Assembly: GCA_016180645.1 (NCBI GenBank)
Contig: JACPAV010000019.1
Location: forward strand, 1-64,000
DNA: 64,000 nt
Source of the DNA: Nitrospirota bacterium
GTDB taxonomy: Bacteria; JACPQY01
Reading direction: 5' to 3'
The notes below the pieces were generated by a model, which saw only the letters and a program-made list of their open reading frames with translations, had not been told where the DNA came from and ran no database searches. Positions 1 to 64,000 of the stretch are shown here, piece after piece. Position numbers and translations under genes: made by a program. Each line of letters starts with the position of its first letter. The first letter of the stretch is position 1.

Positions 1-259
1 CAGAATGCCGATTCGTAGGGGAGCATCTTCAGATGCTCCCTCTTGTCGGGAGGGTCTGAAGACCCTCCCCTACGCATAATGACCAACATAAACCTTTCAC
101 AAAATGGCAAAAGTCGATCTCAGAGCCTCTGACAGAATGCCGATTCGTAGGGGAGCATCTTCAGATGCTCCCTCTTGTCGGGAGGGTCTGAAGACCCTCC
201 CCTACGCATAGTGACCAACATAAACCTTTCACAAAATGGCAAAAGTCGAGCTCAGAGCG
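1..259 (+). repeat. Tandem pair of GTAG-bounded REP/BIME elements with conserved tail
   Basis: Two copies of a 132-bp unit (1-132 and 133-259, the second incomplete). Each begins with a 59-bp core (15-73 and 147-205) that opens with GTAGGGGAG and closes with CTCCCCTAC. Inside are two hairpins: GAGCATCT-TC-AGATGCTC and GAGGGTCT-GA-AGACCCTC. Each core is followed by a conserved tail that runs through ACCAACATAAACC and AATGGCAAAAGTCGA. The arrangement matches known REP/BIME elements, whose hairpins carry a GTAG or GGAG foot. The second tail overlaps the 3' end of the BamB-like gene and supplies its stop codon. Further copies lie at 38512 and 48779. No cognate REP-associated transposase was seen here. 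Confidence 0.85.
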
Positions 260-1415
260 GCGGCTGGAATTCGAGGGCGTGGATCGTGCCGGCGTGTGTA
301 CGCACGAAGACCTTTCGCCCGGACACGACCGGTGTGGAAGTGATCGGAACCTGGGCCATGAAGCGATCCATCACCTCCCCCGAATTCTTGTGGAGAAGGT
401 ACAAGCCGCCGTTCCAGGATCCCGCCGCCAGGAAGAGGCGTCCCATGAGGACCGGTGCGGTGAGGTAGGCCTCGGACAGCTTGGTGTCCCACCGGATCTC
501 CCGATGGGGCATGTCCATTCGGACGACGTGACCGGCGCGGGAGGTCAAGTAGATGTCGTCGTCGATCACCAGCGGCGCTTCGGTTCCGGCGAGATCGAGC
601 CACTTCTTCCAATCGCCGTTTTCGGTTTCGTGGACGTAGAGGCCTTCGCGGGTATTGAGGATGGTTAAGCCGCGGAAGAACACCGGACGAAGATTCAGGT
701 CGCTCAGCTTTTCCAGCTTGTCGCTGAGACGCACCGTATCCAGGGGTTTTCCGTTCTCTGCATCCAGCATCACCCAAACACCGTCCGCCGTGGTGAAATA
801 CACCCGGGCGCCGTCGATCGAGACGGGAGCCGTACGCCGGTACGCGAGATCCGCCGTGTAGCCCGGCTCGTACCGCCAGAGAGGAGCGCCGGTTTCGCTG
901 GACAGCGCGATCACCGTATCATCGGAGCTCACCACGAAGATCCGATTTCCTCCAACGACCGGGGAGGTTGTGAATTCTTCCCGATCGACGTAGCGCCAGA
1001 GCTCGACTCCCGTGGAGGCCTCCAGGGCGAGCACGGCCCCGTCGACCGTGGCGGCATACACCCGCCCGTCCGCCGCGGCCACCGAACCCTCGATGGCCGA
1101 CTGGGTATTGGACCACAACTCGCGCCCCGATTCAGAGTCGAGGCAGGCCAGCGCGGGATGCTGGGCGAACGTGACGAAGAGACGCCCGTTCGCCAATACG
1201 GCGTCGGAGGTCTCGAAGGGAGCAATGCGCCCGTCCCATTCCTCGCGCGTGGGATTGTGTTCGGGGTACCGCCAGAGAAAACGGAAGTACGGTCGCGGAT
1301 CTCCGGAGCGAACGAAGGGGATGTCTCGCGTGGCGTAGCAGGAAGCGAGGAGGACGGCGGCCGCCGCCAGGCTACCGGCCGCCCGTATCACCCTGAATGT
1401 GTTTGATCCAGGCAT
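252..1415 (-). CDS. BamB-like PQQ beta-propeller outer-membrane lipoprotein
   Basis: A 387-residue protein with a lipoprotein signal ending in LLASC (Cys at residue 26), then repeated blades with phrases such as SESGRELW, STGVELWRY and SETGAPLWRYE, typical of PQQ-like beta-propeller repeats. The length is close to BamB (about 390), the lipoprotein of the BAM complex that helps insert beta-barrels at the periplasmic face of the outer membrane. It lies downstream of der and a YfgM-like TPR gene, a grouping known in proteobacteria. It starts 44 bp inside the TPR gene, so translational coupling is likely. The stop codon lies within the tail of a REP-like repeat, so the extreme C-terminus may have been remodelled. 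PQQ-repeat proteins are diverse, so BamB itself is an inference. Confidence 0.75.
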   Translation of the reverse strand: MPGSNTFRVIRAAGSLAAAAVLLASCYATRDIPFVRSGDPRPYFRFLWRYPEHNPTREEWDGRIAPFETSDAVLANGRLFVTFAQHPALACLDSESGRELWSNTQSAIEGSVAAADGRVYAATVDGAVLALEASTGVELWRYVDREEFTTSPVVGGNRIFVVSSDDTVIALSSETGAPLWRYEPGYTADLAYRRTAPVSIDGARVYFTTADGVWVMLDAENGKPLDTVRLSDKLEKLSDLNLRPVFFRGLTILNTREGLYVHETENGDWKKWLDLAGTEAPLVIDDDIYLTSRAGHVVRMDMPHREIRWDTKLSEAYLTAPVLMGRLFLAAGSWNGGLYLLHKNSGEVMDRFMAQVPITSTPVVSGRKVFVRTHAGTIHALEFQPPL

Positions 1416-2133
1416 CGGACGTTCCGAGTTCGCGCATGAGGATGTCGTCGCGGATTTTCCTGCCCCAGAAGAGCGTGGACGCAGATTCCGTGGCCGCTTC
1501 CTCGAAAGCCTTCTTGGCCTCCACCGCCTTGCCCTCCGTTTCCAGAACCAAGGCGAGATAGTACGGAACGATGGATTTCAGCGGTGAATCCAGCGTCTCC
1601 AACTTCTTGAATGTAGATCGAGCCTTTTCCGTATCCCCCTTCTCCAAATAGGCGTGTCCCAGGAGCTCTGTTGCCAGCGTCACGAGAACAGGGTAGCGGG
1701 CGCGCCTGAGTCCTTCTTCCAGCGGTGGGATGGCCTCGGCCGCTTTGCCGGCACGCAGGAGGCATCGTCCTTGGAGCACCCTCGCCCAAGCCACCACGGG
1801 CGTTCCCTTGTAGTCGGCGGCGAGTCTCGATGCCCGTTCGGCATATCCGCTCCAGAGAGGCGAGGCTTCCGCGGCCCCCGCCTGGGGGGCGCTCTCGAGG
1901 GACTGCATTTCCTTGACGAGCTTGGAGATCTCCCACGAACCCTTCTCAGCTCGTTCCTGCCGATGGCGACTGACGATCACGCTGCCGGCGGACGCCAAGA
2001 CCAGCACTCCGATTGCGCCCCAAAGCCACTTCCTGTGCTTGTTGGCATAATCGAGGGTGCGGAACCCCGTCTGCTGGAACTCGTCCGGTCCGCGGATCTC
2101 TTTCCTCGTCAGTTTGATCTTTTTTTCCGGCAT
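1372..2133 (-). CDS. YfgM-like single-pass membrane protein with TPR repeats
   Basis: A 253-residue protein. The N-terminus is charged and cytoplasmic, a transmembrane segment lies at about 36-53 (WLWGAIGVLVLASAGSVIV), and the rest is helical and periplasmic with TPR-like units (about 105-215, e.g. LQGRCLLRAGKAAEAIPPL and GHAYLEKGDTEKA). The topology and position next to der and bamB match YfgM/ancillary SecYEG-type proteins, which associate with the translocon and periplasmic chaperones. The start at 2133 follows a good GGGAG ribosome site. The start codon sits at the edge of a 72-bp tandem duplication. Function is inferred from context; the sequence alone shows only a TM anchor plus TPRs. 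Confidence 0.7.
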   Translation of the reverse strand: MPEKKIKLTRKEIRGPDEFQQTGFRTLDYANKHRKWLWGAIGVLVLASAGSVIVSRHRQERAEKGSWEISKLVKEMQSLESAPQAGAAEASPLWSGYAERASRLAADYKGTPVVAWARVLQGRCLLRAGKAAEAIPPLEEGLRRARYPVLVTLATELLGHAYLEKGDTEKARSTFKKLETLDSPLKSIVPYYLALVLETEGKAVEAKKAFEEAATESASTLFWGRKIRDDILMRELGTSDAWIKHIQGDTGGR

Positions 2134-2281
2134 GGCGGCTCCCTACGTGTGGATTTCGTTGCCTTCCTGGGCAGCGCCTAACTCTTCGGGTGCCGGCCGA
2201 TCCATGGCGGCGCCCTCCGTTCGGGTTTCGTTGCCTTCCTGGGCAGCGCCTAACTCTTCGGGTGCCGGCCGATCCATGGCC
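2131..2281 (-). repeat. 72-bp tandem duplication across the der/TPR-gene junction
   Basis: Unit 1 is 2131-2202 and unit 2 is 2203-2274, with a few more matching bases to 2280. Positions 2154-2208 and 2226-2280 are identical over 55 bp; the remainder is imperfect. The unit contains the last codons and stop of der, the spacer, and ends at the start codon of the TPR gene. Because 72 is a multiple of three, a short reading frame runs through both copies. Confidence 0.9.
2143..2277 (-). CDS. Possible 44-residue duplicated small ORF (speculative)
   Basis: Within the 72-bp duplication an ATG opens a frame of 44 codons made of two near-identical 24-residue units (MDRPAPEELGAAQEGNE twice, followed by TRTEGAA and IHT). 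It overlaps the end of der in another frame and stops just before the ribosome site of the TPR gene, so it could act as a leader or coupling peptide. No family is recognised. It may be a by-product of the duplication; nothing else supports translation. Confidence 0.2.
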   Translation of the reverse strand: MDRPAPEELGAAQEGNETRTEGAAMDRPAPEELGAAQEGNEIHT

Positions 2282-3683
2282 GGAAGTGTAGGCGAATCGG
2301 GACTTCGTGTAAACGAAAATCCCTCTGAAAGTGGTGGAGGAGAAAAGTCTGATAGTGGTCCGGCACGCGTCGGAGCGGGTGAACCGTGAGTGTAAACGCC
2401 GGGGGACGACTCCCCGTTTGACGGATGGTCCGGATCGAATATCCACGTCCTCCCACCCTCGGCGGCTGGTACGCCGCGAGCGCCTTCTTGAGGCTTTCCT
2501 GCGCGACTTCATCGGGAACATGGCGGGCGAGCTGCTCGTCCAGCCGATCCGTGAGCGGGAGAATCTGCTGTGTGCCGACGCCCGTCAACCCCGACAACTT
2601 CAGGATGGGGCAGAAGTTGAGATGCGGAAACCGGGAACGCACGGCCCATGCGGCCTTTTCGGAATCCTCGCTTGTCACGCGGTCGCATTGGGTGAGAATG
2701 AGGACCAAGCCCTTCCCCTGCTTGAGCGCGTGGTATCCAAGACGTACATCCTGAACGGCGCCCGGCTCGCGGACATCCATCACCAGCAGCGATACGTCCG
2801 AGTGATCGATGGATCGAAGCGCCTGACCGACGGACTTTTCTTCGAGCCGCGTTCCTACCCGGGCGCGGCGGCGAATGCCGGCCGAATCGGTGAACACATA
2901 ACGCCGGCCCTCGCGGACGAGATCTGCATCCACCACGTCGCGTGTCGTTCCGGCCTGAGGGTCGGTCATCATTCTCGCCTCGCCCAGAAGGGTATTGAGG
3001 AGAGTGGATTTTCCGGCGTTGGGGCGACCGACGATGGCCACGTGGATGGGAGGGGTGACGGCCTGAGCCGGGGTCGGCTCCTGATCCGCCTCCGGAGTGG
3101 GCGGCATGGGCGGTATGGGGGTCAAGTCTTCCAGTTGTTCCCTACTCCTGGAGGCTTTCGATGCGCGAATGCGCGATCGAACGAAGTCCATCAGCGGCCC
3201 GATACCGCGACGATGAACGGCGGCGATGGGGAACGCCTTCTCAGCGGCAAGCCGGTGGAAATCGGACAGGGCCACGGCTTCAGGAAGGTGCTGGCCGCCC
3301 ACGTCCATCTTGTTCACCGCCACGCAAAACGGTTTCCCCTTCTTTCGGATCGTGCGCGCGTTTTCCTCATCCAGCGGATGGCACCCGGTTGTCTGGTCGA
3401 CCACCAGCACGACATAATCTGCATTCTCAATCGCCGCCTCAGCCTGTCGGTTGACGGCTTCTTGAATCCCCTCGCGCCGACCCGGCTCCAGCCCGCCGGT
3501 ATCTTCAATTCGGTAGGTGACGCCCCGGATTTGAACTGTTTCGCCCACGCGATCCCGCGTCACGCCGGGTGTCGGATCCGCAACAGACCTCTCGTAGCCG
3601 AGGATCGCGTTGAATAGAGTCGACTTGCCGACGTTGACTCTCCCGACGATGGCCACCGTCGGGAGGGTCATCCCAGCAGCCAT
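2250..3683 (-). CDS. der: GTPase Der (EngA), ribosome assembly
   Basis: Double-Era-like GTPase of about 477 residues needed for 50S ribosome maturation. Two G domains are visible: the first with GRVNVGKST, DTGG and NKMD, the second with GRPNAGKST, DSAGIRR and TQCD; a KH-like C-terminal domain ends in IRLHFRPW. The first Walker A has Val where Pro is usual (GRVNVGKS). The open frame extends upstream into rnc, but those residues are Arg/Ser-rich and not Der-like. The start is therefore taken at ATG 3683, or four codons later at 3671. It lies 37 bp after rnc, separated by a heptanucleotide repeat. The stop codon lies in the second copy of the 72-bp duplication. Confidence 0.95.
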   Translation of the reverse strand: MAAGMTLPTVAIVGRVNVGKSTLFNAILGYERSVADPTPGVTRDRVGETVQIRGVTYRIEDTGGLEPGRREGIQEAVNRQAEAAIENADYVVLVVDQTTGCHPLDEENARTIRKKGKPFCVAVNKMDVGGQHLPEAVALSDFHRLAAEKAFPIAAVHRRGIGPLMDFVRSRIRASKASRSREQLEDLTPIPPMPPTPEADQEPTPAQAVTPPIHVAIVGRPNAGKSTLLNTLLGEARMMTDPQAGTTRDVVDADLVREGRRYVFTDSAGIRRRARVGTRLEEKSVGQALRSIDHSDVSLLVMDVREPGAVQDVRLGYHALKQGKGLVLILTQCDRVTSEDSEKAAWAVRSRFPHLNFCPILKLSGLTGVGTQQILPLTDRLDEQLARHVPDEVAQESLKKALAAYQPPRVGGRGYSIRTIRQTGSRPPAFTLTVHPLRRVPDHYQTFLLHHFQRDFRLHEVPIRLHFRPWIGRHPKS

Positions 3684-3710
3684 TTGAGATTTGAGATTTG
3701 AGATTTGAGA
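3683..3710 (-). repeat. Four perfect copies of a 7-bp repeat between rnc and der
   Basis: On the minus strand TCTCAAA is repeated four times and runs directly into the ATG at 3683, the probable der start. It occupies almost the whole rnc-der spacer, so slippage would change the distance between the two genes. No Shine-Dalgarno sequence is seen in it. Confidence 0.9.
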
Positions 3711-3720
3711 GACGGTGGAG

Positions 3721-4473
3721 TCATTCGCTCTGCGCCTGATCCTTGATGGCCGCGATCGCGGCCTCGGCCGCGATCTGCTCGGCCGACTTCTTGCTCTTTC
3801 CCTCACCCTCGCCCAGCAGCCGTCCGTTGACGCTCACGGATATTCGGAAACATTTGTCATGGTCCGGCCCCCACTGCGCAACCGTCGAATACACCGGGAT
3901 CGTTTTCCAGCGTTTCTGGCACAGCTCTTGGAGGAGCGATTTGAAATCGCGGCTGAAAGCTTCCACGCGCAGGTTCTCGGGGAGTTGGGTGAGCCACGCT
4001 CCGAAGTGCCGCTCAATCAGCCGGAAGGCCTCCGCGAAACCGCCATCCAGGTAGACGGCTCCCATGACGCTCTCATAGATGTCCGCCAGGATGGATTTCT
4101 TGGCGCGGCCCTGCGTGGCCTCTTCGCCCCGTCCGAGCTGAAGGAACCGCCCAAGGTCCAACGCGAGTGATCTCTCGTAAAGACTGTCCTCGCTCACCAG
4201 TTGCGACCGCAGCTTGGACAGCACGCCTTCTGCCGCATAGGGGAACCGACCCATGATGATGTGCGTCATCGCGAGCTGGAGCACGGCGTCCCCCAGGAAT
4301 TCGAGATTTTCGTAGTGGGGAATCCCCGCCTCAGAATCCGGAATGTTGGTATCGCGTATTTCCTCCACAAACGATTTATGTGTGAGAGCGATTTCCAGAA
4401 AGCCGATCTCCTTGAACCGGTACTCCATGACCGATTCCAGATCTCCAAGGAGGCGGCGGCGTTCGTCGTCCAT
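3721..4473 (-). CDS. rnc: Ribonuclease III
   Basis: A 250-residue double-strand-specific endoribonuclease for rRNA and mRNA processing. The catalytic domain has the signature ENLEFLGDAVL (about residues 55-65) and the second acidic patch DIYESVMGAVYLDGG (about 131-145), supplying the Mg2+-binding acids. A dsRNA-binding domain occupies about 160-245 with GEGEGKSKKSAEQIAAEAA. Length is normal for the family. It follows the XRE-cupin gene by 32 bp and precedes der by 37 bp, so it probably shares their transcript. Confidence 0.97.
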   Translation of the reverse strand: MDDERRRLLGDLESVMEYRFKEIGFLEIALTHKSFVEEIRDTNIPDSEAGIPHYENLEFLGDAVLQLAMTHIIMGRFPYAAEGVLSKLRSQLVSEDSLYERSLALDLGRFLQLGRGEEATQGRAKKSILADIYESVMGAVYLDGGFAEAFRLIERHFGAWLTQLPENLRVEAFSRDFKSLLQELCQKRWKTIPVYSTVAQWGPDHDKCFRISVSVNGRLLGEGEGKSKKSAEQIAAEAAIAAIKDQAQSE

Positions 4474-4505
4474 CGGTCAGTCGGGACGGCCCCGCAAGAA
4501 AGGTC

Positions 4506-5147
4506 TCATGCCGAGGGAACCAGTCCCTCCCACGCCCGGTCGAAAAAGGTGGGTGGGGGCGTCAGCACGTACACAATCTCGCTCCTCGATGGGGCCACGT
4601 TCCGAAAGCCGTGGTCCAGAGTGGCTTTGTAATGCAGTGCATCGCCCTTCTGGAGCACGAATTTCCGGCTGCCCACCGTGAGCTCGACTTTGCCCTTGAG
4701 GCAGACAACGAGTTCCTCGCCGTTGTGGGAAAGGTGTTTCTTGCCGCTCCGGCCGTCCCGCTCGAGGGTCATCACCGCCGAGAAAATCCGGCCGTCCGGT
4801 ATCCCGCCCGCCACCATTCGCCCGCTGAAACCCGTCTCGGAAACGAACGGTCGGACGTTGTGGTTCCCCGCGAATTCCACCTCTCCATCGGCTCCATCCA
4901 CAGAAAACAACGTGGCCACGTTACATCCCAGCGCGCGCGCGACGCGGTGAAGCGTGACGATCGTGGGAACCATCTTATTGTTTTCGATCTTGTAGAGCGT
5001 GGAAACGGCGATCCCGGATTTGCGCGACAGATCGCTGATGGATACACGGAGACGCTCACGCATCTCGCGGAGTTTGAGACTGGTGCGGCGGGCGAATTCC
5101 GAGTCGCCACTATTCTCGCGCGTGATGCGCTGTCTTCGTACGGCCAT
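4506..5147 (-). CDS. XRE-family transcription regulator with C-terminal cupin domain
   Basis: A 213-residue protein: an N-terminal helix-turn-helix of the XRE/Cro type (about 25-80, with LRVSISDLSRKSGIAVSTLY) and a C-terminal cupin (about 140-205, with HNGEELVVCLKGKVEL and LHYKATLDHGFRN). This two-domain plan is common among regulators that sense small metabolites. The ATG at 5147 is chosen because the frame upstream is antisense to the acyl-CoA synthetase gene. A TACAAT box (5157-5162, minus) lies 9 nt upstream with no ribosome site, so it may have its own promoter. It directly follows the fatty-acid activation gene, so control of lipid metabolism is plausible but unproven. Confidence 0.88.
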   Translation of the reverse strand: MAVRRQRITRENSGDSEFARRTSLKLREMRERLRVSISDLSRKSGIAVSTLYKIENNKMVPTIVTLHRVARALGCNVATLFSVDGADGEVEFAGNHNVRPFVSETGFSGRMVAGGIPDGRIFSAVMTLERDGRSGKKHLSHNGEELVVCLKGKVELTVGSRKFVLQKGDALHYKATLDHGFRNVAPSRSEIVYVLTPPPTFFDRAWEGLVPSA

Positions 5148-5156
5148 CGAAGGCCG

Positions 5157-5162
5157 ATTGTA
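5157..5162 (-). promoter_or_regulatory. Candidate -10 box upstream of the XRE-cupin gene
   Basis: TACAAT on the minus strand ends 9 nt before the ATG at 5147. No convincing -35 is seen 17 bp further up (TACAAC). It fits the leaderless pattern noted for several other genes in this window. Weak on its own. Confidence 0.3.
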
Positions 5163-5173
5163 CACTATGCCCG

Positions 5174-6964
5174 TCAGGCGTTGTAGAGACCTTCGATCAT
5201 CTCGCGGTACTTTTCCTCCACGACCTTTCGCTTGACCTTCAGCGTGGGGGTGATTTCGCCGCCCTCGATCGTGAAATCGTTTTCCAGGACGGTGAATTTC
5301 TTGACCTGCTCGTAGCGGGCCAGTTCCTGGTTCGCTTTCTCGATGGCGTCGGCAACGAGTTTCTGCACGGCGGGGTGCCTGGCGATGGTCCCATCCGTTC
5401 CCTCCCCCAGATTCTTGTCCTTCGCGTAGGCCCGCAGTTCTTCCGGATTGAGCGTTACCAGGCCGATGAGGAAGGGCCGGCGGTCGCCGATGGCCACCAC
5501 CTGGCTGATGAGGGGGCACTGATTTTTGATCAGTGTTTCGATGTTTGAAGGCGCTATATTCTTGCCGCCCGCCGTGACGATGAGATTTTTCTTCCGGTCG
5601 GTGATCTTCACGAAGCCGTCCGCGTCGATCACGCCGATATCTCCGGAGTGGAGCCACCCATCCTTGTCGATGGCCTCGGCCGTGGCTTTTTCTTCCTTGA
5701 AATATCCCATGAACACATTCGGTCCGCGCATCAGGATTTCGCCATCGGGAGCGATCTTCACATCGCATCCCGGAATCGCCCTTCCCACCGTACCGAATTT
5801 GTAGTCGGTCAACGTGTTGGCCGTGCCGATGGCCGCACACTCGGTCAAGCCATAGACTTCCGCTACGAACAAGCCGGCGGCATGGAAGAATTCGAGGATT
5901 TCCGTGGAGATCGGCGCTGCCCCGGACACGAAATACTTCACCCGCCCTCCGAAGGCCGCCCGGATCTTGGAAAAGACCAGACGGTCGGCGATGGCCGCCT
6001 TGAGCGAGAGTCCGATTGGCACCGGCTCCTTTTTCTGGATGCAACGACTCCGCTCGAGGCCAACGTTTTTCGCCCAGTTGAAAATCTTCTTCTTTCCGGG
6101 CGAGGCCTGCTCCACCTGGGCCAGAATCTTCGCGTAGGCCTTTTCAAAAATTCGCGGGACGCTTCCGAAGACGGTCGGCTGCGTCGCGTGAACAGTCTCA
6201 AGCACTTTCTCAAGAGATGGGGCATAAGCTGCTGCCATGCCGGTATTAATTCGTCCCATAAATCCAATCAAATGCTCGGCTACGTGTGACATCGGCAGGA
6301 AGGACACGGTGATGTCCCCGATGGTGGACGGAATGAGTTTCTCGAGCGACTTGAGTTCGAAGATGCAGTTGCCATGGGAGAGCATCGCGCCTTTCGGCGG
6401 ACCGGTGGTGCCGGAGGTGTAGATGAGAATGGCCAGATCTTCGGGCCTGATCTCCCGCAACCGGCCGTCCAACTCGCCGGGATGCTCCTTCTCGTAGGCG
6501 TCGCCCTTTTTGAGGATGTCCTCGAAGGCCAGGATGCCTTCTCCTACCGCTTCTCCCCATGAAATGACGGTCTTGAGATTTTTGAGACGAGGTAGGGCCT
6601 GAACCACCTTTTGGGCCTGTATCTTCGAGTCGAGCACGCACACCTTTGCTTCGGAATGTTCGAGGATGTACTCCGACTGCTTGGCCGTGTTCGTTTGATA
6701 GATGCCGACGCCTGACGCGCCGCACGAGAAGGCCGCGAGGTCGGCGATCGTCCATTCCGGCTGGGTTTCTCCCAGGATGGCGACCCGATCGCCTTTCTTG
6801 ATGCCGAGGGCCAGCAGGCCGTTGGCGAACCGGCGCACGAGCCGTCCGTACTCTTCCCAAGTTGCTTCCATCGTTTGGCCGTTCTTGACGTAGCGATAGG
6901 CCAGCTTCTGGGGGGTTTGCTTCACCCTCCACCAAAACAAATCCGGAACGGTTTTGACTTCCAT
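5174..6964 (-). CDS. Long-chain acyl-CoA synthetase (AMP-forming)
   Basis: A 596-residue member of the ANL adenylating enzymes; it activates fatty acids with ATP and CoA at the inner face of the membrane. Visible motifs: the P-loop YTSGTTGPPKG (about 182-192), YGLTE, the DGWLHSGDIG hinge region and ITDRKKNLIVTAGGK. The length and the GGKNIAPSNIE phrase match FadD15/FAA-type long-chain synthetases. It is separated from an upstream thioesterase by a REP-like element and followed closely by an XRE-cupin regulator. Exact chain length cannot be judged. Confidence 0.93.
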   Translation of the reverse strand: MEVKTVPDLFWWRVKQTPQKLAYRYVKNGQTMEATWEEYGRLVRRFANGLLALGIKKGDRVAILGETQPEWTIADLAAFSCGASGVGIYQTNTAKQSEYILEHSEAKVCVLDSKIQAQKVVQALPRLKNLKTVISWGEAVGEGILAFEDILKKGDAYEKEHPGELDGRLREIRPEDLAILIYTSGTTGPPKGAMLSHGNCIFELKSLEKLIPSTIGDITVSFLPMSHVAEHLIGFMGRINTGMAAAYAPSLEKVLETVHATQPTVFGSVPRIFEKAYAKILAQVEQASPGKKKIFNWAKNVGLERSRCIQKKEPVPIGLSLKAAIADRLVFSKIRAAFGGRVKYFVSGAAPISTEILEFFHAAGLFVAEVYGLTECAAIGTANTLTDYKFGTVGRAIPGCDVKIAPDGEILMRGPNVFMGYFKEEKATAEAIDKDGWLHSGDIGVIDADGFVKITDRKKNLIVTAGGKNIAPSNIETLIKNQCPLISQVVAIGDRRPFLIGLVTLNPEELRAYAKDKNLGEGTDGTIARHPAVQKLVADAIEKANQELARYEQVKKFTVLENDFTIEGGEITPTLKVKRKVVEEKYREMIEGLYNA

Positions 6965-7047
6965 CGTTATTCACCTCCCTTGGTGAGATGGAGTTTTACC
7001 TCGACCGGCGTCCCGATGCAAAGGGACAAGGATGAGCGGATCTCTGG

Positions 7048-7107
7048 GTAGGCGCACCCTTCAGGGTGCGTCTTCGGACGCGCGGGCATAAAAAAGCCCG
7101 CGGCTAC
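7048..7107. repeat. REP/BIME-like element, two hairpins bounded by GTAG and CTAC
   Basis: Outer boxes GTAGGCGC and GCGGCTAC flank two hairpins, GCGCACCCT-TC-AGGGTGCGT and GCGGGC-ATAAAAAA-GCCCGC. The plan is the same as at 15-73 but with different stem sequences. It sits right after the thioesterase stop codon, where it could also stabilise or end the transcript. Confidence 0.75.
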
Positions 7108-7578
7108 CTAGGCCCCACGGTCACTCGGCACCTGATCGCTGTATCGTTTCGCTTTTTCATCGCGGATGAATACGGTGCCCTGCGCGAGGGCGACGGTGCG
7201 GTCCTCGTTGGTCACCACGATGTGCACCACCGCCACTTGTTGCCGAAGCGATTCGACGCGCGCCACGGCCACGCAGCGCCCTTTCTCCACCTTGCCCATG
7301 TAGTTGATTTTGTACTCGAGTGAACGGGCATCGCGGCCCGTGGTCAGGGGAAAGACACAGAGCGCGAGGGCCGAGTCGACCAGGCTGGCCACGGCACCGC
7401 CGTGGACTGTGCCCGGGCCACCCCACAGATGCTCGCCCACTTCCATGCTGCACGTGATCGTACCCGGCCCGATCTCATCCACCCGAATGCCCATGTGGTT
7501 GAAGAAGGGAGAGAGCCGGACCGCCTGGCGCAGTCTCTCTGCATGTTCGGCGTTGTATTGGCTGCTGAAGTCCTCCAT
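7108..7578 (-). CDS. PaaI-type hotdog-fold acyl-CoA thioesterase
   Basis: A 156-residue hotdog protein with the PaaI/4HBT motif GTVHGGAVASLVDSALA (about 56-72), where the GG and Asp lie at the active site, followed by the strand LEYKINYMGKV. It probably hydrolyses acyl-CoA or aryl-CoA thioesters. Its neighbour downstream is an acyl-CoA synthetase, so the pair may balance CoA ester formation and release. A TATTTT box (7586-7591, minus) ends 7 nt before the ATG and no ribosome site is visible, suggesting a leaderless transcript. Substrate unknown. Confidence 0.85.
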   Translation of the reverse strand: MEDFSSQYNAEHAERLRQAVRLSPFFNHMGIRVDEIGPGTITCSMEVGEHLWGGPGTVHGGAVASLVDSALALCVFPLTTGRDARSLEYKINYMGKVEKGRCVAVARVESLRQQVAVVHIVVTNEDRTVALAQGTVFIRDEKAKRYSDQVPSDRGA

Positions 7579-7630
7579 CGAGCGGAAAATACCATGTATT
7601 TGGATTGGACAAAACCGAGGACTGGGTTCT

Positions 7631-7646
7631 CCCGCCGACTGGCGGG
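7631..7646. other. Intergenic stem-loop
   Basis: CCCGCC-GACT-GGCGGG forms a 6-bp GC hairpin between the OmpA-family gene and the thioesterase gene. No U-run follows in the direction of transcription, so it is not a clear intrinsic terminator; it may be a degenerate repeat. Confidence 0.4.
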
Positions 7647-7689
7647 GGAATGACGGAGGGGCGGTTCTTTTCTTGTTGTGGGGGGAGGG

Positions 7690-9807
7690 TCAGTTGGTGG
7701 TGATTTTGTCGAGGGTGGGTTGAGGCTGATAGAGGTGGAAATCGACGCGGCGGTTCAGGGAGCGGCCGGCCGCATCCGCGTTGGAAGAGACGGGCTCAAG
7801 ATCGCCCATTCCGGTGACTTTCATGCGCGATTCGGGAACGCCGCGCTTGGAAAGTCCGTTGGCCGCCGCTTTGGCTCGGGTCATGGATACACGCATGTTG
7901 CTCCTCACCGTTCCGAGCGAATCCGAGTGGCCTGTGATGTTCACGTTGAACTCAGGCTTGGCATTCAGCGCGTTGACGATGTCATCCAGGACGGCCGCCG
8001 CCCCCTCGGGGAGAGAAACTTGGTCGTATCCGAACTCCACGTGCCAGGGCGCCGGCGTGAAGGGATCGAAGTCCGCACGGCGATTCTGCATCCGCGAAAC
8101 CCGGTCCGTATTCGGCGCGATCGGCCGGCGGTGGCCCATGGCCACCGGAACGAGGCGTTTCCGGTCGACGCCTTTTGAGGCCAGGTAGTCGACAATCGCC
8201 ACCGCCCTTTGGAGGGAGACCCACTTGTTCAATCCCGATGATCCGGTCTCATCGGTATGGCCCACCACCCGGAGGATGACGTCCGGGTGCTCTGCGAGTT
8301 GACGCGCCAGCTCGTCCAGCACCGAGTAGTAACTTGGATCGATGGCGGCGCGATCGAACTTGAACGGTATTTTCTCGGTGAGAAAGATGGAATTGCCGGC
8401 GGATTCCGACGGCCTTGGTTCCAGCCGGGCGATTTCAACGGGCGGATTCTGAGCGGCTTCCTCGGCCGGTTCAGGCTCCGACTTCACGGGCTCCGGCGCA
8501 ATTTCTTGAACCGCCGCCACCTCAACGGGCTTTGTTTTCGGCTTCTCCAGCGCCAGTGTGATTTGCAGTTTCTGGCCTTCGCTCACCTCCACCGTTTTCT
8601 CAGCCGGTTCGTAGCCATCATATTCGGCCTTGAGCGAGTGCTTACCGGGGGAGAGTGGACCGGCTTCGAAGTGGCCGCCAGGGATCGTGACCCGCGCATC
8701 GGGATCTCCGCTTACGAAAACGGCTGCGCCTTCGATGGCCTCTCCGGTGGCGGCATCCACCACGGCGCCCCGCACTTCCCCTCCCCGGCCATCCGCAGCG
8801 ACGCGTGACCGGGCGGCGGCTTCCGGCATCCCGGTGAAATACGCGAGAGCCACGATGGCCCGCCAGGGAGGAAGAATTTCCTGATCTTCAGGCCCTGGAA
8901 AATCGCCGCTGAGAAAGCCCAGGTCCGCCGCGGCTTCCACCTGCCATCGACTCGCCAACGGAACTCTCACTCCGGGGGTAAGCCAGATCGGATTTTCGGC
9001 AAAGCCGATCCTCTCCCTGGCCAGGCGATCCGAAGTGTCGTCGGCAAACGAGCTGCCGAGAGATTTCCCGTCGAAGTCCTGAAAGGTGAAAAGATCGACG
9101 AAGGCGGAGATGGGTTTGAATCGCGCCTCCGCGCCGACACCCATCAGCCAGCTGCTTTCAACATAGGACCCCTGGGCGAAACGGAACGGGCGCGTCAGCG
9201 TTCGGATATCACGGTCGAGGGATTTGGCCGAGCGGTCCCAATACGTGCCCAGATTCAAATGGAAATGGATGGGGCTCAAATCCACGGACCCGGCGGCGAG
9301 AACGGTGGGGCTGATGGACGATATTCCGGTTCGGCCTTGCTGCGCCGGAGCACTGGTTGTGGCGCTTGCCAGGAGGGAAAAATCAAGGCGTGATCCCCGG
9401 AGCAGCGCGCCCTTCACCGCGATCGTGGTGTCCCCGAAATAACCGTTGCTTCGCTTTGCGTCTTCCGGCGGCCGAATGACGTCGGATCTCCCTTCGACGG
9501 CGAGGCCGAATTCGAATCGTTCGAACATGGAATAGGCGGATCCGGATCGGGTATAGGAAAGGGTCCAGTCGATCGATCGGTGATCGTAGCCTTCCAGCAT
9601 GAAGTTTTTGGCCGTGAAGTAGCCGGATTCGATTTTCAGGAGGCTTGCGCCCGCCGGAAGCCGTGAACCGGATGATGTACGCGCAAGTCCAGACACGCCG
9701 TTCTGGGTGGCGCCGGAGGCTTCCCCGGCAACGCCCGGGCGGCCGAGGCCCAATAGGAATAGGAATAGAACTGGAATGCCCATCAATCCACGCGCACTTG
9801 CCGTCAT
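7690..9807 (-). CDS. OmpA-family outer-membrane protein with two OmpA domains
   Basis: A 705-residue protein from ATG 9807, which is preceded by AGGGA and begins a clear signal peptide (1-28). Residues about 50-330 look like beta-barrel strands. About 345-420 is a carboxypeptidase-regulatory-like beta-sandwich (VRGAVVDAATGEAIEGAAV). A Pro/Glu linker follows, then two OmpA peptidoglycan-binding domains, with GHTDETGSSGLNKWVSLQRA (516-535) and GHSDSLGTVRSNMRVSMTRA (626-645). Each keeps the Asp and Arg expected to bind diaminopimelate. It probably links the outer membrane to the cell wall. Two OmpA domains in one protein is unusual. An upstream ATG-like start at 9855 has no signal peptide. Confidence 0.85.
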   Translation of the reverse strand: MTASARGLMGIPVLFLFLLGLGRPGVAGEASGATQNGVSGLARTSSGSRLPAGASLLKIESGYFTAKNFMLEGYDHRSIDWTLSYTRSGSAYSMFERFEFGLAVEGRSDVIRPPEDAKRSNGYFGDTTIAVKGALLRGSRLDFSLLASATTSAPAQQGRTGISSISPTVLAAGSVDLSPIHFHLNLGTYWDRSAKSLDRDIRTLTRPFRFAQGSYVESSWLMGVGAEARFKPISAFVDLFTFQDFDGKSLGSSFADDTSDRLARERIGFAENPIWLTPGVRVPLASRWQVEAAADLGFLSGDFPGPEDQEILPPWRAIVALAYFTGMPEAAARSRVAADGRGGEVRGAVVDAATGEAIEGAAVFVSGDPDARVTIPGGHFEAGPLSPGKHSLKAEYDGYEPAEKTVEVSEGQKLQITLALEKPKTKPVEVAAVQEIAPEPVKSEPEPAEEAAQNPPVEIARLEPRPSESAGNSIFLTEKIPFKFDRAAIDPSYYSVLDELARQLAEHPDVILRVVGHTDETGSSGLNKWVSLQRAVAIVDYLASKGVDRKRLVPVAMGHRRPIAPNTDRVSRMQNRRADFDPFTPAPWHVEFGYDQVSLPEGAAAVLDDIVNALNAKPEFNVNITGHSDSLGTVRSNMRVSMTRAKAAANGLSKRGVPESRMKVTGMGDLEPVSSNADAAGRSLNRRVDFHLYQPQPTLDKITTN

Positions 9808-9889
9808 AGCGTCCCTAGGGGTGGGATAGTACCGCACTGGGGGGCCGAAGTCCACCCCCAGCCCCGAACGTCCTGACTCCCGGAACGAT

Positions 9890-11236
9890 TTACCGGCGCG
9901 CGCGGCGAAGACCGATCAGAGCGAGCGCCGCGAATGCCAGGCCGAGATCTGCCGCTGCGGACGATCCGAAAGGCACGGCCGTGCAGCCGCCGCCCCCTCC
10001 TCCACCGCCGCCCTCGCCCCCGCCTCCCCCTCCGCCGCCGCCGGGCGGAACGCAGGCCGGGTTCTTGTCGGCCCCCTTGTCGATGGTGAACGAATCGAGG
10101 ACGGTCGAGCCGTCGATCGACAAGGTCTTGATGTCGATGTGCGATCCGTTCACGTCGAACTGCATTGCATGATGGGTGCAGGAGTTCATGGTCTGAAGTG
10201 ATGAATTCTGGCGGACTTGCAGCTTACAGTTAAAGCCTAGATTTACCAATCCATCGAGCGGCGCGCCGCCCCCGCCCGTGAGCAGGTGGTAGACGCCGTT
10301 CTTGTACGCCCGCTGATAGGAGTGTTCGTGCCCGGAGAGCGTGGCATCGATACCGTATTTCTCGGCGAGGGGCTCGATGTTGTTCTGGTTGTTGTCGTTC
10401 GGACCGTGCCAAGTCACGCCTTCGAAGGTTTCGTGGTTGGCGAGGAAGACGTGTTGGATGTTCGAGTCGGCCTTCGCGGCGGTCAGCTCCGATTCGATCC
10501 ATTTGTATTGGGCCGAGCCGGGAGTAGCATCTTTGTAGTCGTCATAGACGACGAAGCGCGTATTCCCGTAAGTGAAGGCGTAGTACGTATTGTAGGCTGT
10601 GTCCGGCCCCTGGGGGAGAAGCCAGAACCGTTTCCAGTTGGTACCGTTGCTGTCGTTCGCATCGTGATTCCCGATGGCGGGGAAAAGGACGTTGTGATTG
10701 AGATAGTTCTTCGTCGTATCGAACCAGTACTGCCACTGGGTGTTATCGCCGCCCACGTAAACGTAGTCGCCCGTTCCGATGATGAAGTCCGGGCCGATTT
10801 TTTCGTCGATCATTTTGATGATTTTCGCGTGCTGGGTGAAGGGGTCGTCCCACTGCGTGGCGCCGCGGGTATCGCCGTACACCGCGAATCGGAAGGGCTG
10901 GCAGGAAAGAATCGAGGTTGTGAAATAGGAACTGGAGCCGCCGGATTCAACGGAGCCGGAAATGACTTTGTAGTAGTAGAACGTGCTGGGATCGAGGCCG
11001 GTAACCGTAACGTGGTGATTCGTGGCTGAGGCGCTCTCATCGGCTTGCTTGTCCAGAAAGACGACGTTCGTGCCGTAATTGACGATGCCTTTCGTGGGGG
11101 CGTCGCTTTCCCAGTTGACGGTTACGGAGTACGGCGAAAGATTGGTGAGGTACGGACCCTTTGTGATGGCGGCCTGGGCGGCCGTGGAACCGATGAACAG
11201 AATGGTGAGCGTAGCTGCGCCGACGAGCTTCTTCAT
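9890..11236 (-). CDS. Secreted purple-acid-phosphatase-like metallophosphoesterase with C-terminal anchor
   Basis: A 448-residue protein with a signal peptide (1-23), a fibronectin-like N-terminal domain (about 24-108) and a calcineurin-type phosphoesterase with GDTR (121), GTGDYVY (155), GNHD (189-192), NHE (267-269) and SGHEHSYQR (301-309). All main metal ligands are present. The C-terminus is a long poly-Gly stretch, a Cys (418), a hydrophobic segment and RRARR, resembling MYXO-CTERM/Synergist-CTERM sorting tails, so surface attachment is likely. A strong GGGGGAAGG ribosome site precedes the ATG. It is transcribed divergently from the NHL gene across a 66-bp palindrome. The substrate could be any phosphomonoester or diester. 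Confidence 0.88.
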   Translation of the reverse strand: MKKLVGAATLTILFIGSTAAQAAITKGPYLTNLSPYSVTVNWESDAPTKGIVNYGTNVVFLDKQADESASATNHHVTVTGLDPSTFYYYKVISGSVESGGSSSYFTTSILSCQPFRFAVYGDTRGATQWDDPFTQHAKIIKMIDEKIGPDFIIGTGDYVYVGGDNTQWQYWFDTTKNYLNHNVLFPAIGNHDANDSNGTNWKRFWLLPQGPDTAYNTYYAFTYGNTRFVVYDDYKDATPGSAQYKWIESELTAAKADSNIQHVFLANHETFEGVTWHGPNDNNQNNIEPLAEKYGIDATLSGHEHSYQRAYKNGVYHLLTGGGGAPLDGLVNLGFNCKLQVRQNSSLQTMNSCTHHAMQFDVNGSHIDIKTLSIDGSTVLDSFTIDKGADKNPACVPPGGGGGGGGGEGGGGGGGGGCTAVPFGSSAAADLGLAFAALALIGLRRARR

Positions 11237-11326
11237 GCCTTCCCCCTTCCCGATGCGGATTTCATGGCCTTATATGGGCCCAGGATTATCACCGTCCTGG
11301 CGATACGTCAAGGGGATTGGGGGAAG

Positions 11327-11392
11327 CAACGTATAATAGGTGACAGTATACTCTATTTATAAATAGAGTATACGGTCACCTATTATACGTTG
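11327..11392. promoter_or_regulatory. 66-bp near-perfect palindrome in a divergent promoter region
   Basis: The left arm 11327-11359 and right arm 11360-11392 are reverse complements over 33 bp with one mismatch. It is AT-rich in a GC-rich setting, contains TATAAT on both strands (11332-11337 plus; 11382-11387 minus), and has GTATAC boxes flanking an inner TCTATTTATAAATAGA. It lies between the divergent phosphatase and NHL genes, so it may be a shared operator/promoter; a small mobile element or cruciform is another possibility. No U-run makes it a normal terminator. Confidence 0.65.
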
Positions 11393-11459
11393 ACGGGGCT
11401 TCTGGACGAGCGAGCGATGTGGTAAGAAACCTGCACATGGATGCTGAAACGAATTCAGC

Positions 11460-14400
11460 ATGACGCCCGTACTGAAGCGGTGCCTCAGTACCGGATTGGT
11501 TTTCACTCTCGGATCAAACGCAGCGCAAGGCTTTCAGAATGTGAGATTCGAAGCCGAGTGGGGAAATCCGGGCGGCAGGAACGGGCCGTTTCGGGGGCCC
11601 GCAGCGCTCGCTTTGGACTCCGCTTCCAACCTCTATGTGGCCGATTCGAAGGGCGATCGAATTCTTCTGGTCGGCGCCGATGGCCGGGTGATCCGATCCC
11701 TGGGGAGCCGCGGCGAGGGCGCGGGGCAATTCGATTCCCCTTCCGGCATTGGTGTGGATCGGGAAGGCCGCATATACGTTTCGGATACCGGCAACGACCG
11801 CATACAGGTCCTCGCCCCATCAGGAACGCCGGTCTACGTTTTTGGCGCAGAAGGGAACGGCCCGAAACAGTTCGACGAACCCCGTGGGCTCGCGCTGATT
11901 TCCGATCTTCTTTTCGTGGCCGACGCAGGGAACCACCGAATACAGGTGTTCAGCCGGGACGGAGTATTTCTCCACGCCTTCGGAAACGAGCAAACGCTCC
12001 AGAAACCCGTGGATGTGGCCGCGGGATCGGACGGGCGCGTGTTTGTCGCCGATGAGAGCGGAAATCGAATGCAAGTCTTCAACCTGGACGGGGCATTGAA
12101 AAGAACCATGTCCGCCCCAACCGATGTACCGGAGAATCTCCTGCGCCCCGTTTCCGTGGACGTGGACGCGCGCGGCTACCTTTTCGTGGCGGATTCCGGC
12201 AATTTCAAGATGAAGAAGTTCGATCCCTCGTACAAAGTCGTCGCCTCGATGGGATCCAAGGCAAAAACGGGCTCCGGCGCCTTCATTGAAATGTCCGGTT
12301 TGGCGGCAGACTCCGCGGGGCGCGTGTATGTTTCGGATGCTGAGAAGAACACGATCCAGATTTTTTCCACGGAGCGTGAGAGTCAGTTGCCCCTTCCCCG
12401 TCGAATCCTGCCTTTCAGCGCGGAAGTGGAGGAGATCGTTCCGGGCCGGGTTCTGGATCGTGTACGCATGGAGGACGGCTCGACGGTGGTCTTGGAGGCC
12501 GATTCCCGCAAGATGGTCGTCAGCGGCGTCGACGGCACGCGGATCGAAATGGGCCCGTTCAGAGAGCCCGTTTCGCTCGGTGTGGATCGATCATCCTCTC
12601 CGTTGCGCTCCGGGGACGGCGAGAAGAAGCGGTATCCGGAAGAAACGCCGGGAAATATCTGGGTGGTGGATGCAGGCGCCCATCAAATTCTCAAGTATGC
12701 CAAGGATGGAACTCGCTTGTTGGCCATTGGGAAGAAGGGATCGGCCGGCGGGTATCTGGATTCTCCGCGAGGGATGGCCTTTTCCACGAACGGGAATCTC
12801 TATGTGGCGGACACGGGAAATCACCGGATTCAGATCTTCACGCCCGAGGGTCTGGTCGTCGGATCCATCGGACGGAAAGGGGAAGCCCCCGGAATGCTCA
12901 GGGAGCCGGTGTCGATCGCGATGGACGACTCGAACAACGTGTACGTTGCCGAGGAGGCGAATGCGCGGGTCAGCCGATTCGACGAACAGGGGAAGCTGAT
13001 CGGGATCATCGGCGGGCGCGGCACGGCAAGCGGCCGGTTTGAAAAACCCCGCGCGCTGGCGTGGTCACCGAGCGGGTCGCTGCTCGTCTACGACTACGCA
13101 AGACAGGACATTCAACTGTTCACGTCTGAGGGGGAATTCATTTCCAGTTTGGGGAGCGGCGGGGGAGGACGAGGGGAGTTCCAGTCGGTCGAGAGCCTGC
13201 GAGCCCCCTCCCCCACCCAGCTCTGGGTCATGGACGGGGAGCGCGGCGACACGCAGGTTTTCACGCTTCGATTCACGCCTCAAACCCCGGCGCGCGTGTC
13301 GGCCAAGGGAGGACTGAAAGTCATCGAGCTTTCCTGGGAGGCCGGCGGTGAGTCCTATCTCGACGGCTTCAATCTGTACCGCAGGGAGAATCCGCGCCGG
13401 GCGTTCGAGCGGATTCATTCCACACGGGAGAGCGCGTGGGCCGACCGGGAGGTGGTCAAAGACCGGACCTACGAATACGCCGTCTCCGCCGTGGCGCGGG
13501 ACGGCTTCGAGAGTCCCTTGTCGAAAAGCGCTTCCGCCATGCCCTTGAAGCTGGTGCCGCAGGCGCCGTCCGGAATCAAACTCATGCCCCGGGAGCTGGC
13601 CATGGTCGTCTCCTGGCAGCCGAATCCGGAAAAGTTCATCGATCACTACACGGTGTATCGCGGGGAAACACCCATCGGGGACTACAAGGAGGTCGCCCGA
13701 CAGTCCACCACCGTGGCGTTCGACCGGAATCTCCAGGAGGATCGCGTCTACTACTATCGAGTGACGGCCACGGCCAAGGAGGGTGAAGAGAGCCCCGCCG
13801 GCACGGTTGTCTTCGAGCGTCCCCTGCGTTCTCCGGTGTCCAAGCCCCCCTTGCAACTGGCGCCTATCGAGCTGCGTCCCCTTTTCGCATCGCAATACAA
13901 GCTTTATGAAAAGGAATCGTTTGGCCGCGTGACCATCCGCAACAATACCGATTTGCCGATCCCCAACGTTCGGCTCAGCTTGAGTGTGAAGGACTACACG
14001 GACTTTCCCACCCAGATCGCGATTCAGGAGATTCCACCCATGGGCTCGGAAGATCGGGACGTGAAGTTGGTCTTCAACAACAAGATCCTGGATCTCACGG
14101 AGAGCGCCACCGTGCAGTTGGCGTTCACCCTCGGCTACTTTGAGGGGCGCATGGAGCGAACGATGGCCGACGCCTATCCTGTCACGGTCTACGAGAAGCA
14201 CGTCCTGACGTGGGACGATCCCTCGAAAATCGCCGCGTTCGTGACCCCCGGGGACCCGGTGGTGGCGTCGGTCGCGCGCGCGGCCATCGCCGAAATTCCG
14301 GAGAATGTTCATGGGATGACGGACAACGTCATGAAGGCCAAAACGATTTTCGAGGTGGCCGGGCTGGCGGGCGTAAGGTACGTTGCGGATCCGAATACAC

Positions 14401-15527
14401 CCTACAAGGAGGCGTCCCAGAACAAGGCCCGCATTGATTTCGTGCAATTCCCCCGTGAAACGATTCAGCTCAGGGCCGGTGATTGCGACGACCTCAGCTC
14501 ACTCTTCGCATCGCTTTTCGAGAACGTGGGCGTGACCACGGTCCTGCTCGATGCTCCCCCCCGCTTTGTGGCATCCAGCCAGTCGCGGGACGGCCATGCC
14601 CTCCTGGCGCCGGGCCACATCTTCATCATGTTCGACTCGGGCCTCACGGCGGAGGAGGCCATCGATCGCGGCTTCGCTCTCGACGATTTTGTTGCTTGCG
14701 ATCCCTCTCCGCCGACCTCGGCCGCGTCCTGTCCAATCCCGGTAGCCGCAGGCTTTACGCCTGCGTCAGAAGACGCACCCGTAAAGGGTGCGCCTACCAA
14801 GCCCGAGTGCAAGGACGCCTCCATTGAGAGGGCGGCTACCTCACTTACGACTCACGACCCACGACTCACCACTCACGACTCATCCCTGTGCGTCCCGTTG
14901 GAGATCACGATGATCGGCTCGTCCTTTCGTGAGGCGTGGAATAGGGGAATCACCGAGTGGAATGAAGGGTCGAAAGAGGGGCAAATCCGAGCGATCGACA
15001 TTCATCAAGCCTGGGATCGATACAAACCCCCTTCGCTTGTTCCCGTCGATTTCAAGCCCATGAAAATCCCGGCGGTGCGAATCGAAAAGGAGTTTCCCGG
15101 TGAACTCCGCTCGATCGCCCTCTCGCACGTGCAAAGGACGGGCGCTGTGTGGAGTGAAAAACTGGCCTCCTCTCCCGACGATCCGGAAGCGCTGAATCGA
15201 CTGGCCGTGCTCCACGCGGAGTTCGGGTTCGGCGCCGAGGCCGAGAAGTGGCTCCTTCAGATCCTTGCTCGTGATGCGGCGAGCGCCGACGCGAGCAACA
15301 ATCTCGCCAACATCAGGTTCATGGGAAAGGACTTCAAGGCCGCGGCGGAATTGTACGCGAGGGCGGCGACGGCGGACCCGTCGGACGCCTCGATACTCGC
15401 CGGACTTGCTCGCGCTCAATTCAGGGGTGGCGACGCCAAGCAGGCGAAGGAAACCCTCGTCAAGGCCCTGCAGATCGACGCCGGGATCTTGGACGAATAC
15501 CCTGACCTGACGCAGATTCAACGATAA
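11460..15527 (+). CDS. Secreted NHL-repeat/FN3/transglutaminase-like/TPR protein (1355 residues)
   Basis: A signal peptide (1-24) is followed by NHL propeller repeats in two groups (about 30-285 and 370-590, with phrases like YVADSKGDRI, YVSDTGNDRIQV and YVADTGNHRIQIF). Two fibronectin type III-like domains follow (about 615-790), then a beta-sandwich. A transglutaminase-like domain has Cys1009 in GDCDD and His1046 in GHALLAPGH. TPR repeats occupy about 1230-1345. Residues about 1095-1113 are encoded by an inserted REP-like element and about 1122-1140 by a 21-bp-period repeat, both in frame. It may be an extracytoplasmic scaffold or protease-like enzyme; no specific function is recognised. 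The next gene overlaps it by one base (TAATG), suggesting a functional pair. Confidence 0.8.
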   Translation: MTPVLKRCLSTGLVFTLGSNAAQGFQNVRFEAEWGNPGGRNGPFRGPAALALDSASNLYVADSKGDRILLVGADGRVIRSLGSRGEGAGQFDSPSGIGVDREGRIYVSDTGNDRIQVLAPSGTPVYVFGAEGNGPKQFDEPRGLALISDLLFVADAGNHRIQVFSRDGVFLHAFGNEQTLQKPVDVAAGSDGRVFVADESGNRMQVFNLDGALKRTMSAPTDVPENLLRPVSVDVDARGYLFVADSGNFKMKKFDPSYKVVASMGSKAKTGSGAFIEMSGLAADSAGRVYVSDAEKNTIQIFSTERESQLPLPRRILPFSAEVEEIVPGRVLDRVRMEDGSTVVLEADSRKMVVSGVDGTRIEMGPFREPVSLGVDRSSSPLRSGDGEKKRYPEETPGNIWVVDAGAHQILKYAKDGTRLLAIGKKGSAGGYLDSPRGMAFSTNGNLYVADTGNHRIQIFTPEGLVVGSIGRKGEAPGMLREPVSIAMDDSNNVYVAEEANARVSRFDEQGKLIGIIGGRGTASGRFEKPRALAWSPSGSLLVYDYARQDIQLFTSEGEFISSLGSGGGGRGEFQSVESLRAPSPTQLWVMDGERGDTQVFTLRFTPQTPARVSAKGGLKVIELSWEAGGESYLDGFNLYRRENPRRAFERIHSTRESAWADREVVKDRTYEYAVSAVARDGFESPLSKSASAMPLKLVPQAPSGIKLMPRELAMVVSWQPNPEKFIDHYTVYRGETPIGDYKEVARQSTTVAFDRNLQEDRVYYYRVTATAKEGEESPAGTVVFERPLRSPVSKPPLQLAPIELRPLFASQYKLYEKESFGRVTIRNNTDLPIPNVRLSLSVKDYTDFPTQIAIQEIPPMGSEDRDVKLVFNNKILDLTESATVQLAFTLGYFEGRMERTMADAYPVTVYEKHVLTWDDPSKIAAFVTPGDPVVASVARAAIAEIPENVHGMTDNVMKAKTIFEVAGLAGVRYVADPNTPYKEASQNKARIDFVQFPRETIQLRAGDCDDLSSLFASLFENVGVTTVLLDAPPRFVASSQSRDGHALLAPGHIFIMFDSGLTAEEAIDRGFALDDFVACDPSPPTSAASCPIPVAAGFTPASEDAPVKGAPTKPECKDASIERAATSLTTHDPRLTTHDSSLCVPLEITMIGSSFREAWNRGITEWNEGSKEGQIRAIDIHQAWDRYKPPSLVPVDFKPMKIPAVRIEKEFPGELRSIALSHVQRTGAVWSEKLASSPDDPEALNRLAVLHAEFGFGAEAEKWLLQILARDAASADASNNLANIRFMGKDFKAAAELYARAATADPSDASILAGLARAQFRGGDAKQAKETLVKALQIDAGILDEYPDLTQIQR
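14742..14797. repeat. REP/BIME-like element inserted in frame inside the NHL gene
   Basis: GTAGCCGC opens and GCGCCTAC closes the element; hairpins are GCAGGC-TTTAC-GCCTGC and GCACCC-GTAAA-GGGTGC. It adds about 19 residues (from VAAGFTP to GAPT) without breaking the frame, in what looks like a loop after the transglutaminase-like core. Confidence 0.8.
14841..14884 (+). repeat. 21-bp-period repeat string inside the NHL gene
   Basis: A low-complexity string built from ACGACTCAC-like words, read as LTTHDPR then LTTHDSS. Related strings lie at 15591-15610 and, on the minus strand, 16931-17000, and are read in the same frame. Confidence 0.7.
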
Positions 15528-15961
15528 TGTCGTCACCCGTCACCCGTCGTTCCCTGCCGGTAGCCTTCTTTTTCCTCTTGCTACTCACGACTTACGATTC
15601 ACGATTCACCGCGCCCTCTTCGGCGCTTGATCTCGGAAAGGTCGAGAACCTGATGAACGCGCTCGAAAAGAAACTAGAGCAAGCGGCGCCTGCGAAAACG
15701 GGTTCGAAGCGCACGATGACCGGCGGGGTCCGCGCGGCCCAACAGAAGGAGCAGATCAAGCTCTACTGGCGCGGCAAGCCGAAGCGAACCTCGATCCCGA
15801 GGCCGGCCGAGGATTTGGCCAAGGCACAACAGATCCTTGCCCTCCTGAGAGAAAAGAAAACGGAGCAAGCGCGCGCCGAGATCGATGCCTTTGCGAAGGC
15901 GTTTCCGGAGAGCCCGTTCAAGGCGGAACTCGATTCGATTTCCCGGGAATTGGCGGAATGA
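15527..15961 (+). CDS. Small secreted protein co-translated with the NHL protein
   Basis: A 144-residue protein with a signal peptide (about 1-34: basic start, then LPVAFFFLLLL). The mature part is Lys/Ala-rich and helical, with a basic stretch near 85 (WRGKPKRTSIPRP) and a TPR-like end (QQILALLREKKTEQARAEIDAF). Its ATG overlaps the stop of the 1355-residue gene, implying coupled translation and related roles, perhaps as a periplasmic partner. Part of the signal region is encoded by the 21-bp-period repeat. No family is recognised. Confidence 0.65.
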   Translation: MSSPVTRRSLPVAFFFLLLLTTYDSRFTAPSSALDLGKVENLMNALEKKLEQAAPAKTGSKRTMTGGVRAAQQKEQIKLYWRGKPKRTSIPRPAEDLAKAQQILALLREKKTEQARAEIDAFAKAFPESPFKAELDSISRELAE

Positions 15962-15998
15962 GAGCGCCAAGCCGGGTAAGAAGTCGGGGTCTGGGATC

Positions 15999-16054
15999 CG
16001 CAGGCATGAAGCCTGCGCCTACCGCTTGGTAGCCGCGGGCTTTACGCCCGCGTC
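15999..16054. repeat. REP-like half elements, tail to head
   Basis: One half-element ends in CCTAC (hairpin GCAGGC-ATGAA-GCCTGC) and another begins with GTAG (hairpin GCGGGC-TTTAC-GCCCGC), separated by a few bases. They lie in the gap between two convergent genes and may help terminate transcription. Confidence 0.7.
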
Positions 16055-16060
16055 CTGAAT

Positions 16061-17047
16061 TCAGAAGCTCACGGCGGCGCCCAGGCGAAGTGAAATTAGG
16101 TCCTCGTCCAACCCCACGGGAAACGCCACGCCCCATCGCACGAGCCATTCCGGTTCCGGAGCCCAGAAGAATCCGATGATCGTGCTCATGCCGGGCGGAT
16201 ACTCCACCTCCTTGGCGAATTCGGCCCCGGCATCGAGGTTTCCCGTGAGATTCTTTCGAACGGCCAGCGAGAATCCCCACTCGAAAACTCCCATGGGAAC
16301 ACGCGAATCGCACGTTGCCGTATCGAGTGGTGCGTGCCGCCGCGGCGCTCCCGGCAGTGCATCTTGGTAGGCGCGGACTTCAGTCCGCGATATGGACGCA
16401 CCCCTAAAGGGTGCGGCTACCGAAGCATCCTGGGTCGGTCCTGCGCAGGCAAGATGGGCGAAAACGGAAGCGCCCATATTGGCGGCGAAGAGGAACCCGT
16501 CGGCGGAGGTTCGGCTCAGAACAAGGTGAAAGATTCCTCCCGGCCCCGATCCCAGGGTCTTCATGGCGTAGGCTGTGGGCACATCGATTTGCGCCGCCAC
16601 AGCAAGGCGGAATGGAGGGGATTCCGGCTTGGCCACGATGTCGGCCAGTCGGTGTCGGCCTCCGATGGCGAATCCTTCGAATACACCTTGGGCCAGATCC
16701 AATCCTTCGGCAGGATTCGTAAGCCAGTGGAGATGCGTCTCGAGGTGGAAATCTTCGGAGAGACCTCTGATGTAGACAGGGGCGATTTCGATGCGCTGCC
16801 CCGTGGAGGGACCCAACTCCGGCCGGAAGTAGACCGCTTGAGTGGAGAAGACATTGGCTCCCGGGTGCACGGTATCCGCCGTGGCGGTGGCGAAGAAGTT
16901 CTGACCGTGGTGGGCGTGGGCGGTCTGAAGATGCGTGAAGAGTGACGCGTGAAGAGTGATGAAGAGCGTGATGAGAGATGAGTGATGAGTGATGAGATAG
17001 GACCAATGCCTGGCGTCACTCCCGCGGGGTTTCACCTCACGCCTCAC
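16061..17047 (-). CDS. Putative outer-membrane beta-barrel protein interrupted by a REP-derived segment
   Basis: A 328-residue protein rich in alternating beta-strand patterns (RIEIAPVYIRG, FHLETHLHWL, FRLAVAAQIDVP, LVRWGVAFPVG) and ending in LRLGAAVSF. A C-terminal Phe is typical of outer-membrane barrels. The N-terminal 50 residues (SYLITHHSSLITLFITL...) are encoded by the 21-bp-period repeat; they may form a signal peptide ending near AHAHH, or the true start may differ. An in-frame REP-like element adds residues around VAAPFRGASISRTEVRAYQ. It is not assigned to a family; it may be a porin-like or surface protein. Confidence 0.6.
   Translation of the reverse strand: MRREVKPRGSDARHWSYLITHHSSLITLFITLHASLFTHLQTAHAHHGQNFFATATADTVHPGANVFSTQAVYFRPELGPSTGQRIEIAPVYIRGLSEDFHLETHLHWLTNPAEGLDLAQGVFEGFAIGGRHRLADIVAKPESPPFRLAVAAQIDVPTAYAMKTLGSGPGGIFHLVLSRTSADGFLFAANMGASVFAHLACAGPTQDASVAAPFRGASISRTEVRAYQDALPGAPRRHAPLDTATCDSRVPMGVFEWGFSLAVRKNLTGNLDAGAEFAKEVEYPPGMSTIIGFFWAPEPEWLVRWGVAFPVGLDEDLISLRLGAAVSF
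16367..16420. repeat. REP/BIME-like element inserted in frame inside the barrel gene
   Basis: GTAGGCGC and GTGCGGCTAC bound hairpins GCGGAC-TTCA-GTCCGC and GCACCC-CTAAA-GGGTGC. The coding frame continues through it, adding about 18 residues of unrelated composition. Confidence 0.8.
16931..17000 (-). repeat. Low-complexity repeat at the start of the barrel gene
   Basis: Minus-strand words such as ATCACTCATCACTCATC encode LITHHSSLIT. It is the same type as 14841-14884 and 15591-15610. Confidence 0.65.
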
Positions 17048-17058
17048 CCATCACGTAT

Positions 17059-18036
17059 TTATCCCCTGCCCCACGTGGCCAACTGCTCGTACGGGTAGCC
17101 CATCGGGATCGCGCTCGCCTCGTCGAGACGGGCAAGGCCGTCTGCGTCAAGCTTCACATCCGGAGAATACAGGTTCTCCTTCGCCTGCTCCAGCGTTCGC
17201 GCCCCCAGGATGGCGCTGGTCACCCCAGGCTGGGCCATCACCCAGGAGAGCGCCACCTGAGAAGGGGTGGCTTTCCGCCCTTCCGCCTCGGACTTCAACA
17301 CGTCCACGATTTTCCCATTCCGCTCCGAGAACGTTTCCAGCTCTTGCTTCCGGCTCCAGCGGGCGTCCTGCGGACCCTCCCCCGTGGCACTGTATTTCCC
17401 CGAGAGAACGCCACCCGCCAAGGGACTCCACGCGATCACCCCGAGCGCTTCAAAGCGGCAGAGCGGTAGAATCTCCCTCTCGATGTCGCGGCAGAGCAGG
17501 CTGTACTGCGGCTGGAGGCATTCCAAACGCTCCCACCCCCGTTGTTCGCTCCGTGAGAGCGCCTGGGCGAGATGCCAGGCCGCCAGATTCGACGCGCCGA
17601 CATGGCGCGCTTTCCCCTGCCGCACGAAATCATTCAGCGTGGAAAGGACCAGATCAAGCGCGGTCTCCTCGTGCCACATATGGATCTGGTATAGATCGAT
17701 GTAGTCGGTTCGAAGCCGGCGCAGGCTTGCATGGAGGGCATCGTAGAGGTGCTTGCGTGAAAGACCCATGTCGTTCGGGCCGTCGCCCGTGCGGAACCGG
17801 CCTTTCGTCGCCAGGACGATCCGATCCCGCCGGCCCTTCAGGGCGTCCCCGAGAATTTCCTCGCTTCGGCCGCGCGCATACACATCCGCGGTGTCGATGA
17901 AGTTGATCCCCTTTTCAAGGCAGAGATCCAAGATCCGGAGCGATTCCGCTCCGTCGGTCTCCCGTCCAAACGTCATCGTGCCGAGGCAGAGGGGCGAGAC
18001 TTTCAGCCCGGTTCGGCCGAGCACTCGGTATTCCAT
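17059..18036 (-). CDS. Aldo/keto reductase
   Basis: An NADPH-dependent oxidoreductase of about 325 residues with a TIM-barrel fold. The start is set at ATG 18036 (MEYRVLGRTGLKVSPLCLGT), the usual N-terminus of the family; the frame upstream is not AKR-like. Visible motifs: GINFIDTADVYARGRSEEILGDAL (Asp and Tyr of the catalytic tetrad), LATKGRF (Lys), YIDLYQIHMW (His), VGASNL and the cofactor-binding end GARTLEQAKENL. It resembles YajO/Tas-type enzymes acting on aldehydes. The substrate is unknown. It lies 86 bp from the end of the histidine kinase gene. Confidence 0.92.
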   Translation of the reverse strand: MEYRVLGRTGLKVSPLCLGTMTFGRETDGAESLRILDLCLEKGINFIDTADVYARGRSEEILGDALKGRRDRIVLATKGRFRTGDGPNDMGLSRKHLYDALHASLRRLRTDYIDLYQIHMWHEETALDLVLSTLNDFVRQGKARHVGASNLAAWHLAQALSRSEQRGWERLECLQPQYSLLCRDIEREILPLCRFEALGVIAWSPLAGGVLSGKYSATGEGPQDARWSRKQELETFSERNGKIVDVLKSEAEGRKATPSQVALSWVMAQPGVTSAILGARTLEQAKENLYSPDVKLDADGLARLDEASAIPMGYPYEQLATWGRG

Positions 18037-18122
18037 GATGAGGTCTTGTTTACGCCAACGGGGCGGTGGATTCAACCCATCGGGTGAGTCCGCGTGACGC
18101 GGGCCGCTCAGGTTGTCGAACC

Positions 18123-19298
18123 CTAAAATCGAGGGAGACAAATGGTAAACGTCGTCCCCTTCCCCGGCTCGCTCACCACGGAAACGTCTCCGTTGCACCG
18201 GCGAACGATCCCGAACACGGTGGCCAGCCCGAGTCCGGTCCCCCCGGCCGAGCCCTTGGTGGTGAAGAACGGTTCGAAGAGATGCGCCTGCACCTCCGGC
18301 GTCATGCCCGTCCCGGTGTCGGTCACTTCCACGCGGACACAGGGCGCCCTCCCCGAATCGTCTCCGGCGCGCAAGACGTGATGATCCGGTCCTCCCTCCC
18401 GCGACCTCACCACGAGTCTTCCGCCATCGGTCATGGCGTCCCGCGCATTCAGGGCCAGATTCATCAGGATCTGTTCGACCTGCGCCGGCTCCATCCGCAC
18501 GGAGCCCGCCTTCTCATCGAGATCGAGAACAATCTCGATCTTCCCGCGGAAAAGCCGTCGAATCGTCTTTTCAAACCCCGCCAGGACGTCGTTCACGAGG
18601 ACGGTTTCCTGGCTGCTTCCGCTCCTTCCACCGAGTGCCATCAGCCGCTTCGTGAGATCCTCGGCCTCACGCGTCGCCGCATCGATGGCCTCCGCCTCCT
18701 TGCGCGCGTCGGACGAAAGATCATCCCGAGAAAGGAGCATCTGATTGTTCGTGGAAATGGCGGTCAGCAGGTTGTTGAAATCGTGGGCCAACCCCGCCGC
18801 AAGGCGACCGAGTGTGTCCATCTTCTGTGCCCGGAAGGCGTCTTGCTCCGCCTTTCTGCGGGCCGTCATGTCCTCGATGATGCCCAGGCCGAGACGCTTG
18901 CCGCCGGGGGCCGTCACCGCCGCCGCCCAGAGCCTCATGTCGATGGTCGCGCCACCCTTCTTGACCCGGCCGGGACCATCGACCTGGATGAACTCGCCCC
19001 GCATGGTGGCCGCCAGGTTCCTTTTGAACTCCTCCAGCCTCTCCGGAGGAACAAGCGGATTGGGCCGACCCAACACCTCATCGGCGGACCAACCGAAGAT
19101 GCGTTCCGCCGCCGGATTCCACAACCAAACCCGGCCCTCCGCATCCACGCCCACGATCGCCAGCGGCGTTGCGTCAACAACCTTTCGGAAAAACTCGCCT
19201 CCCTCCTCGTCGGCCCCGCGGCCCGGTCGGACGGCATTCTCCTGCCCAGACGCCGACGCCATCTTGTCCAGCCATCTCCGCATGAACCCGATTCGCAC
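18123..19298 (-). CDS. PAS-domain sensor histidine kinase
   Basis: A 391-residue kinase without clear transmembrane segments, so probably cytoplasmic. The PAS domain is at about 36-150 (FFRKVVDATPLAIVGVDAEGRV, WNPAAERIFGW). The HisKA phospho-acceptor is His172 in LAAGLAHDFNNLLTAI. The HATPase domain has NLALNARDAM (N box), DTGTGM, FEPFFTTK and GTGLGLATVFGI. The HDFNN variant is typical of kinases related to NtrB. No response regulator is adjacent, so it is an orphan. It sits downstream of the arg operon on the same strand, in the place where argH often lies in related gene orders. Confidence 0.92.
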   Translation of the reverse strand: MRIGFMRRWLDKMASASGQENAVRPGRGADEEGGEFFRKVVDATPLAIVGVDAEGRVWLWNPAAERIFGWSADEVLGRPNPLVPPERLEEFKRNLAATMRGEFIQVDGPGRVKKGGATIDMRLWAAAVTAPGGKRLGLGIIEDMTARRKAEQDAFRAQKMDTLGRLAAGLAHDFNNLLTAISTNNQMLLSRDDLSSDARKEAEAIDAATREAEDLTKRLMALGGRSGSSQETVLVNDVLAGFEKTIRRLFRGKIEIVLDLDEKAGSVRMEPAQVEQILMNLALNARDAMTDGGRLVVRSREGGPDHHVLRAGDDSGRAPCVRVEVTDTGTGMTPEVQAHLFEPFFTTKGSAGGTGLGLATVFGIVRRCNGDVSVVSEPGKGTTFTICLPRF

Positions 19299-19412
19299 CT
19301 TCTCCCGATTCTCCTTCGTGGTAAATATCGTTCCCCACGCACCCGGAATACATGACCTCGGACAGGAAAAGTTGCTTTTCCCCCCTGGGCGTCAATACCT
19401 ACGGCCAGGCTG

Positions 19413-20612
19413 TCAGCGCCGAAGGCGGGCGAGGGAGCGGAGGCGCATGGACTGGAGCTTGATGAAGCCGGTGGCGTCCTTGTGCTGGAGCTCGAAGGCG
19501 GTCTCAAACGAAGACCATTTCGGATTGTAAAGGCTTCGAGCCGATTTGCGGCCCGTCACCCGCACCCCGCCTCGATAAAGTTGAAGTCTCACCGTGCCGG
19601 TCACATTGACTTGCGTTTCGTCCACCGTCTTCTGCAGGAGCTCCCTTTCGGGCGCAAACCAAAAACCATAGTACACGCACTCCGCGTATTTCGGGATCAA
19701 TGAATCCCTCAGTCGCATGACCTCACGATCCATGGTGATGTGCTCCAGCGCGCGGTGGGCCGCGAAGAGAATCGTTCCCCCCGGTGTCTCATACACGCCG
19801 TGCGACTTGATTCCGATGAACCGGTTCTCGACAACGTCCGATCGCCCGATTCCATGTTTCGCGCCCAGGTCGTTCAGGCGTCCCAGCACCCCCTCGGGCG
19901 AAAGCGGGCGGCCGTTCACCGCCACGGGATCTCCACGTCGGAAATCGATGGTGATGTTTTCGGGTCTGGACGGCGCCTTCCAAGGCGATGTCGTCCATTC
20001 GAACATGCTCTCCGACGGCTCGTTCCACGGGTCCTCGAGAATTCCCCCCTCGTAGCTGATGTGGAGCATGTTGCGATCCACGCTGTACGGCTTCGACGCG
20101 GTCACGGGCACCGGAATCTTTTTCTCCGCCGCGTATCGGATCAGGTCCGTCCGCGACGTGAACGACCACTCTCTCCACGGCGCAATGACCTTGATCGCGG
20201 GATCCATCGCGTAGTAGGTCAATTCGAACCGCGCCTGGTCGTTCCCCTTTCCCGTCGAGCCGTGCGAGACGGCGTCCGCGCGTTCGGCCCGCGCAGCGAG
20301 CACCTGGTGCCTCGCGATGATCGGTCTCGCTATCGAAGTCCCCATGAGATACGAGCCTTCATAGATGGCCCCGGCCCGGAACATCGGAAACACGAAATCC
20401 CTCACGAACTCACGGCGAAGATCCTTCACCATCACCTTGGAGGCGCCCACCGCTTTTGCCCGCCTTACGGCGAGGGCCAGATCCTCCTTCTGGCCGATGT
20501 CCGCCACAAAGCACACCACGTCGCACCCGTACGTATCGATGAGCCACCGGAGGATGACGGAGGTGTCCAATCCTCCCGAATACGCCAGCACCACCTTGCG
20601 CACTTTTTCCAT
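19413..20612 (-). CDS. argG: Argininosuccinate synthase
   Basis: A 399-residue ligase that joins citrulline and aspartate with ATP in arginine biosynthesis. The ATP-pyrophosphatase loop AYSGGLDTS lies near residues 10-18; other matches are [22 protein letters not shown] and [21 protein letters not shown] 20612 is used: it overlaps the argF stop (TGATG) and has a GGAGG ribosome site. The frame has a TTG one codon earlier. Last gene of the argB-D-F-G operon; argH is not in this window. Confidence 0.97.
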
Positions 20613-21523
20613 CAACGTAAGCCTCCAAAAAGTCGTTCCAGGATCGCCTTTTGCACGTGCAGCCGGTTTTCGGCTTGGTCGAAAACGATCGATCGGTCGC
20701 TTTCGATCACCTCCTCCGTGATTTCCTCCCCGCGATGCGCGGGGAGACAGTGCATGACGAGCGCGTTTGGACCGGCGGCACGCACAATCTTCTCATTGAT
20801 CTGGTATTTCCGAAAGGCCTTCAACTTCTTTCCCCGGTCTTTTTCCTGCCCCATGCTCACCCACACGTCGGTATACAGAACGTCGGCCCCCTCCGCCGCG
20901 CGGACGGGGTCCCGCTCAATCCGTACCGCCCGGCCATTCTGTTTCGCGCATTGAAGGACGGCCTTGTCCGGCTCGAAACCTTTGGGGCACGCCACGGTCA
21001 ACTTCATTCCGTAGAGCGCCGCGGCCTGCGCCAGGGTGTTCGCGATGTTGTTCCCATCCCCGATGTACACCAGTTTCGTCTCCGCGATTATCCGCCCGCG
21101 CTCGACCAGCGTGAACAGATCCGCCAGGATTTGGCACGGGTGGAGCGCGTCCGTGAGCGCGTTCACCACCGGAACCGAGGCGTTCCGGGCAATTTCTTCC
21201 AGAGTTGACTGCGCGAAGGTACGCAAAACGATCCCGTCCACATATCGACTCATGATACGGCCGACATCCCGCGGTTCTTCGCCCCGGACCAGGTGCGTGT
21301 CCTGCCCGCTCAGGAAGATCGGCGTTCCACCCAGCTCGTGGATGCCCACTTCAAAAGAGACCCGCGTGCGCGTGGAAGCCTTCTGGAAGATGAGCGCCAC
21401 GCTCTTCCCTTCCAGGGGGCGTTCATGCTTCCGGCGATTCTTCTTGAAATGAGTCGCCCGGGCGAAAAGGTGATCGAGATCCGCCGCCGGCAGATCGTCC
21501 AGACTAAGCAGGTGCCGAGCCAC
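20612..21523 (-). CDS. argF: Ornithine carbamoyltransferase
   Basis: A 303-residue transcarbamylase making citrulline from ornithine and carbamoyl phosphate. Motifs: STRTR (50-54) and HPCQ (128-131) bind carbamoyl phosphate; [10 protein letters not shown] is the ornithine-side catalytic loop, so it is the ornithine and not the acetylornithine or aspartate enzyme. The start is GTG with GGAG eight bases upstream. It overlaps argD by 20 bp and argG by one base. Confidence 0.96.
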
Positions 21524-22748
21524 GTTCTTTCTCCGCCTGCCGGATGGCCTCTTCCAAAATCTTGATCGCGCGATCGACCTCGGCCCGCTTCACGTTGAGC
21601 GGCGGCACCAGACGGACGACCCGGTCCTGAACCACCGTCACCAAAAGTCCTTCCTCCAGGCACATCGCCGCCACGGGGCGAGCGGGAACGTTCAACTCCA
21701 CCGCCTGGATCATTCCGATGCCCCGGACGTCCTGCACCGGCGGAATCGCGCGCAAGCCCTCGAGTTTCTCCCGGAGGTACGCGCCCATCTGCCGGCTCTT
21801 CTCGAGAAATCCGTTCTCCATCAGCTTCCGGAACGCCCAAAGCCCCGCCTGCGCCACGAGCGGGCTGCCGCCCATCGTCACCGCGTGGGACCCCGGCCCC
21901 AGAGCGGAGGCCAGTTCGGTCTTCGCGAGCATGGCCGCCATGGGGAGCCCCCCCCCCAGGGATTTCCCCAGGGTCAGAATGTCCGGCTCCACCCCGAATT
22001 GCTGGTACGCAAACAGTTTTCCCGTCCGCCCCAGCCCCACCTGTACTTCATCGAAGATCAGGAGCGTCTTTTTCTTGGTGCACATCTCCCGCACTTTCCG
22101 TAGATAGTCTTCCGACGGCATCACAACGCCGCCCTCGGCCTGAACCGGTTCCATCATCACGGCCGCCGTTCGCATCCCGAGAATGGCCTCAAGCGCCACA
22201 AGGTCATTGAAGGGTACGTGGAAAAACCCGGGCACAAGCGGCTCGAATCCTTTGTGATACTTCACCTGGCCTGTGGCCGAGAGCGACCCGAAGGTCCTCC
22301 CGTGGAAGGAGTTGAACAACGCTACGATTTCATATTTCTCGTCGCCGTGGGTCTCTTTCCCGTACTTGCGGGCCAGCTTGATCGCCGCCTCGTTGGCCTC
22401 CGTGCCGCTGTTGCAGAAAAACACTTTCGATGGGAAAGAGGCCTTGACCAACTCCTCCGCCAGTTCCGCCTGCGGCGCCGTGTAGTAGAGATTCGACACA
22501 TGGGCAAGCGTGGCGGCCTGCTGCTTGACCACGTCGGCAAATCCCTCCGGCGCGTGCCCCAGCGACATCACGGCAATTCCGCCGACAAAATCGAGGTACT
22601 TCTTCCCATCCGCATCCCACACCCAGCTTCCCTCGCCCCGCACAAGAGCGATGGGAAACCTGGCATAGTTCGGCATCAGGAAGGCATCGGCCTTCTGGAT
22701 GATGTCGGCCCGCGTCAGTTCCTTGGTCGATCCGCTTGGAGGACTCAT
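21504..22748 (-). CDS. argD: Acetylornithine aminotransferase
   Basis: A 414-residue class III PLP-dependent aminotransferase converting N-acetylglutamate semialdehyde to N-acetylornithine. Visible: NSGTEANEAAIKLARK (113-128), FDEVQVGLGRTG (232-243) and the PLP lysine Lys262 in TLGKSLGGGLPM. Length and position between argB and argF identify it as ArgD. The ATG overlaps the argB stop (ATGA). Confidence 0.95.
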   Translation of the reverse strand: MSPPSGSTKELTRADIIQKADAFLMPNYARFPIALVRGEGSWVWDADGKKYLDFVGGIAVMSLGHAPEGFADVVKQQAATLAHVSNLYYTAPQAELAEELVKASFPSKVFFCNSGTEANEAAIKLARKYGKETHGDEKYEIVALFNSFHGRTFGSLSATGQVKYHKGFEPLVPGFFHVPFNDLVALEAILGMRTAAVMMEPVQAEGGVVMPSEDYLRKVREMCTKKKTLLIFDEVQVGLGRTGKLFAYQQFGVEPDILTLGKSLGGGLPMAAMLAKTELASALGPGSHAVTMGGSPLVAQAGLWAFRKLMENGFLEKSRQMGAYLREKLEGLRAIPPVQDVRGIGMIQAVELNVPARPVAAMCLEEGLLVTVVQDRVVRLVPPLNVKRAEVDRAIKILEEAIRQAEKERGSAPA

Positions 22749-23629
22749 TTGGAGAGGATCTCCGTCCCCACGCCCTCGTTCGTGAATATCTCCAAGAGGA
22801 CGGCGTGGGAGATCCGTCCATCCACGATGTGGGCCTTCTTCACGCCATGCGACACGGCCTCCAGGCAGGCGTTCACCTTCGGGATCATACCGTCGCGAAT
22901 GACATTCTTCTGGAGCAGCTTCTGGATCTCCCCGCGGCGCAACGAGGGGATCAGTTCTTCGTTCTCGCCCAGAATGCCCCGCGTGTCGGTCATCATGATC
23001 ATCTTCTCGGCCTGAAGCGATTCCGCCAGACGCCCCGCAACCACGTCCGCATTGATATTGTAGCTTTCCCCCTTCGGCCCCACGCCCACGGGAGCAATGA
23101 CGGGGATGAAATGGTCGCGGTGGAGGGCCGTGAGCACCTCCGTGTTCACACCCGCGACCACGCCCACCTGGCCGAGATCCACTTTCTTTCCGTTCACTTC
23201 CTTCGTCATCTTTCGGGCCTTGATGAGGTTGCCGTCCTTCCCCGATAGGCCGACCGCCTTCGCTCCCGCCAGGTTGATCTGCGCCACAATACGCGAATTG
23301 ATCTGCCCCAGCAGGACCATCTCCACCACGCTCATGGCCTCCGCATCCGTCACGCGCATGCCGTCTACAAACGAATACTGGAGCTTCATCTTGTCCAGCG
23401 CATCGCTGATCTGCGGCCCGCCGCCGTGAACGACGATCGGGTTGATCCCCACAAATTTCAGGAGCGAGATGTCCTCCGCAAAATCCTGCTGGAGGGCTGG
23501 ATCCTCCATCGTGCGACCGCCCAGCTTCACCACAAACGTCTTGCCCCAGAATCGGCGGATGTACGGAAGGACCTCCACCAGCACATCCGCTTTGTGGCGG
23601 ACGGATTCAGGAATTTCACCCACGCTCAT
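22745..23629 (-). CDS. argB: Acetylglutamate kinase
   Basis: A kinase of about 294 residues that phosphorylates N-acetylglutamate, usually the arginine-regulated step. Motifs: FVVKLGGRTMED (phosphate binding), VVHGGGPQIS, GLSGKDGNLI and NINADVVAGRLA. ATG 23629 (MSVGEIPESV) is preferred; a GTG three codons earlier (23638) is possible. It lies 10 bp after hslU and overlaps argD by four bases. First gene of the arg group, apparently sharing the hslV-hslU transcript. Confidence 0.95.
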   Translation of the reverse strand: MSVGEIPESVRHKADVLVEVLPYIRRFWGKTFVVKLGGRTMEDPALQQDFAEDISLLKFVGINPIVVHGGGPQISDALDKMKLQYSFVDGMRVTDAEAMSVVEMVLLGQINSRIVAQINLAGAKAVGLSGKDGNLIKARKMTKEVNGKKVDLGQVGVVAGVNTEVLTALHRDHFIPVIAPVGVGPKGESYNINADVVAGRLAESLQAEKMIMMTDTRGILGENEELIPSLRRGEIQKLLQKNVIRDGMIPKVNACLEAVSHGVKKAHIVDGRISHAVLLEIFTNEGVGTEILSK

Positions 23630-23639
23630 CCCACGCACT

Positions 23640-25028
23640 CTACAAAATATATCGCGAAAGATCCTTATCTTTGAGAATTTTCTGGACGCGATCGAGCACG
23701 TACTCAGCCGTGATCTCCACCGATGTTCCGGACAGGCTCGGCCCCTCGAAGGAGATCTGTTCGAGCACCTTTTCCAGAATCGTGTGCAGCCGACGCGCCC
23801 CGATATTCTCCGTCCCTTCGTTCACCTGCTGCGCGATGGCGGCGATCTGTTGAACGGCGTCGTCCCGGAAACTCAGATGCAGGCCTTCCGTTTCCATGAG
23901 GGCCACGTATTGCTTCACCAACGCATTCTCCGGCTCGACGAGGATCCTCTCGAAATCCTCCTTGCCCAGCGACGACAGTTCCACGCGGATCGGGAATCGC
24001 CCCTGGAGTTCGGGGATGAGGTCCGAGGGCTTGGTCGAATGGAAGGCGCCGGCCGCGATGAAGAGGATGTGGTCGGTTCGAACCATCCCGTACTTCGTTG
24101 ATATGGTCGAACCCTCCACGATGGGAAGAAGATCCCGTTGAACACCCTCTCTCGACACGTCCGGCCCGTGCCCTTGGTCCCGGCCCGCGATCTTGTCCAG
24201 CTCATCCACAAACAAAATCCCACTCTCCTCCACGCGACGCACAGCCTCCTTCGACACCCTCTCCTGATCCACCAGACGCTGGGCCTCTTCCGTTCGGAAC
24301 ATCTCCACCGCTTCGGCCACTTTCACTTTCCGGCGCCGCGATTTGCGCGTCAGGATGTTTCCAAACACGTCCTTCAGATTGAGATCCACCTCTTCCATCC
24401 CGCCCGGGGTGAACATCTCCACAATCGGCAGGGCGCGATCCGTCGCCTCCACGTCCACCATCCGCTCGTCGAGCTTTCCATCGTGGAGCAGACGTCGCAT
24501 CTTCTCCCGGCTGACCTCGTAGGTTTCCGCCGTTTCTTCGGGATCACCGTCCTTCTTGGCCTTGGCTTTCGGAGGCAGCAGGAGATCGAGCACGCGCTCC
24601 TCGGCGATCTTCACGGACTTTTCCCTCATGGCGGCGATCTCCCGCTCCATGAGACTTTTCACGGTCATCTCCGTCAGATCGCGCACCATCGATTCCACGT
24701 CCCGTCCCACATAGCCGACCTCGGTGTACTTCGTCGCCTCCACCTTGAGGAAGGGCGCGTCCGCCAGTTTCGCGAGCCGCCGCGCAATTTCCGTCTTGCC
24801 CACGCCCGTCGGTCCGATCATCAGGATGTTCTTCGGCGCCACTTCATCCCGCAGGGGACCCCGCAACTGGCGACGGCGCCAGCGGTTCCGGAGCGCGATG
24901 GCGACCGCCCGCTTCGCGTCCTTCTGACCGATGATGTATTTGTCCAGTTCCGTCACGATCTCCGACGGTGTGAGAGCCTCCTCCATCCGCCCCGGTGTTC
25001 GCGGCAGTTTCACAACAACGTCCGACAT
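23640..25028 (-). CDS. hslU: HslU, ATPase subunit of the HslUV protease
   Basis: A 462-residue AAA+ unfoldase. Walker A is GPTGVGKTE (72-80), Walker B is [10 protein letters not shown], and an I-domain of acidic/basic character lies between them. It ends with DKDLSRYIL, the C-terminal tail that docks into HslV. ATG 25028 overlaps the hslV stop (TGATG); the long frame upstream is antisense or out-of-frame hslV sequence. It forms a cytoplasmic protease with HslV. Confidence 0.97.
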
Positions 25029-25561
25029 CAAAGCACCTCGATCTGAACCTGGTCGTTGGTGTAGATGCACATGTCGGCGGCAATTTTCATCGACTCGGCC
25101 ACGATCTCCTTCGCCCCGAGAGCGGTATGGGCCAACAGGGCGCGCGCCGCGGCTCGAGCGAACGGCCCTCCCGATCCGATGGCGAGCACGCCGTCGTCCG
25201 GTTCGATCACGTCGCCCGTTCCGGAGATGATAAACGATCGCTCCTTGTCCGCCACGCTCAGGAGCGCGTCCAGACGCCGAAGCACCCGGTCCGTCCGCCA
25301 ATCTTTTGCGAGTTCGACGGCGGCGCGCGTCAGATTGCCTCGGTACTCCTCGAGCTTGGCTTCAAACTTTTCGAACAGAGTGAACGCATCGGCCGTCGTG
25401 CCCGCGAAACCGGCGAGGACGCGGTCGTTGTACACTCGTCGAAGCTTCTTCGCGCCGTGCTTCATCACGGTCTGGCCCATCGTGACCTGTCCATCAGCGG
25501 CCATGGCCACCTGTCCGTTCCGGTGCACGCAGAGCACCGTGGTGTGTCGAAATCGCTGCAT
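25028..25561 (-). CDS. hslV: HslV, peptidase subunit of the HslUV protease
   Basis: A 177-residue proteasome-related threonine peptidase. After a short propeptide (MQRFRH) the mature protein starts [21 protein letters not shown] with the catalytic N-terminal Thr; [14 protein letters not shown] is also conserved. ATG 25561 gives a short propeptide; a GTG at 25582 is a possible earlier start. TAGAAT lies 11 nt before the ATG and there is no ribosome site. First gene of the hslV-hslU-arg run, divergent from ilvD. Confidence 0.96.
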
Positions 25562-25572
25562 CGCTGCGCGCG

Positions 25573-25578
25573 ATTCTA
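25573..25578 (-). promoter_or_regulatory. Candidate -10 box for hslV
   Basis: TAGAAT on the minus strand ends 11 nt before the hslV ATG (25561); no good -35 is visible. Transcription from it would start within about five bases of the start codon. Confidence 0.4.
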
Positions 25579-25623
25579 GCACTACTGCGCCGCTTTTCTA
25601 GGGACTTCACTCCCACCGGGGAT

Positions 25624-25652
25624 TTGAAAAGCCCGATGCGCAGGTGTATGAG
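25624..25652 (+). promoter_or_regulatory. Candidate sigma70-type promoter for ilvD
   Basis: TTGAAA (25624-25629), a 17-bp spacer and TATGAG (25647-25652). The start codon is at 25664, 11 nt later, with no ribosome site between, so the mRNA would be nearly leaderless. Confidence 0.5.
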
Positions 25653-25663
25653 TATTTCTCTCG

Positions 25664-27358
25664 ATGGGAAAGAAAACACCGAAACGCGCGCACGGACTCA
25701 AACACCGGAGCTGGATCGTGAGCGAAGGCCCGGAGCGGGCGCCGCATCGCGCGATGCTCCACGCCGTCGGCCTGACCGACGAAGACATTGCCAAACCGTT
25801 CGTCGCCGTGGCCAGCACCGGGAATGACGTCACCCCCTGCAATCTCCATTTGAACCGTCTGGTCTCCAAAGTCCGTGAGGGCATCACTTCGGGCGGCGGT
25901 ACGCCCTTCGAGTTCACCACCATCGCGGTGAGCGACGCCATCTCGATGGGCCATGAAGGCATGAAGGCCTCGCTCGTCAGCCGCGAAATCATCGCCGATT
26001 CCATCGAACTCATGACCGTGGCCGAACGGTTTGACGCGCTGGTCACGATTGCCGGCTGCGACAAAAGCCTGCCCGGTTCGGTCATGGCGCTGGCGCGCCT
26101 CAACGTGCCCGGCGTGTTCATCTACGGTGGAACGATTCTGCCGGGAAGGATCAACGGCAAGGCCGTCACGGTCCAGGATGCCTTCGAGGCCGTCGGCGCG
26201 TATTCAAAAGGACAGATGACTCCCGAGGCGCTCAAGACCATCGAGCGTCTCTCGTGCCCCGGTCCCGGTTCCTGCGCGGGCATGTACACCGCCAACACGA
26301 TGTCCTCCGCCGTGGAGGCGCTGGGCATGGCCCTCCCCGGCACGGCATCCATTCCCGCCGTGGATTCCCGCCGCGATCAAACTTCCTTCGAGGCCGGAGA
26401 GGCCGCCCTAAATCTGCTGAGGCTGAATATCCGTCCGCGCGACATTCTTACCCGCAAAGCGTTCGAGAACGCGATCGCCGTGGTGTCTGCGATAGGGGGA
26501 TCGACCAATGCGGTGTTGCACCTTCTCGCCATCGCGCATGAGGCCGGAGTCAAACTCGCCATCGACGATTTCGATCGGGTCAGCCGCCGCACCCCGCATA
26601 TCGCGGACATGCGGCCGGGCGGCCACTACGTCATGGCGGAACTCGACCATGTCGGCGGGATTGCTCTCGTGATGAAGCTCCTCCTCGACGCCGGTGCGCT
26701 GCACGGCGATGTGTTGACGGTCACCGGGAGGACCGTCGCGGAAAATCTCAAGAATGTTCAGGCACGGCCGGACCGCACGATTGTTCGTTCACCCTCGTCC
26801 CCATTCAGCCCCGCCGGCACGCTGGTCATTCTCAAGGGGAACCTGGCGCCCGAAGGGGCCGTCATGAAGATCGCCGGCAAGAACTACGGCGTCATCACCG
26901 GTCCGGCGAAAGTCTTCGACCGGGAAGAGGATGCCTTCGACGCCATCTCGCATCAGCGGATCAAAGCGGGCGACGTGATCGTCATTCGGTACGAGGGGCC
27001 GAAAGGCGGCCCCGGCATGCGCGAAATGCTCGCGGTCACGGCAGCACTCGTCGGTCAGGGCCTCGGCGACAAGGTCCTGCTGCTCACGGACGGCCGATTC
27101 TCCGGCGCCACCCATGGCCCGATGATCGGCCACGTGGCCCCCGAGGCCGCTCGGGGCGGACCCATCGCCGCGGTCAAGAACGGCGATCGAATTACACTCG
27201 ACCTCCCCCGCCGACGGCTCGATGTCGATCTCAGCGCCGCACAGTTGAAGAAGCGCCTCAAGACCTGGAAGCCTCGGCCCATTCCGTTCGCCTCCGGCGC
27301 GCTGGCCAAGTATTCCAGGCTCGTTTCCTCCGCCTCCCTCGGCGCCATCACCGGGTAG
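25664..27358 (+). CDS. ilvD: Dihydroxy-acid dehydratase
   Basis: A 564-residue Fe-S enzyme that dehydrates dihydroxy acids to 2-keto acids in valine, leucine and isoleucine synthesis. Three cluster cysteines are visible: Cys59 in NDVTPCNLH, Cys132 in GCDKSLPGS and Cys204 in [14 protein letters not shown]. The C-terminal domain has [18 protein letters not shown]. The ATG at 25664 keeps the conserved HRSW...[10 protein letters not shown]-terminus; a GTG at 25718 with GGAG upstream is a less likely start because it would remove the conserved Arg-Ser. Divergent from hslV. Confidence 0.96.
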
Positions 27359-27405
27359 CGACCCCCTCGTGCCCCGAGCCGCACTTTCCGCATCATCGCG
27401 GACAT

Positions 27406-27463
27406 CCCCTTGCCGAGGATGGCATGGGGCCATGATATGTCGCCGCGCCCAGGATGGCGCGGC
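27406..27463 (+). other. Pair of hairpins with AGGAT loops upstream of the peptidase gene
   Basis: Hairpin 1 (27406-27429): CCCCTTGCC-GAGGAT-GGCATGGGG, one mismatch. Hairpin 2 (27442-27463): GCCGCGCC-CAGGAT-GGCGCGGC, perfect 8-bp stem. It ends 7 nt before the start codon of the peptidase, with the only Shine-Dalgarno-like AGGA inside the loop. A related pair lies at 31799-31852 and a third at 48694-48751. Confidence 0.6.
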
Positions 27464-27470
27464 ATAGACC

Positions 27471-28622
27471 ATGGCCTGTCCGCCGACAAAGTCGAAAGTA
27501 CGGCCGGCGTCACGCCGAGCCGCACGGGTCATCATCGCCGCGGGCGAGCACGACTCCGATCTCTACTACGCCACCCGGTTCCTCACCCCCGACCCCTTCA
27601 CCTTCATCGAAATCGACGGGCGCAAGACCATTCTCCTGAATGAACTCGAAGTCGATCGGGGAAAGAAGGAAGCCTCGGTGGATCAGGTGCTCTGCACCAC
27701 CGAGCTGATTCGCAAGGGCGCGAAGGGATTTCTGGAACCTCTCGTCGCGTTCCTCAAGAGGGAACGGATTCGAAAGGTCGTGGTGCCCCACACTTTCCCC
27801 CACCTCCATGCCGTCCGCCTCGCTTCACGCGGATTCAATGTGAAACCCGACGAATCATCAACATTCTTCCCGACTCGACTCGTCAAGCGCCCCGATGAAA
27901 TCGCCGCGATCCGGGAAACCCAGAAGGCCATGGAATCGGCGGTTCAGAAAGCCGTGGATCTGCTTCGAGAGGCGCGGATCGAGGGCGATACAATCCGCCA
28001 CGACGGGGAGGTCGTCACGTCGGAACTTCTGAACCGGATCATGGACCTTCACCTCCACGAAATCGGCTTCCTGGCCCAGCACACCATCGTAGCTTCAGGG
28101 CCCGATGCGTGCGATCCGCACTGCCGGGGCGCGGGGCCGATCCGACCGCATCAGGCCCTCGTCATCGATATTTTTCCCCGTTCAATCCGATCCCGGTACT
28201 ACTCGGACATGACTAGAACATTTGTTAAAGGTCGTCCCTCTGAAGATTTGACACGATTATATGATACTGTACTTGAAGGACAGAAAATGGGGCTCGCCGC
28301 CGTTCGTCACGGAGCCGGGGGGCGGAAAATTCATCAGTCCATCCAAGCCTACTTCAATTCGAGGGGTTACAAGACGGGCGTGATCGAGGGACGCATGCAG
28401 GGATTTTTCCACGGCACCGGACATGGTCTGGGCCTCGACATCCACGAGCCTCCGAGGCTTGCGAAAATAGGTCAGCGACTGGTTGAGAACCACGTTGTCA
28501 CCGTGGAGCCCGGCCTCTACTACCCGAGGATCGGTGGCGTTCGCATCGAGGACACCGTCCTCGTCACCCGCGACGGCTGCGACAACTTCGCCACCTTCCC
28601 CAAGGACTTCCTCATCCCCTGA
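27471..28622 (+). CDS. M24-family aminopeptidase (Xaa-Pro aminopeptidase-like)
   Basis: A 383-residue metallopeptidase: an N-terminal creatinase-like domain (about 1-150) and a pita-bread catalytic domain. All five metal ligands are visible: Asp in VIDIFPRS (233) and YYSDMTRTF (246), His in GTGHGLGLDIHEPP, Glu in TVEPGLYYP and Glu in GGVRIEDTVLV. It removes N-terminal residues, typically before proline. The start codon has no separate ribosome site; a GGA-loop hairpin precedes it. About 80 bp from 28209 are strikingly AT-rich compared with the rest of the gene. Confidence 0.88.
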   Translation: MACPPTKSKVRPASRRAARVIIAAGEHDSDLYYATRFLTPDPFTFIEIDGRKTILLNELEVDRGKKEASVDQVLCTTELIRKGAKGFLEPLVAFLKRERIRKVVVPHTFPHLHAVRLASRGFNVKPDESSTFFPTRLVKRPDEIAAIRETQKAMESAVQKAVDLLREARIEGDTIRHDGEVVTSELLNRIMDLHLHEIGFLAQHTIVASGPDACDPHCRGAGPIRPHQALVIDIFPRSIRSRYYSDMTRTFVKGRPSEDLTRLYDTVLEGQKMGLAAVRHGAGGRKIHQSIQAYFNSRGYKTGVIEGRMQGFFHGTGHGLGLDIHEPPRLAKIGQRLVENHVVTVEPGLYYPRIGGVRIEDTVLVTRDGCDNFATFPKDFLIP

Positions 28623-28682
28623 TGGGAGCAATGTCGCCGGTACGTATTCCCCTCGATTCGCCCGGTTGACAATCAGACGAAC

Positions 28683-29174
28683 ATGCGGAACCATGCCGTG
28701 ACCGTGAGCAATTCAGCAAGAGTGAGGGTCTATCCGGTACGATCGACCAAGCAGTTGGAGGAACTGTTGGTCCGAACTCGATTGAACTTCTTCAAAGGCA
28801 AGGATGAGTTCTTGCTCCCATTCGACGACGGCAAGGGAGCGGTTATCCAAGTGTTTGTACGCTACGCCAAGAAAACCAACGCCGTATATTGCTACACCCG
28901 GGATCTCGACCGCCTCAGGTCTGACGAGGACAGGGGAAATCCAAACCTTCTGAAACAGTACAGGTGGCTGCTTCACAAGAATTACAATGCGGTAACGGGC
29001 ACGTATGGACGCAAGGACGCTGATGGAGAGGTGGTCGCAAAATCCACGTTGCCGCTGGATGGCGGCGGCATTTCGACCCGACAAATGAAGCGCCACCTTC
29101 TTGCGGTTGTCGCCAGAGCAGTGACCTACCTCCGCGAAAAGACGTCCGGAAAATGGAATCCTCTCCCATCCTAG
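28683..29174 (+). CDS. Hypothetical protein, possibly YbjN/chaperone-like
   Basis: A 163-residue protein. The middle (FVRYAKKTNAVYCYTRDL, YRWLLHKNYNAVTGTYGRKDADGEVVAKSTLPLDGG) and the helical end (MKRHLLAVVARAVTYLREK) follow the pattern of YbjN/type III chaperone-like folds, but the match is by eye. The ATG at 28683 follows a TTGACA motif (28666-28671). GC content is lower than in the flanking genes, as for the two following ORFs, suggesting a recently acquired or unusual segment. Confidence 0.5.
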   Translation: MRNHAVTVSNSARVRVYPVRSTKQLEELLVRTRLNFFKGKDEFLLPFDDGKGAVIQVFVRYAKKTNAVYCYTRDLDRLRSDEDRGNPNLLKQYRWLLHKNYNAVTGTYGRKDADGEVVAKSTLPLDGGGISTRQMKRHLLAVVARAVTYLREKTSGKWNPLPS

Positions 29175-29690
29175 GTGTCGGCTTCCCCCTCTCAACATAG
29201 CTTTGGCAGGTTGGCCCGCCGACGAGCATACTTCAAGGGCATCCGATACTGCTGTCATCACTACTGGCAAATGAATGTACTAGGGCAGCCAGGCGTTTCG
29301 GTCAAGAAGGAAAGCTCCGGTGATGACGTCACACTGGAGGAGATCCTTGACCATGTCCATAACGATGGCGAGAGCAGATTCACTTCAATCACGACATCCG
29401 GAAAAGTGGCAAGGGGCTACGCCCTTTGCGGAAAAGAATGGCATGGTGTGATCGTGACCGCACTGCCCGACTCTGGTTCGATCTTGGATCCGCTGCCTAT
29501 TCTCAAGAAAGCCATCAAGAATCCAAACGTCGATCGCCGAACGCTTCTGAGGATAAAGGAAGCCATGGAAAAAGTCACAAAAGACAGGGAACTGTTCGTC
29601 AAAGACGGTCTCCTTCCCTCACAAATCATTTCAAGGAGGATTGTTGGATCTCGCGCCCAGCCTGCGCTAGAATGTGAGGGAAATGGATAA
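29175..29690 (+). CDS. Hypothetical protein in a low-GC patch
   Basis: A frame of 171 residues from GTG 29175, directly after the previous stop, or 139 residues from ATG 29271 (MNVLGQPGVSVKKESSG), which I consider equally possible. No domain is recognised; the second half is helical and basic (PILKKAIKNPNVDRRTLLRIKEAMEK). It overlaps the next gene by a few bases. Composition is less GC-rich than its neighbours. Confidence 0.45.
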   Translation: MSASPSQHSFGRLARRRAYFKGIRYCCHHYWQMNVLGQPGVSVKKESSGDDVTLEEILDHVHNDGESRFTSITTSGKVARGYALCGKEWHGVIVTALPDSGSILDPLPILKKAIKNPNVDRRTLLRIKEAMEKVTKDRELFVKDGLLPSQIISRRIVGSRAQPALECEGNG

Positions 29691-30210
29691 CTCGTCACAT
29701 CGGAACCAAGATCTTGAGACATATTTCGATCTCATAGAGCGTCTGCAGCAAGGCACCTCGCGCCAAGATCGAATTGACGTAGCCCGGCATCTCGTTTCAC
29801 TCCTGCGGTCGAGATCGATTTCGGTGAGAAGAAATGCCAAGTACAAACTGCGTGAGGTGTTCAGTCCACAAAAAGGTCTGCCGTCAAAGTGGAGTCCATG
29901 GGGACCTCCGCAAGAAGCTGAAATCGTGTGGTGGGAGAAGCACTTGCATTCAACAAATAGCGCCGGCGCCGTTGGCCGGAACGATGGGGTGGAGGCTCCG
30001 CCGATGAACAAACTGGATTTTCGGATTGATTCGACGGAGATCGGCCGCCCGGAGGGAACCGAAGCACCTTACAAGAGGGCTGACATCAAGCCCAATCGGA
30101 TGCCTGGGCTTCAGAAGTCTCGCATTCCTTCCACCGATTCGTTCGACAGGGAAACAATGGCCGTCAACACTTTCCACAATCGATTCCCCTCCGAAATGAC
30201 TGCCGCCTGA
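29683..30210 (+). CDS. Hypothetical protein in a low-GC patch
   Basis: A protein of about 175 residues. ATG 29683 is preferred because GAGGGAA precedes it; GTG 29674 is an alternative. The first 60 residues are helical (LETYFDLIERLQQG, VARHLVSLLRSRSISVRRNAKYKLREVF), the remainder is Pro/Ser-rich and looks disordered. Not recognised. It overlaps the previous ORF and converges with the 479-residue gene. Confidence 0.45.
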   Translation: MDNSSHRNQDLETYFDLIERLQQGTSRQDRIDVARHLVSLLRSRSISVRRNAKYKLREVFSPQKGLPSKWSPWGPPQEAEIVWWEKHLHSTNSAGAVGRNDGVEAPPMNKLDFRIDSTEIGRPEGTEAPYKRADIKPNRMPGLQKSRIPSTDSFDRETMAVNTFHNRFPSEMTAA

Positions 30211-30292
30211 GAGCTGAGAGCGGCGAACGTTCCTACGCCGCGTCGTCCGCTTCAAAAGGCGGCGAGGACAACGGAAGGAATCCTCATCCAGG

Positions 30293-31732
30293 CTATGCGT
30301 CGTGATCCTTGATGCGGTCTTGGGCATAGAGGCTCCAGAGGCTTTTGGGCTCGGCCTCGGCGGCCTTCTCATACCACCCCTTCGCCGTCGTCCAATCCTT
30401 CTTCCGGGCGTACAGGTCGAGGAGCAACGCGAGGTTGTAGAGGGCCCTCGGGGAGGTGGAATTCTCCACGAGGCCTTTGTACTTTTGCGTCAGCGCTTCC
30501 ACTTGGTCCGGCTTCGGCCTCTGGGCCGCATAGGCCGGTTCATCCAGAAGCAGATCCCATCGCGGCCCGATATTCTGCTTGAACACGCGGTAGGTCGCGC
30601 CCGTCAGCGATTTGTTTCCCTTCGTCACCCCCGACATCCAGGTGATGTAGTCCGTGAGAAACCGCTCCGCAAACTCCTCGAAGGAATCGAACGAGATACT
30701 CTCCTGCTGGTAGAAGGTTTCCAGAGGACCCTTCAGCCGGGTCTTCCGCTTATCCCTCTGGATCTCGATCCGGAACTTCTGCTCCCGTGACCGGAGTTCC
30801 GCCAGGTCTTCCCGCGCCATGCGCCCCTCCTCGCGCCGGCGTTCCCGTTCCTGAGTGTCCACCTGATCGATGAAGGAACGAACCTCCTCCTCCTTGCGAA
30901 CGGCCGCCATGGCCGTCACCACCGCAAACTCAATCGGCTTGGCCCCAACAATCGGAAGCACGAGCGCTTCAATTTTTCGCTTCGTATAAAGTACGCCGCC
31001 GCGCTCTCCATCATACGGAGCCATCATCAGCGGAAGAGGCGCCTGTTTGAATCTCCGATCGAACTGGATCAGCTCTCGATACGCATCAAGCGATTTTCGT
31101 CGCCCGGTCCATCTTCCATCCAGGAGTGCGCTGAAGAACATTCCGTCCGTGGCAGATCGAGCGGCCGCGCGCAGGGTCTCGAATCCATCCATCCAGTCCC
31201 GGGGCCGGTCCGGATGCCGGCGGGTATATTCCGCCCACTTCAAACACCAGTCGTGAACCAGGAATACCTCCGGTGGACCGTCTTTCAACTCGGACTTCAG
31301 CTCCGCCGCCACATCCTCCGGACTGAGGCCGGCAACCCAGCCGAAATCCATGAGGAGCTTCTCCTCCTCCTCGAAATCACCGCCCGCGCCGATCCGCTGG
31401 CGCGTTAAAGCCTTGAACGCATCCCACAGCTTGGTGCCGTTAAGGTAGAACCGCTGGCGCCGGTAGCGTTCGATTTCCGCGATCTTGTCTTCACGCGCAT
31501 GGAGGAGTTTCTGGCGTGCCGGGTCCGGGCCGGTCTCCTTGCCGCCCAAGATGGATTTCAGCCCCGTCTGCGGCTTGGGCAGCGACTCCTCCTGGGCTTT
31601 CAGGCGGACCACTTCCGACTCCAACTTGTCGATTTTGGAGCCGAGGTCCTTGAAGGACGAGACGAATTCGTCGAGCGCGTCCTGAACGATTTCCAGACTC
31701 ACGGAACCGTTGTTACCAGACCGTTCGATCAA
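30293..31732 (-). CDS. Hypothetical protein with coiled coil and TPR-like C-terminus
   Basis: A 479-residue protein starting at TTG 31732. Residues about 15-50 form a coiled coil (VSSFKDLGSKIDKLESEVVRLKAQEE). A charged, helical middle contains an Arg/Glu-rich stretch (TQERERRREEGRMAREDLAELRSREQKF). The last 90 residues resemble TPRs (ALYNLALLLDLYARKKDWTTAKGWYEKAAEAEPKSLWSLY). No signal peptide or membrane segment is seen, so it is probably cytoplasmic. A GGA-loop hairpin pair lies in its upstream region. The family is not recognised. Confidence 0.65.
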   Translation of the reverse strand: MIERSGNNGSVSLEIVQDALDEFVSSFKDLGSKIDKLESEVVRLKAQEESLPKPQTGLKSILGGKETGPDPARQKLLHAREDKIAEIERYRRQRFYLNGTKLWDAFKALTRQRIGAGGDFEEEEKLLMDFGWVAGLSPEDVAAELKSELKDGPPEVFLVHDWCLKWAEYTRRHPDRPRDWMDGFETLRAAARSATDGMFFSALLDGRWTGRRKSLDAYRELIQFDRRFKQAPLPLMMAPYDGERGGVLYTKRKIEALVLPIVGAKPIEFAVVTAMAAVRKEEEVRSFIDQVDTQERERRREEGRMAREDLAELRSREQKFRIEIQRDKRKTRLKGPLETFYQQESISFDSFEEFAERFLTDYITWMSGVTKGNKSLTGATYRVFKQNIGPRWDLLLDEPAYAAQRPKPDQVEALTQKYKGLVENSTSPRALYNLALLLDLYARKKDWTTAKGWYEKAAEAEPKSLWSLYAQDRIKDHDA

Positions 31733-31798
31733 GTCAAGCCGGCCGGGGACGGCGCGGTCCTTGCCGCCTCACCATCCGACCCATGGACCATGCGACAT

Positions 31799-31852
31799 GC
31801 GGTCCGTCCTGGACCGCTTCCTATCATGGTCCCATGCCATCCTGAGCATGGG
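31799..31852 (-). other. Second pair of AGGA-loop hairpins, upstream of the 479-residue gene
   Basis: On the minus strand: CCCATGC-TCAGGATG-GCATGGG (31852-31831) and GCGGTCC-AGGAC-GGACCGC (31817-31799), in the same order and orientation relative to the downstream gene as 27406-27463. The linking CCATGATA and part of the first hairpin match between the two loci. Confidence 0.6.
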
Positions 31853-31888
31853 ATGGGCGGCAGCCGAACGGCAAGGGCCTCCCCAGTC

Positions 31889-31917
31889 TTGCAGTTCGTT
31901 CGGAGGGAGTGTATAAG
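31889..31917 (+). promoter_or_regulatory. Candidate promoter for the rpmH operon
   Basis: TTGCAG (31889-31894), a 17-bp spacer and TATAAG (31912-31917); the GTG start of rpmH follows 9 nt later. A GGAGGG at 31902 lies within the spacer and too far from the start to serve as its ribosome site, so the mRNA is probably nearly leaderless. Confidence 0.5.
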
Positions 31918-31926
31918 AGCTCGATT

Positions 31927-32076
31927 GTGAAAAGAACATTTCAGCCCCACAAGAAATCGCTCAAACGCACGAGCGGATTCTTGACGCGCATGAGCACCAC
32001 CGGAGGCCGTCGGGTTCTCAAGCGGCGGCGGCAGAAGGGCCGGCATCGACTGACGGTTGAAATCTACCAAAAGTAG
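31927..32076 (+). CDS. rpmH: 50S ribosomal protein L34
   Basis: A 49-residue basic protein read from [20 protein letters not shown], then [18 protein letters not shown]. This matches the highly conserved L34 sequence of the large ribosomal subunit. It heads the rpmH-rnpA-yidD-yidC operon, an arrangement conserved across bacteria. Confidence 0.96.
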
Positions 32077-32422
32077 CTCTCCCCATACCTTCTCCAAACG
32101 CTACCGGCTTTCTCTCCAGCGGGATTTTCGCCATGTCTTTCGAAACGGACGGCGGTTCGATTCGGAATGGGCGGTGTTTCTGGCCTCTCCCAACGGTCTC
32201 GACCACGGGCGCCTGGGGATCGTGGTTCGACGCAGACTCGGCAATTCCGTGCGGAGGAATCGCATGAAACGGCAAATTCGAGAATGGTTCAGGCACAGTG
32301 GAAAGGATCACCCATTGGATTGGGTGGTCATTCCAAAGCCCGGCCTCTCCGTGCTGGAGACACCGCGCCGGATCCGTCTCGCCTTCGGGAAGCTGCTGGC
32401 TCCCCTCCTGAACGTGCCATGA
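32057..32422 (+). CDS. rnpA: Ribonuclease P protein component
   Basis: A basic protein of up to 121 residues that assists the RNase P RNA in tRNA 5' maturation. Motifs: [23 protein letters not shown] and the RNR box [22 protein letters not shown]. No ATG is available before the conserved region; TTG 32057, inside the end of rpmH, is the most upstream start and would overlap it by 20 bp. Its stop overlaps the yidD start (ATGA). Confidence 0.92.
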
Positions 32423-32649
32423 GAACCATTCTTCTCGTGCTCATCGAAGCGTACCGAGCCGCGCTGTCGCCTTTTCTGGGCTCCGCCTGCCGCTTCTACC
32501 CCAGTTGTTCCCAATACGCGGGCGAGGCCATTCAAGAGTTCGGCGCCTGGAAGGGTGCCCGCCTCGCCATTCGCCGCGTCCTCCGATGCCATCCTTTTCA
32601 CCCCGGCGGCTACGATCCGGTCCCCGATCAGGGAGCACCCCGTCCATGA
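32419..32649 (+). CDS. yidD: Membrane protein insertion efficiency factor YidD
   Basis: A 76-residue protein with the family core [27 protein letters not shown] and the conserved [13 protein letters not shown]. It is thought to aid YidC-dependent insertion at the inner membrane. It overlaps rnpA and yidC by four bases each (ATGA), so translation is coupled. Confidence 0.95.
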
Positions 32650-34238
32650 AAACAGACACGCTGCGGCTCGTTCTGGCCGTGGCCCTCTCCGCCGCGGTTC
32701 TTTATGTATGGACGCACTACTTCTATCCACCCCCAAAGACGCCCCCGGCAGCTAGGCCCACCGCGGCGGCCCCGGTCTCCCCATCGGCTCCCGCGGCCTT
32801 AACCCAGCCCGCCGTGCCCTCTCCGGCTCTCGCGGCGCCCGTTCCCGGTCCCGCCGAGCCGACCGGAAGGCTGCTCACCGTGGATACGCCACTCTACACG
32901 GCCACCCTCTCAAGCGTGGGACCGCGCATCACTCGCCTTCAACTCAAGAAATATCCGGAGTCTCTCGATCCCGGATCGGCGGGTGTGGATATCATTTCGC
33001 AGACTAACCACGGCGCCGGCGTGCGGTTCCTCTGGACCCCGATCGCGGAGCCGCTGGATTTCACCGGACCCGAGCGACCCGTGCGCGTCGGTCCCGGTCG
33101 CGCCGAAGTCGTGGAATACCGCTGGCAGTCCAGCCAGGGGCAGGCCCTGCGACTCGCCCTCGAATTTGATCCCCAGAGCTACGCCATCAAGGCCCGCCTC
33201 ATCGAAGCCGCGGGATTCGCTCCCGGTTCCGGTCCATCGGGATTGACTCTCGCCGCCTACAGCCCCACCGAGGCCAAGTCGAAATCCCGCACGTCCTATC
33301 ACCGGCCCGCGGCCCGACTCGGCGATAAAGTCCGGCGCGAGTGGAAGGATCTGGAAAAGGCCCTGACCTACGAGGCACAGCACCATCTCGGCTGGATCGG
33401 GTTCGAGGAGCTCTATTTCCTCCAAGCTTTCTGGCCGCTATCCGCACCCGGCCCTTTCGGCGCGAAGCGGGAGGGAGCACTGGGCAGCGTGTACGTCTCC
33501 AGCCAGCCGGGACCCACCGGGCCGGCGGCCGTCTCCATCTTCCTCGGTCCCAAGGATCGCGAAATTCTCAAATCCTTCGACATTCATTTGGAGCAAGTGA
33601 TCGACCTCGGGTGGTTCCAGGTCTTCGCCGTGCCCTTCTACTGGATGCTCAAATACCTCTACAAGTTCGGACACAACTGGGGCCTGGCCATCATCATCCT
33701 CACCGTCCTCATGCGGCTCGTCCTCTTTCCCATCAACCACCTCAGCTACAAGTCCATGAAGCGGATGCAGGACGTCCAGCCGCTCATGAACCAACTCCGG
33801 GAACGGTACAAGGACAAGCCGGACGAAATGAACAAGGCGCTCTTTGCCCTGTACAAGACGCACAAGATCAACCCCCTGAGCGGCTGCCTTCCGATGGTGG
33901 CCCAGTTCCCCATCTTCATCGCCCTGTACAACGTGTTGATCAACGCGATCGAGCTCCGCCACGCCCCGTTCTACTTCTGGATTCACGATCTGTCCTCGAA
34001 AGACCCCTACTACGTCACCCCGATCATCATGGGCGCCACCATGTACATCCAGCAGTTCATGACGCCCACGACCCCCGACCCCCGGCAGAAGATCATGATG
34101 TATCTGATGCCCGCCGTATTCACCTTCATGTTCATCAATTTCCCCAGCGGACTCGTGATCTACTGGCTCATCAGCAATGTCCTCGGCATCGCCCAGCAAT
34201 TTCTCATCTACCGCAAGCGCACTCCGGTGAAGGCCTGA
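32646..34238 (+). CDS. yidC: Membrane protein insertase YidC
   Basis: A 530-residue Gram-negative-type YidC: N-terminal TM (about 7-25), a Pro/Ala linker, a large periplasmic P1 domain (about 75-320), and a core of five membrane segments with [20 protein letters not shown] (hydrophilic groove Arg), [19 protein letters not shown] and [18 protein letters not shown] 32646 overlaps the yidD stop. It inserts inner-membrane proteins with or without SecYEG. Confidence 0.97.
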
Positions 34239-34241
34239 CGG

Positions 34242-35531
34242 ATGACCGTCCGCGGGATCGCCGTCTCCGCCCTCGCGGTTCTCGCCCTAGGCCCGGCGTG
34301 CAACGAAAAAAACTGCGAAGAGATTCCCGCCGCCGCATTCGGAAAACCCACATCGCTTGCCTTCTCAAAAGACGGGGCGCGTCTCTTCGTCGTAAACGGC
34401 AACGGCGACCGCCGGTATTGCCAGGCGTTCCTCAGCCTCTTGAAGGTGAGTCCGGACGATCCCGCCACGCTTGCGTGGGATAGGCAGGTAGCCCTCCCCG
34501 GACTCCCCGGTGATCTCCGCGCGTCGTCCGATCCCGATCAACTTCTTGTGCCGACGCTTCTCGACGAGGGTGACATCGTTTCCGGCAAGCTCCTGATTCT
34601 CGGCCCCGACGCGACCGTCTCCCAGTCCATCCCGACCTCCCGCGGCCCCTTCTGGACGACTCTGGTTCAATCCACAGGCAGCGATCCCCGGCTTCTCCTC
34701 AGCAGCCTCCCCGATCAAAAAGTGGACCTCCTGAGATCCAAGTCCGGAACATGGGAGATCGAAGAAACGATCCTGTTGAACTCCGCTCTCTTCCGGTCGG
34801 GCCCCGTCAACATCGGCGCCGGCGGCCTCCCCTTGCCCGAGCGGACGGCTCTTCACGCCCATGCCGACCGATCATGGCTTCTCATTGCAGACAGCGCGAT
34901 CTACGCCTTCCCGTTGGGCGAGGGCAAGACCACGCCCCGAGGGGTCCTTTGGATCTATCCCCTTGACCCGCGCGATCAGCTCTTTTGGGCGTTCGTCGGC
35001 CTGCGGCCGCGCAGCATCGCTGTGGATGAATCGCGCTCCATCGCCTACGTGACGAACCTCGGGGGATCGACCGCGCGTGGAGACATCTCCCTTGTCGACC
35101 TGACGCCGCCGACCGACGACTCCCGGACCTTCTTCACGCTGAATCTGGGTTCGACGCAGACCGCGCCGCAGGGAATTGTTCCCGCCTCAGGGTCCTCGCC
35201 CTACGAACTCCTTCTCGCCGACGATGGCGACACACTCTTCGTCTCGGACCTCAGGGCGCCGCGCGTCTACGAAATCGACCTGACCCCCTTTCACGCCTCC
35301 CTGCGCGAAACCGGCTCGTCCACCCTCCAGCAGTGGTCCGAACTGATCGCGGATCGTGGAGAGAACTCCGTGGACTACTTCCCGGCGGCCACTCCGCATT
35401 CCTTCCCCGGCCGCGGCGCCGCCTTCCTCGCCTACCACGCCGCTTCCCGCCGGCTCGCCGTCAGTGATCCCTCGGGCGACCGGATCGAGATCTTCTCCCG
35501 AACGACAACCGCCGGCGCCCATCTCCCCTGA
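34242..35531 (+). CDS. Secreted beta-propeller-like protein
   Basis: A 429-residue protein with a signal peptide and a Cys at residue 20 (ALGPACNEKNC), which could be a weak lipobox. The rest has propeller-like phrases: PTSLAFSKDGARLFVVNGNG, RSIAVDESRSIAYVTNLGG and LLLADDGDTLFVSDLRAPRVYEIDL. It probably folds as a seven-bladed-type propeller in the periplasm or at the surface. It starts 3 bp after yidC, so it may be co-transcribed. Function unknown. Confidence 0.65.
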   Translation: MTVRGIAVSALAVLALGPACNEKNCEEIPAAAFGKPTSLAFSKDGARLFVVNGNGDRRYCQAFLSLLKVSPDDPATLAWDRQVALPGLPGDLRASSDPDQLLVPTLLDEGDIVSGKLLILGPDATVSQSIPTSRGPFWTTLVQSTGSDPRLLLSSLPDQKVDLLRSKSGTWEIEETILLNSALFRSGPVNIGAGGLPLPERTALHAHADRSWLLIADSAIYAFPLGEGKTTPRGVLWIYPLDPRDQLFWAFVGLRPRSIAVDESRSIAYVTNLGGSTARGDISLVDLTPPTDDSRTFFTLNLGSTQTAPQGIVPASGSSPYELLLADDGDTLFVSDLRAPRVYEIDLTPFHASLRETGSSTLQQWSELIADRGENSVDYFPAATPHSFPGRGAAFLAYHAASRRLAVSDPSGDRIEIFSRTTTAGAHLP

Positions 35532-35669
35532 ACCCCGCATGCCCGTCCTGCCGGCTCAGACCTCAACATGCACCGTCGTGCTGACAGTCAACGGGTTCCC
35601 GTGGTAATGTAGTCCCGCACAGATGGCGGTGGGACTTATCCTTAGGTAGGCGGGTCGGAGGCGCATCCC

Positions 35670-36470
35670 TTGCAGATCTCCCGATGGGCCACATTCCTGT
35701 TGAACTCCGGTCGAGCGGAAATCCAAAGCCATCTGAAGAACGCCATCATCCGAAGATTGAGGCCCCTCCCGGTCCGGGCGCGCAGCTTCCAAACCTCGGC
35801 TTGCTTCTCCGCGGATGACGATATCTCGGGCCCATCGGACGACCTCCTTACGCTCGGCATCGAGGCCGCGCAGCGAGCCAAGGGTATTCGCCTCGACGAA
35901 CTGGCCGGCCGAAGGGGAGCCCTGCCCTACCTCAATACCTGGCCCGGCGAGCATTACCGCCTACTGGCCGCGATCGTCCAGATCCTCAAGCCGAAGCTGG
36001 CGATCGAAATTGGAACGTTCACGGGACTGTCCGCCCTGGCCATGAAGGCGTTCCTGCCCCTGGAGTCCACCTTGGCCACCTTCGACACCGTGGACTGGAG
36101 CTCCCATCCCGAATACGTCCTGCAAGAGGATGATTTCATGGGGGGGCGGTTGATACGGCACATGGATGACGTGAGTGATCCGGCGGTATTTCCGAAATAC
36201 CGGGACCTCTTCGCGCGCGCCCAGCTCATTTTTGTGGACGCGGCGAAGGACGGCGTCATGGAGTACAAGCTGTGGAACAATCTTCAGACCCTGAAGCCCG
36301 CCGGCGCCTGTCTCCTTATCTTCGACGACATCCGTCTGTGGTCGATGCTCCGTTTTTGGAGGCAAATTCCCCTGCCTCGGCTGGATCTGACCTCTTTCGG
36401 ACATTGGACGGGGACGGGCCTGGTCGAGGTGCGAGGCCGCTACCAACCCCTCGCTTCACTTCCGCACTGA
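35670..36470 (+). CDS. Class I SAM-dependent methyltransferase (Methyltransf_24-like)
   Basis: A 266-residue enzyme. Motif I is LAIEIGTFTGLSALAMKAF; an Asp in TFDTVDWSS is near motif II; IFVDAAKDG and LLIFDDIRLWSM are typical of the small-molecule O-methyltransferase or cephalosporin-hydroxylase-like subgroup. The start is TTG 35670, supported by GGAGG eight bases upstream. It lies at the edge of the polysaccharide locus and may methylate a sugar or nucleotide sugar. Confidence 0.75.
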   Translation: MQISRWATFLLNSGRAEIQSHLKNAIIRRLRPLPVRARSFQTSACFSADDDISGPSDDLLTLGIEAAQRAKGIRLDELAGRRGALPYLNTWPGEHYRLLAAIVQILKPKLAIEIGTFTGLSALAMKAFLPLESTLATFDTVDWSSHPEYVLQEDDFMGGRLIRHMDDVSDPAVFPKYRDLFARAQLIFVDAAKDGVMEYKLWNNLQTLKPAGACLLIFDDIRLWSMLRFWRQIPLPRLDLTSFGHWTGTGLVEVRGRYQPLASLPH

Positions 36471-36479
36471 CCCGGCATC

Positions 36480-37484
36480 ATGCTGATCACCCAAACCCCC
36501 CTGCGCGTAAGCTTTTTCGGCGGCGGAACGGACCAACGTGAATTCTACCGTCACACACAGGGATGTGTCCTCTCCACCACCATCGACAAGTACCTCTACG
36601 TCATCCTGAAAGAGCGGTACGACAAGAAATTCGTCGTTTCCTGGTCGCGCAAGGAGTCCGTCGAATCGCTCGACGAAATCCAGCATCAACTCGTGCGCGA
36701 GGCCCTCCGCCTCACGACCCTCGGCCCCGGCATCGAGGTCGTCACCGTGGCGGATATCCCTTCCGAAGGCTCGGGCCTGGGTTCATCGAGCACTCTCACC
36801 GTGGGACTTTTGAACGCCTTCTGGCAATTCCAAGGGGAAACAAAGACGCCGGAAGAACTGGCCAGACAGGCCGTCATGATCGAAGCCGACATTCTCCGCA
36901 AGCCGGTGGGCAAGCAGGATCACTACGCCGCCGCTTACGGGAACCTGCGCACCCTCACCTTCTCCCCCAACGAGACCGTCACCGCCGAAAAAGTGGCCCT
37001 CCCGGAACCCACCCGGCGTCGTCTCGAAAACAACCTCCTCCTCTTCTACACCAACCGCACGCGATCCGCCGACCCGATCATCTCGGAGCAGAAAGCCAAT
37101 ACCGAATCGAAAAAACCGATCCTGTCGCGCATGCGGGATCAGGTCGCGCTCGCGCAGCAGCTGCTCCAAGGCGGCGACCTCGACGGATTCGGCCGCCTTC
37201 TCCACGAGGCGTGGACGCTCAAGAAACAACTCGCCGGCGGGATTACCACGCCCGATCTGGATCGGATGTATCAGACCGCGCTCGATGCGGGCGCCCTCGG
37301 AGGAAAAATCCTGGGGGCCGGCGGGGGCGGATTCCTTCTCGTGTACAGCCCCATGGAACGGCAGGACGCCGTGCGCCATGCCATGACCGCCATCGGATAC
37401 GGCGAGATGCCCTTCCGGTTCGAGCGAGACGGCACCAAGGTGATCTTCAACGTCCGCCGCGATTCCTGGAAGGTCGCCCCGTAG
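36480..37484 (+). CDS. GHMP-family sugar kinase (heptose-7-phosphate kinase-like)
   Basis: A 334-residue GHMP kinase: N-terminal TPLRVSFFGGGTDQREFY, the ATP loop PSEGSGLGSSSTLTVGLLNAF and the C-terminal LGAGGGGFLLVY. This combination matches D-glycero-alpha-D-manno-heptose-7-phosphate kinase (HddA) and related sugar-1-kinases. It would supply a sugar phosphate for GDP-heptose-type precursors; partner enzymes (HddC, GmhA/B) are not in the window. It starts 9 bp after the methyltransferase. Confidence 0.82.
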   Translation: MLITQTPLRVSFFGGGTDQREFYRHTQGCVLSTTIDKYLYVILKERYDKKFVVSWSRKESVESLDEIQHQLVREALRLTTLGPGIEVVTVADIPSEGSGLGSSSTLTVGLLNAFWQFQGETKTPEELARQAVMIEADILRKPVGKQDHYAAAYGNLRTLTFSPNETVTAEKVALPEPTRRRLENNLLLFYTNRTRSADPIISEQKANTESKKPILSRMRDQVALAQQLLQGGDLDGFGRLLHEAWTLKKQLAGGITTPDLDRMYQTALDAGALGGKILGAGGGGFLLVYSPMERQDAVRHAMTAIGYGEMPFRFERDGTKVIFNVRRDSWKVAP

Positions 37485-37488
37485 TCCA

Positions 37489-38496
37489 ATGACCCAACCG
37501 CGCGCGATCCTGGTCACCGGTGGAGCGGGGTATATCGGGAGCCACACCGTCAAGATGCTTCACCGGAGCGGGACCGTTCCCGTCGTGCTCGACAATCTCC
37601 TCACGGGCCATCGCTGGGCCCTGCGCTACGGGCGTTTCATCAAAGGGGATCTCCAGGACGCCAAGCGGACCCTCCGGATCCTCGGCGAAGTCCGGCCGTG
37701 GGCGGTCCTGCACTTCGCCGCCTCGGCGGAAGTGGAAGGCTCCATGCGCGACCCCCACAGCTACTTCGGCAACAACGTTCTGTCCACCTTGAATCTCCTC
37801 GCGGCCATGCGGGCCGTCCGATGCCGGCTCCTGGTTTTCTCCTCCAGCGCGGCCGTCTACGGAGCCCCCGGCCGGCGGCCCCTCTCCGAAAGCGATGCCT
37901 GCCGCCCGATCAATCCCTACGGAGAGAGCAAGCTCATGTGCGAGCGGATGATTCATTGGTGCTCCCAGGCGGACGACCTGAAGTACGTTTCCTTCCGCTA
38001 CTTCAACGCGGCCGGGGCGGACCCCGACGGTGAACTGGGCGAGATCCACCGCCCGGAGAAGCACCTCATCCCCTGCATCCTGCGCGCAGCCGCCGGCATC
38101 GACCGGAAGTTCCACCTCTACGGCACCCGTCACCCGACCCGAGACGGCACCTGCGTAAGAGATTTCCTCCACGTCTCGGACGTTGCGCAGGCCCACATCC
38201 GCGCGATCGGCTACCTCGCGGATGGAGGCCAGAGCATGGAAATGAATCTGGGCACCGGGAAGGGAACCACGGTCCGGGAAATCATCGATCTCGCCGCCCG
38301 CGTCACCGGAAGGCGCATCCGCCCGGTGGAGGCTCCCGCCCGCCGCGGCGATCCTCCGATTCTGGTTGCCGACTGCTCCCGGGCGCGCAAGGTGCTCGGG
38401 TTCACCCCTCGCTACGTCGATCCGGAACCGATGATCCGTTCCGCATGGGATTGGTTTCGGAACACCGGAATCCGCTACGCGCGCGCCGGCCAATAG
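37489..38496 (+). CDS. galE: UDP-glucose 4-epimerase
   Basis: A 335-residue short-chain dehydrogenase-type epimerase. NAD-binding TGGAGYIGSH (10-19), catalytic SSSAAVYG and YGESK, FRYFNAAGADPDGELGE and RDGTCVRDFLHVSDVAQAH are all standard GalE features. It interconverts UDP-Glc and UDP-Gal (or GlcNAc/GalNAc). It starts 4 bp after the kinase gene and is followed by two REP-like elements. Confidence 0.92.
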   Translation: MTQPRAILVTGGAGYIGSHTVKMLHRSGTVPVVLDNLLTGHRWALRYGRFIKGDLQDAKRTLRILGEVRPWAVLHFAASAEVEGSMRDPHSYFGNNVLSTLNLLAAMRAVRCRLLVFSSSAAVYGAPGRRPLSESDACRPINPYGESKLMCERMIHWCSQADDLKYVSFRYFNAAGADPDGELGEIHRPEKHLIPCILRAAAGIDRKFHLYGTRHPTRDGTCVRDFLHVSDVAQAHIRAIGYLADGGQSMEMNLGTGKGTTVREIIDLAARVTGRRIRPVEAPARRGDPPILVADCSRARKVLGFTPRYVDPEPMIRSAWDWFRNTGIRYARAGQ

Positions 38497-38511
38497 CCTA
38501 TCCCAAGTCGA

Positions 38512-38717
38512 GTAGGGGAGCATCTTCAGATGCTCCCTCCCGTCGGGAGGGTCTGAAGACCCTCCCCTACGCATGATGACCAACATAAACCTTTCAAGAA
38601 ATGGCAAAAGTAGGGAAGCATCTTCAGATGCTCCCTCTTGTCGGGAGGGTCTGAAGACCCCCCCTACGCATGATGACCAACATAAACCTTTCAAGAAATG
38701 GCAAAAGTCGATCTCAC
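38512..38717 (+). repeat. Two REP/BIME elements with conserved tails
   Basis: Cores at 38512-38570 and 38610-38667 have the same hairpins as at 15-73, each followed by the tail ATGACCAACATAAACC...AATGGCAAAAGT. Here the tail has TTTCAAGAAAT where the first locus has TTTCACAAAAT. They separate galE from the convergent flippase gene. Confidence 0.85.
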
Positions 38718-38767
38718 AGCGAACCGAATCCATCTCAGCGCAGGATTGGCCCTGCGCGCCGGCGGCC

Positions 38768-40309
38768 CTACCGAGGCGGTTCTCCTCCACCTGCGCGTCC
38801 CCTTCGGGCCACTTCGGCCAGCCAGGACTTCAACGCGTCCCGGTCGGTTTCATCCAGCATCATCGACCACGCGATCTTGGAGTAGAGGGCCAGAAAACCC
38901 GTTGCCATGGCGATCTCGCCGACGGCGCCGGCGTGCGGCATCAGCCTCCGCAGCGCCGCGAATCCGGCGGCCGCGAGCAAGGCCAACAGGAAGCCCGCCC
39001 CGAATACCTTCCCGAGAAACCCGAGAACCGGCGCGCGAACCTGCCGACAGGACAATACCCACAGGATCGCCGCATCCAGCGCCACGCGCCCTCCATAGGC
39101 CCACGCGGCTCCTTCGATTCCCCTCAGTCGCACCAGACCATACGCGGCCGGCAGGTAGAGAACCACTTCCACCAAGTAGGCCTTCGCGATCAAGTCCGGC
39201 CGGTTGACGGCTTGGAGCACCGTAGACGAGCTCCAAGCCGACACATTGACCAGTGTCGCGCACGCCAGAATCACCAGCACCCTCGAACTTCGCGCCGCAA
39301 AATCTCCCCCCATCCACCACCCCAGGATTTCCGACGCAAAGGAAGCCACCAGCACGATGATCGGCGTGATATAGACGACCAAGTGCCGGCCCACCCGCGC
39401 GTGCAGATCCCGCACCCGCTCGCCGCGCCCCTGGCCGTCCAGTTCGCTCACCGCCGGAAACAACACGCCCGTCAGGGCTTGCGGAAGGAACCACGTGGCG
39501 GACAACGCATTGAACGGCACGGAGTAGTACGTCAGGGCGCCGACCGACCATACCTTGGAGACCACCAGTTTTTCGAAATGCGTCAGGAAGGGGCCTATGA
39601 AACTTGGCACGGAACTCCACAAACCGAAGACCATCAGTTTGCGCAGGACGGGCGCCCAGGACCCCCCCGCGCCGGCCCACCCCGTCATGCGAAGCATCAC
39701 GGCATAGGAAACGGCCACGGATACCCCCTGCACGGCAATCTGAGCCTCCATGACCGCCCCGATCCGGCCCCCGAGGTGCAGAACCGCCAACGCCGCGACG
39801 ATGCGCAGCGTACCGAAGGTCGAAGTCAGAAGATTCGAGATACCGAATTTCTGGAGCCCTTTGAGGGTCGACTGGGGAACCTGCTCCAACATCGCCAGCC
39901 CGAAGGTCACCGCGGCGCACCGGAAAACCAGCCGCACCGTGGCCGGGTTCGCATCGCCGGCCTTCACCAGCCACACGCTCAGCATCGGGGTCAGGAGAAC
40001 GATCAGCGCCGCTCCCAGCGCAGCCACGCCGAGGTAGAACACCGACGACGCCGACACAATCCGCCGCAGTTCGAGACGGTCCGGGTCGGTCCTCTTCTCG
40101 GCCACGAATTTCTGCGTGGCCATGACCACCCCCACATCCAGGAACGAAAAGTAGGCGCCCAGGATCCCCGCGAGCGTGAACAGGCCGTACTCGCGCTCGC
40201 CCAACTGATGGACGATGTACGGCGTCGCCAGGAGGGATAGGACAATAGACCATCCCCTGCCCAGGAGGTTGTAGACGGCGCCGGTGATCAGCCGGAAGGA
40301 GGTCCGCAC
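38768..40309 (-). CDS. Wzx-type polysaccharide flippase
   Basis: A 513-residue protein with about 12-14 hydrophobic segments, of the MATE/Wzx polysaccharide exporter superfamily. It opens with FRLITGAVYNLLGRGWSIVLSLLATPYIVHQLGEREYGLF, a pattern typical of O-antigen and exopolysaccharide flippases. It would move lipid-linked repeat units across the inner membrane. The start is GTG 40309, giving a normal length and a 22-bp overlap with the upstream glycosyltransferase; the frame further up is out-of-frame coding sequence. Confidence 0.85.
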   Translation of the reverse strand: MRTSFRLITGAVYNLLGRGWSIVLSLLATPYIVHQLGEREYGLFTLAGILGAYFSFLDVGVVMATQKFVAEKRTDPDRLELRRIVSASSVFYLGVAALGAALIVLLTPMLSVWLVKAGDANPATVRLVFRCAAVTFGLAMLEQVPQSTLKGLQKFGISNLLTSTFGTLRIVAALAVLHLGGRIGAVMEAQIAVQGVSVAVSYAVMLRMTGWAGAGGSWAPVLRKLMVFGLWSSVPSFIGPFLTHFEKLVVSKVWSVGALTYYSVPFNALSATWFLPQALTGVLFPAVSELDGQGRGERVRDLHARVGRHLVVYITPIIVLVASFASEILGWWMGGDFAARSSRVLVILACATLVNVSAWSSSTVLQAVNRPDLIAKAYLVEVVLYLPAAYGLVRLRGIEGAAWAYGGRVALDAAILWVLSCRQVRAPVLGFLGKVFGAGFLLALLAAAGFAALRRLMPHAGAVGEIAMATGFLALYSKIAWSMMLDETDRDALKSWLAEVARRGRAGGGEPPR

Positions 40310-41325
40310 GCACCCTCCCGTTCCCCGCCGCCCCTGACCAGTCGCTCTTCGCCGTAGCGCCGGATGGGCTTGACCCGGCCGAACATGAAATCCCGCGCCA
40401 GGTCCCTCCGGCAGCGCGCCGCTCGCAACGCGCTCACACCACGAGGCTGGGCGTCCATGGGGGGGAACAGTCTCAGCCGCAACGCCTCGAGGGCGAAAGT
40501 CAGGAAAAGAACAACCTGGTAGAACTTGACGGACCACAGGGGCCGATGGTTCGAGAGAATCACATACAGATTGTGGTACGCGAACCATTCGGTTTCCGGG
40601 AAGCCGACGTACTGGCGGCTCGATGCGCCGCTGACGTGAGCCACGGACACCTCGTGGAAGAAGACCGTGCCCCATCCCGCCTGGGCGGCCCGCCAGCACA
40701 GGTCCCAGTCCTCATTGCCGTGGAACGTGGCCTCCGTGAGCAGGCCGATATCCTCAAAGACCCGGCGCCTCACCAGCATGCACGATCCCCCCAGCCAATC
40801 CACACGGAGCGTTTCGTCGAACCCGAAATGTCGTTCGAGGAGGAGGCGCCCTCGGAGGCGCTTCGGCAGCAGGCGGTGGAGCCGGAGCGCGATGAAGATC
40901 TCGCGCCAGGCGCTGTGGAAGCGGAACACCGACGGCTGTAGGCGCCCGTCGGGATACACCATGCGCGGGCCCAGAATCCCGATCTCCGGTTGCGACCGCA
41001 GGCAAGCCATCATCCGGTCGATCCCTTCCCGGCCCACCCTTGCATCCGGATTCAAGAGCAGCACGAATTCCCCCGACGCCATCCGGAGCGCCTGATTGTT
41101 GCCCCTGCCGAAGCCGACATTCCCGCCGGATCGGACAAGCCGGACCTTCGGGAATTCCCTCTCCACCATGTCCGCGCTGCCGTCCGAGGAGGCATTGTCC
41201 ACAACGATGATCTCATGCGAGCACCCCGGGGGATCCGTTCCCAAAACCTTCAGAGATTCCCGCAACAGATCGCGGGTCTCAAAACTCACCATAATGACGC
41301 TCAGCTCAAGGGACACCGGCTGCAT
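40288..41325 (-). CDS. Family 2 glycosyltransferase (rhamnosyltransferase-like)
   Basis: A 345-residue GT-A enzyme: LSVIMVSFETRDLL, VVDNASSDGS, GNVGFGRGNNQAL, LLLNPDARV (DxD-like) and GNEDWDLCWRA (ED motif). This is typical of WcaA/RfbF-like transferases adding sugars to lipid-linked glycans on the cytoplasmic side. ATG 41325 has GGAG upstream. It lies 18 bp after the next glycosyltransferase and overlaps the flippase gene. Confidence 0.88.
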   Translation of the reverse strand: MQPVSLELSVIMVSFETRDLLRESLKVLGTDPPGCSHEIIVVDNASSDGSADMVEREFPKVRLVRSGGNVGFGRGNNQALRMASGEFVLLLNPDARVGREGIDRMMACLRSQPEIGILGPRMVYPDGRLQPSVFRFHSAWREIFIALRLHRLLPKRLRGRLLLERHFGFDETLRVDWLGGSCMLVRRRVFEDIGLLTEATFHGNEDWDLCWRAAQAGWGTVFFHEVSVAHVSGASSRQYVGFPETEWFAYHNLYVILSNHRPLWSVKFYQVVLFLTFALEALRLRLFPPMDAQPRGVSALRAARCRRDLARDFMFGRVKPIRRYGEERLVRGGGEREGACGPPSG

Positions 41326-41342
41326 GGGGTTCTCCACTCGCC

Positions 41343-42398
41343 CTATCCGCGCCCGGTCTTGTCGCGACTCAGCTTCATGGGAGGGGCGCCCGCGCGAAGC
41401 TGTCCGAGGCAGACCACTTCCCCGGCCAGCACTCCCAAATCCGCCGCCAATTTCGCGAAAGGGTACAGGAAGAACGTCGCCTTCCGCCGGACAAATCGAT
41501 AGAGCCGCCTCACGGAGAGCAGAGCGCCCCCGTAGTAAAGGAGGACGAGGGCCGCCGCACCCGGCCATCCAAGCCCCACAACCAAGGCACACGCCGCCGC
41601 GCTCCGGAAAAGAAGGAGCCGGTGCCCCTTCCAAAAGAGCGCCTCGAATCGGCCGTGCCCCATGAAGTAATGCCGCGCAAGGTAGTCCCGCTTCTGTCGG
41701 GCGAAATACGTCTTCCACAAGCGCGCCACCGTGGCCCTCGGCTCATGGTACATGATCGCCTTCGGGTTGAAGGCCAGCGCGTACTTCCCTCCGACCTCGC
41801 AGGCCATGAAGAAATCCTCCCCCTGCCCGCGGAGGATCTTGGTATCTTCCGGATAGCGAAACTCCCTGAAGACCGCGCTCCGGTAGGCATGGTTCGATCC
41901 GGACAATACGACGGTGGGCACAATGGCGTCCGCACTCTCATCCGCCAGGCGCCGCAGGCCGCTCCCCGGAATGCCCAACAGTTCCTGCGTCTCAAGCCAG
42001 GCGGAGGATTCCTGGCAACGCACCAGCCCGCCGGCGCCGTACACGGCCGGGTCTTGGAAGGGGCGGACGATTTCCCGCAGCCAGCGGGGGTCCGGCACTT
42101 CGTCGTCATCGCAAAAGGCCACCAGGTCCACCCGATTCAGATCGACGTGAGACACGCCGACGTTGCGGGCGTACCCCAGGCCCAGATGTTTTCTGGGAAT
42201 CGCGACATACCGCACTCCCGCGACCGGCCCGGCCTGGGACCCTTCCTCCTCCACCACGATAACCTCGTATCGATCCCGCGGATACTCCAGCCGCCGGACG
42301 TGATCGACGGCGGTCAACAAACCGGCATGCCGGTCCTTGGAACAAATGATGATGGCCGCCGTCGGAAGGGTCGTCGGTTCCGGCTGCATCGCATCCAT
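41343..42398 (-). CDS. Family 2 glycosyltransferase, membrane-associated
   Basis: A 351-residue enzyme: PTAAIIICSKDRHAGLL, VVEEEGSQAG, LGLGYARNVGVSH, FCDDDEVPD (DDD motif) and RGQGEDFFMACEVG. Hydrophobic segments near 265-300 suggest membrane association. It overlaps neither neighbour; the next gene ends one base before it starts. It probably extends the surface glycan. Confidence 0.87.
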   Translation of the reverse strand: MDAMQPEPTTLPTAAIIICSKDRHAGLLTAVDHVRRLEYPRDRYEVIVVEEEGSQAGPVAGVRYVAIPRKHLGLGYARNVGVSHVDLNRVDLVAFCDDDEVPDPRWLREIVRPFQDPAVYGAGGLVRCQESSAWLETQELLGIPGSGLRRLADESADAIVPTVVLSGSNHAYRSAVFREFRYPEDTKILRGQGEDFFMACEVGGKYALAFNPKAIMYHEPRATVARLWKTYFARQKRDYLARHYFMGHGRFEALFWKGHRLLLFRSAAACALVVGLGWPGAAALVLLYYGGALLSVRRLYRFVRRKATFFLYPFAKLAADLGVLAGEVVCLGQLRAGAPPMKLSRDKTGRG

Positions 42399-43481
42399 TC
42401 AGGGCAAACTCACGCGCGCGCGCGCCGTCTCCAGGATCTGCCCCAGCCGCGCCCGTGACGTGTGTTCCCGGAGCGTGCGTTCGTGCGCCCGCCGGGCCAT
42501 GTCCACTCTCTGGGACTCGTGCCGGAGGTAGTACTCCACCTTCGAAACGAGGGTTTCCGGCGTGTCGTAAACATCCACTTCCTCGCCGACTCTGAAGAGT
42601 CGTCGAATCTGAACGCAATCGTCCGTGAGCAGGAACGCCCCGCACGCCGTGACCTCGAAAGGCCGCATGGGCAGGCCTTGATAGGCCCCCCCCCGTCCGT
42701 ACAACCCATGGACGTTCACCACGATCTTCGAAGCCGCGTAGATTCGTTCCATCTCCCAGGCTTCAATCCAACGATCCTCAAGGCACTTCGACGTCTCCGG
42801 CTCCCGGCCCTTCCAGTCTTCGCCGCCCATGGAAGCGCTTCCCCAAATCCTGAATCGAACGGGCCGGCGCGCCAAGTGGCGGAACAGATCCAGCCGATTG
42901 GGCCTCAGGATGCCCACGAACGCCACGTCGCTCTCGTAACGGCGGCGTTCCTCTTCGGAGAGGGTGACAGGGTGGAATTGCTCGGGGTCCACGTTGTTCG
43001 GAGCCGTCGCCACGTGGCCGGCGCGCAGGGGAAACTCCCGCAAGACCTCGATCTCATCCAGAATGAAGAACAGGTCGAAATGGGGCGCCAGCCGTTCCGC
43101 CAGCGCCCGCAGCTCCGGCTCATAGAGGGGCTCGCCGAAGTAGCATGCCGTGGGAATCTTGAGTTTCTCGCGCGCCGATTGGAGCGCGTCCGGATGGATC
43201 ATGGATCCCTTGACCACGAGGATCAGATCCGGTCGGAACGCCTCGATTTCGTCCAGGAAGGCCCCGCTGGTCGCCGCGGTCTGGAGTCGATGCACGAACT
43301 TGAATCGGCCGGGCCGGGGAATCACTTTCTTGATCAACGTCTTGATCGCAACGAGCGGGCCGGTCGTCAGATGCCGGTCGCTCATGTGGTCGAAGAACCG
43401 CACCTCGTGCCCCATGGCCTCCAGGGCCTTTCGATGGCCGAAACCGGTGTAGTGCGGAAAATCGGCCAGAAGAATTTTCAT
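42399..43481 (-). CDS. CgeB-like family 1 glycosyltransferase
   Basis: A protein of about 360 residues, start MKILLADFPHYTGFGH. The middle has FRPDLILVVKGSMI and CYFGEPLYEPE. The C-terminal half has FVGILRPNRLDLFRHL, NVHGLYGRGGAYQGLPMRPFEVTACGAFLL and YYLRHESQRVDMARRAHERTL. The PMRPFEVTACGAFLL block is the hallmark of CgeB/Glyco_trans_1_2 proteins. It is probably a GT-B sugar transferase in the locus. ATG 43481 is used; ten residues further upstream look non-coding. Confidence 0.8.
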   Translation of the reverse strand: MKILLADFPHYTGFGHRKALEAMGHEVRFFDHMSDRHLTTGPLVAIKTLIKKVIPRPGRFKFVHRLQTAATSGAFLDEIEAFRPDLILVVKGSMIHPDALQSAREKLKIPTACYFGEPLYEPELRALAERLAPHFDLFFILDEIEVLREFPLRAGHVATAPNNVDPEQFHPVTLSEEERRRYESDVAFVGILRPNRLDLFRHLARRPVRFRIWGSASMGGEDWKGREPETSKCLEDRWIEAWEMERIYAASKIVVNVHGLYGRGGAYQGLPMRPFEVTACGAFLLTDDCVQIRRLFRVGEEVDVYDTPETLVSKVEYYLRHESQRVDMARRAHERTLREHTSRARLGQILETARARVSLP

Positions 43482-43547
43482 GCCGGTGCTTGGACTCCTC
43501 TCGGCGGCCAAGCATACCGTTCGACCGCTTCCCCCGCAATCGGGAAC

Positions 43548-44603
43548 TCAGCCGGAGCTCGCCGGCGGCGCGAAGCTCTTGCGGGCCACCAGGCAGATCT
43601 CTTCGCCCGCGCCGGGAAACAGGGGTCGCGCCAAGCCCTCCGCCCCCTGGACAAGCCGGCCGACGACGAGGCTTGCCATCCAAACCGCCCCGCCCTCGAT
43701 TCCAAACCGGTCCCGGAACCACGCTCGCGCCGAGACCGCGGAGAAGCCCGAAGCGAGCCTGGAGGAGGTGGCCAGGGTCTCCACGCTCAATCGCGCTTTC
43801 TCGACCAGGGCCGCGAGAGCCCGCGGCGTGAAGGTCCACAGGTGTCGGGGCGGATCCAAGCCCGGCCAAAAGGGACCGAACCAGCGATGGCCGAGACCGC
43901 CACCGTTGGGAACGGCGATTCGAATCGTCCCTCCGGGGACAAGAAGAACCTCGGCCCTCCGGAAAAATTCCAGCGGATCCGTCATGTGCTCGACGGCGTG
44001 ATTGGAGGTGATCACGTGGTAGGCGGCGGGACCGGCATCCAGCTCTTGCAAGTTCGCCAGAACGGAAAGCCCTCGGGCCCGGGCGATCCCGGCGGCTTCC
44101 GCGTCCGGTTCCACACCCGTCACCGCCCAGCCCAGACCGCGCATTACTTCCAAGTACCGGCCGTTCCCACAACCGACATCCAGCAGTCTCCCGCCGGGCG
44201 CAAACGGCGGGAAGAGTACGCCCAAGCGGTGGGTGGCCCTGCTTCGAAAGGACGGGACGAGAGACAGGAGTCGACCCATGGCGCGAGAGCCGGCCCACGA
44301 CGAATCAGCCGGGTAGCCGAACCGCGAATGAAGAATCCAGGATCGAACCCGGTCCCGAAGCCCCCGCAGGGAGTATGACGGGGGTGGCGGCCCCGCGGAG
44401 GCGGAGTGGGTATAGAAAGCGGCGGTGTACGCGTTGGCGAGCTGCTCCGGGTCGAGTTGCGGATGCTGCCATATCAGACCGCAACGAGGGCAGGCGTGGT
44501 AGTCGGCGCGCACCGACGTGCCATACATCCGGTCCGGCAGCGCCGTGTACAGCGCCTCTCCCTTCGATCCGCACGCGATGCAGTCAGTCGCCACCGGCTC
44601 CAC
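43548..44603 (-). CDS. SAM-dependent methyltransferase with N-terminal Zn-knuckle
   Basis: A 351-residue protein. Two Cys pairs (CIACG and CPRCG) lie in the first 45 residues and probably bind zinc. Motif I GRLLDVGCGNGRYLEVM and the post-motifs YHVITSNHAVEHMTDP and LVPGGTIRIAVPN fit the Methyltransf_23 class common in O-antigen loci. Similar Cys-paired methyltransferases recur at 49299, 53353 and 62754. It probably modifies a sugar or glycan end. Confidence 0.85.
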   Translation of the reverse strand: MEPVATDCIACGSKGEALYTALPDRMYGTSVRADYHACPRCGLIWQHPQLDPEQLANAYTAAFYTHSASAGPPPPSYSLRGLRDRVRSWILHSRFGYPADSSWAGSRAMGRLLSLVPSFRSRATHRLGVLFPPFAPGGRLLDVGCGNGRYLEVMRGLGWAVTGVEPDAEAAGIARARGLSVLANLQELDAGPAAYHVITSNHAVEHMTDPLEFFRRAEVLLVPGGTIRIAVPNGGGLGHRWFGPFWPGLDPPRHLWTFTPRALAALVEKARLSVETLATSSRLASGFSAVSARAWFRDRFGIEGGAVWMASLVVGRLVQGAEGLARPLFPGAGEEICLVARKSFAPPASSG

Positions 44604-44612
44604 CGAGGTTCG

Positions 44613-46397
44613 TCACTTGGCCCCCTCTGCCGGCGGCACATCGTACAACACAAACCCCTGGCTCCGAGCCGCCTCGGGCAGCCGAAGCTCCCAGTCCGAA
44701 TGACAGAGAATCTGACTGAAGCCGAAGGACGCGGCGAGTTCCGCCCACTGTTCGGGAGAACGCGCCTCGAAGACCCGGCGGCCGGAATCGTCCACGAGCT
44801 GGCCGGCCCGGCTTTTCCGAATCTCCTCGGGCGGATCCAAGAGGTCGATGCCGTAGATCTCGCGCAGAATCCGCGCCGTGGCCGGCCCTGCCCGCGGTGT
44901 GTAGGGAAGCCCGTTCAGCCGGCCCCCGTCCAGCACCATGGGCCTCCGAGTATGGACTTGGATGAGGCTGATGCTCGAGCACGTGAGGATCAACCCTTGC
45001 GATCCTCGTGCCGCCGCCAGGGCGGGGTCCCGGGCGATCTCCTGGAAGGACGCGTTGTTCGGCCCGGAGGCGGCGTACGTGTCCCAACCCGCCGCGGAGA
45101 CGGCCACAACGCCCAGCAGGACCAGAGAAGCTCGCGCTCCAAGAGACACCCATCGGTGCGCCCCCTCCCCCCACGCCCTTTCAGCTCGGTCCGCCGCCAC
45201 GGAGAGCCGCGCGGGCCGGGTTGCGCCGAACCTGACGAGTCCGTACAGCCCCGCCGACAAGGCGGCGGTCAGCATGAAATACGCCGGACGGAGCCGGAGG
45301 AGGACGAACAAGATGAACGTGGCGCAGATGGCTTGCGAGCGCCAATCCTTCCGGTCGCCGCCGGCCAATCCCAGCACGAGCAAGGGACAGGCCAGCGTCC
45401 CCAGGTTCAAGAACCGTGACGGGATGGTCGTGACCACCAGCCGCACGAACCGATTCTCAGGCGGGAGCCAGTAGAATGCGGAGAGCATCGCGGCGAGGAC
45501 GCCGCTGACCGCGAGGAAACGCAGGAAGAAGCGCGTGGGCTGCGCGCCCCCCCCCCGGGGCCGATGGATGGCCAGGAGGCTGAGGACGACCGCCATCCCC
45601 ACCGCAGGGGTGACATTTGAAAGCGGGGGGAAGCGCCGCCGGTGGTTGTCCCAATGCAGGATGAAAGCGCCGGCGTAGTCGGCCGGGTCGGCCGGGATAA
45701 CAACCGCCGCGGGCCCCGCGTGCCGGTAGAGATGGAGGAGGAGACTGGCCACCGATACGGCCAGTCCGGCCCCCCCCCACAGGAGGGCTTTTCGTTGGAT
45801 GCCTGGGATAAGGGAACGGTCCCAGACCAGGCTCGCGGCCAGGCTCAAAACGAGAAACGCGCCGTGGGTCGGATGGATGGAAAGGAGAAGCCCCGCGAGA
45901 AAGGCGCCCGCTCCCCACCGTCCCATCCCCATGAGGCCTGCCGCGGCAAACGTGAGCATGAGCCCGATCAAGCCGTAGCCGCCGGGGCCTCCGAAAAGCC
46001 AGATGTGATAGGTGAACGCGTTGAAATCGGGGCCGGCCAGGTGAAGAATGAACGGCGCCGCCAGGGCCATCAGGGGCGGAGCCTCCAGGGCGAGGACCGT
46101 GATGGTGATGGAGGAATAGACGGTGGCGCCGATGAATCCGCTCAATATCCTGGAAAGGAGCTTCTCGCCGGCGCCGAGCCTCAGCCCCAATTCCGCCGCT
46201 TGGGTCACGATCGTCCACGCTTCGCCTTGGATGATCCCCGTGGGGTCGGAAGGCCCGTATCGCACGAGACCTGCGGCGCCCTGCGCGTCTTCCACCGCAT
46301 ACTGCCAACCGGGGTATCCCCAACCTCCAATCACCCATCCGATCAGGGCGGACGCCAGGATCCAGCGCGCGCGTCGAGGACGATGAGGAGTGGACAT
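44613..46397 (-). CDS. Large multi-pass membrane protein, possible GT-C transferase
   Basis: A protein of about 594 residues with ten or more hydrophobic segments up to about residue 430 and a soluble C-terminal part (e.g. VHTRRPMVLDGGRLNGLP, EIYGIDLLDPPEEI). The topology, context and an early loop (GWQYAVEDAQGAAGLVRYGPSDPTG) suggest a GT-C-like enzyme or carrier in glycan assembly, but no signature is certain. Starts at ATG 46397/46400 or GTG 46421 are all possible. It ends 10 bp before the methyltransferase gene and is divergent from the GT2-GT4 gene. Confidence 0.6.
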   Translation of the reverse strand: MSTPHRPRRARWILASALIGWVIGGWGYPGWQYAVEDAQGAAGLVRYGPSDPTGIIQGEAWTIVTQAAELGLRLGAGEKLLSRILSGFIGATVYSSITITVLALEAPPLMALAAPFILHLAGPDFNAFTYHIWLFGGPGGYGLIGLMLTFAAAGLMGMGRWGAGAFLAGLLLSIHPTHGAFLVLSLAASLVWDRSLIPGIQRKALLWGGAGLAVSVASLLLHLYRHAGPAAVVIPADPADYAGAFILHWDNHRRRFPPLSNVTPAVGMAVVLSLLAIHRPRGGGAQPTRFFLRFLAVSGVLAAMLSAFYWLPPENRFVRLVVTTIPSRFLNLGTLACPLLVLGLAGGDRKDWRSQAICATFILFVLLRLRPAYFMLTAALSAGLYGLVRFGATRPARLSVAADRAERAWGEGAHRWVSLGARASLVLLGVVAVSAAGWDTYAASGPNNASFQEIARDPALAAARGSQGLILTCSSISLIQVHTRRPMVLDGGRLNGLPYTPRAGPATARILREIYGIDLLDPPEEIRKSRAGQLVDDSGRRVFEARSPEQWAELAASFGFSQILCHSDWELRLPEAARSQGFVLYDVPPAEGAK

Positions 46398-46548
46398 CAT
46401 GTGGCGCATTCTGTCTACCACCCGCCTGTTCGGCGCGTCAATTCCCGCCGTTGTTCTTGACCGGATGCGCGCTCTTGGGCAAGATCAGCTTCGCCATGAG
46501 CAGGATGAGAGGCCCTTCAGCGACGGTGAGAGTGCGTCCCCATACAAG

Positions 46549-48606
46549 ATGAGTCAGCCCTGGGTCTCGGTGGCCATCCCCTCATGGAATGGTCGCGCCC
46601 TTCTGGAGTCCAACCTGCCCGCGGTGCTGGAAGGATGCGCAACCTTGAGCGCGGGCTGCGAGGTTCTCGTGGGAGACGACGGCGGCGCGGATGGAACCCG
46701 CGAGTGGCTCCAACACGCTTTCCCGAGCGTCGGATGCCTGCGATCCGATTCCCATCGGGGTTTCTCGGCCACGTGCAACATGCTGGCCCGGGCGGCCCGA
46801 GGCCGACTGCTTTATCTCCTGAACAACGACGCGCGCCCCGAAGCCCGCTGGCTTCAACCCTTGCTCCCCTATTTCGACGACGAGCGCGTTTTTGCCGTGG
46901 GCGGGATGGAGATCCCGTCCTCCCCGAAGGCCACGCTCAGCTACCCCCGCATGTGGTCTCGGCTGGGAATCCATTACTCGCGCTACGACGAGGCGCCCTT
47001 TCCCATGCGGGGCGGCTTCCCGATCTGTTTCGTCTCCGCCGGCCACTCGTGTTTTCGTCGATCCATGTTCCTCGACCTCGGCGGCTTCGACGAACGTTTC
47101 AGCCCGTTCTACTTCGAAGACCATGACCTCTGCATGCGGGCGCGGGGAAGAGGGTGGAAAATACTGATGGACCCGGCCAGCCGCGTGTTCCATGCGCACC
47201 AGGGCACGATCGGTACAAACTACCCCTCCGCCGTGGTCAAGGCGATCCACTGGAAGAACCGCTTCGTCCTTTCGCGTCTGCGATACTCCGGCGCATGGCC
47301 GGCGTTTTTGCGCGCGGTGGGCATACCGATCTTCCTGGCGCAGTCGATTTTTCGGTGGCGGTGGGAGGCCGTTCGAGGGTATGCCCAGTCGCGGCAGGTT
47401 TCGATCCCTCCCGATCGCGCCCCCACGCCGGAACGCCGCCCGCGTTCCGCAAAACGCATGCCCCGGTGGCCCGGCCCCCCGCCCTTGCGCGCGCTCGCCG
47501 TTCATCAGTCCGCCATCATCGGGGGGGCGGAACATAGCATCGAACTGTGGGTCACCCACGCCCCGGATTGGTTGAGGTTTACCGTGGTGCTCGGCGATGA
47601 GGGACCCCTCGCGGAGCGTCTTCGACGCGCCGGCGTGGCCGTGGAGATTCTCCCCTTTCCTCCCCTTCGAAGCGCGCAAGGACTCCGCATCCTCGGATGC
47701 GTCGGACGCCTCGCCCAACTGGCCCGGCGCGAGCGGGCCGTGCTCATCCATTCCAACACCCCCCGCACCAACCTCATCGCCGCTCCGGCCGCCCGTCTCG
47801 CCGGAGTCCCCGTCATCTGGCATGCCCGAAATCTCATCTACGGCCAAATGCGGGACACCGACCGCCTTTTCTCGCGCCTGCCCCATCGCATCCTCGCCAT
47901 TTCAAAAGCCGTCGAGAGTCGTTTCCATCGGAACGGGACATGCCCCCCCCACGTGGAAACGGTGGTCCACGGCGTCGACACCGCCCGGTTCTCACCCGAC
48001 GTGTCGCCCGCGGTCTTCCGCCTGGAGCATGGCCTGCGCGAAAACGATCTTGCCGTGGGACTGGTGGGCCGTATCGGCGTCGGGAAGGGCCACGATCTTT
48101 TCCTCCAATCGATCCGGCGGTTCCTCGATCGCGGCGGCCGGGGCCGTTTCTTCATCGTCGGGGGAGCCCAAACGGAGGCCGAGGAGACGATTGAACGCCG
48201 GGCCCGCCAACTGAGCCGTACACTCCAAGTCGATCCTGCGGTCACCTTCACGGGCTTTCGAGAGGACATGCCGGCCGTCATGGCGGGGTTGGACGTGGTC
48301 GCCCTCTGCACGGAGGCCGAACCCCTGGGCCGGGTGGTTCTGGAGGCGATGGCCTCGGGGCGGCCCGTCGTGGCCTCCCGCTCGGGAGGCGTGACGGAGC
48401 TGGTCGAACCGGGCGTGACCGGCCTGATGTTCGACCCGGGCAGCCCCGATGCGCTTGCGGAAGCCCTGCTCCAATTGGCCGCCGGCCCGGAGCTGCGCGC
48501 CCGATTCGGCCGGGCCGCCAGGGAAAGAGCCGTCAGCCGCTTCTCCCTTGATCGGCACGTGTCCCGCATGGCCCAGATCTACTGGGAAACGATCACTTCC
48601 CCCTAG
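46549..48606 (+). CDS. Two-domain glycosyltransferase, GT2 fused to GT4
   Basis: A 685-residue fusion. The N-terminal GT2 domain (about 1-280) has WVSVAIPSWNGRALLESN, VGDDGGADGT, LYLLNNDARPE and FYFEDHDLCMRARG. The C-terminal GT4 domain (about 320-680) has HQSAIIGGAEHSIELW, HSNTPRTNLIAAPAARLAGVPVIWHARN, VGLVGRIGVGKGHDLF and the EPLGRVVLEAMASGRPVVASRSGG donor site. It could add two successive sugars. ATG 46549 precedes the GT2 motif; the longer upstream frame overlaps the divergent gene. A hairpin followed by T5 lies downstream. Confidence 0.88.
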   Translation: MSQPWVSVAIPSWNGRALLESNLPAVLEGCATLSAGCEVLVGDDGGADGTREWLQHAFPSVGCLRSDSHRGFSATCNMLARAARGRLLYLLNNDARPEARWLQPLLPYFDDERVFAVGGMEIPSSPKATLSYPRMWSRLGIHYSRYDEAPFPMRGGFPICFVSAGHSCFRRSMFLDLGGFDERFSPFYFEDHDLCMRARGRGWKILMDPASRVFHAHQGTIGTNYPSAVVKAIHWKNRFVLSRLRYSGAWPAFLRAVGIPIFLAQSIFRWRWEAVRGYAQSRQVSIPPDRAPTPERRPRSAKRMPRWPGPPPLRALAVHQSAIIGGAEHSIELWVTHAPDWLRFTVVLGDEGPLAERLRRAGVAVEILPFPPLRSAQGLRILGCVGRLAQLARRERAVLIHSNTPRTNLIAAPAARLAGVPVIWHARNLIYGQMRDTDRLFSRLPHRILAISKAVESRFHRNGTCPPHVETVVHGVDTARFSPDVSPAVFRLEHGLRENDLAVGLVGRIGVGKGHDLFLQSIRRFLDRGGRGRFFIVGGAQTEAEETIERRARQLSRTLQVDPAVTFTGFREDMPAVMAGLDVVALCTEAEPLGRVVLEAMASGRPVVASRSGGVTELVEPGVTGLMFDPGSPDALAEALLQLAAGPELRARFGRAARERAVSRFSLDRHVSRMAQIYWETITSP

Positions 48607-48659
48607 TACCGCTTCCCTCTCGCGGGGGGGGGGCACCCAACGGGTGGAAGGCTTCGTAG

Positions 48660-48685
48660 CGTCCGGCTTCATGCCGGACGTTTTT
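48660..48685 (+). terminator. Rho-independent terminator after the GT2-GT4 gene
   Basis: CGTCCGGC-TTCAT-GCCGGACG followed by TTTTT, about 54 bp after the stop codon. It is preceded by GTAG, so it is also a REP half-element that may have been recruited as a terminator. Confidence 0.65.
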
Positions 48686-48693
48686 CGCCCGAT

Positions 48694-48751
48694 GTACCTG
48701 CCGCAGGAAGCGGCGGTACCACGCAATGTTGCCCTGCCAGGAAGGCAGGGC
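48694..48751. other. Third pair of hairpins with AGGAA loops
   Basis: GTACCTGCCGC-AGGAA-GCGGCGGTAC (48694-48719, one bulge) and GCCCTGCC-AGGAA-GGCAGGGC (48731-48751, perfect). The stems differ from those at 27406 and 31799, but the AGGA loop and tandem arrangement are the same. It lies in a 690-bp gap without an intact gene. Confidence 0.55.
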
Positions 48752-48778
48752 GATCGACCGTGGTAAAATCGGGCGCTA

Positions 48779-48965
48779 CTTTTGCCATTTTGTGAAAGGT
48801 TTATGTTGGTCCTTATGCGTTGGGGAGGGTCTTCAGACCCTCCTGACAAGAGGGAGCATCTGAAGATGCTCCCCTACGAGGAGCCCGAACACGGGAGGTT
48901 AGCAAGTCGTAGGGGCGGATCTTTAGATCCGCCCGTATTGGGAGCATCTGAAGATGCTCCCCTAC
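48779..48965 (-). repeat. REP/BIME elements in reverse orientation
   Basis: The tail (reverse complement of ACCAACATAAACC...AATGGCAAAAGT) at 48779-48818 precedes a core at 48819-48877 of the 15-73 type. A second element at 48909-48965 carries a new stem (GGGCGGATC-TTTA-GATCCGCCC) plus the AGCATCT stem. One outer box is GTTG instead of GTAG. Confidence 0.8.
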
Positions 48966-49055
48966 GAATCGCTTGAGCGGTGTCTGAAGAAACCTTCCCA
49001 TCCGAGCGAGATTCTGAGCATGGAAAAATAGCAGTAGTCGAGCTAAGATGGCCCC

Positions 49056-49301
49056 ATGAACGATCTTGTCGCAATCCTCACTGCGCGATACGGGAACGAC
49101 GGCCGCGTTCTTGCCGTCTACCTCTACTGGGAGCGGCTTGCCCGTCGCGTCGCCGTTCGCCGCGTCACTCCCTCCATGGGTTGATCGACCGCTTCTGACA
49201 AGGAAAACAGCGCTGACCCTTTTTCTCGAAAACGCCGCCGGATTCCGGAACATCCTCGTCCACGGAAGTGACCCCATGTCCGTGTACTCGGAACGGCCGT
49301 G
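49056..49301 (+). pseudogene. Probable remnant of a MNT/HepT toxin-antitoxin pair
   Basis: A short frame (49056-49184) gives MNDLVAILTARYGNDGRVLAVYLY, resembling the start of MNT nucleotidyltransferase antitoxins, but the GSRARG-type motif that should follow is out of frame (GGGAGCGG is read WERL). Further on, another frame up to 49301 gives LENAAGFRNILVHG, which matches the RX4-6H signature region of HepT RNases, but the rest of HepT is missing. TAAGAT lies 6 nt before the first ATG. I infer a decayed TA module; the similarity is judged by eye. Confidence 0.5.
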
Positions 49302-50306
49302 AAGGAATCGCTGCGCCTGATGGACGTCGCCTGCGACTTGTGCGGGGGGGATCGATCGCGTCCGATTCTGAAGGTCCGGGAGTTCATTCTGGGCAGCGGA
49401 AGCTCCTTCTCGGTTGCGCGCTGCGCCGGATGCGGTCATGTCTTCACGAATCCCCGCCCCCGCGACAAGGATCTGGCCCGATTCTATCCGCCTTCCTACT
49501 GGACGGCCGCCGTCGGGCGGCGTGATCTCGAAACGTTCAAGATCGGAGGTGAACGTTGGAGATCGGTCATGGCACGAAGGTCAGCCTTTCTCTTGAGCCG
49601 TGTGGCTCGCGGGCGCCTTCTCGAGATCGGGAGCGGCGACGGCCTGTTCCTCATGTTCATGAGAGAGAAAGGCTGGGAGGTGGAAGGGATCGAGCCGGGA
49701 AAGGAAGCCTGGAGGTTTGCGACGAAGTCTCTGGGCCTCAACATCCGGAACCGGCCCATCGATCGCGTGGACTTGGAGTCCGAGGCGTACGATGCGGTCT
49801 GGATTCATCACGCGCTTGAACACCTGCCGAGCCCCACCCATGTGATCTCCCTGGCGGTGAAATCCCTCCGCCGCGGGGGACTCCTGGGAATCACCGTGCC
49901 GAATTTCGACAGTTTCGATCGAAGGGTCTTCGGCCCCGGCTGGATCGGCCTGGATGTGCCTGTTCACCTCCACCACTTCACGCCCAGGACTTTGGAGGGA
50001 TTATTGGATCGCGCCGGCCTTGCGATCGAAGAACGGCGTTTTGTGTCCAACGATCATCGCTGGCCCATGTTCTACTCCGATTCACTGAGGCGGCGTCTCG
50101 CCTACTGGGGGCTTTACCACCCGGAGCCAAAAACCGGCGCCGGGGACATCACGGGCGAAGATCGAACGGACATGTTCGATTCAGGGGGCGCCTTGAGGCG
50201 ATGGGCCCATCACGCGGAGTATGGCCTTTTTCGGGGTGTCGGCGCCGTGATGGATCGGATCGGCTGCGGTTCAAGTTTGGCCGTCCTCGCCAGGAAAACC
50301 GGCTGA
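49299..50306 (+). CDS. SAM-dependent methyltransferase with N-terminal Zn-knuckle
   Basis: A 335-residue protein: CDLCGG and CAGCGHVF Cys pairs, motif I GRLLEIGSGDGLFLMFM, then YDAVWIHHALEHLPSP and LRRGGLLGITVPNFDS. Same class as 43548. The start may be GTG 49299 or ATG 49320 (MDVACDLCGG); the first overlaps the HepT-like remnant. It probably methylates a sugar in the glycan. The C-terminal region has helices but no membrane segment. Confidence 0.85.
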   Translation: MKESLRLMDVACDLCGGDRSRPILKVREFILGSGSSFSVARCAGCGHVFTNPRPRDKDLARFYPPSYWTAAVGRRDLETFKIGGERWRSVMARRSAFLLSRVARGRLLEIGSGDGLFLMFMREKGWEVEGIEPGKEAWRFATKSLGLNIRNRPIDRVDLESEAYDAVWIHHALEHLPSPTHVISLAVKSLRRGGLLGITVPNFDSFDRRVFGPGWIGLDVPVHLHHFTPRTLEGLLDRAGLAIEERRFVSNDHRWPMFYSDSLRRRLAYWGLYHPEPKTGAGDITGEDRTDMFDSGGALRRWAHHAEYGLFRGVGAVMDRIGCGSSLAVLARKTG

Positions 50307-50381
50307 AGGCGCTTCGATTCACCCCCGCTCCCCGAACGCAATGGACTTCAAGAAGGGGCTGGGGTAGCATGACCCCTAGCC

Positions 50382-51092
50382 ATGTTTGAGGGCCAATCGC
50401 TCAGCGTCGTCCTGCCGGCCTTCAACGAAGTGCAGAACATTCGAACCTCCATCGAACATTTCCTCGCGCACCCTGCCGTCGATGAGGTCATCGCCGTCGA
50501 CAACCGTTCCACCGACGGCACCAAGGAGGCTATTCTGGCCACGCGCGCCAAGTACGTGTTCGAAGCCCGGCAGGGTTTCGGCGCGGCGCTGATGAAAGGG
50601 CTGGAGGAATCCACCGGGGACCTCATCGTTCAGTCGGAACCCGACGGAACTTTCGCCGCGGGGGATCTGGACAAGCTCCTCCTCTACCAACGGGAGTTCG
50701 ACGTCGTTTTCGGCACGCGGACATCCAAGTCGTGCATCTGGAGCGGCGCCCACATGCCGTGGCTCTTGCGCACGGGCAACTGGATCGTGGCCAAGCTGTT
50801 GCAATTCCTCCACAACGGTCCGAGCCTGACGGATGTGGGCTGCACGTACAGACTCCTCAAGCGGCCCGTCTACCGGGAGATCAGACCCCATCTGCGCGTT
50901 CAGGGGTCCCATTTCAACGTGGACATGATGATCCTGGCCATTCGGATGAAGGCCAAGTGCGTGGAAATTCCCGTTCACTACGGGCCCCGCATCGGCGAAT
51001 CCAAGATCACGGGAGATAACCTTCGGGCGCTGGCCGTAGGTCTCCGCATGATTCTTCTGATCCTCCGATACCGGCTTCGGTCCTTTCGATGA
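50382..51092 (+). CDS. Family 2 glycosyltransferase (polyprenyl-phosphate type)
   Basis: A 236-residue GT-A enzyme: LSVVLPAFNEVQNIRT, IAVDNRSTDGTKE, ARQGFGAALMKGLEE and QSEPDGTF (acidic motif), similar to dolichol/undecaprenyl-phosphate sugar synthases (DPM1-like). It could charge a lipid carrier to serve the GT-C enzymes. TAGCAT lies 11 nt before the ATG with no ribosome site. Its stop overlaps the next methyltransferase (ATGA). Confidence 0.87.
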   Translation: MFEGQSLSVVLPAFNEVQNIRTSIEHFLAHPAVDEVIAVDNRSTDGTKEAILATRAKYVFEARQGFGAALMKGLEESTGDLIVQSEPDGTFAAGDLDKLLLYQREFDVVFGTRTSKSCIWSGAHMPWLLRTGNWIVAKLLQFLHNGPSLTDVGCTYRLLKRPVYREIRPHLRVQGSHFNVDMMILAIRMKAKCVEIPVHYGPRIGESKITGDNLRALAVGLRMILLILRYRLRSFR

Positions 51093-51736
51093 CCTCTTCA
51101 CCGGGCTATTTTCAAGCCCATCTCAGACCTTCCAAATCTCGATCGAAATCCTGGCCGGCCATCGTGGCCTATCTCGCCCGGTGGGTGCCCCCCTCCGCGC
51201 GTGTCCTTGAAGTGGGCGCCGGCTACTGCGAATTCATCAACCGAATTCCGGCCCGGAAACGTTGCGCCCTCGACATATCGGACGAGGTTCGACGGCACGC
51301 CGGGCCCGGAGTCGACGTCGTGGTGGCGGACCTCTCCCGATGCCAGGCGTTCGAACCGGCAGGTTTCGAGGCGATCTTCGCGAGCAATCTTTTCGAACAT
51401 CTCGATCCCGAAGCCGTGGAACGGGCCCTCCGGTGGACCCTCGACCGGCTGGCGCCGGGCGGGCGCCTGATCTGCATGCAGCCGAATTTCCGCTACGCAT
51501 ACCGGTTCTACTTCGACGACTACACCCATCGGTCGGTCTACTCCCACGTCAGCTTCCCGGCGCTCCTGAGAGCCGCCGGATTCGGCATCGTTCACCTCGA
51601 GAAACGGTTCCTTCCCTATTCGCATGAATGCGTCCCCCTGGCCGTCCCGCGGTTCCTCGTCTCGCTTTACCTGCGGTCTCCCTGGCGTCCCTTTGCCCAC
51701 CAGATGCTCGTCATCGCGGAAAAACCGGGGGCCTGA
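51089..51736 (+). CDS. SAM-dependent methyltransferase (Methyltransf_11/23 type)
   Basis: A 215-residue protein without a zinc knuckle: ARVLEVGAGYCEFIN (motif I), FEAIFASNLFEHLDPEAV and LAPGGRLICMQPNFRYAYRFYFDDYTH. Its start overlaps the glycosyltransferase gene, so the two are translationally coupled. The FDDYTH loop is frequent in methyltransferases of polysaccharide clusters. Substrate unknown. Confidence 0.83.
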   Translation: MTSSPGYFQAHLRPSKSRSKSWPAIVAYLARWVPPSARVLEVGAGYCEFINRIPARKRCALDISDEVRRHAGPGVDVVVADLSRCQAFEPAGFEAIFASNLFEHLDPEAVERALRWTLDRLAPGGRLICMQPNFRYAYRFYFDDYTHRSVYSHVSFPALLRAAGFGIVHLEKRFLPYSHECVPLAVPRFLVSLYLRSPWRPFAHQMLVIAEKPGA

Positions 51737-51775
51737 GCGCCCCGCGGCTGGCGCGCGCCGGTGCGGAAGGGTAGG

Positions 51776-53353
51776 ATGGGAACGCCTCGCATGAACGGCT
51801 CCAAGCGTCCTCTCCTGCTGTTGATCCTCATCGCCCTCGCGGGCCTGGGTCTGCGGCTGGCTTTGACCCTGACCTCCCAACGCACCCTGGGCGGCGACGA
51901 GGCCGTATTCGGCCTGATGGCCAAACACATTCTCACCCGACACGACTTCCCGATCTATTGCTGGCGGCTCCAATACTCCTCCGCCCTGGTCTCCTACCTC
52001 GGCGCCGCCGCTTTCCAGCTCTTTGGAATGTCAGGCATCGTGCTCAGGCTGACCACGTTGCCGTGGGCCGTGCTGTCCATTGTGGCCGCGTATTACCTCG
52101 GGAGAAAAGGATGGGGCCCCAGGGGGGGAATCCTCGCGGCCCTCTTCGCCTGCGTTCCACCCCTCTACGTTTCCAGTCATACGATCCTCCCGGTGGGAGG
52201 CTACCCGGAGGTCCAGTGCTTCGGTCCGCTCGTTCTTCTTCTCGCCCTCAGGCTGGCGGACGAGCCCCCTGAGGCGAAATCCGCCCTGCTTTGGAGCGCC
52301 GGATTCGGATTCCTTTGCGGGTTCACGCTGTGGGCCTCCCATCTTGCCCTTCCCTACGTCGCCGCCGCAGGCATCTTCCTGATACTCACCCGCCGCCGAA
52401 TCTTCCGCCCGACGAACGCGGCGGCCATGGTTGCGGCATCGGCCGTCGGCGGCGCACCCATCCTGATCTACAACTTGACCCAGCATTTCGGTTCCTTCAT
52501 GAAATTGGGCGGGATGGCCCTCCACGCCGGGCGAAAAACGCTCGCGGGCGGACCGCCCCTGGAGGTGATCGGGCGCCAGGCGATCGATCGAATCGAGTCG
52601 TTTCCGTCGACCCTGGCGGGACTGTTGGACAATGCCATCTCGGTTCTGGGAGGCGCCAATTATGACGGTTCCGCGACTCTGGGCCTGCTCGGAGTTCCCT
52701 TGCTCGTCGCCTATTCTTTCCCTCTCTTCTCCATCCTACGAAGACCCGCCGCGCGTCCCGCCGGCCCCGCCGGCCGCGTCCCGTTGCTCCTGATCCTTGT
52801 GGCGGCAACCACCCTGGCCTACTACCTGGCCGTCGATCTCTGGAGGGCGCGGCACATCATGCCGCTTTACACCGCCCTGAGTCTTCTCCTGGCCGGCGCG
52901 GCCGCCGAATCCTGGCGGCGCGGGAAAAAAGGTCCCACGCTCCTCTGCTCCCTCCTTCTGACGGTGAATCTCGTGGAGAACGGAATGGACATGCGAACTC
53001 TTCACGAGGATTTTGATCCCTTGCTCCGGCGGCTGGAAGAGAGGAGGATCGAGTACGCGTATTCGGACTACATGACGGCTTATCCCCTCATCTTTTATTC
53101 GAACGAGCGGATTCTGGTTTCTCCCACCCTCCGGGGCGGCGACTTCAACGATCGGAAACCGGAGTACACCCTCCAAGTCCGCTCGGCGCCGGGGGCCGCC
53201 TACATCTTCAACGGCGAGAAGGACACCGGCCGCTTCGAGGCCACACTGCGTGGAATGAACGAAACCTACCTCAAGGAAATCGTTCCACCGTTCATCCTGT
53301 ACCACGGGTTTTCCAGAAACATCCTGCCCGAGGAGATCGGCCTGACCTTCTGA
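51776..53353 (+). CDS. GT39-like (ArnT/PMT type) membrane glycosyltransferase
   Basis: A protein of about 525 residues with a first membrane helix, then the GT-C acidic motif GGDEAVFGLMAKHI (DE of the active site), ten or so further hydrophobic segments and a C-terminal periplasmic part (YIFNGEKDTGRFEATL). It would transfer a sugar from a polyprenyl-phosphate donor outside the inner membrane, fitting the DPM1-like gene just upstream. ATG 51776 has GGAAGGG before it. Its stop overlaps the next start (TGATG). Confidence 0.8.
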   Translation: MGTPRMNGSKRPLLLLILIALAGLGLRLALTLTSQRTLGGDEAVFGLMAKHILTRHDFPIYCWRLQYSSALVSYLGAAAFQLFGMSGIVLRLTTLPWAVLSIVAAYYLGRKGWGPRGGILAALFACVPPLYVSSHTILPVGGYPEVQCFGPLVLLLALRLADEPPEAKSALLWSAGFGFLCGFTLWASHLALPYVAAAGIFLILTRRRIFRPTNAAAMVAASAVGGAPILIYNLTQHFGSFMKLGGMALHAGRKTLAGGPPLEVIGRQAIDRIESFPSTLAGLLDNAISVLGGANYDGSATLGLLGVPLLVAYSFPLFSILRRPAARPAGPAGRVPLLLILVAATTLAYYLAVDLWRARHIMPLYTALSLLLAGAAAESWRRGKKGPTLLCSLLLTVNLVENGMDMRTLHEDFDPLLRRLEERRIEYAYSDYMTAYPLIFYSNERILVSPTLRGGDFNDRKPEYTLQVRSAPGAAYIFNGEKDTGRFEATLRGMNETYLKEIVPPFILYHGFSRNILPEEIGLTF

Positions 53354-54258
53354 TGCCGGAAGAGAAACCGGGCCGGGGTTCAGTCGATCCCGCCTCCTCC
53401 ATGATGCCGCCCTGTCCCCTGTGCGGGCGCGCCGGGCCGTTCCCCACGTTCGACAGTCACCCGCCGCGCGCTGCGAATCCATGCGTCTACCTCCGGTGCC
53501 CATCCTGTGATCTCATCTTCCTGAGCCGGCCCCCGCTCCTGGAAGAAGTGCGCGTCTACTACGACCGCGTCAGCCGCGATCAGGAAGCGAATGTCGAGTT
53601 CCATGGGAAAGCGCTCCGGACGGGGCACGGGCTCCTGGAGCGCATTGAATCCAGGATTCCAAAAGGGAGGTTCCTGGACGTGGGCGCGGGACCGGGATAC
53701 TACGTCGAAGCGGCCGCGCAGAGGGGCTGGGAGGCCTACGGCGTCGATCCGATCGCCGATGATCAAGCCGGCGTGCCGGGCCTGCGCATGTTTCGCGGCA
53801 CCTTGGAGGAGGCCGGCTATCCCGAAGGGTTCTTCGATGCGTGTCTGATCCAGCAGGCCCTCAGTCACATGTCCGCGCCGACAGCCACGCTCAAGCAGAT
53901 TTTCCGGAACCTTCGCCGCGGAGGCATATTTCTGATTGTGGCGCCCAATTTCGTCCGAGGCTTCCCCCGCCGGCGGCTGACGGATTGGGAAGATCTCACC
54001 CGGGCCAAACATCTCTACGTATTCACCCGATCCACCCTTCGACGGATCGTTGAAAATGCGGGCTTCCGGACGCTATCCGTCAGCTCCGAGCAACCCATCC
54101 TCTCCGGTCGGCCCGTGGACGCCCTCCGAAAAGCCGGCTTGAGCCCCCTGGCCGATTGGGTTAAACGCTCCTTCCGGGGCCCGGTCCGCGGGCTCCGAAC
54201 GTTGGCGGGCCGCCTGGTTCCCGGCCCATGCTCGCTGGTCCTGAGCGAGAAGCCCTGA
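53353..54258 (+). CDS. SAM-dependent methyltransferase with N-terminal Zn-knuckle
   Basis: A 301-residue protein: CPLCGR and CPSCDLIF pairs, motif I GRFLDVGAGPGYYVEAA, an acidic VDPIADDQ, FDACLIQQALSHMSAP and LRRGGIFLIVAPNF. A basic C-terminus follows. Same class as 43548 and 49299, but only distantly similar. Overlaps the GT39-like gene by one base. Confidence 0.84.
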   Translation: MPEEKPGRGSVDPASSMMPPCPLCGRAGPFPTFDSHPPRAANPCVYLRCPSCDLIFLSRPPLLEEVRVYYDRVSRDQEANVEFHGKALRTGHGLLERIESRIPKGRFLDVGAGPGYYVEAAAQRGWEAYGVDPIADDQAGVPGLRMFRGTLEEAGYPEGFFDACLIQQALSHMSAPTATLKQIFRNLRRGGIFLIVAPNFVRGFPRRRLTDWEDLTRAKHLYVFTRSTLRRIVENAGFRTLSVSSEQPILSGRPVDALRKAGLSPLADWVKRSFRGPVRGLRTLAGRLVPGPCSLVLSEKP

Positions 54259-54319
54259 TCCCTCTCCCCCACCCCGCGATCAGGCGCCTCCAAGTTTGAA
54301 TTCGACGACCCCGTAAGGT

Positions 54320-55315
54320 ATGAAACACCCGATGAAACCTGACCGCGGAGTCAGCGTGATCATCACCAGTTGGAACGGCAGGAGTCTTCTCGAACGATAC
54401 CTCCCCACGGTGATGGATGCCCTCGCCTCCTACTCGGGTCCGTGGGAAGTGATCGTCGTGGACGACGCGGGTTCGGACGACACGGACACTTGGATCGCGG
54501 CCCGGTACCCGAAGATCCGCTTCGAACGACTCTCGGCCAACGTCGGCAATGGTCAGACCATGAACCGCGGGGCGGAGATGGCCCGGCACGAAACGCTCTA
54601 TTTCCTCGACAATGACGTCGCCGTATCCACCGGCTTTCTCGATCCCCTCCTTCGGCATTTCGAGGACCCCGCCCTGTTCGCCGTGGCCAGCCGATCCATT
54701 CCGCGTCCCCCCCAGCCCAAGGGTGAATTCAGCGTGCCGCGGTTCAAGCTCAAGTACGGCATCTTCTGGTACTACTACGACACCCTCCCGGACGCCGAGA
54801 CCCGCCCCATTTCGACCCTCTTCGCCACGTTCGCCCACTGCGCCGTCTCGCGGACGAAATTCTTCGAATTGGGCGGATTCGATACCCTTTACGGCCGATT
54901 CTACCTGGAGGATCTCGACATCTGCTATCGCGCCTGGCGGAAAGGATGGAAGGTCCTCGCCGATCCGCGCAGCGAAGTCCATCACGAAACCGCGGGCACC
55001 ATCGGAAAGCTGCTCTCGCGCAAACAGATTGAACGGAAGCTGTGGGGCAATCGCTTCCTGTTCACGTGGAAAAACGTCCATGCTCCCGCTTTCTGGCTTC
55101 AACACCTCGCGCTCCTTCTCCCGGAGGTGGCTCTTCTGCCATTCACGGGCCGCCTCACCTTCTCGCTCGGATTCATCGACGCCCTCCCCCGCCTCGGAGA
55201 GGCCCTCCGGAAGCGGTCCCTGGCCCGCGCGGAGTCGCGTGTCACCGATGCCGACGTGTTGGCCCACCTCGGCCCCTTCACCGCCGATCGACGGACCCCC
55301 CCCCCCTCGGTCTGA
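54320..55315 (+). CDS. Family 2 glycosyltransferase
   Basis: A 331-residue enzyme: VSVIITSWNGRSLLERY, VVDDAGSDDTDTW, SANVGNGQTMNRG, LYFLDNDVAV (DxD) and FYLEDLDICYRAWR. It resembles the N-terminal half of the fused GT at 46549, suggesting duplication within the locus. AAGG precedes the ATG closely. It probably adds a hexose or rhamnose in the cytoplasm. Confidence 0.87.
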   Translation: MKHPMKPDRGVSVIITSWNGRSLLERYLPTVMDALASYSGPWEVIVVDDAGSDDTDTWIAARYPKIRFERLSANVGNGQTMNRGAEMARHETLYFLDNDVAVSTGFLDPLLRHFEDPALFAVASRSIPRPPQPKGEFSVPRFKLKYGIFWYYYDTLPDAETRPISTLFATFAHCAVSRTKFFELGGFDTLYGRFYLEDLDICYRAWRKGWKVLADPRSEVHHETAGTIGKLLSRKQIERKLWGNRFLFTWKNVHAPAFWLQHLALLLPEVALLPFTGRLTFSLGFIDALPRLGEALRKRSLARAESRVTDADVLAHLGPFTADRRTPPPSV

Positions 55316-55321
55316 CCCCTC

Positions 55322-56561
55322 ATGGCCGCCTGTCTCTGCTGCGCCGCGCCCCTCGAACCGTTCATGTCCTTCGGCCGGATGCCCATCGCGAACGGATTTC
55401 TGACTCCCGATCAATTCGCCTCGGAATACTTTTTCGATCTCCAGGTGGGCTTCTGCGAGGCGTGCGGGATGGTGCAACTCACCGAACGCGTGGATCGAGA
55501 CAGGATGTTCAATGAATCGTACGCGTTCTACTCCTCGACCTCCTCCCGCATGGCGGCCCATTTCGAAGAGCTCGCCGCCGACGTCCGGACGCGTCACCGA
55601 CGTCCGGACGCGTCACCTCCGCGCCTCCGATCCGTTCGTGGTCGAGATCGGCAGCAATGACGGGATCATGCTCCGGCATTTTGCGCTCGCCGGAGTCCGA
55701 CACTTGGGCATCGAACCCTCGGCCAACGTCGCGAAGGCGGCCATGGACAAGGGCATTCATACCGTGTGCCGCTTCTTCGACGAGACACTCGCCCGCGAAA
55801 TCGTCTCCCAACACGGGCAGGCCGACGCGTTCCTCGGGGCAAACGTCATGTGCCATCTCCCCTACCTCCACTCCGTGGTCGCCGGCATCAAACTGCTCCT
55901 CAAGCCCTCCGGGGTCCTGATCTTCGAGGACCCCTACTTGGGCGACATCGTCGAAAAGACCTCCTACGACCAGATCTATGACGAGCACGCCTTCTATTTT
56001 TCACTGGCGGCCCTCCGGGCGCTCTTCGACCGTCACGACATGGAAATCGTCGATGTCGCCCCCCAGGACGTCCACGGGGGGTCCATGCGATATGTCGTCG
56101 CTCACAAGGGCGCCCGGGAAGCGTCCGCCGGCGTCCGGAATCAGCTCGCCCAGGAGGAGCGCCTGGGACTCGGACGCGCGGACACGTTCCGCAAGCTCCG
56201 GTCCAGGATCGAAGAGTCGCGAAACAACCTCGTCAAACTGCTCCGCGACCTTCGCAAACAAGGAAAAAGAATCGTGGGCTATGGGGCCACGTCCAAGAGC
56301 ACCACCGTCACAAACTATTGCGGGATCACGCCCGATGTCGTGGAATGCATCAGCGACACGACGCCCATCAAGCAGGGCAAGTATTCCCCCGGCGCCCATA
56401 TCCCGGTCCGGCCCTACCGGGACTTCAGCTCACGCTACCCCGACTACGCGCTCCTCTTCGCCTGGAACCATTCAGGCGAGATCATGGCCAAAGAAGACGG
56501 CTTCAAACGGGCGGGCGGGAAGTGGATCGTCTATGTTCCCGAGGTGAAGATTCTCGGATGA
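55322..56561 (+). pseudogene. Sugar C-methyltransferase gene broken by a 19-bp tandem duplication
   Basis: Two frames together make one protein of about 406 residues, the normal length of NDP-hexose C-methyltransferases (TylC3/NovU type). Frame 1 (55322 on) gives the zinc-binding start CLCCAAPLEPFMSFGRMPIANGFL, with CEACGMVQL. Frame 3 (to 56561) gives VVEIGSNDGIMLRHF, EDPYLGDIVEKTSYDQIYDEHAFYFS, the GYGATSKSTT nucleotide-sugar motif and FAWNHSGEI. The frame is lost at 55579-55616, where 19 bp are repeated exactly; removing one copy restores it. It may be a true mutation, a phase switch or an assembly error. It would make a C-methyl-branched sugar. Confidence 0.88.
55579..55616 (+). repeat. 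19-bp tandem duplication inside the C-methyltransferase gene
   Basis: CGACGTCCGGACGCGTCAC occurs twice in direct succession (55579-55597, 55598-55616). Nineteen is not a multiple of three, so the duplication shifts the reading frame. Confidence 0.95.
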
Positions 56562-56652
56562 TTCCCCCTTTTGGCGAAGGATCGGCCCACGGGATGATGA
56601 ACGATTGCGCCCGGACCCACGGCGCGCTACATTCGGGCTCGGAGCACGGCAC

Positions 56653-57111
56653 ATGATCGAAGGAGTCGCCGTCAAGGAACTGGTCACGCATGCGGACGAG
56701 CGTGGGTTCTTCAGGGAGATGATACGCGTGACGGACGACTTCTTCCGGGAAGGTTTCGGCCAGTGGAGCGTTTCCCAGATGCATACCGGAGTGATCAAGG
56801 CGTGGCACATTCATCGGAAACAAGTGGACTGGTGGTACGTGGGCGCGGGCGTCCTCAAGGTCGCCCTCCACGATCGCCGGGAGTCATCCCCCACCCACGG
56901 CCGCACGATGGAACTCCTGATGGGCGACGGTCATCCGCCCCGCGTCGTGCGCATCCCCCCGGGCGTCGCTCACGGCTGCAAGTGCATCGGCGGTCCGGCG
57001 CTCCTCTACTACATTACCTCCAGAGCCTATGATCCCGCGGATGAAGGGCGGATTCCCCACGACGATCCTTCCATCGGATACGATTGGCTGAAAGGCCCGG
57101 CCATCAAGTAG
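56653..57111 (+). CDS. RmlC-like cupin, dTDP-sugar 3,5-epimerase family
   Basis: A 152-residue cupin: HADERGFFREMIRV, GQWSVSQMHTGVIKAWHIHRKQVDWWYVGAG, KVALHDRRESSPTHG and PPGVAHGCKCIGG. These align with dTDP-4-keto-6-deoxyglucose 3,5-epimerases, though the WHIHRKQ/DWWYVG block differs from classic RmlC, so it may be a related 3- or 5-epimerase or a lyase. ATG 56653 has GGAG upstream. It lies between the C-methyltransferase and three dehydratase-like genes, as expected in a deoxysugar pathway. Confidence 0.8.
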   Translation: MIEGVAVKELVTHADERGFFREMIRVTDDFFREGFGQWSVSQMHTGVIKAWHIHRKQVDWWYVGAGVLKVALHDRRESSPTHGRTMELLMGDGHPPRVVRIPPGVAHGCKCIGGPALLYYITSRAYDPADEGRIPHDDPSIGYDWLKGPAIK

Positions 57112-57127
57112 CCGACACCCGCGGTCG

Positions 57128-58138
57128 ATGACGTCGCCGGCGCCCTCCCTCCCTCCCGATACCTCCGCCTTCTTCACCGGCAAACGTATTCTGATTACCG
57201 GCGGCCGGGGTTACATCGCCACCCGCCTCCTGCGGCAGCTCCGGCAGGTCGAGTGCCGCATTCTCCGCCTGGCCCGGCGGGACGGCGAACCGCCCGAGAC
57301 GGCCTCCCCCTCCGGCGCCGCCACCGTCGTGGACCTCCCGGGCGACGTCCGCGAACCGTCCATTTGGATGAAAGCCCTGGAGGACGTCGAAATCATCTTC
57401 CACCTCGCGGCCCAAACGAGTACCTACGTGGCGAACGAAAATCCGGAGGCCGACCACGAGGCGAACGTGGCCCCCATGCTTCGTCTCCTTGAGTCCTGCC
57501 GCCGGAGCCGCCTTGCCCCCGTCATCATCTTCTCCGGAACCGTGACGGCGGTCGGGATCCCCCAAACCTTGCCGGTCGACGAAACACACGCGGATCATCC
57601 CATTACCGTGTATGATCTGCACAAGCTCATGGCGGAATCGTACCTCAAATACTACTCGGAACAGGGGATCGCCCGAGGCGTGATCCTGCGGCTCTCGAAC
57701 GTCTACGGCCCCGGTCCCCGCAGCAGCAAGCCCGATCGGGGCATCCTCAACTCGATGGTCCGACGCGCGCTGCAAGGCGAAGCGCTGACCGTTTACGGCG
57801 AGGGCAACCTCCTGCGCGACTATGTCTTCGTGGACGACGTGGCTCAGGCCCTCCTCCGGGCCGCGCAGAATGCGGATACACTCGCCGGCCGCCATTTCAT
57901 TGTCAGCAGCGGGACCGGCCACACCCTGACGCAAGCCGCCGACTGCGTGGCTGCCCGCGTGGCGGCCAAGACCGGCAGAACCGTCCCCGTCCGCCACGTC
58001 CCCCCGCCCCATCTTCAATCCCCGATTGAAGCGCGCAACTTCGTAGGCAACCCCAAACGTTTCTCCGATGCCACCGGCTGGGCGCCCGTCACCTCGCTGC
58101 CGAACGGCATCGATCACACCATCGAGGCCGCCTTGTGA
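57128..58138 (+). CDS. NAD-dependent sugar epimerase/dehydratase 1
   Basis: A 336-residue extended SDR: RILITGGRGYIATRLL (NAD), FHLAAQTSTYV, FSGTVTAVG, catalytic YDLHK, LRLSNVYGPGPRSSKPDRG and RDYVFVDDVAQALL. The catalytic pattern is intact, but the partner Ser/Thr region is unusual (SGTVTAVG). It may make a 4-keto or epimerised nucleotide sugar. It overlaps the next gene by four bases (GTGA). Confidence 0.85.
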   Translation: MTSPAPSLPPDTSAFFTGKRILITGGRGYIATRLLRQLRQVECRILRLARRDGEPPETASPSGAATVVDLPGDVREPSIWMKALEDVEIIFHLAAQTSTYVANENPEADHEANVAPMLRLLESCRRSRLAPVIIFSGTVTAVGIPQTLPVDETHADHPITVYDLHKLMAESYLKYYSEQGIARGVILRLSNVYGPGPRSSKPDRGILNSMVRRALQGEALTVYGEGNLLRDYVFVDDVAQALLRAAQNADTLAGRHFIVSSGTGHTLTQAADCVAARVAAKTGRTVPVRHVPPPHLQSPIEARNFVGNPKRFSDATGWAPVTSLPNGIDHTIEAAL

Positions 58139-59196
58139 AATCCCGCCCTCGCCCACGCCGGCGTACCGGCCATGGCCCGGCGCGGAAGCGCGCGCCGACA
58201 CGACGCGTGGCAAGCACCCGCCCGTCGGCCTCCGTCAACGTCCTCGTCATCGGAGGGGCGGGCTTCGTGGGCGCGAACATGGTTCGCCGATGCCTCGCGG
58301 AACCCGGAAGCCGCGTCACCGTCATGGACTCCCTCGACCCTCACCTCCACGCGACCACGAACAACCTCCAAAGCGTATGGAGCCGGATCAGGTTCGTCCG
58401 CGGCGATCTGCGGGACGAAAGCCTGCTCGCGGAATTGGTGCAAGGCCAGGACGTCATCTTCAACTGCGCCGCCCAGACCTCCCATCCCCTGTCGATCCAG
58501 TACCCCCTGCTCGATGCCGACATCAACTGCCTGGGGAATCTGAAGCTCCTCGAAACCGTCCGCCACCTGAACCGAAAGGCGGTCGTGGTGTACACATCGA
58601 GCAGCACGGTCGTCGGAAAAAGTCGCCGCGCCATGATCGACGAGGACCATCCGGAGAGGCCGCTGGAAATCTATTCCGCCAACAAGAGCGCCGCCGAGAA
58701 GTACTACCGGATCTACAACACCCTTCACGATCTGAAAACCGTCGTCCCCCGCTTCGCGAACCTCTATGGCCCCTTCGGCAAGGGATATCCCGAGTTCGGG
58801 TTCATCAACTACTTCATCCACCTTGCCCGGACCGGAAAAGAGATCACCCTCTACGGCGCGGGCAACCAGGTTCGAAACGTCATGTACGTGGAAGACGCCA
58901 CCGACCTCCTCTGGACGGCCTGGCAGCAACCTCGCGTCTTCGGCCACCTCTTCTTCGCCACCGGCGACGAGCATCTGTCCGTCGCCGACATCGCAAGGAC
59001 CATTGTCCGGGTGTTCCGCAAGGGGAAGGTCGTCCACATCGCCTGGCCCGATGAGCGCAAGCGCATCGAAATCGACAGCGCCAAGTTCTCGTCCGGCAAA
59101 ATTCGCGCCCTCACCGGGTGGAAACCTCGTTACACCTTGGCCCAGGGTCTCGAACGCACTCTCGCCGAAATCCAGCCGTCCCCGGCCGGGAAATGA
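58135..59196 (+). CDS. NAD-dependent sugar epimerase/dehydratase 2
   Basis: A protein of up to 353 residues, GTG start. After a basic N-terminal extension (RPRPRRRTGHGPARKRAP) comes NVLVIGGAGFVGANMV, FNCAAQTSHPLSIQ, YTSSSTVVG, YSANKSAAEKYY, NLYGPFGKGYPEFGFINYF and NVMYVEDATDLL. This is a full extended SDR. The extension is unusual; a later start is possible but no good ATG is present before the NAD motif. It overlaps both neighbours by four bases. Confidence 0.84.
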   Translation: MKSRPRPRRRTGHGPARKRAPTRRVASTRPSASVNVLVIGGAGFVGANMVRRCLAEPGSRVTVMDSLDPHLHATTNNLQSVWSRIRFVRGDLRDESLLAELVQGQDVIFNCAAQTSHPLSIQYPLLDADINCLGNLKLLETVRHLNRKAVVVYTSSSTVVGKSRRAMIDEDHPERPLEIYSANKSAAEKYYRIYNTLHDLKTVVPRFANLYGPFGKGYPEFGFINYFIHLARTGKEITLYGAGNQVRNVMYVEDATDLLWTAWQQPRVFGHLFFATGDEHLSVADIARTIVRVFRKGKVVHIAWPDERKRIEIDSAKFSSGKIRALTGWKPRYTLAQGLERTLAEIQPSPAGK

Positions 59197-60173
59197 GAAT
59201 CGTTGTCACGGGCGCCCTCGGCCATATCGGATCGCGCCTGATCCGCGAACTCCCCGCGGCGGTCCCGGGGGCCGACATGGTCATGCTGGACGACCTGTCC
59301 ACTCAGCGTCACGCCTCCCTCTTCCACCTCCCCGCGGGGAGCTACCGCTTCATCGAGGGGGACGTGCTCACCTTCGACCTGGATTCGTTGCTTGCCGGGG
59401 CGGAGGTGGTCGTCCACCTCGCCGCCGTGACCGACGCCGCCACCAGCTTCCACCACGCGGATCGTGTCCGCGAAGTGAATCTCGTCGGAACGGAGAAAGT
59501 GGCCCGCGCCTGCCTTCAACAAAGATGCCGCATGATCTTCCCGTCCACCACGAGCGTGTACGGCTCCCAGGCCGCCACCGTCGATGAAGATTGTCCGGAA
59601 CCGGATCTGAAACCCCAAAGCCCCTACGCCGAGTCCAAGCTGGAGGCCGAGCGTCTCCTGACCCGAATGTCCGCGCAGGAAGGGCTCCACAGCGTCATCC
59701 TGCGATTCGGAACGATCTTCGGAACGTCCCCCGGAATGCGCTTCCATACCGCCATCAACAAGTTCTGCTGGCAGGCCGTACACGGGCAGCCCCTCTCCGT
59801 CTGGCGTACGGCCCTCCACCAGCGCCGACCGTACCTGGACCTCGGGGACGCCGTCTCGGCCATCCGGCACGTCATCGACAAGGGTCTGTTCGACGGACGG
59901 ATCTACAACGTCGTCACCTCCAACCTCACCGTGGAGGAGGTCATTCACACCCTGTCCAGGTTCATCCCCGGCGTCCGGATCGAATACGTGGATGCGCCGA
60001 TCATGAATCAACTCTCCTACACCGTCGCCGGCGAGCGCTTCGCCTCGACCGGATTCGCCTACCACGGGAACGTGGAAGCCGGCATCCGGGAGACCCTCCA
60101 GTGGTTGAAGCAGGCCCAGTCCGCTCGCGGGGAGATCGGCGCCTCGCCGGTCGATTCTATCCCGCGCCGCTGA
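59193..60173 (+). CDS. NAD-dependent sugar epimerase/dehydratase 3
   Basis: A 326-residue extended SDR: MRIVVTGALGHIGSRLI, VVHLAAVTDAATSF, FPSTTSVYGSQ, YAESKLEAERLL, LRFGTIFGTSPGMRFHTAIN and RRPYLDLGDAVSAI. ATG 59193 overlaps the previous stop (ATGA). The three tandem SDR genes are probably translated together and convert one nucleotide sugar stepwise. Its end overlaps the convergent glycosyltransferase by 17 bp. Confidence 0.86.
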   Translation: MRIVVTGALGHIGSRLIRELPAAVPGADMVMLDDLSTQRHASLFHLPAGSYRFIEGDVLTFDLDSLLAGAEVVVHLAAVTDAATSFHHADRVREVNLVGTEKVARACLQQRCRMIFPSTTSVYGSQAATVDEDCPEPDLKPQSPYAESKLEAERLLTRMSAQEGLHSVILRFGTIFGTSPGMRFHTAINKFCWQAVHGQPLSVWRTALHQRRPYLDLGDAVSAIRHVIDKGLFDGRIYNVVTSNLTVEEVIHTLSRFIPGVRIEYVDAPIMNQLSYTVAGERFASTGFAYHGNVEAGIRETLQWLKQAQSARGEIGASPVDSIPRR

Positions 60174-61176
60174 ACTCGGAACTCTCCAGCTCCTCCGAGG
60201 CCCTTTCGTAGTTTCTCAGGGACGATCGCAGTCGCTCGTCCCCCCTCACCCAGGCGATGCAGCGGATCCCGGCTCGACGGAGGGGCAGTTCCAACCGGGT
60301 GGTGCGTTTCACCATCCCGAACCAGGCCGGATGATGCTTCTGCACATACCGAAGGCGGCTCCGATAATTTTCCACGAGGGGGAGGACGTCGCCGGAAGGC
60401 CGGGACTTGGCCCAGTGATGGATGATGCTGGGGGCCGGGATGTAGTACGCAACCCTTCCCCGCCGGGCCAGCCGGAGGCAGAGATCGACGTCTTCAAAAT
60501 ACATGAAAAACCGCTCGTCGAATCCCCCGATCGTCGAAAAATCGCCCCGTCTCATGAAGACACAGTTCCCGCCGCCCCACGCCACGGGATGTTCGGATGC
60601 ATGCCAACGAACCGTGCGCCCGAACACGATCTGTTTGAAGAACGCGGATCGATAGACCGCAAAGCGCAGCGTGGACCAACCGAGCCATTCGAGAAGGAAA
60701 CCCGCGGGCGACGGAAACCTCCTGTTGACGGACGGCTGCAACGTGCGATCCCCGTTCAGGATCCGGCAAAACACCGCTCCCGTCTCCGAGTGGGACTGCA
60801 TGTGTCCCACCAGTCGCGGAAAGGGGTCCTCAATCAGCTCACAATCGCTGTTCAGGAACAGCAGGTACTCCGCTCCGCTGAGCGCCGCGCCCCGATTGTT
60901 GGCTGCCCCAAAACCGAGGTTGTGAGGAAGGGTCAGCACGCGCACCCGCGGCTCTTGGAATCGCTCCAGAAGCGCTTCCCGCGAACCGTCCGTAGACGCG
61001 TTGTCCACAATGATCACGTCCGCGCACCCCCCCTGATCGAAGGCCAGAAGGGACTCCACGCAACGGACGATCCAGTGCCCGCCGTTGCAGTTGACGAGGA
61101 CGACGCTGCACGAGGGCCTCCGTGTGGCCGCCGCGCGAGTCCGAAGAAGCCCGGCCTTGTTCCGCATGCCCTCCAT
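60157..61176 (-). CDS. Family 2 glycosyltransferase (rhamnosyltransferase-like)
   Basis: A protein of about 339 residues: CSVVLVNCNGGHWIVRCVESL, VDNASTDGSREALL, NLGFGAANNRGAALSGAEYLLFLNSDCE and FFMYFEDVDLCLRLAR. ATG 61176 is preceded by GGAAGG; ATG 61167 is also possible. It is the only gene on the minus strand in this part and is divergent from the ligase gene. The long frame upstream is antisense to the ligase and not real. Confidence 0.87.
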   Translation of the reverse strand: MEGMRNKAGLLRTRAAATRRPSCSVVLVNCNGGHWIVRCVESLLAFDQGGCADVIIVDNASTDGSREALLERFQEPRVRVLTLPHNLGFGAANNRGAALSGAEYLLFLNSDCELIEDPFPRLVGHMQSHSETGAVFCRILNGDRTLQPSVNRRFPSPAGFLLEWLGWSTLRFAVYRSAFFKQIVFGRTVRWHASEHPVAWGGGNCVFMRRGDFSTIGGFDERFFMYFEDVDLCLRLARRGRVAYYIPAPSIIHHWAKSRPSGDVLPLVENYRSRLRYVQKHHPAWFGMVKRTTRLELPLRRAGIRCIAWVRGDERLRSSLRNYERASEELESSEFSGAG

Positions 61177-61278
61177 CCTAACCTTCCCCCGCCCAAGGGG
61201 GAAGGGAGAACCGGACTTTCGCCTCTCCCATCCCCGTGGGACTGGCCCGGAGGTCCGAATACCGCTAAGATACGACGA

Positions 61279-62766
61279 ATGCGCAGCGACTCGATGCCTC
61301 GATTCGGAATGCTCGCCATCGTCATGGGACTGTTCGGGCTGGTGGCGGCCCTCGTCACCGCCCAAACGCTGGGCCCGGTGGGTTTGGCCATGATCGCCCT
61401 CTTCACTCTCGTTTTCCTGCTCACCTTCGTCAACCCCGAATGGATTCTGCACCTCGTCATTCTCTCCATGCTGCTCAGCCCGGAGATCGCGTTGACTCGA
61501 GTTTCCGACACCGGCGGTCACAATGAGCTGACCCTCCGCGCGGAGGATTTTCTGCTGATGTTCCTCGGAATCGCCTGGATGGCCCGCGTGGCCGTATACA
61601 AGGAGATCCGACAGGTCTCCCACAGCCCGATCAACGCTCCGGTTGCGGCCTTCCTGGGATGCTGCATGATCTCGACGCTGTTCGGAATCGTCGCGGGAGC
61701 CGTGCAGCCGCTGGTCGGCGGTCTCTACCTGCTGAAATACTTCGAGTACTACTTCATCTACTACATGGTCATCATGACGGTCGATGACGAGAAACAAGTC
61801 CGCAGACTTCTCTTCACGTTCTTCCTCACCGCCGTCATTACCTGCGTCATTGCCATGGCGCAAGTCCCCGGGGGCGGTCGGGTCACCGCCCCCTTCGAGG
61901 GCCAGGATTCGGGCGAGCCGAACACTCTGGGAGGCTACCTGGTTCTCACCTTGGGGGTCACCCTGGGGTTCCTTTCCCACAGTCGCAGCTACTGGCAGCA
62001 AGTGGGATGGACGGCCATGTGCCTCGGCCTGATCTTCCCCCTGGCCTACACTCTCTCGCGAGCCTCCTGGGTGGCCGTGATTCCCGTCTTCCTCGGTTTC
62101 CTGGTCCTGAACTACCGGAAACGGGCCTTTCTCGTGTTTCTCGGCCCCGTCGCGTTCGTGGCGCTCGTCCTCATGATCGCTCCGGAAAGCCTGGTGGGTC
62201 GGATTCGAGGGAGAATAGACGAGACGTTTGTTATTAATGCCGGCGAGGCATCCACCCAGGAACTTTTCGGAACCCCGCTCGACGCTTCGACCTCGCAACG
62301 CGTCCAAAAATACGGCGAGGCGATCCGTCTTGCCGGGGCACACCCATTGCTCGGCCGCGGTCTGACGGGTTGGGGTATTACGGATGCCTGGTTCCCCCGC
62401 CTTCTCGTGGAAACGGGCGCCCTCGGCTTGGTGGCCTTCCTGTGGCTCCTGGTAAAAGTTCTCCAAGGCAACCGTGCCGCCGCCCACGCGCAGAGAGAAC
62501 GACCGGACCCCGTGGTCCAAGGCCTCATCGCGGGACAGTTGTTGGGGTTTCTCGCGGTAATGACACACGCCGTTGGCGCCGATACGTTCCTCATCGTCCG
62601 AATCATGGAGCCGTTCTGGCTCGTGACGGCGCTCACCTTCGCCGTTTCGCATCTCCGCCAAGTGCCGGCGGAGGTTGGCGCGGAGCCGGAACCTCCACCC
62701 TCGGCGGAAATGGACCACGACAGGGGCACGAACGCGCTCGCGCCCCGTTCAGATCACTTCCGCTGA
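61279..62766 (+). CDS. O-antigen ligase/polymerase-like membrane protein
   Basis: A protein of about 495 residues with at least ten hydrophobic segments. A central region LAYTLSRASWVAVIPVFLGFLVL and the periplasmic loop containing YGEAIRLAGAHPLLGRGLTGWG (the Wzy_C/WaaL-type H-x-G-G pattern) mark the family. It would ligate lipid-carried glycan to its acceptor or polymerise it on the outside of the inner membrane. TAAGAT lies 7 nt before the ATG, with no ribosome site. It overlaps the convergent methyltransferase by 13 bp. Confidence 0.85.
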   Translation: MRSDSMPRFGMLAIVMGLFGLVAALVTAQTLGPVGLAMIALFTLVFLLTFVNPEWILHLVILSMLLSPEIALTRVSDTGGHNELTLRAEDFLLMFLGIAWMARVAVYKEIRQVSHSPINAPVAAFLGCCMISTLFGIVAGAVQPLVGGLYLLKYFEYYFIYYMVIMTVDDEKQVRRLLFTFFLTAVITCVIAMAQVPGGGRVTAPFEGQDSGEPNTLGGYLVLTLGVTLGFLSHSRSYWQQVGWTAMCLGLIFPLAYTLSRASWVAVIPVFLGFLVLNYRKRAFLVFLGPVAFVALVLMIAPESLVGRIRGRIDETFVINAGEASTQELFGTPLDASTSQRVQKYGEAIRLAGAHPLLGRGLTGWGITDAWFPRLLVETGALGLVAFLWLLVKVLQGNRAAAHAQRERPDPVVQGLIAGQLLGFLAVMTHAVGADTFLIVRIMEPFWLVTALTFAVSHLRQVPAEVGAEPEPPPSAEMDHDRGTNALAPRSDHFR

Positions 62767-63638
62767 TCCGCCGCCGGCCGGGATCGCGCCTGCTTTCTGC
62801 CGAGGACGTAGATGGAAGGCCCCAACAGACATCGGCCCCCCGAAATCACCCGGACCGCTTCCGCCAGGCCAAACAACACCCCTTTGAGAAGGGCGACGGC
62901 CCAACGGCCTCCGTAGGCGTCCTCCAGCACCATGGGACCGTTTCCGGCGGCCACCACGGTGAATCCGAGCCTGGCCAGCACGGCTCGGAGTGTGTCGGCA
63001 TGAAAGGAGTACACATAGAGTATCGGAAGCCACGCTTTCACCCCCGACCCGAGACCCAACCGGAGAACCAGCCGCATGGCCGGTCCGTGCAGGGCGGCAT
63101 TCTTCACGCGAATCAAGAGCCAGCCCCCCTCGCTCAGGGCGGCGGCGGCCTTCCTCAACACGCCCACCGGATCGAGGATCGTCGGGAGCACGTCCTGGAA
63201 AACGATCGCATCCACGCTGCCCTCGCCCAAAGGAACATCCTCGATGCGGCCCGGGATGAGGTCCAGGCCGTGCTTCTCGCGAACGTAGGCCGCGCAGGCG
63301 GGAACCGGCTCGATGCCGGCGACCCCCCACCCCTGGTCTCGGGCGGCCGCCAACAGGTCTCCGTAGCCGGGCCCCACATCCATCAGCCGCGCGCCCGGCC
63401 GCGGCGCCGGGAGCAGGGCCGCCACCTTCCGGGCCAATCTTCCCCTTCCGGAGGGATGACCTTCCCGCGTGTAGTAGCGATCCCCCCCCTCGGACAAATC
63501 CTGTTCGCTCGGAAGGCGGGCCATTCGATAACACCTGCAGACAGGGCATGACAAATAGTCACACCCATTCCGCGTGAAGGCATGCCGCAGTCGCCCCTTC
63601 TCGCAGAAGGCGCACGTCAGTCCTCCGCCGGCCGTCAT
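62754..63638 (-). CDS. SAM-dependent methyltransferase with N-terminal Zn-knuckle
   Basis: A 294-residue protein: CAFCEKG and CPVCRCYRM Cys pairs, motif I ARLMDVGPGYGDLLAAA, the acidic GIEPVPA, VDAIVFQDVLPTILDP and LSEGGWLLIRVKN. A hydrophobic stretch near residues 240-270 (WAVALLKGVLFGLAEAV) suggests membrane contact. Fourth intact member of the zinc-knuckle type in this locus. Confidence 0.84.
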   Translation of the reverse strand: MTAGGGLTCAFCEKGRLRHAFTRNGCDYLSCPVCRCYRMARLPSEQDLSEGGDRYYTREGHPSGRGRLARKVAALLPAPRPGARLMDVGPGYGDLLAAARDQGWGVAGIEPVPACAAYVREKHGLDLIPGRIEDVPLGEGSVDAIVFQDVLPTILDPVGVLRKAAAALSEGGWLLIRVKNAALHGPAMRLVLRLGLGSGVKAWLPILYVYSFHADTLRAVLARLGFTVVAAGNGPMVLEDAYGGRWAVALLKGVLFGLAEAVRVISGGRCLLGPSIYVLGRKQARSRPAADQRK

Positions 63639-63657
63639 CCTTCCATGCCCCGCCCGA

Positions 63658-64000
63658 TCAGGCCATGCTCTCTTCGATACAGCCCAGCACCCGCCGGGTC
63701 ATCGCGAGCGAGTTGAAGGTCGCCGCGCGCCGACGGCATCGGGCGCCGAGTCGCGCCTGAAGACCGGCATCCGCAAGCAGGGATTCCAGCTTCAACGCCA
63801 AGTCTGCCTCGTCTCCCACGTTGAACAAGAGGCCGGCATCACCCACCAACTCGGGAAGGCTGGACACGTTGGAAACCAGCGCGGGGATTCCGGCGTGCAT
63901 GGCCTCCAACACCGGCAGCCCAAACCCCTCGTATCGGGATGGAAAAACGAAAACGGTCGCGTGAGCGTACAGAGCGGCCAAGTCCGCGTCCTCAACCTCG
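63658..64000 (-). CDS. Family 4 glycosyltransferase, C-terminal part (cut by window end)
   Basis: At least 113 codons; the gene continues beyond base 64000. Visible is the donor-sugar site of GT4 enzymes: DADLAALYAHATVFVFPSRYEGFGLPVLEAMHAGIPALVS, SLPELVGDAGLLF, and a helical end. The EGFGLPVLEAM block holds the conserved Glu pair. It belongs to the polysaccharide locus. Confidence 0.9.
   Translation of the reverse strand, partial: EVEDADLAALYAHATVFVFPSRYEGFGLPVLEAMHAGIPALVSNVSSLPELVGDAGLLFNVGDEADLALKLESLLADAGLQARLGARCRRRAATFNSLAMTRRVLGCIEESMA

Follow-up and report, generated by a model that had tools for sequence, protein, structure and literature searches.

A 19-bp tandem duplication breaks, as assembled, a sugar C-methyltransferase gene in a cassette that probably was already losing genes

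The sugar 3-C-methyltransferases TcaB9 (PDB 3NDI/4E2X), 5T64 and 4RV9, the last acting in mycarose methylation, combine a zinc domain, a SAM domain and a C-terminal domain, and working members of the family are encoded in a single frame of ~410 codons. Genes for surface sugars can be switched by changes in repeat number. In simple-sequence-repeat contingency loci, the number of repeats sets the reading frame, and in the pneumococcal capsule genes cap3A, cap8E and tts, reversible sequence duplications are reported (Waite 2001, 2003, as cited in PMC4243769 and PMC4022640). Here, we analyzed a gene in a stretch of 64,000 nucleotides (the window) that has all three domains of the characterized C-methyltransferases but, unlike in those enzymes, its two parts lie in different frames because of a duplication (Table 1). 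As in the pneumococcal genes, a short tandem duplication breaks a polysaccharide gene and could in principle collapse; however, reversion has been observed there, whereas our case consists of one assembly of an uncultivated environmental bacterium and has shown no variation. The locus also resembles the contingency loci in that repeat number changes the frame of a surface-sugar gene, but instead of a many-copy tract of short units, it contains two copies of a 19-mer that are not conserved in relatives.

Table 1. Duplication, broken gene and surrounding sugar cassette in the window
Feature	Position	Strand	Remark
N-terminal C-methyltransferase ORF	55322..55660	+	PF08421 zinc domain, out-of-frame tail past the duplication, TGA stop
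C-terminal C-methyltransferase ORF	55512..56561	+	PF13489 SAM domain and PF08484; residues before ~55598 out of frame
Copy 1 of the 19-bp unit CCGACGTCCGGACGCGTCA	55578..55596	+	window self-match
Copy 2 of CCGACGTCCGGACGCGTCA	55597..55615	+	identical to copy 1; self-match runs 2 bases further, to 55617
Family 2 glycosyltransferase, intact	54320..55315	+	upstream of the C-methyltransferase, likewise in the family relative (L052)
32-codon mini-ORF MIPPFGEGSAHGMMNDCARTHGALHSGSEHGT	56558..56656	+	probable relic of a DegT/DnrJ/EryC1 aminotransferase
RmlC-like sugar epimerase (cupin), intact	56656..57111	+	same place in relatives
Three NAD-dependent sugar epimerases/dehydratases, intact	57128-58138, 58135-59196, 59118-60173	+	same order in L052

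The first ORF matches PF08421 over the whole profile (E 5e-20) and contains the CxxC...CxxC pattern, and the C-terminal frame matches the SAM-binding PF13489 (E 2e-13) and PF08484 (E 6e-55). Among solved structures, residues 32-348 of the second part were most similar to 5T64 (E 5e-111), with TcaB9 at E 2e-108. Catalysis in TcaB9 reportedly proceeds via the histidine of an NVMCH motif together with a YDEH motif, and both motifs are present in the window gene. Judging from these domains and motifs, the gene is by descent a TylCIII/TcaB9-type sugar 3-C-methyltransferase, broken as written: instead of the single family-length frame, there are two parts in frames offset by one 19-bp unit, and the positions of the ORFs and domains bear out the earlier note in placing the halves in different frames. 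A search of this genome for a compensating C-methyltransferase paralogue yielded weak matches only. The C-terminal part of the enzyme matches a betaproteobacterial MAG (L025) at 76% vs 67% for the family relative (L052), and sequence comparison suggests that the cassette moved horizontally.

The exact 19-bp direct repeat reported in the earlier note was confirmed, with its coordinates, 55579-55616, one base off at each end. The self-match of CCGACGTCCGGACGCGTCA spans 21 bp, which gives a head-to-tail array of 40 bp ending at 55617, and none of 100 shuffles contained two matches. Allowing up to 3 mismatches, there was no third site elsewhere in the window; the 17-mer core of the unit, with up to 1 mismatch, had no site in the 4.72-Mb genome beyond the two array copies, and the 21-bp unit had no match in the viral contigs searched. 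The unit includes two overlapping palindromes, CGTCCGGACG and GACGCGTC. As single-stranded DNA, the two copies are predicted to fold into a hairpin with a 12-bp stem (-16.4 kcal/mol, z -3.2, below all 200 shuffles), with a small excess in the wider 81-nt context (z -1.3). Structure-aided slippage is thus a plausible origin; a literature search on palindrome-driven tandem duplication gave no match.

An uninterrupted ORF crosses the site in each of the 80 genome-collection loci and in a genome of the same family (L003; L003 and L052 denote the same contig of this family relative), so that the comparison with related genomes proposed in the earlier note uncovered no frame break in these relatives. 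The repeat is absent at this site from the DNA of the nearest relatives, and a search of the family relative for CCGACGTCCGGACGCGTCA, allowing up to 2 mismatches, gave no hit. Furthermore, of eight relatives aligned in detail, seven have exactly 8 codons (24 nt) between the flanks of the array, by alignment coordinates, the spacing in the eighth (L028) not being counted; in the window, the distance is 43 nt, that is, 24 + 19. Because all relatives read through the site, seven of them with this 8-codon spacing, the duplication is younger than the split from every relative compared. Near-invariant residues are changed at 0 of 17 positions in the first half and 1 of 93 in the second (1/110 overall), which is in the range of intact relatives, and in alignment with the relatives, differences in both halves fall mostly at third codon positions. 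Since both halves still look fully constrained, the event is likely to be recent on an evolutionary scale, albeit one set by a long branch, as third-position divergence from the nearest relatives is ~50%. The 60 relatives searched include no genome of the same genus, the nearest belonging to another genus of the same family; the species is represented by one genome, and the genome collection holds no near-identical record. The earlier note's descriptions of the gene as otherwise undecayed, and of the change as recent if real, therefore agree with the read-through in relatives and with the conserved columns, which also mark the change as derived.

Taken together, these observations are probably best explained, on balance, by a recent frame-breaking slippage duplication that created a null or population-variant allele in a cassette already losing genes. 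Under this scenario, DNA polymerase would have slipped at the palindrome-rich segment, producing a sporadic 19-bp tandem duplication that threw the cassette's only C-methyltransferase gene out of frame. Translation from 55322 would stop at 55660, between the zinc and SAM domains, so that the complete enzyme would not be made, its activity would be lost, and the sugar assembled by the cassette would presumably lack the C-methyl group. Among the three options considered in the earlier note, we prefer a null mutation. The split gene might still be active if both pieces were translated, the second either by a restart near the GTG at 55638, which is in frame, lies just before the SAM motif and is upstream of the stop of the first ORF, or by ribosomes shifting +1 ahead of that stop at 55660. 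We regard this as most improbable: the constraint still visible in both halves would fit such activity but is equally well accounted for by recency, no known slippery stop context was seen where the first ORF terminates (CAA TGA), and no relative has a split gene.

A more substantial concern, albeit one we consider unlikely to be the explanation, is an assembly artefact, in which an overlap was written twice, by the assembler or at a contig join, and cells carry just one copy. The genome is a draft in 65 contigs, both gene halves are undecayed, and two contig ends have exactly 99 bp in common, a pattern typical of de Bruijn graph assemblies from short reads. However, the 40-bp array fits in one ~99-bp word, so reads should span it and an error becomes less likely; there are no Ns, and no 20-mer recurs in the single-copy sequence that could seed a false loop. 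Nor would such a fault be systematic, given that 2.64 Mb contain no other array of period 19, 20 or 99. Systematic duplication by the assembler at its word length was also considered and rejected, as the census of arrays in 2.64 Mb contained no matching periods. The two-copy allele is probably real in cells.

The slippage duplication, as the preferred reading, fits the state of the surrounding cassette. In the family relative (L052), the gene order is glycosyltransferase, C-methyltransferase, DegT-type aminotransferase, RmlC-like epimerase and three NAD-dependent sugar genes. This order recurs in the window, except that the aminotransferase is missing and only ~95 bp separate the methyltransferase stop from the next start. 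Most relatives carry the DegT-type gene between the C-methyltransferase and the next gene, and several others also lack it. The mini-ORF in this gap overlaps each neighbouring gene by ATGA and contains MMNDCARTHGALHSG, which is similar to the conserved VIEDCAQAHGALYNG of the aminotransferase. Against a profile of 44 aminotransferases, this stretch reached 9.2 bits, the highest score among 7,992 pieces of the window translated in six frames, followed by an unrelated piece at 6.7, a score that is weak on its own; because of its place, strand and frame, the mini-ORF is nevertheless probably an aminotransferase relic. Being more diverged than the methyltransferase, the relic indicates that the aminotransferase was probably lost before the C-methyltransferase broke, and this older loss would fit a cassette under relaxed selection. 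Other DegT-type genes exist in the genome (the best is 60% identical), so the function may have survived this loss. What is new here is the reduction of the aminotransferase to a probable relic and, with it, a cassette that was probably eroding before the duplication arose; the two changes together would illustrate the gene-by-gene erosion of such sugar cassettes.

With the aminotransferase already reduced to a probable relic, loss under relaxed selection is more likely than a regulated switch. A selected reversible phase switch, in which frequent gain and loss of the second copy would toggle a surface sugar between methylated and unmethylated forms, could draw on the exact head-to-tail copies in a surface-polysaccharide-type gene, on the hairpin-forming unit and on the documented pneumococcal precedent; since the pneumococcal duplications reportedly revert, reversibility in principle is not in doubt. 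We nevertheless consider such a switch improbable. There are only two copies, both repeat and unit are absent from the nearest relatives, so that the site lacks the conservation of a repeat-driven phase-variable locus, and a gene of the same cassette has already been lost. The switch put forward in the earlier note thus gained no positive support beyond the general collapsibility of tandem duplications, and a live, selected on/off switch of C-methylation through gain and loss of a hairpin-forming, palindrome-rich 19-mer in an environmental bacterium seems very improbable. As it stands, the locus is a routine frame-breaking duplication in the draft genome of an uncultivated bacterium; it would gain significance only if both forms coexisted in reads, as a case of duplication-based surface variation outside pathogens.

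The rest of the genome likewise contains no further locus of this kind in the 2.64 of 4.72 Mb covered. In that portion, we identified 17 exact tandem arrays of period at least 18, and the array at 55578 was the only exact tandem duplication of period at least 15 that shifts the frame inside a gene. Frame shifts were called with a crude score, from codon usage on either side of each array, requiring strong coding in the period-shifted frame.

Other repeats are abundant. A palindromic interspersed repeat (GGAGCATCTTCAGATGCTCC ... GGGAGGGTCTGAAGACCCTCCC) has copies at window positions 1-258, 38517-38570 and 48826-48960, the window starting with a 132-bp tandem pair of it; parts of this repeat occur in 53 to 63 exact copies in 2.64 Mb and lie at many contig ends. 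Additionally, tandem arrays of 7-bp units, such as that at window positions 3682-3710, are strongly over-represented: among arrays of at least three copies in 2.64 Mb, 28 have a 7-bp unit, whereas the remaining unit lengths between 4 and 12 account for 0 to 4 each.
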